The notes beneath the pieces are model-generated. The model made no database searches. It was not told where the DNA came from and saw only the letters and a list, made by a program, of their open reading frames with translations. From Acinetobacter sp. ANC 4204 (GTDB taxonomy: Bacteria > Pseudomonadota > Gammaproteobacteria > Pseudomonadales > Moraxellaceae), in the NCBI RefSeq assembly GCF_002135205.1, contig NZ_NEFZ01000003.1, positions 62,001 through 126,000 on the forward strand: a stretch of 64,000 nt of DNA, read 5' to 3'. Below, one piece after another: positions 1 through 64,000 of the stretch (within the stretch, counting starts at the first letter, position 1; each line of letters opens with the position of its first letter). Position numbers and translations under genes: made by a program.

Positions 1-385
1 TCATGCCAGTAAACATGCTGTTGAAGGCTGGTCAGATTGCCTACGTCTAGAGCTGAAAGCTTTTAATATTGATGTGGTTGTGATCGAACCCGGTGCGATT
101 AATACTGAATTTGCCGACGTCATGCTCCAACCCATGCTCTCACGTTCAGGTACAGGTGCTTATGCCCACATGGCGCAATCGGTTGCCCATGCTACCAATG
201 AATCGGTGCGTAAAGGTGAGCTCTCAGATGTACAAGTCGTGGTCGATATGTTGATAAAAGCCGTTAATGCAAAGCAACCAAAGACCCGATATGTGGGTGG
301 CAAGTATGCCAAACTCATGATTTTTGTGCGCAAATGGTTTGGGGATCGTATTTTCGATATGATGGTCATGTCAGTCGTTAAATAA
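1..385 (+). CDS. Short-chain dehydrogenase/reductase, C-terminal part (truncated by window edge)
   Basis: The reading frame is open from base 2, so the gene starts upstream of the window. The first visible residues are HASKHAVEGWSD followed by LRLEL. This is the segment after the catalytic Tyr of classical SDRs (YxxxK): the Lys is visible and the last base of the presumed Tyr codon is base 1. It is followed by the typical VVVIEPGAINTEF stretch. The protein is probably an NAD(P)-dependent oxidoreductase of unknown substrate. An AraC-family regulator starts 53 bp downstream on the same strand, which suggests a functional pair. Family is confident, substrate unknown. Confidence 0.85.
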   Translation, partial: HASKHAVEGWSDCLRLELKAFNIDVVVIEPGAINTEFADVMLQPMLSRSGTGAYAHMAQSVAHATNESVRKGELSDVQVVVDMLIKAVNAKQPKTRYVGGKYAKLMIFVRKWFGDRIFDMMVMSVVK

Positions 386-438
386 AGCCAGCGACTCATT
401 CACATGAAATCGCAATATCTAATGCAGGGGTTGCCGCC

Positions 439-1434
439 ATGAAATATGCAACAAAGTTTGTACTGCAACCTAATTGGAGGCTTTTTTTGATCGATTTAGG
501 CATCCGACCTGAAGATGTAGTTCGACAAGCTGCCCTGCCATTAGATGCGTTTAACCGTGAAAAAATGGAACTCACACCACAACATTATTTTCAATTTTGG
601 GAAGCTGTTGAGCATATTGCAAATATTGAGCATTTACCGCTTAAAATCGGGCAAATGCTCTCAGTAGAACTTTTCGATCCCGCCATTTTTGCGTGTATAT
701 GCAGCCCCAATTTAAGCGTTGCTTTGGAACGCATAGCGCTGTTTAAAAAATTGATTGGTCCTATTCATCTAAATACAGCGACCGATGCTCAGCAAATGCG
801 CTTAGACATTGAGTTCTATCAAGTCGGCGCAGCCATTCCCCAAAGTCTGATACTGACAGAATTGGTCTTTTTTACGCAGTTGGCACGATTATGCCTGCGT
901 AGCCATATTATACCACTAGCAATCACTTTACCTGAGCTCCCCGAACAACTCGCGCCCTATCGAGACTACTTTGGTGTCACCCCAAAGAAAGGCTCAAAAA
1001 TTTCGATCAGTTTTTCACACGTAGACTGCACCAAACCCTTCTTGACAGCAAACCCAACCATGTGGGCATTTTTTGAGCCCAATCTCAGACAAAATCTGCT
1101 GAATTTAAACAATGCGGTGCAAACCCAAGAAAAAGTAAAAACAATTTTACTAGAAAATTTACCTGCTGGATTTAGCCGAATTGAGGATGTCGCAGAAAAA
1201 CTGGCGCTCAGTAAGCGTAGCTTACAACGACTTTTAGAGGAAGAGCAGACCAACTTCCAAAGCATTTTGGATAACACGCGCCAAGCTCTAGCCGAACACT
1301 ATCTCACCTGCTCCTCAATTAGCCCTAGTGAGGTCTCTTATCTACTCGGTTTTCAAGAAGTGAACTCTTTTGCTCGCGCCTTTAAAAAATGGACAGGCGA
1401 AACTCCCTATGCTTTTCGACATCGCTATTCATAA
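439..1434 (+). CDS. AraC-family transcriptional regulator
   Basis: A 331-residue protein. Residues about 15-200 look like the AraC-type ligand-binding domain of the OruR/ArgR-like group (arabinose-binding-like), and residues about 235-330 form the double helix-turn-helix. The C-terminus shows the family signature: LALSKRSLQRLL in the first HTH, then VSYLLGFQEVNSFARAFKKW and TGETPYAFR. It probably controls the upstream SDR gene, which is co-directional, or a nearby catabolic function. The effector cannot be read from the sequence. Confidence 0.85.
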   Translation: MKYATKFVLQPNWRLFLIDLGIRPEDVVRQAALPLDAFNREKMELTPQHYFQFWEAVEHIANIEHLPLKIGQMLSVELFDPAIFACICSPNLSVALERIALFKKLIGPIHLNTATDAQQMRLDIEFYQVGAAIPQSLILTELVFFTQLARLCLRSHIIPLAITLPELPEQLAPYRDYFGVTPKKGSKISISFSHVDCTKPFLTANPTMWAFFEPNLRQNLLNLNNAVQTQEKVKTILLENLPAGFSRIEDVAEKLALSKRSLQRLLEEEQTNFQSILDNTRQALAEHYLTCSSISPSEVSYLLGFQEVNSFARAFKKWTGETPYAFRHRYS

Positions 1435-1698
1435 TCAAATAATAAAAAGACCTCTTAATGAATTAATACCTCACGCCTTGTCACCATTGAACACTAAAGA
1501 AAATCTACGTAATCAGTTGAAGAAACGCTAAATGAAACATCAATTCCATATAATGTTTCATAGAAATATAAAACATTCCTATAGGCGCAATAATAAACAT
1601 CCCAAAAGAGCAATCTAAGATATTTAAAATGTTAAAGAATTCACCATCACATCAAAAAAATTTCTATATGCCTGAAAATATTTTATCCTTTTAGCATA
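1435..1698. other. AT-rich intergenic region upstream of hmp
   Basis: No gene seen. The stretch separates the AraC gene from the hmp operators. It contains a perfect 9-bp inverted repeat, ATGAAACAT at 1532-1540 and ATGTTTCAT at 1553-1561, with a 12-nt spacer. There is no T-run behind it, so it could be an operator rather than a terminator. No convincing sigma-70 promoter was placed. Confidence 0.5.
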
Positions 1699-1721
1699 AA
1701 GATGTATTTACATTACATCTT
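1699..1721. promoter_or_regulatory. NsrR-type operator 1 upstream of hmp
   Basis: An 11-1-11 inverted repeat: left half AAGATGTATTT, one central base, right half CATTACATCTT. Nine of eleven positions are symmetric. This has the geometry and core (AAGATG-pyrimidine-A) of the NsrR site known from enterobacteria. It lies 53 bp before the hmp ATG, and a gene with the NsrR signature follows hmp. Confidence 0.8.
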
Positions 1722-1723
1722 TA

Positions 1724-1746
1724 AAGGTATATTTTTAATACATCTT
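1724..1746. promoter_or_regulatory. NsrR-type operator 2 upstream of hmp (weaker)
   Basis: A second 11-1-11 inverted repeat starting 25 bp after the first: left half AAGGTATATTT, right half TAATACATCTT, symmetric at 8 of 11 positions. It lies two bases after operator 1 and 27 bp before the hmp ATG. Two adjacent sites of this kind suggest two NsrR dimers bound side by side. This is inferred from sequence symmetry. Confidence 0.55.
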
Positions 1747-1773
1747 ATAAATGATAGCCAAGAGAGATCAACC

Positions 1774-2982
1774 ATGACTCCGCAGCAAATTGACCTTGTA
1801 AAAGCAACTGTTCCTGTCCTCCGTGAAAACGGTGTCGCGCTCACAGGTTATTTTTATAACCGCATGTTAGGTAATAACCCTGCTTTAAAAGAAACCTTTA
1901 ATATGGGTCACCAACGCAGCGGTGCTCAAGCTCAAGCTTTGGCTGGCGCAGTGTTAGCTTATGCCGAAAACATTGAAGATCCTTCAGTATTGCTTCCAGT
2001 GGTTGAGCTGATTGCACATAAACATGTGAGCTTGAATATTCAAGCTCCTGATTACAATATTGTTGGGGAAAATCTGCTACATTCCATCAGCGAAGTTTTA
2101 AGTATTTCAATGGAAGACCCTTTAATTGGTGCGTGGGCTGCTGCTTATGGTCAGTTGGCTGACTTATTCATTAGCACCGAAAAGGCAATTTATGAACAGC
2201 ATCAACAAACCAAAGGAAGTTGGTTAGGCTGGCGCAACTTTAAAATCGCGAAAAAAGTGGTTGAAAGTGAAGAAATCACGTCTTTCTATCTTGCCCCTGT
2301 AGACGGTGGTGATTTACCACAATATGAAGCGGGTCAGTACATTTCAGTACGTGTATTTGTTGAAGAACTTGGCCTAAAACAACCACGCCAATACACCCTT
2401 TCAACGAGTCCTCAAGCAGATTATTTACGCATCTCAGTTAAACGTGAAGATGAAAAAGGCGACTTGGTTGCAGGCTGGGTTTCAAATACTCTACATGGTC
2501 TGGACGTTGGTGCCGAAATTGAAGTCTCTGCACCAACAGGTAACTTCTACCTGATTGATCCAAACAAACGTAATGTCTTTATTAGTGGTGGTGTGGGTCT
2601 CACCCCAATGGTGGCAATGCTGAATCAATTGGTGACTTTAGATATGCCTGAGCCTGTAACCTTCATTCATGCATGTCGTAGTAAACAAGTGCATGCCATG
2701 AAACAGCACATTCATGACTTAAAAGCGAAGTACCCTCGCCTAAGTACCTTTACTGCTTACGAGTTTCCACATCAAAGTGATATTTTAGGTCAAGACTTTG
2801 ATGCGAAAGGTCGTCTTGATTTGAGTACCATTGATAGTGCGATCCTACCAACGCAAGCAGATTATTATTTATGTGGTCCAATGCCATTTATGGCTGAGCA
2901 ACAAAAAGCTCTGATTGCCCGTGGTGTTCCTGCCGAAAATATCCACAGTGAAGCTTTTGGTACAGGTGGTGTTCATCACTAA
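1774..2982 (+). CDS. hmp: Flavohaemoprotein, nitric oxide dioxygenase
   Basis: 402 residues when started at the ATG at 1774, preceded by AGAGAGA; E. coli Hmp has 396. An upstream in-frame ATG at 1702 would run through the operators and is rejected. Residues 1-140 are the globin domain with the proximal haem His at about 84 (AHKHVSLNI). Residues about 150-260 are the FAD-binding ferredoxin-reductase domain (PRQYTLSTSP). Residues about 265-402 are the NAD-binding domain (FISGGVGLTPMVAML, YLCGPMPFM). The enzyme converts NO and O2 to nitrate with NAD(P)H in the cytoplasm. It is followed by its own terminator and the nsrR gene. Confidence 0.95.
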   Translation: MTPQQIDLVKATVPVLRENGVALTGYFYNRMLGNNPALKETFNMGHQRSGAQAQALAGAVLAYAENIEDPSVLLPVVELIAHKHVSLNIQAPDYNIVGENLLHSISEVLSISMEDPLIGAWAAAYGQLADLFISTEKAIYEQHQQTKGSWLGWRNFKIAKKVVESEEITSFYLAPVDGGDLPQYEAGQYISVRVFVEELGLKQPRQYTLSTSPQADYLRISVKREDEKGDLVAGWVSNTLHGLDVGAEIEVSAPTGNFYLIDPNKRNVFISGGVGLTPMVAMLNQLVTLDMPEPVTFIHACRSKQVHAMKQHIHDLKAKYPRLSTFTAYEFPHQSDILGQDFDAKGRLDLSTIDSAILPTQADYYLCGPMPFMAEQQKALIARGVPAENIHSEAFGTGGVHH

Positions 2983-3008
2983 CTGATGCCATCGGCATAA
3001 AATAGAGT

Positions 3009-3047
3009 GGGTTAGTCAGGTTATGCTAGACTAGCCCTTTGTTTTTT
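3009..3047 (+). terminator. Rho-independent terminator after hmp
   Basis: A 9-bp stem, GGGTTAGTC at 3009-3017 paired with GACTAGCCC at 3029-3037 with one G-T pair, followed by a T-rich tail (CTTTGTTTTTT). Confidence 0.8.
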
Positions 3048-3070
3048 GCGTATCGACGATTAATACCCTC

Positions 3071-3520
3071 ATGCAGCTCAATAAATTTACAGATTATGCT
3101 TTGCGAATTCTGATGTATGTCTCTCAGCCGAAAGCGCTGCCACATACCATTGCAGAACTGGCTCAAGCACTTCAAGTGTCTGAAAATCACTTGATGAAAA
3201 TCGTGCATTTTATGGCAAAGCAGCAATGGATTATTACCGCACGCGGTCGTGGTGGTGGGATTCGACTCAACCCAGAAACCCTACATTTAAGACTAGGGCA
3301 GATTGTGCGGGTTTTACAAGCCGATCAAAACATAGTTGAATGCAATACCCCGCCCTGTGTACTCCGCTCTAACTGTGGTCTGAAAGGTATTTTAGATAAT
3401 GCCTTAGATGAGTTTTACAACAGCTTAGACCAATACACCCTAGCTGATGTGCTTGGTACCCCTTCGCAGAATAAGTTTGCAACACACTCCCCGATTAGCT
3501 TGATCAATCTTGTAGACTGA
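3071..3520 (+). CDS. nsrR: Rrf2-family nitric-oxide-sensing repressor NsrR
   Basis: 149 residues. It begins MQLNKFTDYALRILMY, typical of NsrR, with the winged HTH in residues 1-80. Three cysteines sit at positions 91, 96 and 102 (CNTPPCVLRSNC), the same numbering as the [Fe-S] ligands of E. coli NsrR. NO damages the cluster and releases repression. The gene lies 88 bp after hmp behind a terminator, so it probably has its own transcription. The two NsrR-like palindromes upstream of hmp support the assignment. Confidence 0.92.
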   Translation: MQLNKFTDYALRILMYVSQPKALPHTIAELAQALQVSENHLMKIVHFMAKQQWIITARGRGGGIRLNPETLHLRLGQIVRVLQADQNIVECNTPPCVLRSNCGLKGILDNALDEFYNSLDQYTLADVLGTPSQNKFATHSPISLINLVD

Positions 3521-3623
3521 AGTCTTTTCTCGACAAGATTGCCGACTTTATGTTGCAAAGGTCGATTGCCTGCCCGACTTCTATTATAATGGCTGATTGT
3601 AGATCATAAATTGAAGTTGAGTT

Positions 3624-4502
3624 ATGCACCACAGCCGAGGAAAATCCAAAAACAGTAAGATTGCTGCTGCCCCAAAGCAAAAAATTAGCTATGAAAAAAA
3701 GGTAGATTCTGCAGTTACTGAATATGCTGTGCGCGCTCTCAACTGGTTGCGTAAAGCAGAGTTTTTAATGAGTGCCCCGAAGCTCAATCTTTGTGTTGAA
3801 GATACAGGTTATGAAATTGCCTTTGCGGGTCGTTCAAATGCAGGTAAGTCTAGTGCTATCAATGCCTTAACCAACCAAAAGCAATTGGCTCGTGCCTCGA
3901 AAAGACCAGGTCGCACCCAGATGATTAACTTTTTCAGTCTAGGGAATCCTGACCAACGTCTGGTCGACTTACCCGGTTATGGTTATGCAGCCGTGCCTGA
4001 AGCGATGAAAATCGTGTGGCAAAAAGAGTTAGAAAACTACCTAATTCAACGTAAAAGCTTACAAGGTTTAGTCTTGTTGATGGATATTCGTCATCCGCTA
4101 CAGCACTTTGACGTGATGATGTTGGAATGGGCTTATTCGCGTAAATTGTTTGTGCATGTACTACTCACCAAGTCCGACAAACTCAACCGTGGCCCTGCCT
4201 CTAAAGCATTACAAGAAGTTAAAGCCCAATTGAAAAAGATGAAACTTGATTTCTCGATTCAATTATTCTCCTCCCTCAACAAACAAGGCCTAGAAGAACT
4301 GGCGAGTGTGATGGGCGGACGCCTCAATTTTACGTTAGACCAAGCCCAACACTTTGACTTAAGCACCATTCCAGATGCGACAGCCGATGAGCTGGATGCA
4401 GACGAATTCGATGAAGATACTGAAGTCGCTATGGATATTGACGCTGAAGATCATATTGAAACTAAAGGCGATGTTGAGGCCAAACCACAGTCTGAGGCTT
4501 AA
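3624..4502 (+). CDS. engB: Ribosome-biogenesis GTP-binding protein EngB (YihA/YsxC)
   Basis: 292 residues, longer than the roughly 210 of E. coli EngB. A basic N-terminal extension occupies about the first 45 residues and an acidic Asp/Glu-rich tail the last 40. The GTPase core shows G1 GRSNAGKSS, the G2 region RPGRTQMINF, G3 DLPGYGYA and G4 TKSDK. It assists assembly of the 50S subunit. The first ATG was kept. An internal ATG at 3768 would give a family-length N-terminus but has a poor ribosome site. A terminator follows. Confidence 0.93.
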   Translation: MHHSRGKSKNSKIAAAPKQKISYEKKVDSAVTEYAVRALNWLRKAEFLMSAPKLNLCVEDTGYEIAFAGRSNAGKSSAINALTNQKQLARASKRPGRTQMINFFSLGNPDQRLVDLPGYGYAAVPEAMKIVWQKELENYLIQRKSLQGLVLLMDIRHPLQHFDVMMLEWAYSRKLFVHVLLTKSDKLNRGPASKALQEVKAQLKKMKLDFSIQLFSSLNKQGLEELASVMGGRLNFTLDQAQHFDLSTIPDATADELDADEFDEDTEVAMDIDAEDHIETKGDVEAKPQSEA

Positions 4503-4548
4503 GTTTTAAACACCATTCGATAAAAGCATCATCTATTGCTGTATCTGT

Positions 4549-4585
4549 GTCCCCTATTGCTAATCACAATCGGGGACTTTTTTTT
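4549..4585 (+). terminator. Rho-independent terminator after engB
   Basis: Stem GTCCCC (4549-4554) with GGGGAC (4572-4577), extended inside by ATTG/CAAT, followed by eight or more T. Confidence 0.85.
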
Positions 4586-4642
4586 ATACTGAATTTATTC
4601 AACTCGTGAAAAAGTTCAACACATATAAAAATAGGTCAGCAT

Positions 4643-5587
4643 ATGAAATTATGGTCTCGATTGAAAAAAAACAAAATTCGCTCCTCGATTGCCTACACCA
4701 TTAAGCCCCGCAAAGTTAAATTTGAATGGCAAGACAGCCCGATTGATTGGATTCCCAACCAACCTTTTGCCAGCTATTTCATCAATGAAATTAATATGAT
4801 CCTACCCGCAGGTGAGTTCTGGTTCTGCCGCCTCTACAACAAAGTCTTACCGCAAATTAGCGATGAAAAGCTGAAGCAAGATGTACAAGCCTTTATCCGC
4901 CAAGAAGCCATGCATGCGCAAGCACACAACTCAGCCAATAAAGAGTATCTCAGCCAAAGAAAGATTGATGTCTCCCGTAATCTAGAGTTTATGGATTTCT
5001 TATTTGGAAAATTACTGGCCGATAAACCCCTTGATCTAACTGTACCCAAAGCACTTGAACACCAGTGGGATCTGTTTCGACTTGGCATTATTGCGACGGT
5101 GGAACACATGACCTGCGTACTTGGCAAATATGCACTGTATAACACTGAATGGGAGAAAATGGGCGCAGACCCTGCTATGCTGGACTTAGTGAAATGGCAC
5201 GGCGCAGAAGAAATTGAACACCGTACCGTCGCATTTGATTTGTACCGACATTTAGGCGGTGGCTATATTGCACGTTATTATTTGAGTCTCGTCGTGATTG
5301 CTGCCGTTCTCGGTTTATGGGTCGATGGTGCAGCCCATATTATGAAACAAGATGACCGCTTTAAGTCGATTCAACCCAGTCTGTTTAAACCTTGGATTTG
5401 GCGTGAATGGTTCTCTATTTCCAAGCGGAATCATCAAGTACTACCAAGCCCGCTCTGGTTAGTGTCACAACAGTTCGGCTATTTGGTGCCATGGTATGAC
5501 CCTGTACACGAAGCCAAAACAGAAGATGCGATTACCTACTTAGACCAATCCCCTGCGGCAAAACGTGCCATGCTCAAAGTCGCTTAA
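4643..5587 (+). CDS. Predicted metal-dependent hydrolase (PF10118-type)
   Basis: 314 residues. The helical protein carries repeated acidic/histidine motifs typical of this uncharacterised ferritin-like family: RQEAMHAQAH at about residues 87-96, the VEHMTCVLGKY region, and WHGAEEIEHRTVAFDLY. These Glu and His residues are plausible metal ligands. A hydrophobic segment around residues 215-235 may contact membrane. The reaction is unknown. The gene stands alone with a terminator behind it. Confidence 0.75.
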   Translation: MKLWSRLKKNKIRSSIAYTIKPRKVKFEWQDSPIDWIPNQPFASYFINEINMILPAGEFWFCRLYNKVLPQISDEKLKQDVQAFIRQEAMHAQAHNSANKEYLSQRKIDVSRNLEFMDFLFGKLLADKPLDLTVPKALEHQWDLFRLGIIATVEHMTCVLGKYALYNTEWEKMGADPAMLDLVKWHGAEEIEHRTVAFDLYRHLGGGYIARYYLSLVVIAAVLGLWVDGAAHIMKQDDRFKSIQPSLFKPWIWREWFSISKRNHQVLPSPLWLVSQQFGYLVPWYDPVHEAKTEDAITYLDQSPAAKRAMLKVA

Positions 5588-5595
5588 ATCCAAAA

Positions 5596-5626
5596 TAAAA
5601 AAGCAGCTCAATCGGCTGCTTTTTTA
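5596..5626. terminator. Bidirectional terminator between convergent genes
   Basis: GCAGC (5603-5607) paired with GCTGC (5615-5619), with a run of A before and a run of T after. It lies between the PF10118 gene (plus) and the symporter gene (minus), both of which end here. Confidence 0.85.
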
Positions 5627-5640
5627 TTCTAGAGCAAGAC

Positions 5641-6900
5641 TTAAGATGAATTTGATAAATTCGGTAAAGGTGCATCCAGATCTTGGGTATGTCGATCGAC
5701 CACCACACTAATCATCATGTCGCCTTGTACATTGACCACGGTACGCACAGTATCCAGTAAGCGATCAATCGGCAATAAAATCGCAATCGCTTCCGCAGGA
5801 AGCCCGACAGACTGCAAGACCATAATCATGGTGACCATACCTGCACTCGGAATCCCGGGAGCTCCTAAAGAAGCAATCATCGCGGTCAGACACACCACCA
5901 ACTGTTGACTCAAGGTCAAATCGAGTCCCATCAAGTTGGCAATAAACAAAGCTGCCGCCGCCTCATATAGTGCAGTACCATCCATATTGAGCTGCGTCCC
6001 CAATGGAATCACAAAGCCCGCCGTTTGCGGACGTACACCGAGATTTTCTTGCGCACATTTCAGTGATAAAGGCATAGTCGCCGAGCTTGAACTGGTGGCA
6101 AAAGCAGTAATTAAGGCCACACGCGTGCCTTTAAAAAAGGTGATCGGATTCATCTTGCCAAAAATCCACAGCAATAGCGGCAAAACCACCAGACCATGAA
6201 AAATGGTGGTGCCTGTTACCACAGCCGCAAACTCGGCCAAACGGCTCAATACCGAGATGTCTTCAGTGGCAATCAATTTGGCAAGTAAGGCAAAAATTCC
6301 TAGTGGTGCAAGCTTCATCACCCACCCAATCATCAGCATCATGATGTCAAAGAACTGCTGACTCAGCTTACGCACGGTACGGAATTGCTCTCCACCTTTA
6401 ACCAGTGCCACACCTATGAACAACGCAAAAACCACCACCGCCAAAACATTGCCTTCGGCAAAAGCTTTAAACGGGTTAATCAACGTATTTTGAATAAAGT
6501 TGGTGAAGAACGAAGATGGAGTGAGGGTATCTGGAGTTTGATGATTCGCCATGGCATCTTGGAACATCGCGATATCGACACCTTTGCCGACTTCAAATAA
6601 ATGCGCGCAGCTTAAACCCAATATCAAGGCCAATGTCGTGGTGGTGACACAGCATGCCACCGTAATTTTCCAAACACGGGAGAGCTGCCCGCCCGCCTGT
6701 AAGTTGGATACCCCCACCACAATTGAGCTAAAAATGAGGGGAATCAGAAGCATTTTTAATAAACCGATAAAAATACTACTGACCACTCCAATTCCATACA
6801 AACTCATTTCTAAAAAAGCGGTTTCAGGAAATAGATTTAAAACAAACCCGAAGATGACCCCAAAGATCGCTGCAATTAGAATTTGCGTGTTTAAGCTCAT
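5641..6900 (-). CDS. Dicarboxylate/amino acid:cation symporter (DAACS family)
   Basis: 419 residues with eight membrane spans and two re-entrant hairpins expected for the GltP/GltT/DctA family. Seen motifs are the serine-rich hairpin ATSSSSATMPLS, the TM7 cation and substrate motif NMDGTALYE, the second hairpin SLGAPGIPSAG, and the TM8 substrate-binding DRLLDTVRTVVNVQGD. It imports glutamate, aspartate or C4-dicarboxylates with H+ or Na+ at the inner membrane. Exact substrate is not decidable from the sequence. It is a single-gene unit. Confidence 0.9.
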   Translation of the reverse strand: MSLNTQILIAAIFGVIFGFVLNLFPETAFLEMSLYGIGVVSSIFIGLLKMLLIPLIFSSIVVGVSNLQAGGQLSRVWKITVACCVTTTTLALILGLSCAHLFEVGKGVDIAMFQDAMANHQTPDTLTPSSFFTNFIQNTLINPFKAFAEGNVLAVVVFALFIGVALVKGGEQFRTVRKLSQQFFDIMMLMIGWVMKLAPLGIFALLAKLIATEDISVLSRLAEFAAVVTGTTIFHGLVVLPLLLWIFGKMNPITFFKGTRVALITAFATSSSSATMPLSLKCAQENLGVRPQTAGFVIPLGTQLNMDGTALYEAAAALFIANLMGLDLTLSQQLVVCLTAMIASLGAPGIPSAGMVTMIMVLQSVGLPAEAIAILLPIDRLLDTVRTVVNVQGDMMISVVVDRHTQDLDAPLPNLSNSS

Positions 6901-7084
6901 AGATTCATGCTTTTCAAAGATTTCTTTGGGAAACTATGCCATGTGAATCGGCTAGAATCGAGGATTTTTTTGTCACAAGTACTGCACATTCCCCCATATA
7001 CCTATCACCAAAGGTGAGACCATGACAATTGAAACTCAACTCATAGCTCAGCTCTGACCACCTTTCGGTCGTAAAATCAGTCAT

Positions 7085-7116
7085 AAAAAAAGCTGAGTCA
7101 TATCACTCAGCTTTTT
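7085..7116. terminator. Bidirectional terminator downstream of tesB
   Basis: AGCTGAGT (7091-7098) pairs perfectly with ACTCAGCT (7105-7112), with A-run and T-run flanks. On the minus strand it ends tesB. On the plus strand it could end any transcript from the 6901-7080 gap. Confidence 0.85.
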
Positions 7117-7130
7117 CCTATACTCAGGCT

Positions 7131-8003
7131 TTATTGGGCTTCGATTTCACGGAGCCGAATCAAACCTTCTTGCGTAGTACTACACACCAGCTCACCGTTT
7201 TGCCACATCCGACCAAAGTTTAAACCACGTGAACTGGCACTTACTGTGGCGTCCATGTCATACAGCATAAACTCATCCACGCGAAAGGGTTTATGGAAAT
7301 ACATAGCATGATCAATACTCGCACACTGCAAACTTGGCGAAAGATAGCTTAAACCATGTGGACGCAGTGCCGTAGTCATTAAGGTAAAGTCTGAATAGAA
7401 TGCCGCAATCGCTTGATGTAACGAAACCTCATCTACCTCAGTTGCAATGCGGTCATGCGTACGAATATAGTGTGCATAGACAGGCGCTTCTGGCTGCGGT
7501 TGATATGGGTTTTGTGGATTGATGGGACGAATCTCCACATGCCGATCTCGCATAAAACTTGCACGCACATTTTCAGGCACAAATTCTACCATCATCTTTT
7601 TCAGTTCAGCCTCAGATTTTAGCGACTCTGGTGCTGGGTATTCAGGTTCGCTAATTTGATAGTTCAGCCCTTCTTCATTGTCAGCAAAGGACACCATACA
7701 CATAAAGATGGTTTTACCATGTTGAATGGCACGCACTTGACGGCTGACAAAACTACGCCCATCACGAATCCGATCGACTTCATAGATAATCGGTGCGTTT
7801 ACGTCACCACCAAATAAAAAGTACGCATGTAAAGAGTGTGCAGGACGATCTGTGGTATATGATGCTGCACGCAGTGCCTGACCTAAGACTTGCCCACCAA
7901 AAACACGCTTCCCAACCAAATTACGGCTTTGTCCACGAAAGATGTTTTCCTCAATTTTTTCGAGGCTCAGTAATTCAACCAACTCTTGGGTTAAAGCATT
8001 CAT
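7131..8003 (-). CDS. tesB: Acyl-CoA thioesterase II
   Basis: 290 residues from the ATG at 8003; E. coli TesB has 286. A TTG-started extension to 8033 is not needed: the ATG has an upstream AGG and gives the family N-terminus with LEKIEENIFRGQS. It is a double hot-dog protein. Seen are FGGQVLGQAL, IRDGRSFVSR, and the C-terminal-half residues of the Asp/Thr/Gln triad of TesB (SIDHAMYFHKPF, the TVSASSRG segment, TTQEGLIR). It hydrolyses medium and long acyl-CoAs. It is divergent from plsB, another acyl-chain enzyme. Confidence 0.93.
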   Translation of the reverse strand: MNALTQELVELLSLEKIEENIFRGQSRNLVGKRVFGGQVLGQALRAASYTTDRPAHSLHAYFLFGGDVNAPIIYEVDRIRDGRSFVSRQVRAIQHGKTIFMCMVSFADNEEGLNYQISEPEYPAPESLKSEAELKKMMVEFVPENVRASFMRDRHVEIRPINPQNPYQPQPEAPVYAHYIRTHDRIATEVDEVSLHQAIAAFYSDFTLMTTALRPHGLSYLSPSLQCASIDHAMYFHKPFRVDEFMLYDMDATVSASSRGLNFGRMWQNGELVCSTTQEGLIRLREIEAQ

Positions 8004-8295
8004 AAACAACCTACTTAATGGTGAGATACCCAATATTTCTGTAAAGTAATAGGTATCATATATAGAGTATAAAACCTATTTTGCCATAAATTCTGACTAA
8101 AACCCTAGAGATTGCTTGACTGAGATGTCACAACTTTTTTTCGTTATTTTTGACTAAAAATACGATTTTTAACGATAAAATTCACCATATAAAACAAATT
8201 TGTCAGGAAATGACATACGGTTTATGTTTACAATTACGCAAAATAAATACCCCTTCAGGCAAACTGCGGGATTGGTCATTTAAGCAGGAGTGTAT

Positions 8296-10869
8296 ATGTC
8301 CAAAAGTGGCTTTGGTCAAATGTATAGAAAGCTTTCAAGTAAGCTTCTTGACCTAATCGTAACCCCACATGTATTGGGTGAGGTTCCAACAGAACCGACA
8401 GCAAACGATGCTGACTCAGCAGCTTCAGACCATCCCAAAAAAATTGTCTGTTATGTACTCCAAAACCACTCTCGTAGTAATGCGCTGTTGGTGGATGGTG
8501 AAACACGTCGCTTAAAGCTTTCCCCTGCACTAGACCCTTTAGTCTTGGGTACACATCAAGAAAAAGCATCAATCGTGTTTCTACAACATAACGATGAAAA
8601 TAATTTACTTAACGCTCCATCCCACACCTTTCCACCACGTCTTTTACGTTTGGTTGAAGCTTTAGAAAAACAACCCGACTTAGACGTAGAGCTGGTGCCT
8701 GTGACGGTACTGTGGGGGCGTTCACCAGATAAAGAAGACTCTTGGTTTAAATTGTTATTTACTGACACTTGGGCGACACCAAGTACAGTGAAACAGCTGA
8801 TGAATATTGGTTTACATGGTCGCCAGTCATTTTTAGAGTTCCATGAAAGTCAGTCTTTACGTGCTTTAATTGACTTTGCAAAAACCACCTATCCGAACTT
8901 ATCGCCTGCAACGTATATTCTAAACACCCTAAATAATCAGCTCGATGCACACCGTGAAGCAGTACTCGGCCCTGACCTTTCAGACCGCCGCAACGTGATG
9001 CATTCATTGATTAAAGCCAATGATGTACAAGATGCCATTCGTCGTGAAAGTATCCGCGGCAAAATTAGCATGTTGGATGCAGAGCGTCGTGCCATTGGTT
9101 ATGTCAATGAAATCGTATCGGACTATTCACATTCCACCATCCGTTTTGCTGAAATGGCGCTAGCACGTTTATGGACGCAGCTCTATGACGGGGTTGAAGT
9201 CCATAACTTCAATACGGTTCGTGAGTTGGCAAAAGATTATGAAATTGTGTATACCCCATGTCACCGTAGCCATATCGACTATTTACTGCTGTCTTATGTG
9301 GTGTATAACCGTGGTTTGATGGTGCCTTATATTGCCGCGGGCGATAACCTGAATATGCCATTTGTTGGGCAAATTTTACGTGGTGGCGGTGCATTCTTTA
9401 TTCGCCGTACTTTCCGCGGTAATGCGCTCTACACTTCGGTCTTTAAAGAATACCTATACAGTATTTTGTCGCGTAACACACCTTTAGAATACTTCATCGA
9501 AGGTGGTCGTTCACGTACAGGTCGTCTGCTACCCCCAAAAACAGGTATGTTGGCCATGACGGTGCACAGTCACTTGCGTGGTCGTGCCAAACCGATTGTC
9601 TTTGTTCCGACCTATATCGGTTATGAACGCTTGATGGAAGGTGCAACCTACGTTGGTGAGATGAACGGTAAACCGAAAGAAGCTGAATCTGTCTTTGGGA
9701 TTCTGCAAACTTTACGCAAAATTGAACGTATTTTCGGTAAAGTCCATCTCAACTTTGGCGAACCAGTCTTCTTAGATGACATGCTGAAAAAGCATGGCGC
9801 TGAGAATGTACACATTGCTAAAAATGATGATCCAATTCCGCAAGAAGTCTCTGATGCTGTAAATAGTTCTGCACATGCGATTTTAGAAAATATTAACCGT
9901 GCCGCTGTGGTGAACCCTGTTTCATTACTGTCTTTGGTTCTGTTGGCTACTGAGAAGCATACGCTTGATGAAGAAATCTGTATCAAACAGCTTGATACCT
10001 ATCGCAAGTTGTTGACCACACTTCCTTATGATGAGCGCCTCTTGGTCACGCCATTATCAGGTAAAGAAATCATTGCTTATGGTTTAAAGCTGAAACTGAT
10101 CAAACGCGTCAATCACGTACTGGGCGACATTATTGCGATTGCGGACAATCAAGCAGTACTGCTGACCTACTTCCGTAATAATATTTTACATGCCTTTGTG
10201 TTGCCATCACTCGTTGCCGCTTTGGTTGAACACAATGGAACCATTGGCCGTGGTGATTTAATCAATGTGATTCGCACGCTCTATCCATTCTTAAAAGCAG
10301 AACTGTTTTTAAAATGGGAAGATGCTGAGCTCAAAGACCAAATTTGTGCCTATGTAGATGGTTTGATTCAAGCCAAACTGATTTCTGAAGATGCCGAAGG
10401 CCACTTGATTTCCCCTGCTCCAAACAGCGAAGATCATAACCAGTTGGTGGTATTGGCAGCGCCAGTCATGCAGAGTCTTGAGCGTTACTACATGACGCTT
10501 GCGTTAATTACACAGCGTGGTTCTGGGAATATTTCAGCACGTCAGGTGGAAGAACTCAGTCATTTGGTGGGTCAGCGTTTGTCTGTCCTATATGAGTTCA
10601 ATTCACCTGAATTCTTTGATAAAGCCTTGTTCCAGAGCTTTATTAAAGTGCTGACGCAACAAGGTTATATCAGCACCAACTCAGACAACGCGATTGTGTT
10701 TGATGAGAACTTCCAAAACGTTGCTCAATATGCCAACTTGGTTTTAGATGATGTCACATTACAAATGTTGCAACACATCACTACTTTCAGCGATGAAGAA
10801 CTGAAAGACACGCTAGACAAAGTGGCTGCTGAACAAGCGAAGAAGCGTTTGAAACGTAAGAAGAAGTAA
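8296..10869 (+). CDS. plsB: Glycerol-3-phosphate 1-O-acyltransferase
   Basis: 857 residues from the ATG at 8296, which sits 5 nt after CAGGAG; a GTG two codons upstream is in frame but inside that ribosome site. The acyltransferase blocks are visible: CHRSHIDYLL (the HX4D catalytic motif), GGAFFIRR, FIEGGRSRTGR and PIVFVPTYIGYE. The protein acylates glycerol-3-phosphate at sn-1, the first step of phospholipid synthesis, at the inner membrane. Length fits the PlsB rather than the PlsY family (E. coli 807). The C-terminus is strongly basic (KKRLKRKKK). Confidence 0.96.
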   Translation: MSKSGFGQMYRKLSSKLLDLIVTPHVLGEVPTEPTANDADSAASDHPKKIVCYVLQNHSRSNALLVDGETRRLKLSPALDPLVLGTHQEKASIVFLQHNDENNLLNAPSHTFPPRLLRLVEALEKQPDLDVELVPVTVLWGRSPDKEDSWFKLLFTDTWATPSTVKQLMNIGLHGRQSFLEFHESQSLRALIDFAKTTYPNLSPATYILNTLNNQLDAHREAVLGPDLSDRRNVMHSLIKANDVQDAIRRESIRGKISMLDAERRAIGYVNEIVSDYSHSTIRFAEMALARLWTQLYDGVEVHNFNTVRELAKDYEIVYTPCHRSHIDYLLLSYVVYNRGLMVPYIAAGDNLNMPFVGQILRGGGAFFIRRTFRGNALYTSVFKEYLYSILSRNTPLEYFIEGGRSRTGRLLPPKTGMLAMTVHSHLRGRAKPIVFVPTYIGYERLMEGATYVGEMNGKPKEAESVFGILQTLRKIERIFGKVHLNFGEPVFLDDMLKKHGAENVHIAKNDDPIPQEVSDAVNSSAHAILENINRAAVVNPVSLLSLVLLATEKHTLDEEICIKQLDTYRKLLTTLPYDERLLVTPLSGKEIIAYGLKLKLIKRVNHVLGDIIAIADNQAVLLTYFRNNILHAFVLPSLVAALVEHNGTIGRGDLINVIRTLYPFLKAELFLKWEDAELKDQICAYVDGLIQAKLISEDAEGHLISPAPNSEDHNQLVVLAAPVMQSLERYYMTLALITQRGSGNISARQVEELSHLVGQRLSVLYEFNSPEFFDKALFQSFIKVLTQQGYISTNSDNAIVFDENFQNVAQYANLVLDDVTLQMLQHITTFSDEELKDTLDKVAAEQAKKRLKRKKK

Positions 10870-10881
10870 TTTCTTTTTTAA

Positions 10882-10916
10882 AGCATAGGTATCTACAAAA
10901 TGTAGGTGCCTATGCT
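10882..10916. terminator. Strong hairpin after plsB
   Basis: A 16-bp stem, 10882-10897 with 10901-10916, containing two G-U pairs and a three-base AAA loop. No T-run follows, so it may stabilise the plsB 3' end or act as an imperfect terminator. Confidence 0.5.
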
Positions 10917-11128
10917 ATAAGTCTATGAATAAAAATTAAGTTCTATTGCGTATAAGCTCTATTATGTTAAGTAAATCGTAAATATATAGATCGTTTTATT
11001 TTTAAACATATATTGGCTACTTTATAAATTTTGTCTGTAACTTCAATACTGGTTAGTTAGACTGATGATCTATGGATTTATAAGCATATGATTTAATCCA
11101 AGACTGAATTAAATGGGTGGAATGAAAA

Positions 11129-11572
11129 GTGGCAATAAAATTAGCAACTGCAAACGATCTTGAATGGGTAAATGCGCAGTATCAAAAGATAGATTTTGTC
11201 CCAAGCTCTTTCGACAATGAAATTATTGCTATCGTTACTTATAACGATGACTTTGCAGGTGTTGGCAGGATTGTTTACCTCAATGATGAAGAAGTCGAAA
11301 TTGGGGGAATCTATATACTGGATGAATTTAGAGGTCTATCTTTAGCAAATGAGCTGGTTGGTTACTTAGTAGAAACAGCTAAAAAGAAAAACCTTAAAGC
11401 AGTATATTGCCTCCCATTTGAAAATCTTAAGACCTTTTATCAAAGATTTGGTTTTAATGAGTTTGAGCATGATGCTAGTCAAGTAAATGAAAAAGTTATG
11501 AAAAAACATCAATGGTGTTTAGATAATTACGACGCAAAAGTTCTCTTACTGAAACTAGTAGATGATTGTTGA
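11129..11572 (+). CDS. GNAT-family N-acetyltransferase
   Basis: 147 residues. The start is a GTG at 11129: GGGTGGA at 11115-11121 is placed correctly for it, while the nearby ATGs at 11113 and 11122 are out of frame. The GNAT fold is read from the beta-strand region IGGIYILDEF, the acetyl-CoA loop FRGLSLANELV (degenerate R-x-x-G-x-A) and the C-terminal FYQRFGFNEFE. Substrate is unknown. The gene is visibly more AT-rich than plsB and may have been acquired. Confidence 0.75.
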   Translation: MAIKLATANDLEWVNAQYQKIDFVPSSFDNEIIAIVTYNDDFAGVGRIVYLNDEEVEIGGIYILDEFRGLSLANELVGYLVETAKKKNLKAVYCLPFENLKTFYQRFGFNEFEHDASQVNEKVMKKHQWCLDNYDAKVLLLKLVDDC

Positions 11573-11646
11573 TTTTTTCTAAAATTAACATAATACACCT
11601 TATACGAAATTATTGAAATTTTCCCATATGCATCAATATCTTAGTT

Positions 11647-11683
11647 AAATCTGTTCTATAGTTCATCGCACTAGAACGGATTT
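11647..11683. repeat. Inverted repeat in the GNAT/epimerase gap
   Basis: AAATCTGTTCTA (11647-11658) and TAGAACGGATTT (11672-11683) form a 12-bp stem with one G-U pair. It lies between two convergent genes. It lacks a clear T-run, so its terminator role is uncertain. Confidence 0.4.
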
Positions 11684-11755
11684 GTCATGATTATTCACGT
11701 TCCACAGCCATTTCCCAAACGATGCTTCACATTTTTTATGAGTGAAAGTAAAAAA

Positions 11756-12571
11756 TTATTTTGACTCACGCTCTTCTAACAATGCCAAATAATCATCAAA
11801 ACAATGTGGATGCTGTAATTCAAAATTCATCTGCTGCATCCGCGTAGCATAAATTTGCTTGCCTGATGGCACATCACTTTTCAAAACCAAAGCTGGCAGT
11901 CCTAACTGTTGTTGAAACCATTGGATAATTTCATGCAAAGGCAGTGGTTGGCTATTGCTACAAATGTAAGACTTTTCAGTATGTTCCACGTGAAGCAAGT
12001 GCGCTAAAAAAGCCACCAAATCATCAATATGAATTCGGTTTGACCAATGTAGTTTGGGATAAGTTTTCGTGGTTTCCGCAAGTTTAATCATACGCGTAAC
12101 TGAGGTTCCATAAATGCCTGTTGGACGTACAATCACACATTCAAATGGATAAGCCTGTTGCCACAAAGTTTCCATGTTCAATAGCACTTGCCCTTGCGCA
12201 TCGCTCGGTTGGGGACACGTGTCATCATCAACCCGCTCCCCTGCACTTTCACTATAGACACGTGTGGAAGAAACCACGATCACTTTTTTTAGAGGATGGC
12301 TTTTTAAGGCATGTAGCATGGGTGCAACCGAGTCTACAAAAGTTCGCTGATACGATTCCACCGTACTGCCCTCAGGCGAGAGTAAGACATACACAGCATC
12401 AATCGGTGCGACTTGGGATAAATCCAACTGATGAATATCTTGAGTCAAATGCTCAGCCCAATCATCTGATTTCGGACTTCGGCTAATTGTGGTAATTTGG
12501 TGGCCTTGCTGAAATAACTGTTTAGCAACACGCTGAGATGTTTTACCATAACCTATAAATAAAATATGCAT
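11756..12571 (-). CDS. NAD(P)-dependent epimerase/SDR-like protein (YeeZ type)
   Basis: 271 residues. The N-terminal Rossmann motif is MHILFIGYGKTSQRVA, a GxGxxS variant. It is followed by DAVYVLLSP, VVSSTRVY and a PTGIYG segment typical of atypical extended SDRs related to E. coli YeeZ. The catalytic YxxxK is not clear, as in other atypical members, so the enzyme activity is unknown. It is divergent from recG with 33 bp between start codons. Confidence 0.75.
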   Translation of the reverse strand: MHILFIGYGKTSQRVAKQLFQQGHQITTISRSPKSDDWAEHLTQDIHQLDLSQVAPIDAVYVLLSPEGSTVESYQRTFVDSVAPMLHALKSHPLKKVIVVSSTRVYSESAGERVDDDTCPQPSDAQGQVLLNMETLWQQAYPFECVIVRPTGIYGTSVTRMIKLAETTKTYPKLHWSNRIHIDDLVAFLAHLLHVEHTEKSYICSNSQPLPLHEIIQWFQQQLGLPALVLKSDVPSGKQIYATRMQQMNFELQHPHCFDDYLALLEERESK

Positions 12572-12604
12572 TTAGCACCAAATCACAGACAAAGTTGAGG
12601 GGAC

Positions 12605-14650
12605 ATGGCTGCAGTCCATCAGTTGCAGGGGGTCGGATCTGCCTCTGCTGCACTACTTGAAAAGTTGAATCTCTTCACTACAGATGATCTGTTGTTTCAT
12701 CTGCCACGAGACTATGAAGATCGTAGCACGATCATCCCCATGAACCAATTGACTGTGGGGCGTAGCTACTTACTCGAAGGCACGATTCAAGGTGTGGACT
12801 TTCCGCCGGGTAAACGTAAATCAATGGCGATTGGACTGCAAGATGACTTTGGCAAAGTGACTTTACGCTTTTACCATATTTATAAAGGTTTAACGGACCG
12901 CGCAAAGATCGGTAATCGTCTGCGTATTTTTGGTGAAGTCCGCGTGGGCGCGCGTGGCTTGGAAATGTATCATCCTGAAATTCAACTCATTACAGAGCAT
13001 ACGCCACTTCCACAAACTCAACTGACTGCGATTTATCCCAGTACAGAAGGGCTGACTCAACCCAAGTTTCGTGAATACATCAAACAGGCTCTCGCCAAGC
13101 ACAGTGATGATTTACCTGAACTACTGCCCGCAAAATTTACCAATGGCTATGCACTTAAACAGGCGTTGGACTACATCCACCACCCTCCTGTAGATGCCAA
13201 TATGCTGCAATTGAGTCAAGGTTCGCATCCAGCCCAGCAACGTTTGATTTTTGAAGAGTTGGTTGCGCATCAGGTCAGTCTATTAAGCCGTCGTGCCTAT
13301 ATCCAACAAATTGAAGCACCGCGTATTTCTGCCAGTCGTCAGTTTGCCAAACAACTGCTCAGTAGCCTGCCTTTTGAAATGACCAATGCACAAAAGCGCG
13401 TCTCCAAAGAAATTGTACACGACTTAAAACTCAATAAACCGATGTTACGTTTGGTTCAAGGCGATGTCGGTGCAGGCAAAACCTTGGTCGCAGGCGTCGC
13501 AGCCTGTCATGCCTTAGAAGAAGGTTGGCAAGTGGCGTTAATGGCACCGACTGAAATTTTGGCGGAACAACATTATCTCAATTTTAAAAAATGGTTTGAG
13601 CCTTTGGGACTCAGTGTATCTTGGCTTTCAGGTAAACAAAAAGGCAAAGCCCGTGCCACAGCCGAACAAGCCATTGTTGACGGCACGGCGCATCTGGTGG
13701 TGGGTACGCATGCCTTGTTTCAAGACAATGTCCGCTTTGCCAAACTCGGGTTGGTGATTATTGATGAGCAGCACCGCTTCGGGGTCGACCAGCGCTTAGC
13801 CCTGCGTAATAAAGGTGCGCAGAATATGACCCCACATCAATTGGTCATGACCGCAACGCCGATTCCACGAACTTTAGCCATGTCCGCCTATGGAGACTTA
13901 GATACGTCCGTGATTGATGAACTTCCACCCGGACGAACGCCGATTCAAACCGTGACCATTCCACTCGACCGCCGTGAAGAAGTCCTGCAACGTATTGCCA
14001 GTAACTGTCTAGAAGGCAAACAAGCTTACTGGGTCTGCACCTTGGTTGAAGAGTCTGAAACCTTAGATGCTCAAGCCGCTGAAGCGACCTATTTAGAAAT
14101 TAAAGAACGCTTCCCCGAGCTCAACATTGGCCTCGTACATGGCAAAATGAAAGCCGATGAAAAACAAGCCGTGATGCAACAGTTTAAAGCCAATCAATTA
14201 CAACTGTTGATTGCTACGACAGTGATTGAAGTGGGGGTCGATGTACCAAATGCCTCGATCATGGTGATTGAAAATGCGGAACGTTTAGGACTGTCTCAAT
14301 TGCACCAATTACGTGGCCGTGTTGGTCGAGGTGCCAAAGCCAGTTTTTGTGCACTATTGTATAAAAGCCCGCTATCTCAAAATGGGCAAGAACGCCTACG
14401 CATCATGCGTGAAACCAATGATGGATTTTTAATTGCCGAAAAAGATTTGGAAATTCGTGGCCCAGGTGAATTACTCGGCACCAAACAAACCGGGGATATG
14501 GGCTTTCGTGTAGCGAAACTGGAGCGTGATGATCATTTGCTCAATCAAGCCCATTTTGTCGCAGCTCAGATTTTAAAAGACTATCCTAGAAATGCTGAAG
14601 CCTTACTGAAACGCTGGCTGCCTGAAGCACCACGCTATGCCTATGTTTAG
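12605..14650 (+). CDS. recG: ATP-dependent DNA helicase RecG
   Basis: 681 residues, the usual RecG length of about 690. Start ATG is preceded by GAGGGG. The order is the N-terminal wedge/OB domain (DLLFHLPRDYEDRS), Walker A GDVGAGKT, motif II in the form DEQHRFGVDQR, motif III TATPIPRT, and C-terminal motifs V-VI (IATTVIEVGVDVPNAS, QLRGRVGRG). It remodels stalled replication forks and Holliday junctions. The 3' end overlaps the comF-like gene by 14 bp, so the two are probably co-transcribed. Confidence 0.97.
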   Translation: MAAVHQLQGVGSASAALLEKLNLFTTDDLLFHLPRDYEDRSTIIPMNQLTVGRSYLLEGTIQGVDFPPGKRKSMAIGLQDDFGKVTLRFYHIYKGLTDRAKIGNRLRIFGEVRVGARGLEMYHPEIQLITEHTPLPQTQLTAIYPSTEGLTQPKFREYIKQALAKHSDDLPELLPAKFTNGYALKQALDYIHHPPVDANMLQLSQGSHPAQQRLIFEELVAHQVSLLSRRAYIQQIEAPRISASRQFAKQLLSSLPFEMTNAQKRVSKEIVHDLKLNKPMLRLVQGDVGAGKTLVAGVAACHALEEGWQVALMAPTEILAEQHYLNFKKWFEPLGLSVSWLSGKQKGKARATAEQAIVDGTAHLVVGTHALFQDNVRFAKLGLVIIDEQHRFGVDQRLALRNKGAQNMTPHQLVMTATPIPRTLAMSAYGDLDTSVIDELPPGRTPIQTVTIPLDRREEVLQRIASNCLEGKQAYWVCTLVEESETLDAQAAEATYLEIKERFPELNIGLVHGKMKADEKQAVMQQFKANQLQLLIATTVIEVGVDVPNASIMVIENAERLGLSQLHQLRGRVGRGAKASFCALLYKSPLSQNGQERLRIMRETNDGFLIAEKDLEIRGPGELLGTKQTGDMGFRVAKLERDDHLLNQAHFVAAQILKDYPRNAEALLKRWLPEAPRYAYV

Positions 14651-15284
14651 TCATTTACTGCACACTGCCAAACAGTTGCTACACAAAGCACAGCCTTGTC
14701 AATTGTGTGGCATTGTACGTGCAGATCTGCACTCGGTCTGTCTGGACTGCTGGCAACAACTTCCTCTGCATCCACAAACCATTGAAAAACAAGCGCTGAG
14801 TATTCATGTCGCAGGACAATATCAATATCCTTTAGATCATTTGATTCAGCAGTTCAAATATGAACAACAACTGCATTGGCAACCTTTACTTTCAGGCATT
14901 CTTCAGCAAATTCGCTTACCTAAAGTGCAAGCAATTGTTCCGATGCCGATTTCGAGCCAACGTTTAGCGGAACGTGGCTATAACCAATCAATGATCCTCG
15001 CCAAAGACTTAGCCAAGCAGCTAAATGTTCCCATTTGGCAACCTGTGATTCGGCTACATCAACATTCGCAAAAAGGACTCAGTCGACTAGAACGCTTAGA
15101 TCACATTCAGCAACAATTTAAAATTGATCCACAGCAACGCCAATATGCAAAACGTTACCGACGTGTTTTGATTTTGGATGATGTCGTGACCACGGGCAGC
15201 TCCATTCAGGCTCTGACTTTACAGCTTGAACACTTAGGTTGTCATAAAGTCAGCGCCGCGTGTATTGCCTACGCACTGGAATAG
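14637..15284 (+). CDS. comF: ComF/GntX-family phosphoribosyltransferase-like protein
   Basis: 215 residues. An N-terminal zinc-ribbon (CQLCGIVRADLHSVCLDC) is followed by a phosphoribosyltransferase domain with VPMPISSQRLAERGYNQS and the PRPP loop ILDDVVTTGSS. In naturally competent bacteria ComF acts in the cytosol during uptake of single-stranded DNA; other members (GntX) have different roles. Acinetobacter species are often competent, which makes a role in transformation plausible. It overlaps recG; an ATG at 14643 is an alternative start. Confidence 0.85.
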   Translation: MPMFSHLLHTAKQLLHKAQPCQLCGIVRADLHSVCLDCWQQLPLHPQTIEKQALSIHVAGQYQYPLDHLIQQFKYEQQLHWQPLLSGILQQIRLPKVQAIVPMPISSQRLAERGYNQSMILAKDLAKQLNVPIWQPVIRLHQHSQKGLSRLERLDHIQQQFKIDPQQRQYAKRYRRVLILDDVVTTGSSIQALTLQLEHLGCHKVSAACIAYALE

Positions 15285-15689
15285 TTAAACGACTTCAATC
15301 AGCAAATGTTCGCGCACCCAAGGGATGACCACCTCTGTGGTTAACGGTGCAAGTGCAGTTTGTTGATCATCCAAGTTCAGCCACTTCATTTCCGCAATTT
15401 CAGCCGCAATCTGTGGCGCTTGCTGAAGCTGAACATGATAAACGTAGCTGACCAATTTAAAATCAGGCTCGTTAGCTGTGGCTGTTTCAAAACGACCGAC
15501 AAACTGTTTAATAATCGCATCTGTGCCTATTTCTTCCTGAATCTCACGCAGCATGGTTTGCTCAGGTGCTTCATTTGGCTCAAGCTTACCGCCAACTTGC
15601 ATAAAACACGTGGTGTTTTGCTTGCGCACCAATAAAAGCTGCTGTTGTGCATTTACAATAATAGCTGCAGCAACCGTAATCACCTTCAT
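15285..15689 (-). CDS. Nudix hydrolase
   Basis: 134 residues with a complete Nudix box, GGKLEPNEAPEQTMLREIQE followed by EIG, at about residues 33-55. It probably hydrolyses a nucleoside diphosphate linked to another group; substrate unknown. It overlaps the upstream LOG gene by 4 bp (ATGA-type junction), indicating an operon of two nucleotide-processing enzymes. It is convergent with comF and both stop within one base of each other. Confidence 0.88.
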   Translation of the reverse strand: MKVITVAAAIIVNAQQQLLLVRKQNTTCFMQVGGKLEPNEAPEQTMLREIQEEIGTDAIIKQFVGRFETATANEPDFKLVSYVYHVQLQQAPQIAAEIAEMKWLNLDDQQTALAPLTTEVVIPWVREHLLIEVV

Positions 15690-16285
15690 GCTTTGACATC
15701 CAACAACTCAGGATCAACCATGCCCCACTTCGGTTCAGGCGCGTGGAATTGATCCATTTGCTTTAAAATTGTTTTCACTGAGTCCGATACAATCAGGCTG
15801 TCGGTAAAGCGCGCATGGGTAAAGCCTTTGTCGGTAGTCATCTTCAGAAATTTAAGTAAATCATCATAAAAGCCATTTACATTCAAAAAGGCATTCGGCT
15901 TGAGATGAATACCGAGCTGAGCCCATGTCCATTGTTCAAAGATTTCTTCTAAAGTCCCTGCGCCGCCTGGCATTGCAATAAATCCATCCGACAAGGCTGA
16001 CATTTTCAGTTTACGCTCTTGCATGTCTTTGACGACATATAACTCGGTGAGGCCTTGATGTGCCAACTCACGATCCACCAACACGTGTGGAATCACACCA
16101 ATCACTTGACCACCCGCTTCTAAAGCACTGTCAGCCACAATACCCATTAAGCCTGAACGACCCCCACCATAGACCAAGGTTTTGCCTTGTTCAGCGATGG
16201 TGTGTCCAACCTGACGAGCTGTTTCTGAAAAAATTTGATCTGAACCTAATGCGGAACCACAAAAGATCGCAATTGAATTTGTCAT
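15686..16285 (-). CDS. LOG-family protein (nucleoside 5'-monophosphate phosphoribohydrolase-like)
   Basis: 199 residues with the Rossmann-like fold of TIGR00730 proteins. It shows IAIFCGSALG near the N-terminus, VYGGGRSGLMG, and the signature MPGGAGTLEEIFEQWTW. Family members release a nucleobase from nucleoside monophosphates (cytokinin-activating LOG in plants, PpnN in E. coli is a distant relative). It is the first gene of a two-gene unit with the Nudix hydrolase. Confidence 0.85.
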   Translation of the reverse strand: MTNSIAIFCGSALGSDQIFSETARQVGHTIAEQGKTLVYGGGRSGLMGIVADSALEAGGQVIGVIPHVLVDRELAHQGLTELYVVKDMQERKLKMSALSDGFIAMPGGAGTLEEIFEQWTWAQLGIHLKPNAFLNVNGFYDDLLKFLKMTTDKGFTHARFTDSLIVSDSVKTILKQMDQFHAPEPKWGMVDPELLDVKA

Positions 16286-16437
16286 TTTTTACTCTGATAT
16301 TTAATTGTCATGCAACTTCACTAAAATGAATGGATATTTTTTAGCAATTTAACCATTCGATCAGTGTTTTTATTGCAATCCTTGTCTAAAATACACCCAT
16401 CCACCTCAACCATTACTGCGCAAAGGAGAAAGACGGC

Positions 16438-17451
16438 ATGCTTGAAGCCTTTTACGCCACAGAGCGCGGTAGCTTAGAAGACATCACCATTAATGGCGAT
16501 TTCGATCTTCAGCCCGATTTGGTCTGGCTTGACCTCATTGCTCCCTCACAAGAAGAACAACAGTGGATTTTAGATGCATATGAACAAAATTTACCTACGC
16601 TAAAATCACTCGAAGACATTTCATCTTCAGCTCGATTCTACCGTGATGATGATGGTATTTTGCATATCAGTACGTATTTTTTAACGAAAAATAAAAATTA
16701 CCAAGTCGATGGCGAAACTGAAGAAAGCAACGGAGCGCTTGCCACGGTACAAACCGTGGCTTTCATTTTGCATAAAGAGCGACTCTTCACTCTTCGTGGT
16801 GAAAAATTAGTCGCATTTCGGGCATTCCGTGCACGTGCACGTCGTAATGACTACGAAATTGACTATAAAGACCCGACATGGATCTTGCTTGGTTTACTTG
16901 AAGCCAAATTGGATGAGCTTGCGGATATCTTAGAAGATATCCACAAGGACTTGGAAAAGTATTCCACAGAAGTGCTGAATAACCGACACCGTGAGATGAT
17001 TCTCGACTTGGATGACATGATTACGCGTCTGGCCCACTTGGAAGATATGCTTGGAAAAGCACAGCTGTGTTTGATTGACTTACGTCGTGTACTGACTTTT
17101 TTATCACGTCCACGTGCTTTAGGCAGTCATATTTATGATGCGGATATTCGAGAGCTCAGCGAAGACGTCCGCTCACTGGTTGAACACGATGCCTTCTTGT
17201 TCCAAAAAGTACGATTCTTGCTCGACACCACCTCAGGCTTCATTAACACCGAGCAGAATGACACAATCCGTCGCTTCTCCATCTTACCGAGTATGCTCGC
17301 TCCACCGATGCTGATTGCCAGTATTTATGGGATGAACACCGATGTGTTGCCTTTTGCAAGAGGAACGACCAGTTTTGTGATTGTCAGCTTAATTTTGGTG
17401 GCTTTCTTGATTGGCCCACTGATTTACTTCCGCTGGAAAAAATGGATTTGA
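16438..17451 (+). CDS. corA: CorA-family magnesium/divalent cation channel
   Basis: 337 residues. There is a long cytoplasmic N-terminal domain with an extended helical region, then two membrane spans at the very C-terminus. The signature GMN occurs at residues 298-300 in the segment ASIYGMNTDVLPF. The C-terminus is basic (FRWKKWI), as usual. It forms a pentameric Mg2+ channel in the inner membrane. The gene stands alone with a clear AGGAG ribosome site and a terminator behind it. Confidence 0.93.
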   Translation: MLEAFYATERGSLEDITINGDFDLQPDLVWLDLIAPSQEEQQWILDAYEQNLPTLKSLEDISSSARFYRDDDGILHISTYFLTKNKNYQVDGETEESNGALATVQTVAFILHKERLFTLRGEKLVAFRAFRARARRNDYEIDYKDPTWILLGLLEAKLDELADILEDIHKDLEKYSTEVLNNRHREMILDLDDMITRLAHLEDMLGKAQLCLIDLRRVLTFLSRPRALGSHIYDADIRELSEDVRSLVEHDAFLFQKVRFLLDTTSGFINTEQNDTIRRFSILPSMLAPPMLIASIYGMNTDVLPFARGTTSFVIVSLILVAFLIGPLIYFRWKKWI

Positions 17452-17502
17452 GTACACCTTAAGACACTGCTTTTCCTCATAGATTTAAGAAATGCAATAA
17501 AT

Positions 17503-17530
17503 AAAAAAAGCACCTCACGGTGCTTTTTTT
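17503..17530. terminator. Bidirectional terminator between corA and mlaB
   Basis: AGCACC (17509-17514) with GGTGCT (17519-17524), loop TCAC, flanked by seven A and seven T. It serves the convergent corA and mla transcripts. Confidence 0.88.
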
Positions 17531-17532
17531 AT

Positions 17533-17820
17533 TTAAGGGATTAACTTGAGGTCATCCTGTAAATGACAGGCTTGAATGATTTTCATCATTTTTTCAGGCA
17601 CCGCTTTAAAATGTAAACTGTGCGCATTTGGTGTTTGACGCACCCAACGGACTAAAACCGCCAGTGCCAATGTACTACCATGCTCAAGCTGGGCCAAATT
17701 AACCACCACAGGATAAGACTGTGACTGCATCACTTTCAAACCTTGCTGATAGTAACTTTCAGCATTGTCATAGGTAATCTGACCTGAAAGCTGCATTTCC
17801 TGATTGCTAAAGTTAATCAC
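17533..17820 (-). CDS. mlaB: MlaB, STAS-domain subunit of the phospholipid ABC transporter
   Basis: 95 residues forming one STAS domain (E. coli MlaB 97), with LSGQITYDNAE and the VNLAQLEHGSTLALAVLVRW region carrying the conserved Ser/Thr. It binds the MlaF ATPase on the cytoplasmic side and is needed for complex stability. It is the last gene of mlaFEDCB, 11 bp after mlaC. Confidence 0.88.
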   Translation of the reverse strand: MINFSNQEMQLSGQITYDNAESYYQQGLKVMQSQSYPVVVNLAQLEHGSTLALAVLVRWVRQTPNAHSLHFKAVPEKMMKIIQACHLQDDLKLIP

Positions 17821-17831
17821 CTTTCACCTAC

Positions 17832-18467
17832 TTATTTTTTCTTTTCAACCGCTGCTTCTGCATCAGGTTGGAAGTTTGCAATCGCTTTATCTAGGTCGCC
17901 ACCATTACGTTTAACCGTTGCCGCGAACTGATTACGGAACTGTAAACCAAGGTCGATACCCGACACATTGATATTACGGATTTTCCATTGGTTGCCTTTA
18001 TCCGCTAACTGGAAAGATACTGGGATTTTTTCGCCTTTGTTATTAAAGTCGATCGTCACCACAGGGTTTTTGCTGTTCGTTTCTTTATACGGACGGATGG
18101 TATATGTCTGATTACTAAACTTCGCGAATGCAGTACCGTAGTTTTCAATCAAAGTTTCACGAAAGTTATTTTCAAACTTCGCACGCTGTGCAGCAGTACT
18201 GTATTGATTGGTCGCATAAGTCCCCATCACGATACGTGAAAACGCTTGTGAATCGACATACGGATCTAGATTTTGACGAACAATCGTTTTCACAGCAGCT
18301 GGGTTGTTTTGTAGCTTGGCATGATCTGCTTTTAAACGCGCAATCAGGCCATCTGCCACTTTTTTAACAAAAGCAGGTGGTGCTTCACTTGGCGCTGCAA
18401 AAGCAGTACCTGCAAGCAAGGTTGATAAAATGCTAGCTGTTAGTGTTTGTTTCAATAAAGTATTCAC
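17832..18467 (-). CDS. mlaC: MlaC, periplasmic phospholipid carrier
   Basis: 211 residues. An N-terminal signal peptide (hydrophobic residues 7-24, cleavage after AFA) precedes the MlaC/Ttg2D domain (IVRQNLDPYVDSQAFSRIV, NIRNINVSGIDLG). It shuttles phospholipid between the MlaA complex at the outer membrane and MlaFEDB at the inner membrane. The C-terminus is Lys-rich. It starts 20 bp after mlaD. Confidence 0.95.
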   Translation of the reverse strand: MNTLLKQTLTASILSTLLAGTAFAAPSEAPPAFVKKVADGLIARLKADHAKLQNNPAAVKTIVRQNLDPYVDSQAFSRIVMGTYATNQYSTAAQRAKFENNFRETLIENYGTAFAKFSNQTYTIRPYKETNSKNPVVTIDFNNKGEKIPVSFQLADKGNQWKIRNINVSGIDLGLQFRNQFAATVKRNGGDLDKAIANFQPDAEAAVEKKK

Positions 18468-18487
18468 TACAATTGTTCCTCTTCAAA

Positions 18488-19162
18488 TCATTCAACAAAT
18501 GACACATTGGCATCTGTTGTTTCAGCGGTTTCAGGTTGCTCAGTCTTTGCTGTAGCATCTTGCGATTTACCTGCCCCACCCGTAATAAATTTAGTAATTA
18601 AGTCTTCTAGATCCATTGTACCTTGGGTATTGCCAATGCTTTCACCACGTTTCACGTAGTTCAAGCCACCCCCCGGAACAATTTTCAAGTACTTTTCACC
18701 AAGCAGACCATTGGTTGCCACCATAATATAAGCATCTTCATCAATGCTGGTGATGGACTTCATGTTCGCAATAAGTTGCTTTTCCATTTCTTTTTGTTGC
18801 GCAGCATCCGCAGCGGTATAGTCGCTACTGTAACGAAGCTCTTCAAGTGCATTCTTTTCAACTTCTTTGAGCTGTGTTGCATTGAAAGATGTCAACTTCC
18901 CATCTAAAGAAAAAGAAACCGTGGCTAAACGTGTCACAGGGTCTAAGCTAATTTGATCAACTTGACCAATTTTCACCCCACTCATCGTCACTTTCGCACG
19001 TGGTTTTAAACCATTCACGTTATCGAAGGTTGCACTCATTTCATAGCGATCACTGAGATTTGAACCCACCAAGCCACTTACTCGCATCGCAATAAAAAAC
19101 AAAGCGATACCGAAGAGAATGACAAATATGCCGACTGCCAGCTCACTTGCACGTGATTTCAT
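18488..19162 (-). CDS. mlaD: MlaD, MCE-domain substrate-binding protein
   Basis: 224 residues, longer than the 183 of E. coli MlaD. One N-terminal transmembrane helix (about 8-28) is followed by an MCE domain (VNGLKPRAKVTMSGVKIGQV and NGLLGEKYLKI). The extra length comes mainly from a charged, helical insertion at about residues 90-138 inside the MCE region, a known peculiarity of Acinetobacter MlaD. It forms a hexameric ring in the periplasm on MlaE. Its ATG overlaps the mlaE stop codon (TAATG). Confidence 0.95.
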   Translation of the reverse strand: MKSRASELAVGIFVILFGIALFFIAMRVSGLVGSNLSDRYEMSATFDNVNGLKPRAKVTMSGVKIGQVDQISLDPVTRLATVSFSLDGKLTSFNATQLKEVEKNALEELRYSSDYTAADAAQQKEMEKQLIANMKSITSIDEDAYIMVATNGLLGEKYLKIVPGGGLNYVKRGESIGNTQGTMDLEDLITKFITGGAGKSQDATAKTEQPETAETTDANVSFVE

Positions 19163-19941
19163 TAAACACCTCCAAACATGACCGCAGTCAACACAAAATC
19201 AAAACCTAAAACACAGAGCGATGAATACACCACAGTGCGTGTGGTTGATGTCGCAATACCTTCAGATGTCGGTTCACAGGCATAGCCTTGATACACCGCA
19301 ATCCATGTACAAATTAAAGCAAAAACAAAACTTTTAATGATGGTGCCATTCAGGACATCTTTATAGAACTCTACGCTACTTTGAATGCCACTCCAGTAAG
19401 AGCCCTCATCTGCACCCAAGAAGTCCACACCCACCATTTTACCGCCCATAATCCCGACTGCAGCAAAGATGACAGACAGCATCGGCAAACTAAAAATACC
19501 CGCCCAAAGTCGCGGTGAAATCACACGTTTGAGTGGATCAACCCCGATCATTTCCATACTGGACAACTGCTCTGTGGCTTTCATTAAGCCAATCTCAGCT
19601 GTTAATGCCGAACCTGCACGGCCTGCAAACAACAGTGCAGCAACCACAGGTGCTAACTCACGGAGTAAAGTCAATGCAACCGCAGTACCTAGCATCGCTT
19701 CGCTACCAAAGGTCACTAAGATGCTATACATCTGTAGACCCAAGACCGCACCAATAAATAGCCCCGACACCACAATAATAAGTAGCGACAATACGCCAAC
19801 ACGGTACATTTGGTATACAAATAACCGAACGCCCTGTACCGTTGGCATCGAAAATAAGATTTGCAATAACATTAAGCTCGCAACACCTATGCCGCGAACC
19901 CGTTCAATCACACGTCGACCTAAGAGTGCTATCGCATTCAT
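19162..19941 (-). CDS. mlaE: MlaE, permease of the phospholipid ABC transporter
   Basis: 259 residues, a polytopic membrane protein of the MlaE/permease family with [29 protein letters not shown] and [21 protein letters not shown] carrying the family coupling motif. It lies in the inner membrane between the MlaD ring and the MlaF ATPases. It overlaps mlaF by 4 bp (ATGA) and mlaD by 1 bp, so translation is coupled. Confidence 0.96.
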
Positions 19942-20756
19942 GCTTGCACCTCAGTACTTAGATATGCCTTTTGGCTAAATTGATAATCGACAGGTCCTTC
20001 AACTGAACCTGTTAAAAATTGTTTCACGAATGGAGATGCATTCGCCTGTAACTGTTCAGGCGTCCCCTCACCTTGCACTTTGCCCTCAGCGACAACATAG
20101 ATATAATCTGCTATCGACAAAGTTTCAGCCACATCATGTGAGACAATAATTGTTGTTAAATCAAGAGCTTCTCGCAATGATCGAATCAGACGTGTGAGTA
20201 CACCCTTCACAATCGGATCTTGTCCTGCAAAGGGTTCATCGTACATAATCAGTTCAGGATCCAGTGCAATCGCACGCGCCAAAGCCACACGACGGTTCAT
20301 CCCGCCTGAAAGCTCAGAAGGCATCATCAGCTCTGCGCCGCGCAGGCCGACAGATTCCAGTTTTAAAGACACAATCTCTGCAATCAAATGTTCAGGCAAT
20401 GCCGTGTGCGCGCGAATTGGGAAAGCTACATTTTCATAGACTGACATGTCGGTAAACAGCGCTCCACTTTGAAACAACATGCCCATACGTGCACGCGCAG
20501 CAAATAACTCTTTGCGTGACATTTTCGCAATGTTTTGTCCATCTAAAAGCACTTCGCCCTGATCTGGTGTCAATTGTCCCCCAATCAGACGCAGTAAAGT
20601 GGTTTTACCTGTTCCCGATGGTCCCATGATGGCCGTGATTTGACCCTGTCGTATTGTAATACCGACATTGTCGTAAATAACACGTTCCCCTCGCTTAAAG
20701 CTCAGGTTTTTGACCTCAATGAGGGCTTGAGCAGTCAGAGGCGCTTGATTATTCAT
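19938..20756 (-). CDS. mlaF: MlaF, ATPase of the phospholipid ABC transporter
   Basis: 272 residues with Walker [11 protein letters not shown]-loop LFQSGALF, signature [14 protein letters not shown], Walker [14 protein letters not shown] and the switch His in IIVSHDV. The C-terminal extension (about residues 245-272) matches the MlaF tail that contacts its partner subunit. It is the first gene of the mlaFEDCB operon, which maintains outer-membrane lipid asymmetry. Confidence 0.96.
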
Positions 20757-21116
20757 AGCTGTGCGTTTTCCTGCATTTTTTCAGCATGCATACTATAAAG
20801 GATTAAAAAACGATATGTTAGCGTATTCCATGCCTAATTTTGTGCACGAATTGATTTCAATTGGTTGTATTTATATTTATTTAATGGAAGAAAACAACCT
20901 AAATAAAGCGGATCACTTCATCCATAGCGACTATAGACAAAGAAAAGGATATTGCAAATCAGTAAAAAAAATCCAAGATAATGTGCCATATTGACCTCTT
21001 TCGCGTCAGAGTGAGTGGCGATTGATTCAACCTCATTATTGTGCATCATTATTATCAATGTAATTAAAATATGACTCAGTATACATTTTAATTTTCGGAT
21101 TGAAAGCAATAGACAT
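20757..21116. other. AT-rich gap upstream of mlaF
   Basis: Between the terminator of the RNA helicase and mlaF. It should hold the mla promoter, which I cannot place with confidence. It contains the small minus-strand ORF listed at 20918-20989. A plus-strand 77-codon frame here has no ribosome site and no recognisable content. Confidence 0.5.
20918..20989 (-). CDS. Possible 23-residue membrane peptide
   Basis: ATG at 20989, five bases after AGAGG, followed by MAHYLGFFLLICNILFFVYS and three more residues, then stop. The composition is that of a single transmembrane helix with a short basic end, like small accessory membrane proteins. It lies on the same strand as mlaF and about 160 bp upstream. 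It is too short to be sure. A longer in-frame version would start further upstream without a good ribosome site. Confidence 0.35.
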   Translation of the reverse strand: MAHYLGFFLLICNILFFVYSRYG

Positions 21117-21147
21117 AAAAAAAACCAGTGTTTCCACTGGTTTTTTT
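21117..21147. terminator. Bidirectional terminator after the DEAD-box helicase gene
   Basis: CCAGTG (21125-21130), loop TTTC, CACTGG (21135-21140), with eight A before and seven T after. It ends the minus-strand helicase transcript. Confidence 0.88.
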
Positions 21148-21161
21148 AATTTTAGTTCAAA

Positions 21162-23027
21162 TTAGTCATTGAACTTACGACGTGGGCGGTCAAAACCACC
21201 TTCAGTGCGTGGACGATCTGAGTTAAATTCACGCTTTGGATGATCTTCACCAAATGTACGCTTAGGGCGGTCATCACCACCAAACGAACGCTTAGGACGA
21301 TCTTCACCAAAAGAACGTTGTGGACGGTCACCAAAACCACCTTCACGGCGTTGTGGACGATCACCAAAATCACGTTTAGGACGGTCACCAAAAGAACCTT
21401 CACGACGTGGTTTATAGTCTACACGGTTACCACGGTTGTCATCATTCGAGTCAAAACGCGGCTTATCGTTGAAACCACCTTCGCGACGCGGGCGATCGTT
21501 GTTAAATTCGCGACGTGGACGGTCTTCGAAACCACCTTCACGACGTGGACGATCATTGTTAAATTCGCGACGTGGACGGTCTTCAAAACCACCTTCACGA
21601 CGTGGACGATCGTTGTTAAATTCGCGACGTGGACGGTCTTCAAAACCACCTTCACGACGTGGACGATCGTTGTTAAATTCGCGACGTGGACGGTCTTCAC
21701 CACCGAATGAACGGCGTTCGCCATCACGACCACCTTCACGACGTTTAAAGTTGCTTTCGCCTTCAAAACGACGACCGCCACCAAAACCGCCACGACCGCC
21801 ATCACGACGACCACCGCCATTGCGACCACGACCACCATCACGACCAGAACGTGCTGGAGGTGGAGATGGCTCTAAACCTTCAATTTCAGATACTTCTAAA
21901 CGTGCATCTAAGTAGTCTTCTAAAGCACGGATTTTACCGCGTTCACGGTAAGTTGCTAAAGTAATTGCTTTACCAGTACGACCCGCACGACCTGTACGAC
22001 CAATACGGTGTACATAGTCTTCGTTCTTCATAGGAAGACCGAAGTTAATAACGTGTGAAATTGTTGGTACGTCTAAACCACGTGCAGCAACGTCAGTTGC
22101 AACCAAGATTTTTGCACGACCTTCGCGGATGCTACGTAAACGACGGTTACGAACAGTTTGTGGCATTGCACCGTGAAGTGCAACTACTGAGTGACCCGCT
22201 TCAGCCAATTCTTCAGCAAGCATGTCTGTGTCTTCTTGTGTAGACGCGAAAACAACTGCTTGATCAAGATCTTCTTCGCTCAACCAGTGCGTTAAAAGTT
22301 TTTTCTTGTGCTCGAAACCATCAGTCCAGTGTAAAGTCTGAGTGATATCTGTATTAGTAGAATGACCTGTCTCAATTGCAATACGTTCAGGATCATTCAT
22401 CATGCGTTCAGCAAGTGTGATGATACGTGGTGCAAATGTTGCAGAGAACATTAAAGTTTGTTTACGGTTTGCAGCAAGGTCGCTAATCGCTTCTAAGTCT
22501 TCAGAGAAACCTAGATCAAGCATACGGTCTGCTTCGTCAACAATTAGAGCATCAACTTTGTCTAATTTGATTTGACGACGGTTCACAAGGTCAAGTAAAC
22601 GACCTGGTGTTGCAACAACAACTTGCGCACCTTTTAACTGTTGGATTTGTTTACCAAATGGCATACCACCCATGATTGCAGCAATACGTGCACCTTTCAT
22701 GTGGCGAACAAATGCAATTGCATCTTGGCTCACCTGTTGCGCCAACTCACGTGTTGGGCAAAGAACTAAGATATTCGGTTGAGTAATTGCTTTCATACGT
22801 TCTTTGAACGGAACGAAAGTTTCTTGGCCTGCAAGTGCGTTTAACGTTGGTAATAAAAACGCTGCAGTTTTACCTGAACCAGTTTGGCTCGATACTAAAA
22901 GGTCTTTACCGTCTAAAGCTGCAGGAATAGATTGTTCCTGAACTGGCGTAGGAGACGTAAATCCTAGGCTTTGTAGAGCTTGTTGTAACGATTCGTGTAA
23001 AGGAAATTCAGCAAAAGTCTTGCTCAT
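21162..23027 (-). CDS. DEAD-box ATP-dependent RNA helicase with Arg-rich repetitive tail
   Basis: 621 residues from the ATG at 23027, which has GGGTGA upstream; a GTG at 23039 is less likely. The helicase core (residues 1-370) shows the Q motif (FTSPTPVQEQSIPAAL), Walker A SQTGSGKT, PTRELAQQ, DEAD in VDEADRMLDLGF, SAT, and the C-terminal block HRIGRTGRAGRTG. Residues about 390-620 are a low-complexity tail rich in Arg, Gly, Asp and Phe, containing four near-identical 19-residue repeats. It resembles the RhlE/CsdA group involved in ribosome assembly and mRNA decay. The tail should bind RNA nonspecifically and could phase-separate. Confidence 0.93.
   Translation of the reverse strand: MSKTFAEFPLHESLQQALQSLGFTSPTPVQEQSIPAALDGKDLLVSSQTGSGKTAAFLLPTLNALAGQETFVPFKERMKAITQPNILVLCPTRELAQQVSQDAIAFVRHMKGARIAAIMGGMPFGKQIQQLKGAQVVVATPGRLLDLVNRRQIKLDKVDALIVDEADRMLDLGFSEDLEAISDLAANRKQTLMFSATFAPRIITLAERMMNDPERIAIETGHSTNTDITQTLHWTDGFEHKKKLLTHWLSEEDLDQAVVFASTQEDTDMLAEELAEAGHSVVALHGAMPQTVRNRRLRSIREGRAKILVATDVAARGLDVPTISHVINFGLPMKNEDYVHRIGRTGRAGRTGKAITLATYRERGKIRALEDYLDARLEVSEIEGLEPSPPPARSGRDGGRGRNGGGRRDGGRGGFGGGRRFEGESNFKRREGGRDGERRSFGGEDRPRREFNNDRPRREGGFEDRPRREFNNDRPRREGGFEDRPRREFNNDRPRREGGFEDRPRREFNNDRPRREGGFNDKPRFDSNDDNRGNRVDYKPRREGSFGDRPKRDFGDRPQRREGGFGDRPQRSFGEDRPKRSFGGDDRPKRTFGEDHPKREFNSDRPRTEGGFDRPRRKFND
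21502..21698. repeat. 57-bp tandem repeat inside the helicase tail
   Basis: Unit starts are at 21502, 21559, 21616 and 21673, exactly 57 bp apart, with only single-base differences; the fourth copy is partial. A degenerate copy precedes it from about 21445. On the coding strand each unit gives 19 residues of the type RREFNNDRPRREGGFEDRP. Long open frames on the other strand and in another minus frame here are artefacts of the repeat. Confidence 0.95.
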
Positions 23028-23297
23028 AGAGTATTTCACCCGAAAAATGGGTGCTCCATTAAAAATAAAATCAGATGGACATCGGCAAAAAGCGGCACAG
23101 CAATAATCGCTGAAAATATAGAATCAGCGGCGATCCGAGAACGACGATGCGTATAACGCACATTTGATTACAGCCGCAACCTGAAGGAATCGCTTAAGCG
23201 ATTGGGTGGGGCGCGAAATAATGTCCTCTCTTTGGACCGGACGCGCATACACAATGATAGAAGAGAATGTTCAGGTAATGAACGAAATTTAGTGCGT
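23028..23297 (-). promoter_or_regulatory. Long 5' leader of the DEAD-box helicase mRNA
   Basis: If transcription starts from the promoter at 23304-23331, the untranslated leader is about 270 nt. It holds a perfect 16-bp palindrome, AATCGCTTAAGCGATT at 23188-23203, and a small hairpin TGCGT-ATA-ACGCA near 23150. Long leaders are typical of cold-inducible RNA helicase genes and allow autoregulation. No known riboswitch was recognised. Confidence 0.5.
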
Positions 23298-23303
23298 GGG
23301 CGG

Positions 23304-23331
23304 AGTATAGCAGGATATTTTCAAAAGTCAC
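23304..23331 (-). promoter_or_regulatory. Candidate promoter of the DEAD-box helicase gene
   Basis: On the minus strand: -35 GTGACT (23331-23326), 16-bp spacer, -10 TATACT (23309-23304). The -10 matches the consensus at five of six positions and the -35 at four of six. Confidence 0.5.
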
Positions 23332-23713
23332 CTCTTTTCTTAAAATTGATACAATATTTTTATCAAACATTGAATAAATACAGGTTTTCACTTCAATTTT
23401 TTTGACCATCTAGGAAAAAATTAAATAGCATTCTTCGTTCTCCCCCTCCACTATCAACCATAAAACGCAATTAATTGTACTAGCTCTTGCTCTAATGCTG
23501 CCACGATTTGACACGGCAATTGATCGGTGATGACGGTCCTACACGACAAACTTAAATAGTGATCTATACGCTTATTGATTTTAGTGCTCTCTTTTTCTTT
23601 ATTTGCCTTTAAATAACTGCGCCCCATTTGTCGTTTCACAATTTCTTGAATACAGCATTGCTTGTCTAATGATGGCAAAAATAAAAAAGTATAAGGGTCT
23701 AAAATGATCTGTT
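23332..23713. other. Gap with no convincing gene
   Basis: About 380 bp between the helicase promoter and the suhB terminator. A 74-codon minus-strand frame (23454-23678) would need a TTG start without a ribosome site and resembles nothing I know, so I do not call it a gene. No RNA gene was recognised. Confidence 0.5.
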
Positions 23714-23769
23714 GTTTAAGCCTTAAAGAAAAAGCCCTCTTGTGAGGGCTTTTTCTTTAAGGCTTAAAC
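23714..23769. terminator. Very long perfect inverted repeat, terminator of suhB
   Basis: 26 bases at 23714-23739 are perfectly complementary to 23744-23769, with a four-base loop TTGT. The centre is GCCCTC/GAGGGC flanked by AAAAA and TTTTT, so it works as a terminator in both directions. The outer arms (GTTTAAGCCTTAAAG) extend the stem well beyond normal terminator length. Confidence 0.9.
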
Positions 23770-23784
23770 ACGATCTACATGCTA

Positions 23785-24615
23785 TTACTTAGCAGCTTCA
23801 CCCCAAGCAGGTACAACTGCTTTCATTAGAGGTTTCAACAGCTTCATAGAACATGCCAGTACTTGGCCATTTTCCATAGATTCGCTACCACCACGTGCAT
23901 CAACCACTGTTCCGCCTGCTTCTTTCACAATCAACTCACCAGCTGCGATGTCCCAAGGCTTTAAGCCGAGTTCGAAATACGCATCGAAACGACCTGCTGC
24001 CACATACGCCAAATCTAATGCTGCTGAACCTGTACGACGGTATTGCGCGCCAGCTTCAGTCACATTTAATAATGAATCAAAGTGATTTTTTGCATAAGAA
24101 ATCACTTCACCATTACGTTTTGCACGGTAAGCATGACCCACAGACATGAATGTATTTTCAAGGCTGTCTTTTACATTTACACGGATACGGCGTTGATTCA
24201 TCATGGCACCACGACCACGACTTGCAGAGAACAACTCATCTTTCACAGGGTCATAAATTACACCGTGTTGAGTAATGCCTTTATGTTGAACTGCAATAGA
24301 GATACAGAAGTGAGGAACACCGTTAATGAAGTTTAGCGTGCCATCAAGTGGGTCAATGATCCAACACCAATCTGCGTCGTGACCTTTACCTTCTTGAAGA
24401 CCAAACTCTTCACCAAGGAAGCTGTGATTTTTATAACTTTTACGTAGGGTATCTATCGCCAATTGTTCCAAATAACGGTCTACACGCGTTACAGGACCAT
24501 CAATTCCTTTTTCTTCGACTTGTAGATCGAGCTTATGACGATTTTGATGCGCTTTTAAAAGCTCTTGACCGACTAATTGAGCCGCACGCGCAGCCATCAC
24601 CACCATAGGTTCCAT
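23785..24615 (-). CDS. suhB: Inositol-1-monophosphatase family protein SuhB
   Basis: 276 residues from the ATG at 24615, giving MEPMVVMAARAAQ as in related SuhB proteins; a 19-residue upstream extension is rejected. Metal-binding motifs are visible: GEEFG (about 67-71), DPLDGTLNF (about 85-93) and WDIAAGELIVKEAGG near the C-terminus. Besides phosphatase activity, SuhB is known in E. coli as a partner in rRNA transcription antitermination. The gene stands alone with a strong terminator. Confidence 0.93.
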   Translation of the reverse strand: MEPMVVMAARAAQLVGQELLKAHQNRHKLDLQVEEKGIDGPVTRVDRYLEQLAIDTLRKSYKNHSFLGEEFGLQEGKGHDADWCWIIDPLDGTLNFINGVPHFCISIAVQHKGITQHGVIYDPVKDELFSASRGRGAMMNQRRIRVNVKDSLENTFMSVGHAYRAKRNGEVISYAKNHFDSLLNVTEAGAQYRRTGSAALDLAYVAAGRFDAYFELGLKPWDIAAGELIVKEAGGTVVDARGGSESMENGQVLACSMKLLKPLMKAVVPAWGEAAK

Positions 24616-24731
24616 TGAACACCCACTACAATCTGAAGATATTGATAAAGAATAATGCATAAAAGCCCGCATATCTTAGCAAAGATCGGGGCTTTTAGGG
24701 AAAAAATGTTTCTAAAATTTAAAAACGGCGT

Positions 24732-26633
24732 TTACACCATATGTACAAGTTTTAACCATGCTTGGCGTACTGAACGTTCAATGCCTTCGGCATCTAGTCC
24801 AGCCTGATGCAACATTTGCACATGCGTGGCTTGATGCATGAAGGTATCTGCTAAACCAAGATTTAACATCGGTTTCACGATTTGAGCCTGTGCCAAATAT
24901 TCATTCACTGCACTGCCCGCACCCGCCATCACCGCATGTTCTTCAACCGTGACAAATAAAGCCGTTGAGGGCGCTAAAGTCGTAATCATTTTTTCATCAA
25001 GCGGCTTCACAAAGCGCATATTTACCACACGCACTGCCAAATCTTGTCCAGCCAAAGCCTGTGCTGCTTCTACTGCGGCCTGAACACGACTACCAAAGGC
25101 AAGAATGCTAATAACGTCATCTTGGGCATCATTAAAACTCGCGACAATTTCAGCCTGACCAATTTCCATCGGGGTCATCTGTTGTTGAATCTCAACTCCG
25201 AGACCATTGCCACGCGGGTAACGCACTGCGGCAGGACCATTGTATAAATAAGCAGTATGCAACATTTGACGACATTCATTTTCGTCTTTTGGCGCCATAA
25301 TCACCAAATTCGGTACGGTACGCATGAAAGCATAGTCATAGGCCCCAGCATGAGTCGGTCCATCTTCACCCACTAAGCCTGCACGGTCGATACCAAAGGT
25401 AACATCTAGGTTCTGTAGGGCCACATCATGAATCAATTGATCATAGCCACGTTGCAAGAAAGTCGAGTAGATTGCAACCACAGGTTTTAAGCCTTCACAC
25501 GCCATGCCCGCCGCCAAAGTCACCGCATGCTGTTCTGCAATCGCGACATCAAAAAAGCGCTGTGGGTACTGTTTGGCAAAACCCACCATACCTGAGCCTT
25601 CACACATGGCAGGGGTGATCGCTAACAAACGCTCATCTTGTGCGGCTTCATCGCATAACCATTGACCAAAGACATCTGAGTACTTCGGTGCAGTATTGCT
25701 AGATGCTGTAGCATTTATTTTTGTAATTGCGTGATATTTAATTTGGTCAGCTTCAGCTGGGGCAAAGCCTTTGCCTTTTTTGGTATAGACATGAATTAAA
25801 CGTGGCCCTTTACGTTTTTTCAATGCGGTAAAGACTTGTGTCAACTGCTCGACATCGTGCCCATCGAAAGGCCCAAAGTAATCAAAACCAATCGCTTTAA
25901 AAACGTTGTCGGCCGCATCTGTGGCTGCACTATGTAAGCGCGAGTTATAAGTCCATTCAGGATGTGGCTGCACATAGGCTTCGCCATCATCTGAAATATT
26001 AATGGACTGTCCACTTTCCCAAATTGAAGCCAGATGTTTTGCAAAACCACCAGTACTACATGAAATCGACATATCGTTGTCATTCAGTACCACCATCAGG
26101 TCCGCATCATGCGCAACTGCATCGTTCATGGCTTCAAAGGCCATACCTGCAGTCATCGCCCCATCGCCAATGATTGCGACCACTTCACAAGGATTGTTTT
26201 GATAACGACGTGCCAGTGCCATCCCCAAACCTGCTGAAATCGCAGTCGAAGAATGTCCAACACCAAAAGTATCAAATACCGATTCATCACGTGCAGGAAA
26301 GGCAGCTAAACCATCTTTGGCACGAATCGTAGTCAACTGTTCACGACGCCCAGTCAAAGCTTTATGCGGATAGGCTTGATGACCGACATCCCAAATTAAG
26401 CGGTCATTTGGTGTGTTAAAACAATAATGCAATGCCACGGTGAGCTCGACCACCCCAAGGTTTGCACCAAAGTGTCCCCCACTTTGTCCTGCGGCATACA
26501 GAATAAATTGACGTAGCTCGTCTGCCACTTGTGCTAATTGACTTTGCTCAAGCAAGCGAAGTTGTTGAGGATGATCAATCGTATCCAACAACGGTGTTAC
26601 AGGGCGATGAGCTGGTATTTCTGTATACAACAT
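24732..26633 (-). CDS. dxs: 1-deoxy-D-xylulose-5-phosphate synthase
   Basis: 633 residues from the ATG at 26633 (family usual 620-640). The N-terminus shows [15 protein letters not shown], and the thiamine-diphosphate motif is [16 protein letters not shown]. The transketolase central domain shows [15 protein letters not shown], and the C-terminal domain carries [14 protein letters not shown]. The enzyme condenses pyruvate and glyceraldehyde-3-phosphate in the first step of the MEP isoprenoid pathway and also supplies thiamine and pyridoxal precursors. It is divergent from ribA. Confidence 0.97.
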
Positions 26634-26938
26634 AATATGGCAAAGCCTTCTAAAGCCAGGCAAATCTAGCTAGGTCAAATGGGTAATTCGATCATATCGT
26701 CGAATGCTATCACCTTCAATCAGCCATATTTCTAGCGATGCAGTTTTGAGCAGTGCTCTCACTGGGTGTTCGTTTAGTGGATGTGATTATCCTGAATAAT
26801 CTTACTATTTATCAACTATTATCGTTCGCTTTATACAAAAAAGAAAATCTTCTGCATAAATTCATGGATGCAATTCTACCAATGTCGATGCATTACGCTA
26901 TACTTTAGCCAATTTCTGAACTATTTACAGGTTTAGCT

Positions 26939-27541
26939 GTGCCGATTGAATTTGTTGCTACATCCCGTTTACCGACTGCTTTTGGTGAGTTTAACATCAC
27001 CGTATTTCAAGATCCTAAGACCGGTGAAGAACATGTTGCACTCTCAAAAGGTCTCGATCAGCCGATCACAGAACCCGTTTTAGTCCGTGTTCATTCAGAA
27101 TGTCTCACAGGCGATGCCTTTGCGTCTTTAAAGTGTGACTGTGGCCCACAATTGCAAGCCACGCAAAAACTGATTAATGAAGCTGGACAAGGGGTGATTC
27201 TGTATTTGCGTCAAGAAGGTCGTGGCATTGGTCTCACCAATAAAATTCGTGCTTATGCGCTACAAGACCAAGGGCATGACACCGTTGATGCCAACTTGAT
27301 GCTCAACTTACCTGCCGATGCGCGTCGTTATGACATGGTCAGCATTATGTTGAACCATCTGAAGATTCAACAGGTGCGCTTGATTACCAATAATCCACTG
27401 AAGATTGCAGCACTGCAAGAGCAAGGGATCAATGTGGTGGATCGTGTACCATTGACGGTTGGTTTAAATCCCTTCAATGAAGAATATTTAAAGACCAAAC
27501 ATGAGCGCATGGCGCACTTGTACAAGAAAGATGATTTTTAA
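26939..27541 (+). CDS. ribA: GTP cyclohydrolase II
   Basis: 200 residues with a GTG start, preceded by CAGG at a normal distance. The zinc ligands C55, C66 and C68 ([17 protein letters not shown]) match the positions in E. coli Rib[10 protein letters not shown] carries the catalytic loop residues. It opens the imidazole ring of GTP in the first committed step of riboflavin synthesis. Length (E. coli 196) shows a monofunctional enzyme, not a RibBA fusion. Confidence 0.96.
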
Positions 27542-27554
27542 ATTTTAACAACAT

Positions 27555-27590
27555 GCTCTAAGCCTGCTTTTTTGAAGGGCGGCTTAGAGC
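27555..27590. terminator. Hairpin between convergent ribA and hemN
   Basis: GCTCTAAGCC (27555-27564) and GGCTTAGAGC (27581-27590) pair perfectly over 10 bp. No T-run follows on either side; T6 occurs in the loop. It lies between two convergent stop codons, so termination is plausible. Confidence 0.55.
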
Positions 27591-27602
27591 ACTCCAATCA
27601 TA

Positions 27603-28976
27603 TTAGATGGTCATGGAGAAAATACGACTCTCGGGTCGGCGGCGTTTTAAATGCAAATCAAACGCCATACAAATATTGCGTACAAAGGCTTTGCCTTGCT
27701 CAGTCACCCGTATACTTTGTGGCTTAATCTCTAATAAACCATCGTCCTGCATTTCTTCCAGTTGTCCCAAGACCTCAACCAATTCTGGAAATTGCATCTC
27801 TGGTTCTGTCCACGACGTTTGAAAGCCACACATCAAATTTAAAATGTGACGACGAATCATCAAATCTTCGGCACTTAAAATATGCCCACGATAGACAGGA
27901 ATTTCATTGTTTTCGAGTCGCGCATAATAATCTTCGAGTTTTTTTTCATTTTGCGCAAAGCTATACCAACTGTCGCTGATCGAAGAAATACCTAAACCAA
28001 TCATCACTTGGGTTTTCGAAGCGGTGTAGCCCATAAAATTGCGATGCAAAGTGCCTGCCTGAAATGATTGGTACATCGCATCACTTTCTAAGGCAAAGTG
28101 ATCCATGCCAATTTCATGATATCCCTGTGCCAGTAATTTATTCTTTCCTTCTTCATAGCACTGGCGTTTTATTTCATCTTTCGGCACATCATGGTCTTTA
28201 AAACCACGCTGTCCATTGCCCTTAATCCAAGGCACATGCGCATAACTATAAAATGCCAAACGGTCTGGGCGTAAACGATTGGTTTGATTAATGGTATTGA
28301 GGACATCATCTAGGTTCTGAAAAGGTAAACCAAAGACCAAATCATGTGAAATTGAGCTATAGCCTATTTCACGTGCCCACTGCGTCACTTGCTCGACATG
28401 TTCAAAAGGCTGTATCCGATGAATGGCTTTTTGAACCGTTTCATTATAATCCTGCACCCCATAACTGACACGGCGAAAGCCTAGGTCATACAAGGCTTGT
28501 AAATGCGCCCGTGTGGTATTGTTGGGATGCCCTTCAAAGCTAAACTCATACTGTTCAGCAATCTCTGCCTGCGCAAGGATACCTTCAATCAATTGAGTTA
28601 AATGCATTGGCGAAAAGAAAGTTGGCGTTCCGCCCCCCAAATGAATTTCTTTAATGCGGGGTTTTTCTTCAAGCAAGTCACAATACAGTGACCATTCCTT
28701 TAAAACCGCCCGAATATAGGGCTGCTCCATCTCATGCTTTTTAGTCACACGTTTGTGGCAGCCACAAAAAGTACAGAGGCTTTCGCAAAAAGGCAGATGA
28801 ATATACAGACTGATGCCTTCAGTCGAATTCGATTCAGCAAACGATGTTTTCAGCGTCTGTTTCCATTGCTCTAAGGAGAACTGCGCCTCTTCCCAATATG
28901 GCACCGTTGGATAACTGGTATAACGTGGACCAGGAACATTGTATTTTTGAATCAATGAATCGCGCATATTTACCAT
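27603..28976 (-). CDS. hemN: Oxygen-independent coproporphyrinogen III oxidase
   Basis: 457 residues from the ATG at 28976, which has GGAAG eight bases upstream and gives exactly the E. coli HemN length; TTG and ATG codons further upstream are less likely. The radical-SAM cluster motif CESLCTFCGC (C64, C68, C71, C73) matches the HemN pattern CxxxCxxCxC. KYNVPGPRYTSYP and the glycine-rich IHLGGGTPTFF are also typical. It makes protoporphyrinogen IX under low oxygen. It is divergent from hemF, the aerobic counterpart. Confidence 0.95.
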   Translation of the reverse strand: MVNMRDSLIQKYNVPGPRYTSYPTVPYWEEAQFSLEQWKQTLKTSFAESNSTEGISLYIHLPFCESLCTFCGCHKRVTKKHEMEQPYIRAVLKEWSLYCDLLEEKPRIKEIHLGGGTPTFFSPMHLTQLIEGILAQAEIAEQYEFSFEGHPNNTTRAHLQALYDLGFRRVSYGVQDYNETVQKAIHRIQPFEHVEQVTQWAREIGYSSISHDLVFGLPFQNLDDVLNTINQTNRLRPDRLAFYSYAHVPWIKGNGQRGFKDHDVPKDEIKRQCYEEGKNKLLAQGYHEIGMDHFALESDAMYQSFQAGTLHRNFMGYTASKTQVMIGLGISSISDSWYSFAQNEKKLEDYYARLENNEIPVYRGHILSAEDLMIRRHILNLMCGFQTSWTEPEMQFPELVEVLGQLEEMQDDGLLEIKPQSIRVTEQGKAFVRNICMAFDLHLKRRRPESRIFSMTI

Positions 28977-29198
28977 CAGTTCTTCCGCATTCAGAAGATG
29001 CAGCCCATTCTGCATCATCAAACTCGGGTCTGTATTTGGGTTATTCTGCTGAGCTTGGAATCAGAATTCAACCTAGCGAATTAGTCAGATTATTTTTCAC
29101 ATGGCAGCATTTCATTTTTAAATTACTTCGAGACGACTCAACCTGCTGTAAGCCTCTCAGGAAAATATTCTTAATCTTTTTGCTATTTTATGTTTTGA

Positions 29199-30176
<978 letters not shown>

Positions 30177-30462
30177 ACACACAGGCTTACAATTCTATAC
30201 CCTCTACGCATGCCCTTTTCACTAGATTAGGGCAGCTTATACATTAAATTTTATATATTTCCCGATCAATTCCCCGTAGAATGACCACTACACAAAGCGT
30301 CATTTCTTTGCATTTATTAAAGCATTGTCACAGGTTTAAAACAGCAATTGGGTTCTTTTGAGTTCGCAAAAACCGTAAGCTAAATTAAGTCATTTTCAAT
30401 GTATTCATTTTAATGACATCAACATTTAGTATCCTCCTTTGCTGTTCTCTGAGGTCCCAAAC

Positions 30463-30669
30463 ATGTTCGCAAAAAGAGTTAGCTCGACCACCATGGTTCT
30501 TTTCTGCTTTGCTATAGTGTTGCTAAGCTCGATCAGTACCACTATTTTTTCTGAAAGTGCATTCAATGATAATGCTTCCATCAGCATCACCGTATTTGCA
30601 GGTATCGGCTTAACCCTGACTGCGGCAAAGCTATTGTTTGATACGATTCACAACATCTGTAATCCATAA
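30463..30669 (+). CDS. Small two-helix membrane protein, unknown function
   Basis: 68 residues from the ATG at 30463, eight bases after GAGG; the eight-residue upstream extension is not needed. Two hydrophobic segments (about residues 10-28 and 42-60) flank a short polar loop with several Ser and Asn. The sequence matches no family I know. It lies between hemF and aroE on the same strand, with a 290-bp gap before it that may hold its promoter. Confidence 0.6.
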   Translation: MFAKRVSSTTMVLFCFAIVLLSSISTTIFSESAFNDNASISITVFAGIGLTLTAAKLLFDTIHNICNP

Positions 30670-30760
30670 GCCCTTCTGCTTCAGAAAAAATAGTCTAACG
30701 CTTTAGCCTGAGTCTAATTTGCCGTATATTGAACGGCATTTCTCACATGGACTTGGTGCG

Positions 30761-31549
30761 ATGAGCAAACAATTCGCTGTCATTGGCAACCCGATTGAGC
30801 AGTCTCGCTCACCTGAACTGCATCATGCGTTTGCACAAAAAATGGGGCTCGACCTCAACTATAGTAAACGTCTTGCACCGCTCGATGGCTTCCTCGCCAA
30901 CATCCAAGAATTTTTCGCCCACGGTGGCATAGGTCTAAACGTCACAGTTCCATTTAAAGAGCAAGCTTTTGCTGCCTGCGCAGTCCTCACTGAACGCGCC
31001 AAAATCGCAAAAGCAGTGAATACTTTATGGATGGTCGATGGTCAACTGCATGGAGACAACACCGATGGTCAAGGGCTAGTTGATGCTATTCATGCTTTGG
31101 ACTGGAACTTAGACCAGACTGATGTGCTGATCATCGGTGCAGGTGGTGCAACTCGCGGCGTTATCTACCCACTGGTACAAGCAGGGGTAAAAAAAATTGT
31201 GATTGCCAATCGTACCCTTGCACGTGCAGAGCAACTGGTGAGTGACTTAAAAACAGCTGTCCCTCAAGCTGAACTCCAAGCTATCGGCTTAGATGCACTC
31301 GATGGTCAGTTTGATCTAGTGATTAACGCAACCTCCGCCAGCCTAAGTGGTGACGCCCTCGTTCTGCCCGAGACACTCCTGTTTCAACATGCCTATGAAA
31401 TGGCCTATGGCAAACCTTCGACCTTTTTAGACCAAGCCAAAGCACGTGGCGTACTCACCTCAGAAGGCTATGGCATGCTTGTTGGTCAGGCGATTGAATC
31501 TTTTTCTATTTGGAATGGCGTCAAACCTAACCTGAAAGATTTTTTATAA
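30761..31549 (+). CDS. aroE: Shikimate 5-dehydrogenase
   Basis: 262 residues from the ATG at 30761 (E. coli 272); a 14-residue extension is rejected because MSKQFAVIGNPIEQSRSPELH is the family N-terminus. SRSP binds shikimate, the Lys in NVTVPFKEQAF is catalytic, NTDGQG holds the partner Asp, and GAGGATRG binds NADP; NRTLARAEQL follows. It reduces 3-dehydroshikimate in aromatic amino acid synthesis. Confidence 0.96.
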   Translation: MSKQFAVIGNPIEQSRSPELHHAFAQKMGLDLNYSKRLAPLDGFLANIQEFFAHGGIGLNVTVPFKEQAFAACAVLTERAKIAKAVNTLWMVDGQLHGDNTDGQGLVDAIHALDWNLDQTDVLIIGAGGATRGVIYPLVQAGVKKIVIANRTLARAEQLVSDLKTAVPQAELQAIGLDALDGQFDLVINATSASLSGDALVLPETLLFQHAYEMAYGKPSTFLDQAKARGVLTSEGYGMLVGQAIESFSIWNGVKPNLKDFL

Positions 31550-31557
31550 AACTCAAT

Positions 31558-31587
31558 AAAAAAGAACCTCCGCAGAGGTTCTTTTTT
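31558..31587. terminator. Bidirectional terminator after aroE
   Basis: GAACCTC (31564-31570), loop CGCA, GAGGTTC (31575-31581), with A6 before and T6 after. It is shared with the convergent lipoprotein gene. Confidence 0.88.
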
Positions 31588-31591
31588 CACA

Positions 31592-34021
31592 TTACTTCAT
31601 CTGCTTTTGTACGGATTTATACGTCTCATAATAAGTCGACTCACTAAAGAAGTCATCATGTTCAAGCTTCAAACCTTGCAATGATTTTTCTGTCAATTGA
31701 CCTTTTAAGTCATCGGCAAATGCTTTAGCAAAAATTTGTGCCGCCTGCGCTAAGTCTGCTTTTTGCTCTGGCTCAATCTCATAGCTATCGGTAAATTTTT
31801 CTTGATAGACATGTGCAAAGAGTGCCTGCTTGGTCTTGTATTTTTTAACCAAGTCTTTCCATTGCTGACTTTCTTGTGCTTCGTCTAAGGCATCTTCAAC
31901 AATATTCGCGACACGTTCGCCCAATTCGTCAAAGTCTTGTTGGTGCTGTAGGACATGTTTTTGACGTAACTGATTCAAACGTTTCAGTGCTGAACCTTTC
32001 GGCTCTGCAATATCCATGAACTCATAGGCATACACTTCTGAAATTTCATTGATGGTCGCTGGGCTATAATAACGAATATATTCTGGACGTTGCGCAGCGA
32101 ATACCAAGGCAAAGGTTGCTTGATATGCTTTTAACTCTGAATGATGACGTGCATAGCTTTGTTTGGAAACTTGCTGGTAATAATCAGAAATGTCTTTAGG
32201 TTGCTCTGCCGTATCTGACAATGTTGTCTCAACACTTTGAGATGCGCTAGCGTCTGCACCTAATGGTCCAAGCATGCCTTTCACTACGTTTTCCAGTAAT
32301 GAACCTTTAGACACTTCCTCAATAGATTTGGCGTTTTTTAAAGCTTGACGGTCAATCGCTGTGGCATTGCCATAATTAAACACCTGATTGGTACTCTTAA
32401 TTTGTAGCTTACCAATTTGCTCATCGCTGATTACAATGTTGTAATCCATATTTTGCGCACGGCCTTTTTGGTCGAGTGCAACATCCATCACAAATGGTGA
32501 ACGCTCTGTTCCCAATTGTGCCATGATCGGTGTAATTTCAGCCTGATGTTTTTGCCAAAGTTGTTTAAAACCTTGCGCATCGACCAGTTGCTCAGTTTGA
32601 TATGCCGTAAAGAGTGGTTTTAGCTCTTCCAAAACATTGATCGCGGCTTGACCAAAACTCTCTGTATCTACCGATTGAGTCACGGCTTTAGGCGCAAGCA
32701 CATCAATATCTTGATAGTCCCGACATGCCGTCACTTTGCCGATAGGAATATTCTTAGTGTTGATGAGCGCATCACAAGCTTCTTCAGAGAGAGTATTAGA
32801 TGATGCAGAAGCAGAGACTTCTTCTGTATCCTCTGTCTCATCCTCTGCATAGGCAACATCAGCAGCCGCATCTGTAACCGCATCACTGACAGCATCTACC
32901 GCGATGCCCTGCTCATCCCCATCTGTATGTGAACCTAAGTGATGTATTTGTTGATTCACTAAACTCGTGACACGCTCAAGTGAGGCATAAGCAGGGTCTT
33001 CAGTTGCTACACCTGCGGCAGCCATCTCCGCTTCTTTCGCTGCTTGCATCGCATCATCTGCTGCGCTTGGCGTTTTTTCAGCGTCTTGAATCAGACGCTC
33101 GGCATCAAAAGCTTGTATCTGCTGGGTATAGTGCAGTTTGTTGACGTATTCAAATAAGCCCAATTGTACTTGTGCTGTTTCTAAGTCGCCGATATAGCGA
33201 ATTTTCTTACTCAATCCTGCATCTTTTTCTTGTTTACTCAAACCCACACTATGCACCTGATTTGGCTCTGCCAATGCATAAGGTAAGGCATTCATTTGCT
33301 TTAAATATTCTGCAAATTTCTTAAAATCAATATGGCCAAATGCATCTTTATGCTTGGAAAAGTCAATGTATGCAAAACGATCCTGACTTTCACGGTTCAC
33401 CATGAATGGCATAAAGGCAAAATAGTTGGTGTAAAACTTATAGTCATTAAAATCAACCACCATCGGCAACTGCGCTTGCACTTGTAAGGTTGGCTTTTGA
33501 TAACTCAACTGCAACGTCAGTGCAGCCAGTTTTTGACGAAAATGTACGGAACCGTTGTAACTAAACTGCAAATCATTGAGTAAATTCACCAATGATTCTG
33601 CAATTTGCGTGCGAGCTGAACGTGACTCACCCGTGCTATACAGTGATGCATACGGATTTTGTTCACGCGCAAGCGCATCATACAAGGCCTGCTTCTCTTT
33701 AGCTGTAAATGGAATCTTTTGATTTTTTAATAATTGATCTAATTGCTTTTTCAACTCTGGATCTAAGTTCGTTGCATTTGATTGAGCATTGGACTTGGAA
33801 TTTGACTGAGCCCTAGGCTTTGACTCATTAAAATTAAAATCCGACTGAATCGAGAACTGCCCTTTAAAATCATAACTGGCATTTTCAAACATGGCATTTA
33901 GACCATGCGTGGCTTGTTGCCCCAACTGCTGATCTGAAGAGGCATTGGATTTAATGACATGCTGAGTACACCCACTGATACTCAAACCCAATAAACAAAG
34001 TGTTATATATTTTAAGCGCAT
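31592..34021 (-). CDS. Very large lipoprotein, unknown function
   Basis: 809 residues. A signal peptide ends in lipobox LSISGC with the acylated Cys at about position 18, so it is anchored to a membrane. The Ser/Asn-rich linker at 60-85 is followed by a mostly alpha-helical protein. An acidic, low-complexity stretch at about 385-415 is full of Ala, Asp and Glu. The N-terminal half has amphipathic beta-type segments (FSYNGSVHFRQKLAALTLQL). I recognise no domain. It is a single-gene unit. It could be a cell-envelope structural protein; no enzyme motif is seen. Confidence 0.7.
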   Translation of the reverse strand: MRLKYITLCLLGLSISGCTQHVIKSNASSDQQLGQQATHGLNAMFENASYDFKGQFSIQSDFNFNESKPRAQSNSKSNAQSNATNLDPELKKQLDQLLKNQKIPFTAKEKQALYDALAREQNPYASLYSTGESRSARTQIAESLVNLLNDLQFSYNGSVHFRQKLAALTLQLSYQKPTLQVQAQLPMVVDFNDYKFYTNYFAFMPFMVNRESQDRFAYIDFSKHKDAFGHIDFKKFAEYLKQMNALPYALAEPNQVHSVGLSKQEKDAGLSKKIRYIGDLETAQVQLGLFEYVNKLHYTQQIQAFDAERLIQDAEKTPSAADDAMQAAKEAEMAAAGVATEDPAYASLERVTSLVNQQIHHLGSHTDGDEQGIAVDAVSDAVTDAAADVAYAEDETEDTEEVSASASSNTLSEEACDALINTKNIPIGKVTACRDYQDIDVLAPKAVTQSVDTESFGQAAINVLEELKPLFTAYQTEQLVDAQGFKQLWQKHQAEITPIMAQLGTERSPFVMDVALDQKGRAQNMDYNIVISDEQIGKLQIKSTNQVFNYGNATAIDRQALKNAKSIEEVSKGSLLENVVKGMLGPLGADASASQSVETTLSDTAEQPKDISDYYQQVSKQSYARHHSELKAYQATFALVFAAQRPEYIRYYSPATINEISEVYAYEFMDIAEPKGSALKRLNQLRQKHVLQHQQDFDELGERVANIVEDALDEAQESQQWKDLVKKYKTKQALFAHVYQEKFTDSYEIEPEQKADLAQAAQIFAKAFADDLKGQLTEKSLQGLKLEHDDFFSESTYYETYKSVQKQMK

Positions 34022-34252
34022 AATACTTGCTGAAAACCTGAGTTAATTATAGTTTATTAAAAAAGTACATGATCAAAAGACCATCGAGTCAGTGTAACAG
34101 AACTGTCTTTTTAGATTGATGATTTTATCTACCAATTCGCCTTTCTGACATTTTTTTAGGTCTGATTTATCAATGTATTTTGATACGATGTATGAATAAT
34201 GAAATGATCGTTTTAAATAATCCAATACTATTTCTAAATTAGGATTACACAC

Positions 34253-36076
34253 ATGCCTGCATATAAAGCTCCCTTACATGATATTCGCTTCTTAATGAAT
34301 GAAGTGCTGGACTATCCTGCACATTATCAAACCCTATCGAATGGTGAAGCTGCCGACGCTGACACGGTAGATATGATCTTAGAAGGTGCAGCAGATTTTT
34401 GTGAAAATATTTTATCTCCTTTAAACCAATCGGGTGATGAAGAAGGTTGTACCTTCGACAATGGTGAAGTAAAAACACCAAAAGGCTTTAAAGACGCTTA
34501 TGACCAGTTTGTCCAAGGTGGCTGGCAAGGTTTGTCTTTCCCTGAAGAATTTGGCGGTCAGAACCTGCCACAATCATTAAACCTGATTAAATCGGAAATG
34601 ATGGGTACAGCAAACTGGTCTTTCCAAATGTACCCAGGTTTAAGCATCGGCTGTATGAACACCATTTTGCAGTTTGGTACAGACGAACAAAAAAATCTAT
34701 ATATGCCGAACTTAGTGGCTGGTACATGGTCAGGCACTATGTGTTTGACTGAACCACAGTGTGGTACCGACTTAGGTCAAGTCAAAACCAAAGCCGAACC
34801 GAATGCTGATGGCACGTATAACATCTCAGGCACTAAAATTTTCATCTCAGCAGGTGAACAAGATTTAACCGAAAACATCATTCACATCGTACTTGCGCGT
34901 CTTCCAGATGCACCTGCAGGCACCAAAGGAATTTCACTGTTCATTGTGCCTAAATTCTTGGTCAATGCAGACAGTAGCCTCGGTGAACGTAACCCTGTGA
35001 CCTGTGGTTCAATTGAACATAAAATGGGTATTCGTGCTTCTGCAACAGCCGTTCTCAACTTTGACAATGCTGTCGGTTACTTGATTGGTGAACCAAACAA
35101 AGGTTTACATGCCATGTTCACTTTCATGAACACCGCACGTATCGGTACAGCAATTCAAGGCATTGCACATGCTGAGCTTTCTTTCCAAGGTGCACTTCCA
35201 TATGCCAAAGAACGTATGTCAATGCGTGCACTTTCTGGCAAGAAAGACCCTGAAAAAGTCGCTGATGCCATCATTCACCATGCCGATGTTCGTCGTATGT
35301 TGTTGACTCAAAAAGCGATTGCTGAAGGTGGTCGTTCAATGATTTATTATGCAGCGCAAATTGCAGACAAAATGGCCGATGCCTTAGAGCGTGGCGACAC
35401 TGCAGCATTTGAAGCACATGATGATCACTTAGGTTTCTATACTCCAATTTTAAAAGGCTTCTTAACTGAATTAGGCTTGGAAGCTGCAAACCACGGTATG
35501 CAAGTTTACGGTGGTCATGGCTACATTAAAGAATGGGGTATGGAGCAAATTGCACGTGATGCACGTATTGCGACACTGTATGAAGGTACAACAGGTGTTC
35601 AAGCACTTGACTTAATCGGTCGTAAAGTACTGCTGACCTCTAAAGGTAAAGTCATTCGTGACTACACCGCTGAAATCCTGAAATTCTGTGGTCAACATGC
35701 TCGCAACAAATACATGCGCCGTTTTGCTTGGGACTTAACTAAGCTTTGCGCACAATGGAATGCTTTAACTGTTCGTATTATGCTGGCAGCACGTAAAGAC
35801 CGTGACATCGTGTCTTCTGCATCTGTAGACTTCTTGATGTTCTCTGGCTATGTGATGATGGCTTACTTCTGGGCTCAACAAGCAGCTGTAGCTTCTGCGA
35901 AATTGGCATCAGGTGAAGGCCAAGAAACAGCTGAATTTTATAAAGCTAAAATCAAAGTGGCTGACTTCTACTTTGAGCGTATGCTTCCACGTACCCAAGG
36001 TCATGCTGAAGCAATGGTCAATCCTTCAAAAACCATGACTTCCTTGGCAACTGAACACTTTAGCTTTGATTACTAA
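34253..36076 (+). CDS. Acyl-CoA dehydrogenase (DmdC-like, with C-terminal extension)
   Basis: 607 residues, longer than classical 380-residue enzymes. The N-terminal ACAD domains show CLTEPQCGTDLG and the FAD-contact strand. The helical domain has QVYGGHGYIKEWGMEQIARDARI, and the catalytic Glu sits in TLYEGTTGVQALDL. An additional helical C-terminal domain (about 475-600) is typical of the DmdC/FadE-like group. It oxidises acyl-CoAs in beta-oxidation or related thioester catabolism. Chain-length preference cannot be read from the sequence. Start ATG follows AGGATT. Confidence 0.9.
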   Translation: MPAYKAPLHDIRFLMNEVLDYPAHYQTLSNGEAADADTVDMILEGAADFCENILSPLNQSGDEEGCTFDNGEVKTPKGFKDAYDQFVQGGWQGLSFPEEFGGQNLPQSLNLIKSEMMGTANWSFQMYPGLSIGCMNTILQFGTDEQKNLYMPNLVAGTWSGTMCLTEPQCGTDLGQVKTKAEPNADGTYNISGTKIFISAGEQDLTENIIHIVLARLPDAPAGTKGISLFIVPKFLVNADSSLGERNPVTCGSIEHKMGIRASATAVLNFDNAVGYLIGEPNKGLHAMFTFMNTARIGTAIQGIAHAELSFQGALPYAKERMSMRALSGKKDPEKVADAIIHHADVRRMLLTQKAIAEGGRSMIYYAAQIADKMADALERGDTAAFEAHDDHLGFYTPILKGFLTELGLEAANHGMQVYGGHGYIKEWGMEQIARDARIATLYEGTTGVQALDLIGRKVLLTSKGKVIRDYTAEILKFCGQHARNKYMRRFAWDLTKLCAQWNALTVRIMLAARKDRDIVSSASVDFLMFSGYVMMAYFWAQQAAVASAKLASGEGQETAEFYKAKIKVADFYFERMLPRTQGHAEAMVNPSKTMTSLATEHFSFDY

Positions 36077-36141
36077 GCTTAAAATTGAAGATGTCATCTT
36101 GTAAATGCATTGCATAACATCAGATGACCTTCATCAAAATT

Positions 36142-36178
36142 AAAAAAATCCAACTATCTGATGATAGTTGGATTTTTT
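36142..36178. terminator. Bidirectional terminator after the acyl-CoA dehydrogenase gene
   Basis: ATCCAACTATC (36148-36158) and GATAGTTGGAT (36163-36173), loop TGAT, with A7 before and T6 after. It also ends the minus-strand secretion operon. Confidence 0.9.
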
Positions 36179-36198
36179 ATTTAAGTCGTGGAATGAGC

Positions 36199-36801
36199 TT
36201 ACTTTACAGTGACCGTAATACTGCCAGTATTTGCAGCACCAATCGCTGAGGTTTTGATACTTTCAACAGTGTTTTTGAAGCCTTTGGTATTGACTGAAGC
36301 ATCAACAGAACCTGAATTAAAGGCTAAATTTGCAGCAGCGTAATTGCTCAATGTGCTATTCAGCTCTTGATAATATTCAGTATCCACACCTGCTGCCACA
36401 GAAGCTTCAACACCTGAGTCTAATTGTTGATAATGATGACCATCCATGTTTTTCCAAGCACTCATGGAGGCCTCCAGATCACCACTAAATGCACCAGAAC
36501 TCACTTGATACACACTACCTTGTTCAAGGGTGATCTCACCCGTATTTACAGCACCAATTGCTGAGGTTTCAATTGTGCCCACGTCATTGATTCCACCCGC
36601 CGTATTCACCGTTGCGTCTATGCTATTGGTATTAATAGCTAAATTTAACGCACTTCCATTTTCAGCATTTTGAGCTAAAAGTGCTAGGGTGTCTTGCAAA
36701 CCAGTATCCACCTGTACATGGTGTCCTCCTCCAGCCAATGCAGCACTTGATAAGAAAGCTACAGATACAGATAAGGCAATTGTTTTGATAGTCTTATTCA
36801 T
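36199..36801 (-). CDS. Secreted two-repeat protein, candidate fibre subunit (HfaD/curlin-like role)
   Basis: 200 residues from the ATG at 36801, which has AAGGAAAT upstream. A signal peptide is cleaved after SSAALA at about residue 23. The mature part holds two homologous repeats of about 41 residues, at 52-92 and 157-197. Each ends in TSAIGA-[VA]-NTG and carries an Asn/Ser/Thr-rich strand pattern (DATVNTAG and DASVNTKG). Only Ser, Thr, Asn, Ala, Gly and small hydrophobics dominate, as in amyloid-forming secreted subunits. It lies downstream of a CsgG/HfaB-type exporter gene with an 85-bp gap. Function as a fibre subunit is inference; I know no exact family name. Confidence 0.65.
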   Translation of the reverse strand: MNKTIKTIALSVSVAFLSSAALAGGGHHVQVDTGLQDTLALLAQNAENGSALNLAINTNSIDATVNTAGGINDVGTIETSAIGAVNTGEITLEQGSVYQVSSGAFSGDLEASMSAWKNMDGHHYQQLDSGVEASVAAGVDTEYYQELNSTLSNYAAANLAFNSGSVDASVNTKGFKNTVESIKTSAIGAANTGSITVTVK

Positions 36802-36886
36802 CGTTATTTCCTTATACACTCTAAAGTACTCCTCGCTAAGTACTTCTTTTTTATATAATAGGAGCGAGCCTATCTTTTCAATTCAG

Positions 36887-38068
36887 TTAATCTCGATTCG
36901 TTGTTGACCAATAATTTTCAGTGACTGCTGGATTGATATCCCAAAGTAGTTGAGGAGCTTCCTCTGTTTTCACATCGTCTTTCTCTACAGACTTAGACGG
37001 CATAGCTTTTTTCTTGCTGATATATTTAATTAAATCCTGCTTGCTCATTTCTGGTTCTGCATCAGGATCCTGAATCAACTCAGACTCTCTTTGTTTCGGA
37101 GGACGTGTATCTTTACTGGGTGTATCCGTTAATTTATTTTTTTCATTGGGCGCTGCCCCCTTGTATGGTTGGGCATCCAATAGACTCTTATTGGGGTTTT
37201 CAATCGTGCTGTTTTGCTGACTTTCTTTATATTTATGCAGTGCAACCGAACTGCGCGTTAAATTGAGACTGCCAAATTCAGGGGGAATCGCCACTCTGCA
37301 ACTCTCAAATGTACTCGGGGGAATGACCTGGCTTAACAGCTCAAAGGTTGCCAAATTCAGCATTTGGCGTAATGCAAAATTTGTTGCCTCACGCTCACCT
37401 TTGCCGACTTGAATATTCAGTAAAGTGTGTCCAGCAAATCGACCTGCATTCAGACCATAATCCTGTGAAACGATTTGCTTTTGCAGAGAGACGTTTGCAA
37501 CCACTCGACTGCTACGGGTATCGGTAAGAGACAAGTCCAGACCAACCATTATTCGGGTTTGGCTATAGCTAGGCCCAACACCACCGACTTGCATGTCAAA
37601 ACCCCCGCCAGGAATAAAATCCAAACTATTGATACTCCCTGTGACGTAATAATCTGAAGCGTGAATATTTCGAGGATCTCGAATCCCCCACTTTGCTTCA
37701 CTTTCAATAATCCGCGGATCACGTCGGTTTAACAGGCTAACACCAGCTTGGAACAGGGCTGATTGCACCATATCCCCTGCGCCTTGGGTCACCATTTTTC
37801 CACTTCCGCCATTGGTGACCACGTCTTTCCCTGTCTGGTCTAAAATGGCCCCTACAGAAAAATTAACATCGGTGCGTAATTGTCCTTTTAAACAAGACAA
37901 AGCCATATCAAAAGGGGTAAAGATATCTGTAATTGGAGGACCTTGTACTAAAGTGACAGGCTGTTTATTAGATACTGCGAGTCCCGTACAACCTGTTAGC
38001 ACTTGACTTAAGGCGACCAACACGCTCGCTGAAGATATTAATCTTCTATTGATTTGAAAACTCAGCAT
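36887..38068 (-). CDS. CsgG/HfaB-family outer-membrane secretion lipoprotein
   Basis: 393 residues. The signal peptide ends in lipobox VLTGC (Cys about residue 27). Residues about 45-255 follow the CsgG pattern: DMVQSALFQAGVSLLNRRDP, the DYYVTGSINSLDF strand, a Gly-rich loop, IMVGLDLSLTDTRSSRVV, and a C-terminal NFALRQMLNLATFELL. CsgG forms a nonameric outer-membrane channel that exports curli subunits; HfaB does the same for Caulobacter holdfast anchor proteins. Residues 270-393 are an unusual Lys/Glu/Pro-rich tail. It overlaps the upstream gene by 7 bp and has a GGGGGT ribosome site. No CsgE or CsgF gene is nearby. Confidence 0.8.
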   Translation of the reverse strand: MLSFQINRRLISSASVLVALSQVLTGCTGLAVSNKQPVTLVQGPPITDIFTPFDMALSCLKGQLRTDVNFSVGAILDQTGKDVVTNGGSGKMVTQGAGDMVQSALFQAGVSLLNRRDPRIIESEAKWGIRDPRNIHASDYYVTGSINSLDFIPGGGFDMQVGGVGPSYSQTRIMVGLDLSLTDTRSSRVVANVSLQKQIVSQDYGLNAGRFAGHTLLNIQVGKGEREATNFALRQMLNLATFELLSQVIPPSTFESCRVAIPPEFGSLNLTRSSVALHKYKESQQNSTIENPNKSLLDAQPYKGAAPNEKNKLTDTPSKDTRPPKQRESELIQDPDAEPEMSKQDLIKYISKKKAMPSKSVEKDDVKTEEAPQLLWDINPAVTENYWSTTNRD

Positions 38069-38439
38069 AATGAGACCCCCTGTTGGGTGCTCAAATTAGG
38101 GCATGCTGGATTATTTTGATTTGTGGTTGAATTCACTGCTGCTTCATTCACAGCATCACTAGAAATATCAACGCTGTTCTCAGAACCATTCACATTAACG
38201 TTACTGGTAGATGAATTTACGGTCCCAATTGAGCTGGTCGATGTGCTATAAATTGTGGTTTTTCCAAGACCTTCATAATAATCTGAGTCCATGAGCTCAA
38301 TTAAATTCGCTTGGACTAAATTCTCTGTAGAACGTACTGTAGAAGCTTTCCAACGCGTACTCCATTCATCGGACGTTGCATAGGCATTATTCAAGCAAAA
38401 TAAAAAACATAATCCTATATTAATTACTACTATTTTCAT
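38062..38439 (-). CDS. Small secreted protein, candidate HfaA-like fibre component
   Basis: 125 residues with a signal peptide cleaved after NNAYA (about residue 21). The C-terminal half is rich in Ser, Asn, Thr and Val. It contains TSTSSIGTVNSST (66-78), which resembles the TSAIGAVNTG motif of the secreted protein two genes downstream, followed by VNVNGSENSVDISSDAVNEA. Gene order small secreted protein, CsgG-like channel, second secreted protein is that of hfaA-hfaB-hfaD. It overlaps the channel gene by 7 bp, so they form one operon. Identity as HfaA is inference. Confidence 0.55.
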   Translation of the reverse strand: MKIVVINIGLCFLFCLNNAYATSDEWSTRWKASTVRSTENLVQANLIELMDSDYYEGLGKTTIYSTSTSSIGTVNSSTSNVNVNGSENSVDISSDAVNEAAVNSTTNQNNPACPNLSTQQGVSLC

Positions 38440-39582
38440 GAACTTAACCTTCCCTATTAACCCATATTATTTTCACACTCTCTGCTTCATAAAATTAAAC
38501 TCAATACAAATTAAAACCCATTAAACCACATATAAAATTAAAATAACCCAAACAGAATAATAAAATAACAGACAGCCAAAAAAAACCAACCCATCCCATT
38601 GTTTTAATTTTTATTGACTGAAACTTGGTATGCTATTTAAAATGTAAATAAAAATTTCAAAATAAATTAAAAACATATTAATAAAAAATCAAAAACATAA
38701 ATAAAAGAAGAAAACATATTATGTAAACATTATTTATAATTCTATATTTTTATCCAATTAAACGGTTTAAATTCAGTCATTAAATAAAATACTCAGCAGA
38801 ATTTCTCGCATCTCTAGTATCCTACTCAGCTCACATTTTGCGCTAAAAAGCTAAAACTCAACTGCTGTATAGCCAAGAGCCATGTACTGCGCTTTTCCAC
38901 TTGCACTCATTTGATCTTGCTATGAAGACGCATCATTGCTTGAATTCATGATCCATTTCCTTTACTCAGTAAAGAAAATAAAATTCTTATCGTCTTGATC
39001 ATTGCTATCCAACCTAAAGCATTATTCAAAATAATAAATATAAAACACAAGAACAAATAAAAAAGCAAAAATAAATACTTAAATTAAAAACTTTTATATT
39101 AAAACACAGCCATAAAATAAACCATATAACCATTTATTTGCATTTTCTTTTACTTCATAAGCTTAAAAAATAAATATTAAAAAAATAAAACCATTAAAAA
39201 TAAAATTCAGAATAAAAATTAAATTTAAAAAAATAAATTAGACTCATTTATAAAGCTATTTCAGGCTGAATTTAAACATTATTACGCTTTATATAAAATA
39301 GAATGCTTTGCCTTTCTTATGGTTTCCACACTAGATAAAAAGTGTGAACATACATGGTTTGATGTACTCAAACGATGTGATGATGACCTGTCTCTAGGTA
39401 CGCTCCGTAGGTAGGTCTTAAAGCTGTTATCGAATGGCGTAAAATGAGATATTTTTTAGAGAGAAGGTTAAAGTGACAGACTATTTCTTCTTTGTAAGGC
39501 CGACAAAATCATGCACTCAGGCTAAATTGATCATAAAAGATGAGATCATTTGTAACAGGGTCGTGAATCAACCGATCTGTAC
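38440..39582. other. 1.1-kb extremely AT-rich, gene-poor region upstream of the secretion operon
   Basis: No intact gene. From about 38500 to 38800 and 38990 to 39300 the sequence is mostly A and T, unlike the rest of the window. It must hold the promoter of the minus-strand operon. It also contains a broken ORF (38851-38949). Around 39390-39415 it has a direct repeat TAGGTA-CGCTCCG-TAGGTA in less AT-rich DNA that may be a remnant of an older gene or element. Such DNA is a typical target of H-NS-like silencing; that is inference. Confidence 0.6.
38851..38949 (-). pseudogene. Short ORF with an internal amber codon
   Basis: From the ATG at 38949, with AAAGGAA correctly spaced, the frame reads MNSSNDASS, then TAG, then QDQMSASGKAQYMALGYTAV and two more residues before a final TAG. 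The part after the amber looks like coding sequence. Either it is a decayed gene start or two unrelated tiny ORFs. No homologue is recognised. Confidence 0.35.
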
Positions 39583-39609
39583 AAAAAAGACTGCAACTGC
39601 AGTCTTTTT
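39583..39609 (-). terminator. Terminator after hchA
   Basis: AAAAAGACTGCA (39584-39595) and TGCAGTCTTTTT (39598-39609) pair over 12 bp around a two-base AC centre. On the minus strand the stem is followed by T. Confidence 0.8.
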
Positions 39610-39626
39610 AATTGAATATTATTGAT

Positions 39627-40496
39627 CTACTGAACTTCAGCTAAAAGTGCCTGAGCAGCCATTTTCCCCAAAGTATTAGAAGCCAAAGGACTGTCTCCCG
39701 TAATTAACTTACGATCTTGAATACACTGTCCTGACATCTCTTTATTGACGACATCTACACCCAATTGCTCAAGTCGTTCTGCCAACAACCAAGGTAACTC
39801 TCCTGGCATATAACCAATCTCTAAATTGGCTCCCTGATCAAGGGCATCCGGGAAGACACACATTTTATAGCCCTTGAAAAGGTAGTTTTCTGGCGCTTCC
39901 TTAACCGCAGCAGCCAATAAGCCTGCTGGTCCATGACACAAAGAAATAACGAATTTATCTTTGGCTACCGCCCACTTCAGTAAAGTTTTTAGGTCTTCAC
40001 TTTCAGGCAGCCCAATTAAAGCCCCATGCCCACCGGGAATAAGAATAGCCAAATAAGGCGAGTCGTCACCTAAACTGCTTTTCAATACCTCTGCAAGTTT
40101 TAAAGGCTTCTTAAACTGAGCAAGATACTTCTTAAAAGTTGCTGGAACAACGGGGTCTTCGTGTGGCATTGCCCACATTTCCAATTTGACAGGATTACCC
40201 GATAAAGTGGCGATATCAATTTCAAAACCAGCACGGTCTAAATGATACATCGGTAGCAATGTTTCCACAGGATGATTCCCTGTAGAGAAGAACTTACCGT
40301 TCTTCATCAGTAAATAACGCTCATCACTGGCAACCATCAGGATTTTTTTATGCCCGATATAAGGATTGGGATAATCTGTGCCATCAAAGTCAGTTTTACT
40401 GGCGGTATACTGGGAAAGTGAATAAGGTGAAGGGAAAAAAGCATTGTCTTCAGCTAAATCAGGGGTTGGATTACGATCTTGATGTGTCTGGGCCAT
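39627..40496 (-). CDS. hchA: DJ-1/PfpI-superfamily glyoxalase III/deglycase HchA
   Basis: 289 residues from the ATG at 40496, which follows a strong AAGGAG; E. coli HchA has 283. The catalytic triad region is visible: E78 in [17 protein letters not shown], and C187-H188 in [11 protein letters not shown] after LIPGGHGAL. The protein detoxifies methylglyoxal and has been reported as a chaperone (Hsp31). It is a single gene. The sRNA candidate lies just upstream on the same strand and ends in its own terminator. Confidence 0.92.
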
Positions 40497-40653
40497 TCTA
40501 TTTCTCCTTGTTATTACTTTTTCATTTTCGATTTTTCTCAGTCTCAAACCCTGTATTTCAGGTCATTTATTCAGCATAGCAAAGTTTACACAGGTCTCTG
40601 TTTTTAACATGTAAATATTCATTTTCATGGCAAGCATATAAAATTAAAGCAAT

Positions 40654-40680
40654 AAAAAACCCCGACATCCTGTCGGGGTT
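40654..40680 (-). terminator. Rho-independent terminator of the sRNA
   Basis: CCCCGACA (40660-40667) with TGTCGGGG (40671-40678), a three-base loop, and A6 on the plus strand at 40654-40659, i.e. U6 at the sRNA 3' end. No protein gene on either strand needs a terminator here. Confidence 0.88.
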
Positions 40681-40769
40681 TTTCGTATTAATTGCTGAGG
40701 CATGACTCCTGTCTTACCTTCGTCCCTGTGCTGATCTTTATTGTTATTCTATTGGAGCATCCTGCTCTC
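40654..40769 (-). ncRNA. Candidate CsrA/RsmA-sequestering sRNA (RsmX/Y/Z-CsrB type)
   Basis: About 116 nt on the minus strand with no ORF. It carries four GGA motifs: in a loop of GAGCA-GGA-TGCTC (40767-40755); in CACAGGGACG (GGA at 40725-40723); in GAC-AGGA-GTC (40713-40704); and in the loop of the terminator stem CCCCGACA-GGA-TGTCGGGG (40678-40660), where ACAGGATGT is close to the best CsrA-binding sequence. A T-run follows. A TATAGA -10 element lies at 40781-40776. Size and plan match Pseudomonas RsmX/RsmY/RsmZ. No sequence search was possible. Confidence 0.7.
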
Positions 40770-40828
40770 TATGGTTCTATAGTAGAAAAATCACATGCAG
40801 ACGTATAGGCGCAAAAAGCGGGAATTGA

Positions 40829-40846
40829 TGTAAGCCAATTCGTACA
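40829..40846. promoter_or_regulatory. GacA-box-like upstream activating sequence
   Basis: TGTAAG, six bases, CGTACA: matches the GacA box known from Pseudomonas (TGTAAG-N6-CTTACA) at eleven of twelve fixed positions. Its centre is about 68 bp upstream of the predicted sRNA start, similar to rsm promoters. Being palindromic it could also act on the divergent rhtB-like gene, 150 bp away. Confidence 0.6.
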
Positions 40847-40994
40847 AAATAATGAACACATTTCCACATAGAAGCAGTGATCATTTTTGATGAAAGGAAC
40901 TCAAAGAAACAACTCATGTGAATATGTGAAAAATAACGTTCACTAAACTTATGATTGTTTGATATCTTCAAAACTCGGATTTTAGCGAGTATAG

Positions 40995-41630
40995 ATGATG
41001 ATTGACCTATCTCAGATGATTGCTTTTGCAGGTGTCGCGCTGCTCATGGTGCTCACGCCCGGTCCAAATATGATTTACTTGATTTCTCGCTCCATTTCTC
41101 AAGGAAAATCGGCAGGCTTAATTTCATTGGCCGGTATCATTTTAGGCTTTATTTTCTATATGGCTTGTGCCTCACTCGGCATTACCGCCTTCTTATTTGC
41201 CGTGCCTTTTGCCTATGACACCATCAAAATATTAGGTGCATTGTACTTACTTTGGTTGGCTTGGAATGCAGTGAAACCCAATGGGGTTTCTGCCTTTCAA
41301 ACGGTGGATTTAAAACCTGATCGTCCGATGAAACTTTTTATGATGGGATTTCTCACCAATCTGTTAAATCCTAAAATTGCGATTATGTATCTGTCCTTAC
41401 TTCCTCAGTTTATTCAGCCCAATCACGGCAGTGTTTTTGTACAGTCGATGACTTTAGGCCTAATTCAAATTGTGGTCAGCTTTTTTGTGAATGTATTAAT
41501 TGTCTACTCTGCGGGCTCATTAGCAGCCTTGATGAACCGCAAGCCGATTTGGGCACAAGTTCAAAAGTGGATGATGGGGACGGTTTTATCGGTCTTAGCT
41601 GTTCGTCTTTTGATGGATGAGCGAAAATAA
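40995..41630 (+). CDS. LysE/RhtB-family amino-acid exporter
   Basis: 211 residues with about six membrane spans. The N-terminal family motif LTPGPNMIYLISRS lies at residues 21-34, and GFLTNLLNPKIAIMYLSLLPQF in the middle is also typical. It probably exports an amino acid or a homoserine-lactone-like compound across the inner membrane; substrate unknown. ATG at 40995 or 40998 are equally possible starts. Confidence 0.88.
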   Translation: MMIDLSQMIAFAGVALLMVLTPGPNMIYLISRSISQGKSAGLISLAGIILGFIFYMACASLGITAFLFAVPFAYDTIKILGALYLLWLAWNAVKPNGVSAFQTVDLKPDRPMKLFMMGFLTNLLNPKIAIMYLSLLPQFIQPNHGSVFVQSMTLGLIQIVVSFFVNVLIVYSAGSLAALMNRKPIWAQVQKWMMGTVLSVLAVRLLMDERK

Positions 41631-41690
41631 GCATGTCGATTCAGAGATTTGGCCTGTATTGTAATGAAGCTTTATGATGCGAAAGAAACG

Positions 41691-42581
41691 CTAGATAAGA
41701 AGTTTCTTTTTGAGTAAAGCATCCAACCAATCCACAAAGTCCTGAAAATACTTTGGCCGATACTGCCTGTCAGTCAACAAAATATTGATGGGCAATTCAA
41801 GACTTGGAATATCTAGAAATAAACGCTTTAACTGACTTTGTTCTACATATTGCACAGCATCAAATTCAGGTATTTGGATTATTCCCATACCTGCAAGGCT
41901 GGCTTGAATATATGCTTCAGTATTGTCAATGAGTAAACGATAAGGCATCTTCATTCGATGATCACGAAAGACTAATTCACTCCATTCCCGATAATATTTC
42001 CCAACATGATAATCAACGGCAAAATGTTGATTCAACTCAGCCAAGGTTTTAGGTTCTCCAAACTGTGCTAAATACTCAGGTGAAGCTAATGTCCAAATTT
42101 TTGTTTGGCAAATTGGTTTCATGAGCAAATATTTATCCTGCACCTCTCCCACACGCACCACACAATCTAATTGTTGCTCAATCAAATTAGAAAAATCATC
42201 ACTGCCGTTCACCAACACTTTTACTTTTGGAAACTGCGCATAGAACTCTGCCAAATGAGGGATCAGGATTTGTGTTGCTAATCGTTTCGACATGCCAATA
42301 CTAATTGTTCCCTCTTGGCTTCTTACATGGGTTTTAAAGCGATTAAGCTCTTTTAACTGTGCAACCAGACGGACTGCTTCGTCATAAAACAGAATGCCTT
42401 CATTGGTCAAAGAGACTTTGCGAGTGGTTCTATAAAACAATAGCACTTCATATTCTTTTTCAAGAGATTGAATCGCATAAGTTACATTCGATCGAGGCAA
42501 ACCTAATTGTACAGCAGCCTGCGCAAAAGACTTCTTCTCTGCCACTAAACAAAAAATTCTTAGTCGATCAATCTTATCCAT
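41691..42581 (-). CDS. LysR-family transcriptional regulator
   Basis: 296 residues from the ATG at 42581 (a TTG four codons upstream is rejected). The winged HTH occupies residues 1-60 (KIDRLRIFCLVAEKKSFAQA, LGLPRSNVTYAIQSLE). The remainder is the periplasmic-binding-like effector domain (VLVNGSDDFSNLIEQQLDCVVRVG). It is divergent from an SDR gene, the classical arrangement for a LysR regulator and its target. Effector unknown. Confidence 0.9.
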   Translation of the reverse strand: MDKIDRLRIFCLVAEKKSFAQAAVQLGLPRSNVTYAIQSLEKEYEVLLFYRTTRKVSLTNEGILFYDEAVRLVAQLKELNRFKTHVRSQEGTISIGMSKRLATQILIPHLAEFYAQFPKVKVLVNGSDDFSNLIEQQLDCVVRVGEVQDKYLLMKPICQTKIWTLASPEYLAQFGEPKTLAELNQHFAVDYHVGKYYREWSELVFRDHRMKMPYRLLIDNTEAYIQASLAGMGIIQIPEFDAVQYVEQSQLKRLFLDIPSLELPINILLTDRQYRPKYFQDFVDWLDALLKKKLLI

Positions 42582-42625
42582 TTTATTGTGCAACTTTTTC
42601 AGACAATCAGTGCAATTTTAACAAC

Positions 42626-42640
42626 TATTTCATACAAATA
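42626..42640. promoter_or_regulatory. Candidate LysR-type operator
   Basis: TATTT-N5-AAATA, a symmetric site containing the T-N11-A pattern. It lies between the divergent LysR (start 42581) and SDR (start 42692) genes. Confidence 0.5.
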
Positions 42641-42691
42641 AATTCTTTTAAGATCACTTCAAACAACTACATACAAACCGAGGCTAGGCCC

Positions 42692-43447
42692 ATGTCACAA
42701 CACGACCTGAAAGGAAAAACTGTATTAATTACTGGCGGTGCTAAGAATTTAGGTGGATTGATTTCACGTAAGTTTGCAGAACACGGCGCAAATTTAGTCA
42801 TTCATTATAATAGTACAGCAACACAAGCAGATGCCGAAGACACATTCAATCTAGTGCAAGCATTTGGTGTCAACGCCATCTTGGTACAAGCTGATTTAAC
42901 AAATATTCAAAACATTGAAGCACTATTCGTTCAAGCTAAAACTGAGTTTGGTGGAATTGATATCGCAATTAATACCGTTGGTCGCGTCCTTAAAAAGCCC
43001 TATCTAGATACGACTGAACAAGAGTTTGATGACATGAATGACATCAACAATAAAATTGCATATTTCTTTATTCAATCAGCAGGACGTCATCTGAATGAAG
43101 GTGGGAAAATATGCAATATCGTAACGAGTTTACTCGCAGCATATACGGGTCTTTATTCAACGTATGAAGGACTAAAAGCACCAGTAGAACACTATACACG
43201 TGCAGCATCTAAGGAATTTGGAAGTCGTGGTATTTCTGTTACTGCTGTTGCACCAGGTCCAATGGATACGCCTTTTTTCTATGCTCAGGAAGCCCCCGAA
43301 GCAGTTGCATATCATCAATCTGCCTCAGCACTGGGCGGACTCACCAAAATTGAAGATATAGAGCCATTGGTACGCTTCTTGGTTACAGATGGCTGGTGGA
43401 TTACAGGACAAACTATTTTTGCCAATGGCGGGTATACAACACGTTAA
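42692..43447 (+). CDS. Short-chain dehydrogenase/reductase
   Basis: 251 residues from the ATG at 42692; the open frame upstream to 42359 overlaps the divergent regulator and is not used. The cofactor motif is TGGAKNLGG. The catalytic Tyr and Lys appear in STYEGLKAP (YxxxK), and VAPGPMDTPFF and ANGGYTTR are the family C-terminal elements. Substrate is unknown. The neighbouring LysR gene probably controls it. Confidence 0.9.
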   Translation: MSQHDLKGKTVLITGGAKNLGGLISRKFAEHGANLVIHYNSTATQADAEDTFNLVQAFGVNAILVQADLTNIQNIEALFVQAKTEFGGIDIAINTVGRVLKKPYLDTTEQEFDDMNDINNKIAYFFIQSAGRHLNEGGKICNIVTSLLAAYTGLYSTYEGLKAPVEHYTRAASKEFGSRGISVTAVAPGPMDTPFFYAQEAPEAVAYHQSASALGGLTKIEDIEPLVRFLVTDGWWITGQTIFANGGYTTR

Positions 43448-43514
43448 TCGTGTAAGCAAAATGAACAGCTGTTTTGATTCCATCATGCACAGCCGATATC
43501 CCCTTTCGTTTAAA

Positions 43515-43552
43515 TTTAGAACCATGATTGCCCACGCAATCATGGTTCTAAA
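43515..43552. terminator. 17-bp perfect inverted repeat between convergent genes
   Basis: Positions 43515-43531 are complementary to 43536-43552 with loop CCAC; the core is GAACCATGATTGC. It lies between the SDR and hemW stop codons. T-runs are short (TTTAAATTTA on one side), so it is a probable but not classical terminator. Confidence 0.6.
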
Positions 43553-43554
43553 AC

Positions 43555-44754
43555 TCAGAGAAATGATTCCAGCACTGAATTTAAAAACACATGCCCCTGC
43601 TCGGTACACGCTAAACGCGTCGCATCATCCACCATTAATTTTCGACTGCGTAATGAGTCCAAAGTTTCAGCCAAACTCTCCAGATTCAAACCTGTACGCT
43701 GTGCATAATATTCAACTGCAACCCCATCATTTAAACGCAAAGCATTCATCATAAACTCAAATGGAAGTTCGTCGGCTTCAATCCGCTTAAACTGTACATG
43801 CTCCGCAGGGACTTTAGCCAAATAATCTTTCGGTAAACGAGTTTTCTGGAAACGATAGACCCCATCTAGCTGGGTCACTTTGGCATGTGCACCTGCCCCA
43901 ATCGCCAAATAGTCGCCAAACTGCCAGTAATTCAGATTATGTGCAGAAGATAATTCCTTACGCCATGCCGAAACTTCATAGTTGATAAATCCCTGCGCTT
44001 TTAAATAAGCTTCTCCCTGCGCCTGAATCTCTTCAAGCACATCATCCACTGGTAAAATCGGCTGGGTTCTAAAAAACACCGTATTCGGCTCAATGGTCAG
44101 TTGATACCATGAAATATGCGTGGCACCATTTTCCACAGCGAGTTTTAAATCCAATAAGGCTTGTTCCAAAGTCTGCTCAGGTAAGCCATGCATCAGGTCG
44201 ACATTAATGCGTTTAAAACCTGCATCACGTGCCAAACCAATGGCTGAAATAGCATCACTATTGCTATGAATACGCCCCAGTTTTTTTAGATGTTCCGTGT
44301 TAAAACTTTGCACCCCAATCGAAAGCCGATTAATGCCTGCTGCCAAATAATCGGCAAAAGGGTCATGTTCCACTGTACCCGGATTGGCTTCTAAGGTAAT
44401 TTCACAGTTCGTCTCAAACGGTAGTAATGCTTTGAGCTGAGCAAATAACCATTGATATCCCTGCGCTGAAATGAGGGACGGTGTTCCACCGCCAATGAAC
44501 ACACTATGAATGTGACGCCCTTGAGCAAACTCAAGCTGAGTTTTAAAGTCCTCAACCAAAGCATGTAAATATTCTTGCTCTAAATCTAGGGACAGTTTGC
44601 CATCTGGCACTGCGTGCGAGTTAAAGTCGCAATAAGGACACTTACGCACACACCACGGCATGTGGATATATAAAGACAACGGAATATTTGCAGGATGTAA
44701 ATCGGTCAAGGACGAGACTCTAAAGCACAGCGATAATCTTGCACATTTTAACAT
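43555..44754 (-). CDS. hemW: Radical-SAM haem chaperone HemW (HemN-like)
   Basis: About 399 residues from the ATG at 44754; a TTG at 44709, close to the family N-terminus PLSLYIHMPWC, is an alternative start. The cluster motif is CVRKCPYCDFNSH (CxxxCxxC), without the fourth Cys of true HemN. HNLNYWQFGDYLAIGAGAH is the HNxxYW signature of HemW. Such proteins bind haem and hand it to target enzymes rather than oxidise coproporphyrinogen. The window therefore contains hemN, hemF and hemW. Confidence 0.9.
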   Translation of the reverse strand: MLKCARLSLCFRVSSLTDLHPANIPLSLYIHMPWCVRKCPYCDFNSHAVPDGKLSLDLEQEYLHALVEDFKTQLEFAQGRHIHSVFIGGGTPSLISAQGYQWLFAQLKALLPFETNCEITLEANPGTVEHDPFADYLAAGINRLSIGVQSFNTEHLKKLGRIHSNSDAISAIGLARDAGFKRINVDLMHGLPEQTLEQALLDLKLAVENGATHISWYQLTIEPNTVFFRTQPILPVDDVLEEIQAQGEAYLKAQGFINYEVSAWRKELSSAHNLNYWQFGDYLAIGAGAHAKVTQLDGVYRFQKTRLPKDYLAKVPAEHVQFKRIEADELPFEFMMNALRLNDGVAVEYYAQRTGLNLESLAETLDSLRSRKLMVDDATRLACTEQGHVFLNSVLESFL

Positions 44755-44833
44755 GACTGCATCAAGACACTTATGAAATCTGTGGCTATTTGGATTAGAC
44801 TGATAAAAAGACAAGAAGAATGAATGGTTTAAA

Positions 44834-45295
44834 ATGATGAAAATATCGAGCCAATTGCTGTTTATGTTACCGCTTGCTTTCGGTATTGGTATTGCTATGA
44901 CCTTTCAAACTGCCCTGAATACACAACTCCGAGAATATCTATACTCACCCCTGCAAGCTGCACTGTTATCCTTTTTCGTTGGAACCTGTGTGTTAGCGCT
45001 TTTAGTTTTGTTTCAGCCTGTCGACAAACCACAGTTACATGCTTTTTCCAATATTCCGTGGTACTTATGGCTCGGCGGATGCCTAGGGGTTTATGCCATC
45101 AGTATAAGCATCTATACTGCGCCTCAATTAGGCTTTCTCACGTTTTCAGGTTTGGTTATTTTTGGACAAATCCTGACTTCGATGATTTTTGACCACTATG
45201 GTCTATTGGGTACCGAAAAAACACCTGTCAATTGGCAGCGTTTGCTTGGTGGCGTCGTAATTTTTATTGGTGTGCTTCTCACTTTACAACGCTGA
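44834..45295 (+). CDS. DMT-superfamily small membrane transporter (DUF606/YdcZ type)
   Basis: 153 residues with five predicted membrane spans. The pattern fits the YdcZ/DUF606 group: GIAMTFQTALNTQLREYL near the N-terminus, GGCLGVYAISISIY, and QRLLGGVVIFIGVLLTL at the end. Function unknown; many relatives occur as pairs, but this one is single. It stands 41 bp before the abeM-like gene and could be its operon partner. Confidence 0.75.
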   Translation: MMKISSQLLFMLPLAFGIGIAMTFQTALNTQLREYLYSPLQAALLSFFVGTCVLALLVLFQPVDKPQLHAFSNIPWYLWLGGCLGVYAISISIYTAPQLGFLTFSGLVIFGQILTSMIFDHYGLLGTEKTPVNWQRLLGGVVIFIGVLLTLQR

Positions 45296-45336
45296 ATTTA
45301 TTTAGACCAAGCACATGATGAATATGAGTAATTTTT

Positions 45337-46698
45337 GTGTCGACTACAAATAAAATCACCTCCCATCGTTTCGAATTAAAAAAGTTATTGGTGTTAATGC
45401 TCCCCATCCTGATCACGCAGTTTTCTCAAGCGGGTCTTGGGTTGATTGATACCATCATGGCGGGACATTTATCTCCGACCGATTTAGCCTCAATTGCTGT
45501 CGGGGTCGGTTTATGGATCCCTGTGATGTTGCTGTTTAGCGGCATCATGATTGCCACCACACCATTGGTGGCCGAAGCGAATGGTGCACGTACCCCTGAA
45601 AAAATCGCCACCATTGCTCGTCAATCCCTTTGGGTCGCCTTTATTTTAGGCAGTATTGCGGGTTTAATTTTACAAGCCATGCCACTGTTATTGCCCCTCA
45701 TGGGTGTACCTGCAAACTTACTGCCTAAAGCCAGTTTATTTTTACATGCGATTGGCTTTGGTATGCCTGCGGTAACGATGTATGCAGCACTGCGTGGATA
45801 TTCAGAAGCGCTCGGCCACCCACGTCCTGTTACCGTGATTAGCTTAGCCGCCTTGGTCCTTTTGGTTCCCCTAAACTTTGTCTTTATGTATGGTTTCGGC
45901 CCGATTCCAGCGCTGGGTTCGGCAGGCTGTGGATTTGCCACTGCAATTTTACAGTGGATCATGTTTGTCACTTTGGCCACTTATATTTTTAAAGCCTCGG
46001 CGTATCAAAAAACTCAAGTATTTGGTACTTGGGAGAAGATGGATCGCTATTGGATCGAGCGTATTTTAAAACTTGGTCTACCCATTGGTTTAGCTATTTT
46101 CTTTGAAGTCAGTATTTTTAGTACCGCTGCAATTATTCTCAGTCCACTGGGGGAAACCATTGTGGCAGCACATCAGATTGCAATGTCGGTCACCTCTCAG
46201 TTATTTATGATTCCGATGTCCCTTGCTATCGCCCTCACCATTCGTGTTGGGACTTACTATGGCGAGAAAAACTGGATCGCAATGCGAAAGGTGCAAAAAC
46301 TCGGACTCGCTACGGGTACGGTTTTGGCGCTGATGACCATGTTACTGATTGCGCTGTTCCGTCCTGAAATTGTGGCAATTTATACCTCTGATCATGAAGT
46401 ATCAGAAGTTGCGATGTATTTACTATTGTTTGCACTCGCCTACCAACTGATGGACGCTTGGCAAATTAGCGCTGCAGGTTGTTTGCGTGGTATGCAAGAC
46501 ACCAAAGGTCCAATGTGGATCACCATGATTGCCTATTGGATTGTGGCTTTTCCAGTCAGCATTTATTTGGCACGTTATACCAACATAGGTGCAGCAGGCG
46601 TGTGGATTGGGTTGATTGTTGGTTTAAGCGTAGCATGTGCCCTACTCTTGCTTCGACTTTATAACAACAATAAACGTCTCAGTCAGGACTATCACTAA
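45337..46698 (+). CDS. abeM: MATE-family multidrug efflux pump, AbeM-like
   Basis: 453 residues, twelve membrane spans. The start is GTG at 45337; the nearby ATGs are out of frame. The sequence runs in parallel with A. baumannii AbeM as I recall it (LMLPILITQFSQAGLGLIDT, GMPAVTMYAALRGYSEALGH, AAGCLRGMQDTKGPMWIT). AbeM exports fluoroquinolones, dyes and aminoglycosides with H+. The gene is chromosomal and intrinsic, not acquired. Confidence 0.9.
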   Translation: MSTTNKITSHRFELKKLLVLMLPILITQFSQAGLGLIDTIMAGHLSPTDLASIAVGVGLWIPVMLLFSGIMIATTPLVAEANGARTPEKIATIARQSLWVAFILGSIAGLILQAMPLLLPLMGVPANLLPKASLFLHAIGFGMPAVTMYAALRGYSEALGHPRPVTVISLAALVLLVPLNFVFMYGFGPIPALGSAGCGFATAILQWIMFVTLATYIFKASAYQKTQVFGTWEKMDRYWIERILKLGLPIGLAIFFEVSIFSTAAIILSPLGETIVAAHQIAMSVTSQLFMIPMSLAIALTIRVGTYYGEKNWIAMRKVQKLGLATGTVLALMTMLLIALFRPEIVAIYTSDHEVSEVAMYLLLFALAYQLMDAWQISAAGCLRGMQDTKGPMWITMIAYWIVAFPVSIYLARYTNIGAAGVWIGLIVGLSVACALLLLRLYNNNKRLSQDYH

Positions 46699-46743
46699 AA
46701 CTTTGCGGTGAATAGGAGGGTTAAATACTCTCCTATTTCTCTC

Positions 46744-46953
46744 TTACAGTTGTGCCAAAGCATCTTTCAGACCCTGTGGTACTTCGCTTTCATCCTCAAC
46801 TTCTTTGACCACCACCTGCCCTACGATCACTTCATTGCCATTAAAGGTCATGGTCGGTGAACCATACAGGCTATAGCCTTCATTCAGTGCTTTGGTAACA
46901 CGTGCACAAAACTGCACATCATCCTTGCCTGTAAAATAACGATAAACTTTCAT
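46744..46953 (-). CDS. DUF1737-domain protein
   Basis: 69 residues, MKVYRYFTGKDDVQFCARVT then ALNEGYSLYGSPTMTFNG, the compact pattern of DUF1737 proteins. No function is known. It is a single-gene unit. Confidence 0.8.
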   Translation of the reverse strand: MKVYRYFTGKDDVQFCARVTKALNEGYSLYGSPTMTFNGNEVIVGQVVVKEVEDESEVPQGLKDALAQL

Positions 46954-47146
46954 TTATTTCATACTCAAAATTTTTCGCACAGTGTAACGCGATTTTTAAA
47001 TGCAGCGACATCCAGCGTGCAATTCACTCAATTGACCACTATTATTTAAATAGAAACATCAGCTTAACAATTTAAAGTAGGCAGTCTTGCATTTGTCGCC
47101 TATGATCAAATCTGAGATGTAACAAAAATGCCCCGAGGAATATCGC

Positions 47147-48445
47147 ATGGCAAATACGACTCGTACGCCCGGTCGTCGCTTTATGAAACTTGCCAGTATG
47201 ACGGCAAGTATCGCAACCAAGACTGTGACCAATTCAATTAGAAACTTCAATGCCGATGAAGATAAAAAAAATGCGGCGCGCAGTCAGCTTTTTCAGGACA
47301 TTGGAGTTCAAATTGCAGATACCTTAGGTGAAATGAAAGGTGCTGTAATGAAAGTTGGGCAAATTGCATCTCAGTACAAAGACATTTTCCCACCTGAAGT
47401 GGCACGCGCGATTAGTAAATTACAACGCCAAGCGCCAGCGATGCCATTTAGCGAAATCAAAGCGCAGGTAGAAAAAGAACTGGGTAAACCGCTTAATCAA
47501 ATTTTTACAGCCTTTGAAGAACAACCCTTTGCCGCAGCCTCCATTGGCCAAGTGCATAAAGCCACTTTACCGAGTGGCGAGCAAGTCGTAGTTAAAGTTC
47601 AATATCCGGGTGTAGAAGAAGCCTGTGAAAGCGACTTAAAACAAGTCCGTTTAGCGCTCCGCTTAATGGGTGTGCTCAAAATTGACCGTAAGTTACAAGA
47701 TCAACTCTTTAAAGAAATTCAGGACAGTTTGGATAACGAGCTGAACTATCAAATAGAAGCGCAAAACTTAGAGGTCGCACGAACCTTTCATCAGGCCCTA
47801 GACCCTAAAATTATTATTCCTCAAGTCTACAAAGACTATTCAAGCCGTCATATTTTGACCTTAAGCTTGGAGCACGGCGAAAGCATTGAAACTGCCAGTA
47901 CGTGGTCACAAGACACGCGCAATGAACTGGGACGTCGTTTATTCCGTGCCATTGGTCGTGAAATTTTCTTTTTAAAGCGCTTTCACTGCGACCCCCATCC
48001 AGGCAACTTTGCCTTTCGTGAAGATGGCAGCGTGATCGTGTATGACTACGGCGGTGTCAAAACCCTATCGACTGAAATCGTGATGCATTTTAAGCAACTG
48101 ATTCAAGCAGCGCGCGACAGTAATATCTTGGCCATGGAGCAACAACTGACTGCTTTGCACTCCATGTCTGAACAAGGAAAATTTCCTGCCGAACTGTATG
48201 AAGCATGGTTAGAGGTGCTGATGCGCCCCCTTACGACCATGTATGACTTTGCTGAGAACTCTGCGCATCATGATGGCATTGAACTGGTCAAACCATCGCT
48301 GAAATATTGGGATGTGTTTAAACCCTCCCCCGATACGCTGATGGTCAATCGCACGGTGTCTGGACATTACTGGAACCTGATTCATCTCAAAGTCCACGAC
48401 AACCTTAATGATCTGTTTGAAGAGTTGGTACCGCCCACAGCTTAA
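47147..48445 (+). CDS. ABC1/UbiB-family atypical kinase (AarF-like)
   Basis: 432 residues. The KxGQ motif occurs in AVMKVGQIASQ (about residues 66-76), the Ala-rich loop in FAAASIGQVHKA, and the kinase metal site in CDPHPGNFAF and VYDYGGVK. UbiB proteins support ubiquinone synthesis as ATPases. This one lacks the C-terminal membrane helices of E. coli UbiB, so it is a soluble relative and possibly not the main UbiB. Its 5' region overlaps no other gene. Confidence 0.85.
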   Translation: MANTTRTPGRRFMKLASMTASIATKTVTNSIRNFNADEDKKNAARSQLFQDIGVQIADTLGEMKGAVMKVGQIASQYKDIFPPEVARAISKLQRQAPAMPFSEIKAQVEKELGKPLNQIFTAFEEQPFAAASIGQVHKATLPSGEQVVVKVQYPGVEEACESDLKQVRLALRLMGVLKIDRKLQDQLFKEIQDSLDNELNYQIEAQNLEVARTFHQALDPKIIIPQVYKDYSSRHILTLSLEHGESIETASTWSQDTRNELGRRLFRAIGREIFFLKRFHCDPHPGNFAFREDGSVIVYDYGGVKTLSTEIVMHFKQLIQAARDSNILAMEQQLTALHSMSEQGKFPAELYEAWLEVLMRPLTTMYDFAENSAHHDGIELVKPSLKYWDVFKPSPDTLMVNRTVSGHYWNLIHLKVHDNLNDLFEELVPPTA

Positions 48446-48483
48446 ATAATGACGATAGCTGAGAACAAAACCAATTCAACTCC

Positions 48484-48522
48484 AATAAACCCAGTTACAT
48501 AAAGTCACTGGGTTTATTTTGA
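48484..48522 (+). terminator. Terminator after the UbiB-like gene
   Basis: AATAAACCCAGT (48484-48495) pairs perfectly with ACTGGGTTTATT (48507-48518), followed by TT. It is directly upstream of the Zur box. Confidence 0.75.
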
Positions 48523-48527
48523 CTTTA

Positions 48528-48550
48528 ATATTGTTATATTATAACATTTC
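48528..48550. promoter_or_regulatory. Zur box upstream of the L31B gene
   Basis: The 23-mer agrees at 20 of 23 positions with the gammaproteobacterial Zur consensus (GAAATGTTATA-N-TATAACATTTC); the core GTTATATTATAAC is perfectly symmetric. It ends 28 bp before the start codon, where bound Zur with zinc would block transcription. Confidence 0.85.
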
Positions 48551-48578
48551 AAAAATAATAGATTTAAGGAGATGCCGT

Positions 48579-48833
48579 ATGCGTGCCAATATTCATCCAG
48601 AGTATCGCGAAGTGCTATTTCACGACACCAATGCCGATGCATTTTTCATTATCGGTAGTACATTACAAAGTAACCAGACCCGTGAGCATGAAGGTAAAAC
48701 GTATCCTTATGTCAGTTTGGATATTTCAAGTGCGTCACATCCGTTTTATACGGGTGAGCAACGTCAAACCAGTAATGAAGGTCGTGTTGCAAGTTTCAAC
48801 AAACGTTTCGCGCGTTTCAAACGCTCACAATAA
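48579..48833 (+). CDS. rpmE2: Type B 50S ribosomal protein L31 (zinc-independent)
   Basis: 84 residues from the ATG at 48579, with AAGGAGAT upstream; the longer frame from 48519 is rejected. [20 protein letters not shown] is typical of the type B form. It has no cysteines, so it does not bind zinc, in contrast to L31A. When zinc is scarce, Zur releases this gene and L31B replaces L31A, freeing zinc. The Zur box upstream supports this directly. Confidence 0.95.
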
Positions 48834-48875
48834 TTTCATTTTTCTTTAAGCTATACGCGTTATAGTAAAGATATC

Positions 48876-48916
48876 AAGAAGCCTAAGACCTCCTCCAGCT
48901 TAGGCTTCTTTTTTTA
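48876..48916. terminator. Terminator after the L31B gene
   Basis: AAGAAGCCTAAG (48876-48887) and CTTAGGCTTCTT (48899-48910), perfect 12-bp stem followed by T5. It may also end the convergent crcB transcript. Confidence 0.88.
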
Positions 48917-48950
48917 TGTCTTCAATTGCGACAATGACGCTCTAAAATAT

Positions 48951-49328
48951 TTAAGGCTTAAAAAGGCTGTCGAGTAAATAGAATCCTATTCCAAGTACAA
49001 TCACACCCACCACTAAACTTGATAATGCATAACTCAAAGCGAGTAGCATTTGCCCCTGTCTCAGTAATTGAAACGTTTCGAGACCAAAACTTGAGAAAGT
49101 GGTAAAACCGCCCAATACACCCACCATTAAAAATAAACGTGCTTCTTGTTGAAGTACTGGATATTTTTGACTGAGCGCAAAAAATAGTCCCGCAGTAAAA
49201 CAACCGATAATATTGATCCACCACGTCGGCCATGGAAAGCTCATATTCGGTTTGAAGAGCAATAAGCCTGCACCATAGCGTAAACAGGCCCCTATTCCAC
49301 CGCCCAAAGCCACCAAGATCCAATTCAT
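48951..49328 (-). CDS. crcB: Fluoride ion channel CrcB (Fluc)
   Basis: 125 residues with four membrane spans. Signatures are GGGIGACLRYG at the N-terminus, NIIGCF in the second helix, and GGFTTFSSFGLE carrying the Phe box and central Na+ site. It functions as a dual-topology dimer expelling fluoride. No fluoride riboswitch was recognised in the 5' region; the 220-bp gap before the next gene carries a DnaA-box-like repeat instead. Confidence 0.93.
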   Translation of the reverse strand: MNWILVALGGGIGACLRYGAGLLLFKPNMSFPWPTWWINIIGCFTAGLFFALSQKYPVLQQEARLFLMVGVLGGFTTFSSFGLETFQLLRQGQMLLALSYALSSLVVGVIVLGIGFYLLDSLFKP

Positions 49329-49358
49329 TTAATTGCCCTATTTTTCGCAAAAGCTGTA

Positions 49359-49382
49359 TGGATAAGTCCAAAGTTATCCACA
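49359..49382. other. DnaA-box-like site within an inverted repeat
   Basis: TTATCCACA at 49374-49382 is a perfect consensus DnaA box. Its first seven bases pair with TGGATAA at 49359-49365 (eight-base spacer). It sits 31 bp upstream of the crcB start. A single perfect box may be chance or a regulatory DnaA site. Confidence 0.4.
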
Positions 49383-49549
49383 GTTCATCAATACTGGACC
49401 TATTAAACCCGAATCAATCTACCGACATCAAGGCTTTTCAAGCTTGAGCCGATTCTTAAAATAAGCTCAAAAGTTTTCTCAAATGCAAAACTCACAAACC
49501 TACACTTTTTGGGTATGATGTGAGCATAAATTTAATCGGACATATACAC

Positions 49550-49882
49550 ATGGCACAGGTCTTATTGGCTCAGCTTGCAACGGGCGAAGCAAAATTTTCA
49601 GATGTACTGGCTTTTATTGAAGCGGCTTATACACATACGCCAACTGCGTTTAAAAATGGTTTACAACACAATGCGGCAACTGAAAACCAAGGCAGTGCCA
49701 AAGTGTTTTCGTTTGCACAGCTTCAAGGTCTCGATCAAGCACAAACCTTAAGCTTATTTGCAGAACACTATGCCTCTGTTTTAGCGACACCTGATGCAAC
49801 AGATCATCAAAATATTCGTCAGTTCATGTTGAATGGTTGGGATGGTATTGCGTTTGATGGTACGGCATTAACCGCAAAATAA
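49550..49882 (+). CDS. HopJ-type protein (small conserved protein, misnamed effector family)
   Basis: 110 residues from the ATG at 49550. The segments FKNGLQHNAATENQGSAKV, FSFAQLQGLDQAQTL and DHQNIRQFMLNGWDGIAFDG are those of the HopJ family (PF08888). The family was named from a Pseudomonas type III effector. It occurs in many bacteria without type III secretion, as seems to be the case here, so a housekeeping role is likelier. A terminator follows. Confidence 0.85.
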   Translation: MAQVLLAQLATGEAKFSDVLAFIEAAYTHTPTAFKNGLQHNAATENQGSAKVFSFAQLQGLDQAQTLSLFAEHYASVLATPDATDHQNIRQFMLNGWDGIAFDGTALTAK

Positions 49883-49889
49883 AGATAAA

Positions 49890-49920
49890 AAACCACGTTC
49901 AAACAATTTGAACGTGGTTT
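49890..49920. terminator. Terminator after the HopJ-like gene
   Basis: AAACCACGTTCAAA (49890-49903) pairs perfectly with TTTGAACGTGGTTT (49907-49920), three-base loop CAA, with A and T flanks. Confidence 0.85.
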
Positions 49921-50070
49921 ATCAATAAAATAGTTTAAAATTACGTATCTATAAGCATTTAAAGCATATATTAAATAGGTTTCACGTGGAGCAAGACGAT
50001 ATGGTTTGTTCTGTCCTACAATACTGTCGAACAGCATAGTCTAAAGAACTCGTTTAACCTGATTTATCGC

Positions 50071-50631
50071 TTATCCCTTCACCCGTTCAATCCATTGGAT
50101 TGAGCTGACACGAAAGACTTCACAAGCGCCATCGCCAGTATCGGTTGGGGTTAAAGAAGACGTCCAGACTAGATCTTTATCTTTGATTTCAACCAAATCA
50201 CCTTTTAAACGAACCAAGTCACCACGTTTTACATGTTTAATTTGTTTCGCAATTTCAGGGTTAGCTGGAATGATGTGCATATTCGAAACCATCTGCATCG
50301 CTTGCTCAGCAGGTACAGGCAGACGATCAATTTTCCAATTGAGATAACGGTCATATTGATTCACAGTAATATGTCGTGCAATTTCAGGCTCAGCAAATAA
50401 CCCCCAACTCACTGCATAGTCTATCGGTGAAAATTTGGCTTGCTCATCTTCCGAATAGGTCTTTGAACCCAAAATTCGAAAATCCCCTTTAAACGGTTTC
50501 AACACAGAAATAGATTGATCCTTTGAAGCTGGTGCAAGACCTTTAGCAATGTTGTAATCTACAGTGGCACTGGCACTAATCGGCAACAGTAAACTTGAGA
50601 GTAAACTGAGTAAGATAAATTTAGATTTCAT
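50071..50631 (-). CDS. Exported protein, unknown function
   Basis: 186 residues from the ATG at 50631, six bases after GAGG; the longer frame to 50679 is rejected because the signal peptide (hydrophobic LLSLLSSLLLPISASA) begins at this Met. The mature part has DLVRLKGDLVEIKDKDLVW, a short SH3-like or beta-barrel-like segment, and a single Cys (GACEVFRV). No family was recognised. It is monocistronic and should be periplasmic. Confidence 0.65.
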   Translation of the reverse strand: MKSKFILLSLLSSLLLPISASATVDYNIAKGLAPASKDQSISVLKPFKGDFRILGSKTYSEDEQAKFSPIDYAVSWGLFAEPEIARHITVNQYDRYLNWKIDRLPVPAEQAMQMVSNMHIIPANPEIAKQIKHVKRGDLVRLKGDLVEIKDKDLVWTSSLTPTDTGDGACEVFRVSSIQWIERVKG

Positions 50632-50805
50632 TGCAAACCTCATTCCCATCAACCTAGGAAAATATGAATCAATTTTCATCTTAGTCCAGTTTCCTGAAAA
50701 AAAGCTTATGAACTTAGTAACATTGTGAACGAATTATGCAGTCTACTTTTAGCTAGAGCATTTTTCAGTTAGGCTAATCAACAATAAAAAAAGATCCATT
50801 CGCTC

Positions 50806-51432
50806 ATGCTTTATAAATATTATCAACAACACATTTTTCCACATGTATTAAATCAGGTCATGCAAGTGCCCAGTTTAATGGACAAGCGCCGTGAACTACT
50901 TTTACCGATTCAGGGAGATGTATTGGAAATTGGTTTTGGTACAGGGCTGAATCTGCCTTTTTATCAAAATGTCGATACGCTCTATGCCCTTGAACCCAGT
51001 CCTGAAATTTATCATTTGGCTGTAGAGCGGGTACAAGCAGCAGCATTTGAAGTGCATCATGTACAAGCCCGTGCGGAAAAGTTGCCTTTTGCCGACCACA
51101 GCCTTGAACATGTAGTCAGTACGTGGACGCTGTGTAGTATTGCAGAGCTAGAACAGGCTTTGCTAGAAATATTACGCGTGCTCAAACCCGGTGGTACCTT
51201 ACATGTGGTGGAGCATGTGTTAAACACCAATAATCTGTATATTCAGCGCCTACAACACTTACTCACGCCTGTGCAAAAGCGTTTAGCGGATGGCTGCCAT
51301 CTCAATCGAAATATTGAACAGTCCTTAAAAACAGCAGGATTTAATGTGATAGAACAACACTACTTTTATGCTGAGGGAATCCCGAAACTCGGACAACTGA
51401 TGTACTTTGCTCGTGCGCAAAAACCCAATTAA
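50806..51432 (+). CDS. Class I SAM-dependent methyltransferase
   Basis: 208 residues. Motif I VLEIGFGTGLNLPFY (about 44-58) binds S-adenosylmethionine. LEPSPEIYHLA is motif II, AEKLPFADHSLEHVVSTWTL is the motif-post region, and LRVLKPGGTLHVVEHV is motif III. This layout is that of small-molecule methyltransferases of the UbiE type. Substrate unknown. Confidence 0.85.
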   Translation: MLYKYYQQHIFPHVLNQVMQVPSLMDKRRELLLPIQGDVLEIGFGTGLNLPFYQNVDTLYALEPSPEIYHLAVERVQAAAFEVHHVQARAEKLPFADHSLEHVVSTWTLCSIAELEQALLEILRVLKPGGTLHVVEHVLNTNNLYIQRLQHLLTPVQKRLADGCHLNRNIEQSLKTAGFNVIEQHYFYAEGIPKLGQLMYFARAQKPN

Positions 51433-51505
51433 GATAATCGCAATATTCATATCATGCTGTATTTGAAGTTGTTCGATTGAATGGATATGTTTGTTGCTAC
51501 TTGGC

Positions 51506-51979
51506 TTATTCCGCCGTATCAAAGTCGATGCGTACCGTTTCAAAACGTACCCGCCCTGCTTGAATCGCTTGCGCAATGGCCACTTGTCCTTTGGTCAGCC
51601 TTGCCCCACCGCTTTTAATATCAATAAGCACAATTTCAATATCTTCCGCTTTCCCCTCACCATCACGCAGGTCGGTATAACCATCAAACACCACATAGTC
51701 GACAGGATCTCCCAAAAATTTAGCATCACTGGGTAAGTATTCAAACTGCGGCATAATCGGTGCCAGTTGCTCTGCCATTTTGCCTTTCAACACTGCACGA
51801 CTGGTATTGACACTGCGCTTTTGTGCTTGAGCCAAAGCCTGCTGATGCTCTAATTCTAATTCGGCAATGTAGCGCTCATATTCTGCTTTGATGCGTCCAT
51901 TTCGGCTGTGACTTAAAATAAGGGTGGTCAAGACCACACCGATTACTGCACCGATCAACATTGCCATCCATATGGACAT
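51506..51979 (-). CDS. Membrane-anchored Holliday-junction-resolvase-like protein (PF10107 type)
   Basis: 157 residues. An N-terminal membrane helix (about 3-22) is followed by a coiled-coil (KAEYERYIAELELEHQQAL). The nuclease-like core has FLGDPVDYVVFDGY and VLIDIKSGGARLTKGQ, the D...xK pattern of PD-(D/E)xK enzymes. It is annotated as related to archaeal Holliday junction resolvases; its biological role is unknown. Confidence 0.75.
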   Translation of the reverse strand: MSIWMAMLIGAVIGVVLTTLILSHSRNGRIKAEYERYIAELELEHQQALAQAQKRSVNTSRAVLKGKMAEQLAPIMPQFEYLPSDAKFLGDPVDYVVFDGYTDLRDGEGKAEDIEIVLIDIKSGGARLTKGQVAIAQAIQAGRVRFETVRIDFDTAE

Positions 51980-52102
51980 GGTTTTTTCCTAATTTTGTGC
52001 TACTGCTAGCAAGATTTAAGCTTATAACTTTGGTCATGTGTCATATCCAGCACACAAAAGAATGATATGCTAGGGATGAGCAGAATAAAATCATTTAAGG
52101 TC

Positions 52103-52747
52103 ATGAAAACGATATTAATTGCAAACCAAAAAGGTGGCTGTGGCAAAACGATAACCGCAATTAATTTAGCGTCAGCACTTGCACAGAAAGGTTATAAGGT
52201 CGCATTGGCCGATGCTGATAATCAAAAGTCTGCCCGTCAGTGGTTAAAACAACGCCCTGACCACGTAGCACATATTGAAAGTTTGGATTGGCGTCATGAA
52301 AAATCAATTGGTGAAGTCCCTAAAAATATTGAATATTTAATTATTGATGCACCAGGCGCACTGTCTGGTGAACATGCGGAACAACTGGTGAGTGAAGCAC
52401 ATGCAATTGTGACCCCACTGCAACCCTCATTTTTTGATATTGACAGTACACGACGTTTTTTAAAACACTTGCAAGAGATTAAACGTATCCGTAAAGGTAA
52501 AGTTCAAATTCTCCTTTTAGCCAATCGGGTCAAAGCCAACAGCGCCAGTGCCAAAGACATTCAAGACTTTTTTGAAAAGATTGAACAGCAACCGATCGCA
52601 TGGATTTCTGAGCGTACCGCGTATGGTCAATTGGCAATGCAAGGCTTAAGCATATTTGATAAAACACAAAAAAATTATTTAACCATCCAAAGCCAATGGC
52701 AACCTTTGCTCAATGCAATTGTCGATGATCCAAGTGCATGGTTCTAA
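52103..52747 (+). CDS. ParA-family ATPase without a ParB partner
   Basis: 214 residues, started at the Met of [16 protein letters not shown], which carries the deviant Walker A (KGGCGKT). Further in-frame ATGs at 52067 and 52076 are alternatives; the ribosome site for 52103 is close. [11 protein letters not shown] is motif B. The size is that of small orphan ParA/MinD-like proteins that position cellular cargo rather than chromosomes. No parB-like gene or parS site is nearby, so the cargo is unknown. Confidence 0.8.
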
Positions 52748-52875
52748 GGCATTGAAGATAAAGATAAGCCAATGAACTCTGCTTTTATGTTCTGTAATTC
52801 ACGAGAACTTACCAAGGGTACATTCTCGTTCGCATTTTTTTCAGTTAATATGACTTTGACCTTAGAGATATAGCA

Positions 52876-54006
52876 GTGAATACCGTGCAACGATACGCAC
52901 CAGCCTTACAAAAAGTATTGTTATTTGGACTGATTTTTATTCTGTTCTATTTGAGCTTTCAAGTCCTGAAATACTTTATTGTACCTGTGCTTTGGGCTGC
53001 GATTATTGCCTATATCACATGGCCTTTATATCACTCCGTGCAGAAGCTCTGTGGACCGCGTCCGACTTTAAGTGCAACCATTATGATCAGCATGGTTATA
53101 TTGGTGGTCGGAATTCCATTGACCTTTGCAATCTTTATGCTGCAACACGAAGGTCGGAGCTTATTTTACGAATTACAAAAACAGGTCTTTTCTGGTCACT
53201 TAGATGTGCCTCAATTTATCCGTGACTTACCTTTTATCGGTAAGGAAGTCACACGGACCTTAAAAGAAATCAATACTGACCCCAATAGCATCGTACAAAA
53301 TGTTTCAGGTTGGTTCCAAAGCCACTTAAGCTATGGTCGTTTAGTTCTCAGTGAAATCAGTAAAAATATTTTCAAACTCTGCTTTGCAGTCATGTCTTTA
53401 TTCTTTTTCTACCGTGATGGACAAACCATTTTAAGTCAGGTTAGTAAGGCACTTGAAATGGTGATTGGACCACGTATTCATCACTATTTAGATACCATTT
53501 CTGAAACAACACGCGCCGTGCTGTATGGTGTAGGGCTTACAGCTGTTGCTCAAGCACTCTTGGCAGGCATTAGTTACTTTGTTGCAGGTGTTCCAAATCC
53601 AATGGTACTCACCATTGTTACCTTCTTATTTGCGTTGATTCCATTTGGCCCTCCTGTCGCTTATAGTGCCGTATCACTGTGGTTGTTCTCACAAGGTCAA
53701 ACCATTGAGGCTATAGGTGTGATGGCTTGGGGTGTTTGTGTCGTGAGTACAGCGGACAATGTGATTCGCCCATTGGTGATCTCAGGTGCAACTCAAATTC
53801 CATTCTTACTCATCATGTTTGGTGTGCTAGGTGGTTTAGCCAGCTTTGGTATGATCGGTTTATTTATTGGCCCTGTGATCCTAGCCGTGCTGTTAGCTAT
53901 TTGGCGTGAATGGTTGCATGAGCAGGTCAATGAACCCTTGATGATGCCGAAAGCGACATTAGCTTATGATCCACCTGAAGAGCCATTAGACACGCCAAAA
54001 AAATAA
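52876..54006 (+). CDS. AI-2E-family transporter
   Basis: 376 residues with a GTG start, and about seven to eight membrane spans. The family pattern PF01594 is clear: FIVPVLWAAIIAYITWPLY, SLFFFYRDGQ in the middle, and VAGVPNPMVLTIVTFLFALIPFGPP near the C-terminal helices. Relatives include E. coli YdiK and TqsA; substrates range from autoinducer-2 to Na+/H+ exchange. Substrate is not inferable here. A terminator follows. Confidence 0.88.
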   Translation: MNTVQRYAPALQKVLLFGLIFILFYLSFQVLKYFIVPVLWAAIIAYITWPLYHSVQKLCGPRPTLSATIMISMVILVVGIPLTFAIFMLQHEGRSLFYELQKQVFSGHLDVPQFIRDLPFIGKEVTRTLKEINTDPNSIVQNVSGWFQSHLSYGRLVLSEISKNIFKLCFAVMSLFFFYRDGQTILSQVSKALEMVIGPRIHHYLDTISETTRAVLYGVGLTAVAQALLAGISYFVAGVPNPMVLTIVTFLFALIPFGPPVAYSAVSLWLFSQGQTIEAIGVMAWGVCVVSTADNVIRPLVISGATQIPFLLIMFGVLGGLASFGMIGLFIGPVILAVLLAIWREWLHEQVNEPLMMPKATLAYDPPEEPLDTPKK

Positions 54007-54023
54007 CTTTAGTGAAATAACTT

Positions 54024-54058
54024 AAACGCATGCTTTCACCGAGAGCATGCGTTTTTTT
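54024..54058 (+). terminator. Terminator after the AI-2E-family gene
   Basis: ACGCATGCT (54026-54034) and AGCATGCGT (54044-54052), loop of nine, followed by T7. Confidence 0.88.
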
Positions 54059-54150
54059 ATGTCAGATACAAAAACACTGTACGGAGAACATTGAACCCAA
54101 GCCTTGCCTTTGTTTGAATGGTTCTGAATTTTAAGGAAAAAGGATCTAAT

Positions 54151-54702
54151 ATGTTGTCTTCTACTTTAAAACTAAGTGCGCTCATGGCGTTGATTGGTTT
54201 AGGGACTGTGGCATGTAGCACGACTCCAACTGAAAGTAACACGATGGTCAAAAATGTCGATGTTCATGCGGTTTCAACTGCAGGTGTGGGACAAAAAATT
54301 GGTACCATTCGTTTTACTGACAGCCCTGCTGGCCTAGTTATTCAAACCAATTTAAGCCAGCTTCCGCCGGGCCCACATGGTTTTCACATCCATGAAAAAG
54401 GCTCATGTGATGTGGCTGAAAAAGAAGGGAAACCAGTTGCAGCTTTAGCTGCTGGCGGACATTTTAACCCCGAAAAAGCACCCAACCACGGTACACCGCT
54501 CAACGGTCATCTGGGTGATTTACCCATCTTGAATGTCGACTCAGCAGGTAATGCGAAAGTCAATTTACTTGCACCTCGTTTGAGTTTAGCAAACATACAA
54601 GGTTTAGCGGTGATGGTGCATGCAGGTGGCGACAACTACTCAGATAGTCCTAAACCACTCGGCGGTGGTGGCGATCGTATCGCGTGTGGTGTAATTCAAT
54701 AA
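54151..54702 (+). CDS. sodC: Cu/Zn superoxide dismutase, lipoprotein form
   Basis: 183 residues from the ATG at 54151 (AAGGAT upstream). The N-terminus is a signal peptide with lipobox TVAC (Cys about 23), so the enzyme is membrane-anchored. Copper and zinc ligands appear in HGFHIHEKGSC, GGHFNPEKAPNHG and GHLGDLP; the disulfide Cys pair is GSC with RIACG. The conserved Arg follows in GGGGDRIACGVI. It protects the periplasm from superoxide. Confidence 0.94.
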   Translation: MLSSTLKLSALMALIGLGTVACSTTPTESNTMVKNVDVHAVSTAGVGQKIGTIRFTDSPAGLVIQTNLSQLPPGPHGFHIHEKGSCDVAEKEGKPVAALAAGGHFNPEKAPNHGTPLNGHLGDLPILNVDSAGNAKVNLLAPRLSLANIQGLAVMVHAGGDNYSDSPKPLGGGGDRIACGVIQ

Positions 54703-54750
54703 ATCTATCGCATCCTTAGCATGTAAAAAAAAGTGCTTTATCTTCGTTTC

Positions 54751-54776
54751 TGTGGATAAGTTCTGACTTATACACA
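54751..54776. other. Paired DnaA-box-like sites
   Basis: TGTGGATAA (54751-54759, perfect on the minus strand) and TTATACACA (54768-54776, one mismatch) face each other with eight bases between. It overlaps the start of the sodC terminator. Function unproven. Confidence 0.35.
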
Positions 54777-54809
54777 CAGCACAGCGGATGAATTTTCTGC
54801 TGTGTTTTT
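54774..54809 (+). terminator. Terminator after sodC
   Basis: ACACAGCA (54774-54781) pairs with TGCTGTGT (54798-54805) over 8 bp, followed by T5; the loop is 16 nt, so it is moderate in strength. Confidence 0.6.
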
Positions 54810-54862
54810 ATCGCTTTTTACTCCCTTTTTCATGTGATGTTCAATCGCATTAAATTGACAGT

Positions 54863-57070
54863 ATGCTAAAAAACGTTCAGGCTAAAAGCAAAATAAAATC
54901 AAGCCTAGACAATGACATCGTGAATAATTTTCGCCAGTGGTTTCAATCTTTTCAGTCCAATGCAATTTTTATGTATTGCCTGCAAATTTTTATCGTGCTG
55001 AGTGGTACAACCTTAGGGCTCTACTTTTTAGGACTGGAACAACTGATCGTACCGACGACTTTAGGTGCGATTGCAACTGCCTTAACTGACTTCGATGACC
55101 GACTTAGTATTCGTCTCAGAAACCTAGTCTATGTCTGCGTGCTGTTCTTTAGTGTCAGCAGTATTTTAGATTTCCTGCATCCCTATAAATTCATATTCAT
55201 CATTTACTTATCGCTTTCTAGTGCCTGTTTTATATTACTGGGGGCACTTGGACAACGCTATGCAGCGATGAGCTTTGGCACCATTTTACTCTCCTTATAC
55301 AGCATGTTTGGCTTAGGAGAATATTCGGTTTGGTACTTTCAACCCAGTTGTTTTGTCTTGGGCGCATTGTGGTATGGCTGTACCGCCATTGTGTTTTATC
55401 TGCTAAAACCAACTTTGGCCGTTCAGGACAATCTAGCACGCTGTTTTAAGCAAATTGCAGATTTACTCAATGCCAAAGCACGTTTGTTTGACCCTGATAA
55501 TCAAAACAATGTTGAAGCATTACTCTACGACTTATCCTTACAAAACAGCACAATTATTCAAAGCTTTAATAGCACCAAAAGTTCGCTGCTCACTCGACTA
55601 AAGGCCTCACGCGCCAACCAAAAGACGATTTATTGGCTGAATTTATACTTTCTGGCTCAAGACATTCATGAGCAAGCCAGCTCTAATTATTTACACTATG
55701 AACAGCTACATCAGAACTTCAGCCGTACAGATCTTATTTTCCGTATTCAAAAAAATATTCGGCTGCAGGCCCTTGCCTGTCAGGCATTGGCACGCTGTAT
55801 TCTCAGCAATCAAATCTATGTGTCAGATCCCAATACGAATCAAGCATTGCTGAATTTACACAGTTCCATGCAAGACTGGATTCGAGACAATCCACATAAT
55901 ATTGAAGTCAAAAATCTACAACTGATTTTAAATAACTTAGACAATGTGCATGAACGCTTTCAACACTTAAATGAACTACAATTACGCCAAGAGCAACGCT
56001 ATCAAGAACACATCGACAACCTCAACTTATACGATGATGATATTCATGGTTGGCACGATCTGTGGCTCAAACTCAGCCAACATCTCACCCCGCAGTCGGC
56101 ACTGTTTCGACATGCGGTACGTATCGCCTTTGTCTTTGCTGTGGGTTATGGCATTTCTCTTCTGCCTTTTGCCCAACATGGCTACTGGATTTTACTGACG
56201 GGCTTATTTGTCTGCCAAATGCGTTATTTCGCCACCAAAAGTCGCTTAAAAATGCGAACCTTGGGCACTATTTTGGGCGTTGTTTTAGGGATTCCACTGC
56301 TGTATTTCGTACCGAGTATTGAAGGGCAATTACTGCTGACCATCATTTTTGGGGTGTGCTTTTTCTATCTCAGCTCTAAAAAATATGCCATGGCAACTCT
56401 AATGGCAACACTCATGGTACTGCTGATTTTTAATTTAAAAGGTGCAGGCTATGCCATTATTTTACCGAGGATCATGGATACTCTAATGGGTTGCGCCATT
56501 GCGTGGTTCGCGGTCAGTTTCATCTGGCCTGATTGGGACTTTCGTAATATTTCCAACACCATAAAAAAAGCTTCTGATAGCACCCTCAACTATTTTGATG
56601 CCATTTGTGAACAGTACCAGCAGGGCAAAAACAATAGCATGGCTTATCGCGGAGCACGGCGTGCTGCACACAATGCCCAAACTGAACTTGCAAGCATGAT
56701 TTCTAGTCTCAGTACTGAACCGAATCCAAACCCAGAACTGATACACCATGCTTTTCGCTACTTGGTATATAGCCACAGTCAACTCAGCTATATTTCTGCT
56801 TTGGGCAGCCATCGTGAACTGGTACAAGACAACCAAGTACTGGAACTCATGCTCTGGTGTAAAAGCACGCTGAATGACGTACTACTACAGCATAAGACCT
56901 TACCCGAGCGAGAGATTCAACAGAAACTGGCAGAGATTAAATACTTAAATGCGCAGGAAACCATGAGTCAGCATTTACACTTGGTTCTCAAACAAATCAG
57001 TCTATTACTGGAAACCCTACCAGAATTGCTCAAATTGAAAACAGAACTACTCACCCGAGATATTAAATAA
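54863..57070 (+). CDS. FUSC/YccS-family inner-membrane protein
   Basis: 735 residues. Two blocks of membrane helices (residues about 38-185 and 405-560) are separated by a 200-residue cytoplasmic helical domain. This is the plan of FUSC proteins such as YccS and AaeB. The second block ends with MDTLMGCAIAWFAVSFIWPDW, and a further helical tail follows. AaeB exports aromatic acids; the function of YccS-type proteins is unknown. The start has no strong ribosome site. Confidence 0.85.
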   Translation: MLKNVQAKSKIKSSLDNDIVNNFRQWFQSFQSNAIFMYCLQIFIVLSGTTLGLYFLGLEQLIVPTTLGAIATALTDFDDRLSIRLRNLVYVCVLFFSVSSILDFLHPYKFIFIIYLSLSSACFILLGALGQRYAAMSFGTILLSLYSMFGLGEYSVWYFQPSCFVLGALWYGCTAIVFYLLKPTLAVQDNLARCFKQIADLLNAKARLFDPDNQNNVEALLYDLSLQNSTIIQSFNSTKSSLLTRLKASRANQKTIYWLNLYFLAQDIHEQASSNYLHYEQLHQNFSRTDLIFRIQKNIRLQALACQALARCILSNQIYVSDPNTNQALLNLHSSMQDWIRDNPHNIEVKNLQLILNNLDNVHERFQHLNELQLRQEQRYQEHIDNLNLYDDDIHGWHDLWLKLSQHLTPQSALFRHAVRIAFVFAVGYGISLLPFAQHGYWILLTGLFVCQMRYFATKSRLKMRTLGTILGVVLGIPLLYFVPSIEGQLLLTIIFGVCFFYLSSKKYAMATLMATLMVLLIFNLKGAGYAIILPRIMDTLMGCAIAWFAVSFIWPDWDFRNISNTIKKASDSTLNYFDAICEQYQQGKNNSMAYRGARRAAHNAQTELASMISSLSTEPNPNPELIHHAFRYLVYSHSQLSYISALGSHRELVQDNQVLELMLWCKSTLNDVLLQHKTLPEREIQQKLAEIKYLNAQETMSQHLHLVLKQISLLLETLPELLKLKTELLTRDIK

Positions 57071-57184
57071 AATGGACTGCACAACGACGATCTTTAAACG
57101 GTTCATGACGTACGGGTGTATTGTGGTTCATTTTTATCTGGTTCTTGCGTACACTCAAGCTTCATTCTCATAGATTTTTTGACC

Positions 57185-57484
57185 ATGAACATTCAGACAT
57201 TACGTGTTGTAGGATTTTTAGAAGGGATTTCTTTTTTACTGTTGTTATTCGTTGCGATGCCAATGAAATACATCTTTGATAACCCGATCCTAGTCAAATA
57301 TGTCGGTATGGGGCATGGCGTATTATTTATCCTGTTTCTCATCGTGCTGTTTGTAGTCTGTGAAAAGCAAAAATGGTCTTTGAAGATGTTTATACTCGGT
57401 TTGATCGCATCCATTCTACCCTTTGGGCCTTTTGTATTTGATGCCAAAATTAAAAAACTAGAACCTGAGCAAGCGGAAGCCTGA
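57185..57484 (+). CDS. DUF3817-family small membrane protein
   Basis: 99 residues from the ATG at 57185; the extended frame from 57116 is rejected. Three membrane spans are seen, with RVVGFLEGISFLLLLFVAMPMKYI followed by GMGHGVLFILFL and ASILPFGPFVFD, the pattern of DUF3817 (YdzA-like) proteins. Function unknown. Confidence 0.85.
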   Translation: MNIQTLRVVGFLEGISFLLLLFVAMPMKYIFDNPILVKYVGMGHGVLFILFLIVLFVVCEKQKWSLKMFILGLIASILPFGPFVFDAKIKKLEPEQAEA

Positions 57485-57537
57485 GTTTTAATACCATTTT
57501 TAAATACTGGCTTTAAAAGGATTATTTAAAGCCATAA

Positions 57538-57574
57538 TAAAAAAGCGCCTATTCATCTGAATGGGCGCTTTTTT
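57538..57574. terminator. Bidirectional terminator between DUF3817 and craA-like genes
   Basis: GCGCCTATTCA (57545-57555) and TGAATGGGCGC (57558-57568) pair over 11 positions with one G-U, TC loop, A and T runs at both sides. Confidence 0.88.
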
Positions 57575-57608
57575 GATGAGAACTTCGCTAAATTCAGCGA
57601 ATAAAATC

Positions 57609-58838
57609 TTAGTAGACACCGCTCTCAAGACGGCTTTGTATCACCTTCTTCACGGTCGCACGTGGAAAACTAAACCACAGGGTAATTAAACTGAGGCAGA
57701 CCAAACTATAAGCCCAAAGACCAAATTCCACATACGCCATACGCACCAGTTCAATCACGAAGAAAAACGTAAACATCATCAGGACCGAAACGGCTGCGGC
57801 AACTGTCCCTTTGGACACTTCAGATGACATCAACGCAAAGCGGTATAACACTGAAAAACTAATACCTTCGCCAAAGCTCACCAAAGTCATCCCCACAATC
57901 AGTAACGGTAAGAAATAGCTTTGGAAAATCGTGCCGAGCACCACCAACAGCGTACCGATGAACATCAAGGGCAAACCGAGTAACACGGTTTTACCCAGTG
58001 CCATTTTGTCGATGACTTTAATCAGCACAATATTACCTAGAATGAGACCACCCAAGACAGGGAACTGCGCCAAGCCGTATTGCATACTGCTCAGGCCAAG
58101 TTCCTCGACCAAGATTACGGGTGACAGTGCAATCCACAACATCAATGGCATGGCCACCATAGGCAAACCAAAGGTGAGCGCCAAAAAAGTCTTATTTTTA
58201 TAGACCGTTTTATAATCATCCCATATATAACGTAGTGGCTTTTTAGGAATACTGTGCTGTGTCGCAGGCATTTTGGCTTTTAAACCAAACCAACTCAAAA
58301 AAGCCAAAAAGGCGATGCCAATAAAACCCCAATGCCATGACACATGGTCAATCATAAATGCCCCGACCACAGGACCAAGCAGCGGTGCCAGCAAAGAAAT
58401 ATTCGCCATAAGAGCCATGACTTTAATAGCATCACGCTCTTCAAAACTTTCCTGTACTGCGGCATAACCCACCGCAGAAATCATCGACAGCCCCACACCT
58501 TGTAAAAAGCGGAGTGCCAAAAAAGACTCAATATTTTGAGTGAGTAAAATTGCAAGGCAGGTCAGCACAAAAAATGCCACACCCGAGAGCAGCACTTTTT
58601 TACGGCCTAAACGGTCTGAAAGCGGCCCAAGCAGCCATGCGACACAAGCACCGCCCAATAAATAAAAAGACATAGACGATGGTGCCCATGCACTACTGAC
58701 CCCAAAATCTTGGGTAATGGCGAGCATGGCAGGTTGGACTAAATCATTACCGATATAGACCGAAAATTCGAATAAAACCAATGCCAAAGGAAACATCAAT
58801 GTGGCACGGCTTAACTTTAAAGTTTGTACGTTTTGCAT
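57609..58838 (-). CDS. craA: MFS multidrug efflux pump, CraA/MdfA-like
   Basis: 409 residues, twelve membrane spans. The acidic Glu in the first helix (FEFSVYIGNDLVQPAM), the loop motif GPLSDRLGRKKVLLSG, motif C LLAPLLGPVVGAF, and YRFALMSSEVSKGTVAAAVS run in parallel with A. baumannii CraA as I recall it. CraA confers intrinsic chloramphenicol resistance. Its ATG at 58838 is clear. The gene belongs to the stable chromosome. Confidence 0.88.
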   Translation of the reverse strand: MQNVQTLKLSRATLMFPLALVLFEFSVYIGNDLVQPAMLAITQDFGVSSAWAPSSMSFYLLGGACVAWLLGPLSDRLGRKKVLLSGVAFFVLTCLAILLTQNIESFLALRFLQGVGLSMISAVGYAAVQESFEERDAIKVMALMANISLLAPLLGPVVGAFMIDHVSWHWGFIGIAFLAFLSWFGLKAKMPATQHSIPKKPLRYIWDDYKTVYKNKTFLALTFGLPMVAMPLMLWIALSPVILVEELGLSSMQYGLAQFPVLGGLILGNIVLIKVIDKMALGKTVLLGLPLMFIGTLLVVLGTIFQSYFLPLLIVGMTLVSFGEGISFSVLYRFALMSSEVSKGTVAAAVSVLMMFTFFFVIELVRMAYVEFGLWAYSLVCLSLITLWFSFPRATVKKVIQSRLESGVY

Positions 58839-59087
58839 TGTTATCTACATATAAAATGCGTACAAGCCTGAGCGAAGTCCGTTGGAGGGAGAGACGACTA
58901 AGCCCAATGGCAAGCACTGTAAAATTGAATAAAAAATGTAATGGGTGCGAGAAATGCACACTGGTTTTACGCTGTATTCACAAAGCGTTTTTAGAAAAGG
59001 TGTTATTAAAATAGACTGAGCGGTGACACCAACAAAGCTCATTTAAGCTATTTTAGCAGTGTTGCATCTGTTTGTATTGTTACTTTT

Positions 59088-59978
59088 TTAAGTTTCATCT
59101 GTCACATTGGATTTTATACGCGGTGCGATAAAATGCCCTTGTTTTAAGTCCTCATACGCTTGTAAAACTTCGGCGAAAGTGTTCATGACAAAATAGCCAC
59201 GCCCATAAATGGGTTCATTTAAAGGTTGCCCACTGAGTAATAAAAAAGTGCAGTCTTGGACAGCTTGTATTTCAAGGTACTCACCATGATTAGACATGAC
59301 CGCCATCTGTTGGGCTTCAACGGTTTCGCCACTATAAAGCTGAATGCGACCACTACGGATATACAGTAGTGTCGTTTCGCCTTCCAATGCGGGTAAAACC
59401 GTTTTCATCCCTGCTGTGAGTTGCACATCCAACACGGTCATAGGGCTATGTGTTTGAGCAGGCCCTGTCTGGTTTTCATACGTCCCTGCAATCACCCTGA
59501 CCTTTCCTTGAGCTTGCGCGAGTTCCAGTTCTGGAATCATGGTATGACTCAAGTGCTGATAACGTGCAGGATTCATTTTGTCTTTGGCAGGCAAATTGAC
59601 CCACAGCTGGATCATTTCAAATGCCCCGCCTGTTTTGGAAAATGCCTCACTAAATATTTCTTCGTGCAGTACTCCAGCCCCTGCTGTCATCCACTGTACA
59701 TCCCCTGCGCCAATCACACCGCCACCGCCTGTAGAGTCCTGATGGGTAAGCTCACCTTGATAAACGATGGTCACCGTTTCAAAGCCACGATGCGGATGTT
59801 CACTCACGCCTTTTTTTAAGTGGGTCGGCTGTAAATAACTCGGGCCTATATGATCCAGCAATAGAAAAGGTGAAACCGAGTTTCCCAGCTCATAGTGTGA
59901 AAATACGGAAATGACTGGGGCAAAGTCGCCAACAGCCGTCCGTGTACTTTCTGAGTGAATAAAGGCAAGGGTTTTCAT
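59088..59978 (-). CDS. Pirin-family protein
   Basis: 296 residues, bicupin pirin fold. The metal and active-site pattern HPHRGFETVT is present, with DVQWMTAGAGVLHEE in the N-terminal cupin and HGEYLEIQAVQDCTF in the C-terminal one. Some pirins have quercetinase activity. The ATG at 59978 lies only 5 bp after the stop codon of the SIR2 gene, so pirin may depend on that transcript in this strain. Confidence 0.88.
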   Translation of the reverse strand: MKTLAFIHSESTRTAVGDFAPVISVFSHYELGNSVSPFLLLDHIGPSYLQPTHLKKGVSEHPHRGFETVTIVYQGELTHQDSTGGGGVIGAGDVQWMTAGAGVLHEEIFSEAFSKTGGAFEMIQLWVNLPAKDKMNPARYQHLSHTMIPELELAQAQGKVRVIAGTYENQTGPAQTHSPMTVLDVQLTAGMKTVLPALEGETTLLYIRSGRIQLYSGETVEAQQMAVMSNHGEYLEIQAVQDCTFLLLSGQPLNEPIYGRGYFVMNTFAEVLQAYEDLKQGHFIAPRIKSNVTDET

Positions 59979-59983
59979 AAGGC

Positions 59984-61561
59984 TTAAATATCAAAACTTA
60001 GAGATTGACCATATTTCAACCAGTCATAAAAAACAATAATTTTTCTAAAAGGAGATGAGTAGCTACCTTGTTGATACTTTGTAAAATTGTTCTGTAGATA
60101 TTCACTCAACTTGTCTAAATTCAGATCATCAAAAAATGATACCCAAGTTACAAAATCATATTCAGAAGCAATCTTTAAAAAATTTTCAAACGAGCAATTA
60201 TTATATTTTTCTTCAAACTTAGAAACAGACGTATTAGCTCCTCGGAAGTCTTCTTTTCTAAAAGGTCTAAAATTTCCATCTTGTTTAAAACCAATAAACT
60301 TCTTCAATAGTTCCTGATCATACGGGTATTCACTGACTTTATGAATATCAAGAGTGTTTAAGTACTTAAATACAGGTACGAATTTTGTGGTCTTATTTAT
60401 ACAAGGAAGAGTTCTACTTAAAATAAAATTAGAGTTGTAGTTACCATTATTAAAAATAACATCATGGATTAATTCTGATGTGTCCATACCATCATAGCCT
60501 TTCTCACCTAACTGGCTTGTAACACCAATACCAAATACAATCTCAACATCCTTAAAATCATCGATCTTTTCATAATCTATTACGGATATTTTCGAAGTAG
60601 GATCAATTTTATCAACCAACTCATATACTCTTTCTTTACACATTCTTAATACATGCGCTGGCAATTTTCGCTCAAACTTACTTAACGCCTGATAAATTGG
60701 AATAAAATCGTCTGTTTTAATCAGTCTAATTGGTATTTGTACATTATCAATTGTTATGGAAGAGTTTTCTATCCGTGGCTCTCCATCTCCTTTTAATCTA
60801 TTCACAAAGATCAAATTATCTCGAAGTTTTTCTAGATTTTCCTGTCCCGAACATAATGCAATTGAATGTAGCAATGACTTAATATTTTGATCTGTTAGAG
60901 AGTAGCCAATAAAAATAACAGGATGTTCAACAAAAATTGTTATAAGTTTGGATGCTAAATAAGCATTCTTCTCATTAAAATCCTTATAATCACTATCAGT
61001 TAAGACCATTGATTGTATATCACTACAACATCCATGAATTTTATAAATTTCTCCTATATTCATAATATTAGAATATAAAATATCCTGTTGCCCTTTATAA
61101 ACTTCATAATCAGGAAATATCTTTTCAATTAATAAATCCCAGTTAGTCGTGACTACCCCATCTATTTCACATTCTTTAAGTAATTCTAACTCTGTATATA
61201 ACTTTAAAGAGTCTAACGGAGTACTTTCTGTTTTAGATTTTAAATATTTTGATATTTCATATCTTAAAGGCGAATCCTTATATGGTAAATTTGGATTATC
61301 TCCTCTGCTATTTTCATAATCTGAGTGTGACCACCAATGTTCAAAGAAATCTTCTGCTAAATGTCGAGCTGATTCCTCAATACAGCCATTCGCTTTACCT
61401 TTGTAATATGAATAATTCCTTAAATTCAAACAAAATTTCGTAAGTAATTCTTCCCACCCCTCTAAATCAATATATCTCTTTGAGAAACCAGAACCCAAAA
61501 ATAAGAAAGGTGCTGAAGTTTTTCTCTCTAATAATACTGTTAAGTCTTGTTCTATATTCAT
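59984..61561 (-). CDS. Standalone SIR2-domain protein, candidate anti-phage NADase
   Basis: 525 residues. SIR2 core: FLFLGSGFSKRY (residues 20-30) for the NAD-binding loop, TTNWD (138-142) with the catalytic-type Asn140, KIHGCC (174-179) with His176, and FIGYSLTDQNI (217-227) matching the GxSxxD element. Residues about 300-525 are a separate C-terminal domain of unknown type. Such SIR2 proteins in defence systems deplete NAD+ on infection. The gene is clearly more AT-rich than its neighbours, starts 11 bp after a terminator and ends 5 bp before pirin, all consistent with insertion. The catalytic role is inferred. Confidence 0.8.
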   Translation of the reverse strand: MNIEQDLTVLLERKTSAPFLFLGSGFSKRYIDLEGWEELLTKFCLNLRNYSYYKGKANGCIEESARHLAEDFFEHWWSHSDYENSRGDNPNLPYKDSPLRYEISKYLKSKTESTPLDSLKLYTELELLKECEIDGVVTTNWDLLIEKIFPDYEVYKGQQDILYSNIMNIGEIYKIHGCCSDIQSMVLTDSDYKDFNEKNAYLASKLITIFVEHPVIFIGYSLTDQNIKSLLHSIALCSGQENLEKLRDNLIFVNRLKGDGEPRIENSSITIDNVQIPIRLIKTDDFIPIYQALSKFERKLPAHVLRMCKERVYELVDKIDPTSKISVIDYEKIDDFKDVEIVFGIGVTSQLGEKGYDGMDTSELIHDVIFNNGNYNSNFILSRTLPCINKTTKFVPVFKYLNTLDIHKVSEYPYDQELLKKFIGFKQDGNFRPFRKEDFRGANTSVSKFEEKYNNCSFENFLKIASEYDFVTWVSFFDDLNLDKLSEYLQNNFTKYQQGSYSSPFRKIIVFYDWLKYGQSLSFDI

Positions 61562-61572
61562 AATTATTCCAC

Positions 61573-61602
61573 TAAAAAAAGCGCATCAACCGATACGCTT
61601 TT
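61573..61602 (-). terminator. Terminator of the small lipoprotein gene
   Basis: AAAAAGCG and CGCTTTTT (about 61575-61582 with 61595-61602), inner pairs ATC/GAT, loop AACC. On the minus strand it ends the 61648-62019 gene and lies directly upstream of the SIR2 start codon. Confidence 0.75.
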
Positions 61603-61647
61603 TATGAGGCAGACTCGCCTACATTTCAACCATAAATCAAAGATTTA

Positions 61648-62019
61648 TTATGCACACTTCGCTGTTTGGAAGTTTTTGGTATTTTTACCGCGCGCACATT
61701 GGTAAGAGGTTTTCGTCGCAGTTTTTTCCCAGTCACCATCGACCAACTTAAAGTTATACACGGTACGCACCGACTTCACCGAATCATCTAACAACCCTGT
61801 TTCAGTCACTTTGACTTCTGCCGCAGTCGGGGACTCAACCGTATTAAAGTACTGACGGATTTCAACCGTAGCTAACTCATTACGCAAATCTGGACGCTCT
61901 TTGAGTACCTGAGCCAACGGCGTATCTGACGAACCGACTTTATTTACTAACTCTTTTGTCGTCGCACAGCCTGACAATAATCCCACACATACGGCTGAAG
62001 CTAAAATAAGACGCAACAT
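61648..62019 (-). CDS. Small lipoprotein, unknown function
   Basis: 123 residues from the ATG at 62019, with GGTGGGA close upstream (a GTG at 62028 is the alternative). Lipobox LLSGC with the acylated Cys at about residue 18 makes it a lipoprotein. The mature part (LVDGDWEKTATKTSYQC) has an even number of Cys near the C-terminus. No family was recognised. Confidence 0.7.
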   Translation of the reverse strand: MLRLILASAVCVGLLSGCATTKELVNKVGSSDTPLAQVLKERPDLRNELATVEIRQYFNTVESPTAAEVKVTETGLLDDSVKSVRTVYNFKLVDGDWEKTATKTSYQCARGKNTKNFQTAKCA

Positions 62020-62112
62020 AAATCCCACCCAAAATTCATTATTTATCAGTCCATCATGCCTTTTTTAGGTCTATTACACTATTTAGTAAATGTAATTCAG
62101 TCCCATCAACCA

Positions 62113-62144
62113 TAAAAAAAGCGCATCACGATGAATGCGCTTTT
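62113..62144 (-). terminator. Terminator after the FAD-linked dehydrogenase gene
   Basis: AAAAGCGCAT (62117-62126) and ATGCGCTTTT (62135-62144) form a 10-bp stem with T on the minus strand. Confidence 0.82.
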
Positions 62145-62160
62145 AAAACCCAATTCGAAC

Positions 62161-63570
62161 TTAAAGGTCGAATAATTTACCTGGATTCATAATGCCGTTT
62201 GGATCGAAAACTTGCTTCAATGCCTTCATATATTCAATTTCTTCCGCTGAACGGGTGTAGTCAAGGTATGGCTTTTTGGTCATGCCGACACCATGTTCCG
62301 CAGAAATTGAACCGTCGTATTTTTTCACGGTTTCGAAGACATATTTATTTACCACCTGACATTTGGCAAAGAACTCATCCTTGCTTAAGTCAGCCGGTTT
62401 TAAAATATTTAAGTGTAAGTTCCCGTCACCAATATGACCGAACCAACAGATTTCAAAGTCTGGGTAGTTGCTTGCCACAATCGCATCAATTTCTTTAATA
62501 AATGCAGGTACATGCGTAATCAACACTGAAATGTCATTTTTGTATGGTGTAAATGGTGCAATTGACTCAGAAATGTCTTCACGTAAACGCCATAAGCTTT
62601 CCACTTGATCGAGGCTTTGGCTCAACACGCCATCCAGCACCCAGCCTTGTTCCATGCAGTGCTCAAAAATTTCCATCGCCTTGTCCATAATTGGCTCAAA
62701 TGGCGCTTCAAATTCTAACAATACATAGAATGGACATTCGGTTTCAAATGGACGTTGCACATGACCATTTGCCAACACTTTTTGCATTGCCAGTTCACCA
62801 AAGAACTCAAATGCAGTCAGGTCAATTTTGGCTTGGAAAGCATGCAGTACAGGCATTACAGCATCAAAATCAGGTACACCCAATACCATTACTTGAAGGT
62901 CTTGCGGTTGGCGTTCCAGTTTGATTTCAGCTTCAGTCACTAAGCCCAGTGTGCCTTCACCACCAATGAACAAATGTTGTAGTGCATAACCCGTTGCGTT
63001 TTTGATCATGCCTTTGTTTAGACGCAGCACATCACCCTTACCTGTGACTACAGTTAAACCGAGTACCCAGTTACGCGTCATGCCGTATTTAATGACTTTG
63101 ATACCGCCAGCATTGGTGCCAATGTTTCCACCAATTTGACTCGAACCCGCAGAAGCAAAATCTACTGGGTAGTACATGCCTTGCTCTTCCGCATAGTTTT
63201 GTAGCTGTTCAGTCACCACACCTGCTTGGACACGAACCATACGGTCTGCTGGGAAGAATTCCAAGATTTGGTTCATCTTGTCCATGCTCACCACAATTTC
63301 ACCATTGGCAGCGACTGCACCGGCAGATAAGCCAGTACGACCACCCGATGGTGTAATTGCAACATTAAACTCATTTGCAAGTTTTACAACCGCTTGCACT
63401 TGTTCTGTGCTCGATGGAAAAACGATGACTGACGGGTTTGGATCAAAATGTTTGGTATGATCGCGTCCCCAATTTTCAAGGCTATCCGCATCGGTTTTAA
63501 TGCGGTTTTCACCTACAATTGCTGTCAATTGGGTCAATAACTCTGGGGTTAAAGCGACTGGAGCATTCAT
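62161..63570 (-). CDS. FAD-linked D-2-hydroxyglutarate dehydrogenase-like oxidoreductase
   Basis: 469 residues from the ATG at 63570. The N-terminal FAD domain (PCMH type) shows TPSGGRTGLSAGAV and GSSQIGGNIGTNAGGIKVIKYG. The C-terminal FAD-oxidase domain ends with GHIGDGNLHLNIL, ISAEHGVGMTKKPYL and DPNGIMNPGKLFDL. These fit both D-2-hydroxyglutarate and D-lactate dehydrogenases. Divergent pairing with serA favours the first: SerA can reduce 2-oxoglutarate to D-2-hydroxyglutarate, which this enzyme would re-oxidise, passing electrons to the respiratory chain. Confidence 0.85.
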   Translation of the reverse strand: MNAPVALTPELLTQLTAIVGENRIKTDADSLENWGRDHTKHFDPNPSVIVFPSSTEQVQAVVKLANEFNVAITPSGGRTGLSAGAVAANGEIVVSMDKMNQILEFFPADRMVRVQAGVVTEQLQNYAEEQGMYYPVDFASAGSSQIGGNIGTNAGGIKVIKYGMTRNWVLGLTVVTGKGDVLRLNKGMIKNATGYALQHLFIGGEGTLGLVTEAEIKLERQPQDLQVMVLGVPDFDAVMPVLHAFQAKIDLTAFEFFGELAMQKVLANGHVQRPFETECPFYVLLEFEAPFEPIMDKAMEIFEHCMEQGWVLDGVLSQSLDQVESLWRLREDISESIAPFTPYKNDISVLITHVPAFIKEIDAIVASNYPDFEICWFGHIGDGNLHLNILKPADLSKDEFFAKCQVVNKYVFETVKKYDGSISAEHGVGMTKKPYLDYTRSAEEIEYMKALKQVFDPNGIMNPGKLFDL

Positions 63571-63934
63571 CGTTTTCAGACCTTGCAAGAAGTAAACAAG
63601 TTGTTTGTGGCGCTAGGGTTCTATGCAGGGAAAGTGTTTGATTTCAGTCTTTGCATACCCTAAAGCTTAGGCAGTTCGTGAGGATTTCAGTAGCAGTGCG
63701 CAACTGAGTTATTTTCACGGAGTCATATTATAAGGCATTTTTTCTGTTTCCCGCAGAAAAAGCTGTTTTATTCAGGATACCTTTGAAATGATTAATTTAA
63801 TTAGACCAAAAAGCCTTTTTTACGCACTATAGCGACTAAAAATACCCAATAGAGTCTGTATAAAGGAAATGTATATCGAGCGCGGTACGTGCTATTATAT
63901 CGCCACTAAATTTGGCCTTTGTAGCGGAGCCGTA
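63571..63934. other. Shared intergenic region of the D2HGDH-like gene and serA
   Basis: 364 bp with no gene. It should hold both divergent promoters. A serA promoter candidate is listed separately. No regulator box was recognised. Confidence 0.6.
63870..63898 (+). promoter_or_regulatory. Candidate serA promoter
   Basis: -10 TATTAT (63893-63898) with a 17-bp spacer to a weak -35 TGTATA (63870-63875). The start codon is 37 bp further on. Confidence 0.35.
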
Positions 63935-64000
63935 ATGAGCCAACATCTTTCACTTCCTAAAGATAAAATTCGTTTCTTGTTGTTAGAAGGCGTTCACCAA
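63935..64000 (+). CDS. serA: D-3-phosphoglycerate dehydrogenase, N-terminus (truncated by window edge)
   Basis: Only 22 residues are inside the window: MSQHLSLPKDKIRFLLLEGV then HQ. This matches the SerA N-terminus (KDKIKFLLVEGVHQ in E. coli). The start ATG is at 63935, five bases after GCGGAG. The full gene runs past the edge. The enzyme commits 3-phosphoglycerate to serine synthesis, and it is divergent from the D2HGDH-like gene. Confidence 0.85.
   Translation, partial: MSQHLSLPKDKIRFLLLEGVHQ

What the first reader, a model, noticed from the sequence alone, without database searches (positions are those of the whole stretch)
36199..38439. HfaABD/curli-like secretion locus in Acinetobacter
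Three co-directional genes encode a small secreted Ser/Asn-rich protein, a CsgG/HfaB-type outer-membrane lipoprotein, and a second secreted protein with two internal repeats. The order is that of the Caulobacter holdfast-anchor genes hfaA-hfaB-hfaD. There is no CsgE, CsgF or classical curlin. This looks like a compact functional-amyloid or adhesive-fibre exporter. CsgG-type loci of this form are not what I would expect in Acinetobacter.
Basis: partly seen in the sequence, partly recalled or inferred. Interest (0 to 1): 0.85.

Follow-up and report, generated by a model that had tools for sequence, protein, structure and literature searches.

The report
Three-gene curli-like exporter in Acinetobacter
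Thirty of 119 sampled Acinetobacter genomes carry a three-gene set, a relative of the CsgG/HfaB amyloid-export channels plus two small proteins that are predicted to be secreted, which would likely build an adhesive, amyloid-like surface structure without the curli helper proteins.

Summary
On the minus strand, three co-directional genes encode A (125 aa, Ser/Thr/Asn-rich), B (393 aa, CsgG-domain lipoprotein) and D (200 aa, two 41-residue repeats, 61% identical).

B passes Pfam CsgG (46 bits, cut-off 20.8). In a tree it groups with HfaB-type proteins rather than curli CsgG, as a clade of its own; it scores 100 bits on NCBIfam's HfaB model (cut-off 300). A, B and D occur in the same 30 of 119 Acinetobacter genomes, and in the same order in three other taxa. 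CsgE, CsgF and curlin give no match in any of the 119.

"Not expected in Acinetobacter" is wrong: the module is common there. Homology of A to HfaA is weak; of D to HfaD not detectable.

I read it as a minimal, HfaABD-like secretion module: B the predicted pore, D the main surface subunit, A its partner. Its eyelet loop is Gly/Lys-rich, without CsgG's Tyr/Asn/Phe. Secretion, amyloid and adhesion are untested. My searches listed no paper describing the operon; a CsgG-type gene of unknown type is reported to matter for A. baumannii matrix. New variant of a known kind.

The parts
38062..38439 (-). Gene A: 125 aa, signal peptide ending ..NAYA (read from the sequence), conserved W..RW..LxQA[N/D]LI...DYY block, SSIGTVNSSTSNVNVNG block, Cys113 and C-terminal Cys125
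   Evidence: same position as hfaA; found in the same 30 of 119 genomes as B
36887..38068 (-). Gene B: 393 aa lipoprotein (lipobox LTGC27), CsgG domain residues 65-248, about 130-residue low-complexity C-terminal tail ending in NP...ENYWS...
   Evidence: PF03783 46 bits; HfaB NF037935 100 bits, cut-off 300; alignment A3; tree
36199..36801 (-). Gene D: 200 aa, signal peptide (read from the sequence), two 41-residue repeats, C-terminal TSAIGA.NTGSITVTVK
   Evidence: found in the same 30 of 119 genomes
36526..36648 (-). D repeat 1 (residues 52-92)
   Evidence: 25 of 41 residues identical to repeat 2
36211..36333 (-). D repeat 2 (residues 157-197)
37766..37840 (-). B eyelet-loop segment, residues 77-101 (DQTGKDVVTNGGSGKMVTQGAGDMV), in place of the CsgG Tyr66/Asn70/Phe71 loop
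   Evidence: alignment of 14 type-1 proteins with 10 curli CsgG and 8 HfaB-type rows; CsgG residues from PMC7304575 and PDB chain 3x2r_D
38440..39626 (-). AT-rich upstream region (27% GC against 42% for the window), presumed promoter and silencing region
36141..36185 (.). Inverted repeat with A/T runs between D and the convergent acyl-CoA dehydrogenase gene, a likely shared terminator
   Evidence: read from the sequence; not scored by a tool

Best explanation
This is a three-gene module in which B is predicted to form a CsgG/HfaB-type outer-membrane pore through which the signal-peptide-bearing proteins A and D would pass, likely to assemble on the cell surface into an adhesive, amyloid-like structure. 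Steps shown: the three genes, B's domain, D's repeats and the gene order; their co-occurrence in the same genomes; B's placement with HfaB-type proteins; the lack of CsgE, CsgF and curlin matches. Steps inferred: B is an outer-membrane oligomer (from CsgG homology and the lipobox); A and D are exported by Sec and then by B (from signal peptides and gene linkage); D is the main subunit, its two repeats forming stacked beta-arches; A is the partner that seats, nucleates or tethers D at the pore (from its hfaA-like position and conserved N-terminal block); B's long low-complexity tail gathers or docks something in the periplasm, perhaps taking the place of CsgE.
For: CsgG domain in B. B groups with 8 HfaB-type rows apart from 10 curli CsgG and 8 other Acinetobacter CsgG-domain proteins (95/94 starred). 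A, B and D are in exactly the same 30 of 119 genomes. A and B overlap by 7 bases in 28 of 29 Acinetobacter/Moraxellaceae loci. The trio sits in different neighbourhoods with no other gene kept throughout, so it looks complete in itself. The trio recurs in Methylophilales, Nitratireductor and a Pseudomonadales MAG. No CsgE/CsgF/curlin match in 119 genomes. D's repeats and their repeated strand pattern in a low-confidence model. In Caulobacter, HfaA and HfaD need HfaB to reach the outer membrane and HfaA forms SDS-resistant multimers (PMC6707917, passages).
Against: No direct evidence of secretion, amyloid or adhesion. AlphaFold models of A and D are poor (mean pLDDT 52 and 42). D is not detectably related to HfaD or curlin. 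B has no significant sequence match to solved CsgG. The Trp ending of B's tail is shared by the Acinetobacter rows but not seen in L104 or L106, so it is no general feature of the clade. With two repeats D is short for a curlin-like subunit (curli repeat number recalled).
Confidence: 0.55

Rival explanations
1. The trio is a polysaccharide anchor, working as HfaABD does: B places A and D on the surface and these tether an exopolysaccharide rather than forming a fibre of their own.
For: Same gene order as hfaABD and B is nearest HfaB-type proteins; HfaABD anchors holdfast polysaccharide (PMC6707917).
Against: The obvious candidate, PNAG, does not track with it: PgaC is in 18 of 30 carriers and 67 of 89 non-carriers. 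No gene beyond the trio is kept in every neighbourhood compared. hfs genes and other polysaccharides were not searched.
Confidence: 0.25
2. B has an envelope role like other CsgG-domain lipoproteins of the genus, and A and D are periplasmic partners that are never secreted.
For: Other CsgG-domain types occur in the genus beside lipoproteins; CsgG Pfam hits include many non-curli paralogs (PMC3521004 passages).
Against: B is apart from those types in the tree; A and D show no lipobox and, unlike the neighbours in the six loci inspected, D has repeats and A is Ser/Thr/Asn-rich.
Confidence: 0.15
3. The grouping is chance: low-complexity proteins beside an unrelated CsgG-like lipoprotein.
For: A and D match no curated family.
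Against: Co-occurrence in the same 30 genomes and conserved order in other orders of bacteria.
Confidence: 0.03

Closest known systems
Caulobacter HfaABD holdfast-anchor complex
   Same: A-B-D order; B nearest HfaB-type proteins in the tree; small first protein and larger third protein; no CsgE or CsgF match in the genus
   Different: B below the HfaB equivalog cut-off and in its own clade; D 200 aa against 316 to about 490 aa for the HfaD-position ORFs read, and not detectably homologous; A only weakly alignable to HfaA; eyelet loop about two residues longer than in HfaB; holdfast synthesis genes not looked for
Curli (CsgBAC/CsgDEFG, type VIII secretion)
   Same: CsgG-domain outer-membrane lipoprotein; repeat-bearing protein with a signal peptide
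   Different: No CsgE, CsgF or curlin-repeat match in 119 genus genomes; the Tyr/Asn/Phe eyelet replaced by a Gly/Lys loop; long C-terminal tail on B
Acinetobacter type-2 CsgG trio (CsgG of about 225 aa, with lipoproteins of about 135 and 225 aa; two loci inspected)
   Same: CsgG domain, same genus, three genes
   Different: Partners are lipoproteins, not repeat-bearing exported proteins; far apart in the tree

Membership tests
CsgG domain family (PF03783) | Match above Pfam gathering score | tested here: met
   46 bits, cut-off 20.8
HfaABD | HfaB equivalog NF037935 above cut-off | tested here: not met
   100.3 bits, cut-off 300; 11 of 398 Pseudomonadota genomes have a match over the cut-off, up to 427.6 bits
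HfaABD | B branches with HfaB rather than curli CsgG | tested here: met
   95/94 starred.
HfaABD | hfaA-hfaB-hfaD gene order | tested here: met
HfaABD | A homologous to HfaA | tested here: inconclusive
   hhalign score 22.05, reached by 0 of 200 column-shuffled decoys (maximum 19.0), but hhalign probability only 5.5%; 16.2% over 31 columns with the Acinetobacter-only profile
HfaABD | D homologous to HfaD | tested here: not met
   hhalign P 0.017 over 21 columns; the D-repeat HMM finds D of L106 (E 3e-7) and L105 (E 7e-7), L104 only at 0.05, and no real HfaD or HfaA in the printed part of the list, where the best shuffled decoy stands at 0.15
HfaABD | Linked or present holdfast synthesis (hfs) genes | not tested
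   no hfs search was run
HfaABD | Anchors a polysaccharide | not testable with these tools
   needs mutants
Curli system | CsgE, CsgF and curlin repeats | tested here: not met
   0 of 119 genomes each at E <= 0.01; E. coli control positive
Curli system | Tyr66/Asn70/Phe71 eyelet rings in CsgG | tested here: not met
   14 of 14 type-1 proteins have a Gly/Lys loop; the Phe is in 10 of 10 curli CsgG; residue roles from PMC7304575. The loop alignment is uncertain because lengths differ
Functional amyloid | Dye-binding, SDS-resistant cross-beta fibres | not testable with these tools
   bench work

The most novel reading that the evidence does not exclude
A third, minimal branch of nucleation-dependent (type VIII-like) secretion: one pore with a glycine/lysine eyelet and a built-in periplasmic tail does the work of CsgG plus CsgE, and the small A protein does the work of CsgF plus CsgB, so that three genes suffice to build an amyloid adhesin; the module moves between bacterial orders as a unit.
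Probability: 0.3. Interest if true: 0.72.

Novelty: new variant of a known kind. Interest (0 to 1): 0.47.

Why it matters
A review says that Acinetobacter lacks a complete curli machinery and that curli fibres have not been reported there (PMC10038080, passages). A compact export module in about a quarter of sampled species would be an overlooked candidate matrix component in that genus. It would also give a small natural system for asking what a CsgG-type pore minimally needs to secrete amyloid-like subunits.

Tried and rejected
A as a CsgF homologue: A sits directly upstream of B as csgF does of csgG, but hhalign of the A family against 10 CsgF sequences scored 9.1, reached by 165 of 200 shuffled decoys; rejected. 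HfaA against CsgF: 14.1, reached by 12 of 200; not supported.

D as an HfaD homologue: looked likely by eye, not supported by profile or HMM. A against D: hhalign P 0.0055 over 20 columns around the shared SxIGxVN motif; suggestive only.

PNAG anchoring: no positive association with PgaC.

PDB sequence match for B: none at E up to 1 (single sequence) and no CsgG at E up to 10 (profile). Structure models of A and D were too poor for a fold search, so none was run.

Which CsgG the A. baumannii reports mean could not be settled. Benomar et al. 2021 is not held. The other paper the review cites for it, PMC6591400, holds neither CsgG nor HfaB in its main text (term search), and the paper cited by PMC8446060 for it, PMC7910304, holds neither. 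None of the 33 named loci is A. baumannii, but that scan needs one of two exact peptides.

Full report
What is there. On the minus strand of the window, gene A (38439..38062), gene B (38068..36887) and gene D (36801..36199) follow one another; A and B overlap by seven bases and B and D are 85 bases apart. D most likely starts at the ATG at 36801, behind AGGAAA, giving 200 aa; the GTG at 36819 is the mechanical ORF start. An inverted repeat with flanking A and T runs separates D from a convergent acyl-CoA dehydrogenase gene (read).

B. It has a lipobox (Cys27 invariant in the 15 rows), a CsgG domain over residues 65-248 (PF03783, E 4.9e-12) and a C-terminal tail of about 130 residues. The tail's end (NP...ENYW) is conserved in the Acinetobacter rows but not seen in L104 or L106; L105 has another Trp-containing end. 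NCBIfam's HfaB model gives 100.3 bits against a cut-off of 300. In a 40-row tree, B of the window and 10 other Acinetobacter loci, with three from other taxa (Methylophilales L104, Nitratireductor L105, Pseudomonadales MAG L106), forms one clade (99/99). It groups with 8 HfaB-type rows (95/94) apart from 10 curli CsgG and 8 other Acinetobacter CsgG-domain proteins.

Three kinds of CsgG-domain protein in the genus. The CsgG model matches in 75 of 119 genomes. Besides the window's type (30 of 119) there is a type of about 225 aa with two lipoprotein neighbours and one of about 330 aa in a four-gene cluster (six loci inspected). In those six, no neighbour resembles A or D.

A and D. A carries a signal peptide, a conserved block W...[WY]...xQA[ND]LI...YY and an [IV]G..N.. 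block (24-row alignment); two cysteines, one C-terminal, are invariant in 17 Acinetobacter rows but not beyond. D carries a signal peptide and two repeats (25 of 41 identical; 0 of 1000 shuffles as good). The AlphaFold model of D has mean pLDDT 42 but gives each repeat the same four-strand pattern, 105 residues apart; A is mostly without structure at pLDDT 52. These models carry little weight.

One system. A, B and D are each found in 30 of 119 genus genomes, and the 30 are the same. Of 33 named loci found by pattern scan, 29 are Acinetobacter or Moraxellaceae, two of them from one genome, and four lie outside. A, B and D stand in this order in the 29 and in L104-L106; in L107 (Brucella oryzae) the B frame is interrupted, and I left it out. 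In a sample of 398 Pseudomonadota genomes the A family is found only in the window's own. Neighbours differ: of 30 loci compared, 18 share one neighbourhood, four (the window's included) share a second, and the rest differ or are cut short. No other gene accompanies the trio throughout. The 150 bases upstream of A are 14-29% GC in the 30 loci compared, against 42% for the window, which would suit silencing by H-NS (inference).

Comparison with curli. CsgE, CsgF and the curlin repeat give 0 of 119 matches at E <= 0.01, with the E. coli control found each time. The CsgG eyelet is lined by Tyr66, Asn70 and Phe71 (PMC7304575, passages; positions checked on 3x2r_D). The Phe is present in 10 of 10 curli CsgG here; the 14 type-1 proteins have T[NDE]GG.GK there instead, one or two residues shorter. 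The loop alignment is uncertain because lengths differ, but no aromatic residue is aligned with the Phe. I predict a more open, positively lined eyelet.

Comparison with HfaABD. Order and B's tree position agree. The A family aligns to HfaA along 78 columns with a score that 0 of 200 decoys reach, but with low hhalign probability (5.5%). D is not detectably related to HfaD, although its repeat HMM finds D of L106 and L105 (E 3e-7 and 7e-7). So 'it works like HfaABD' is a fair claim; 'it is HfaABD' is not.

How it likely works. A and D cross the inner membrane by Sec. B, lipidated, would oligomerise into the outer-membrane pore. Without CsgE, B's tail could gather subunits. A would sit at the pore mouth as nucleator or tether; D, with its beta-arch repeats, would stack on it. 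Export and assembly are inferred. A polysaccharide-anchoring role is the main rival; it gains nothing from PgaC, present in 18 of 30 carriers and 67 of 89 non-carriers, but other polysaccharides were not tested.

What is in print. Nine literature searches (listings, up to 20 papers each) showed no description of the three-gene operon. PMC8446060 (a passage, outline and reference list) mentions H-NS repression of a CsgG/HfaB-family protein in A. baumannii. The review PMC10038080 (passages) cites a csgG whose loss thins the A. baumannii matrix and says curli machinery is incomplete. The primary paper, Benomar et al. 2021, is not held. Whether that csgG is the window's type or another cannot be told. 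The curli survey PMC3521004 does not mention Acinetobacter or HfaB in its main text (term search). The library holds open-licence papers only.

Noticed in passing
window 38440-39626: 1.2 kb of 27% GC without an ORF of 60 aa upstream of A; in the upstream alignment of related loci a TTACA block and a TGTGATTTAAT block look conserved, possible promoter or regulator sites.
   Followed up: partly
G037 contigs C4 and C9 (L032): In one Acinetobacter genome A and D on contig C4 flank only the 3' end of B, while contig C9 begins inside a B (residues 183-393) followed by a second D: two copies, one with most of B gone, or an assembly break.
   Followed up: no
window 31592-34021: 809-aa lipoprotein-like protein with no Pfam or NCBIfam family at cut-off; it stays beside the acyl-CoA dehydrogenase gene near the trio in the four loci that share the window's neighbourhood.
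   Followed up: no
L108, L111, L113, L116: CsgG-domain protein of about 330 aa in a four-gene cluster with two lipoproteins (about 134 and 200 aa) and a 450-470-aa protein, in Acinetobacter.
   Followed up: partly
L045 (G429), L049 (G411): Some genomes of another class of the phylum carry two or three HfaB copies over the cut-off, two of them adjacent in G429.
   Followed up: no
L100 / L028: In A. lwoffii VE196-10 the B frame is interrupted near its start while A and D are open, suggesting recent loss of the pore.
   Followed up: no
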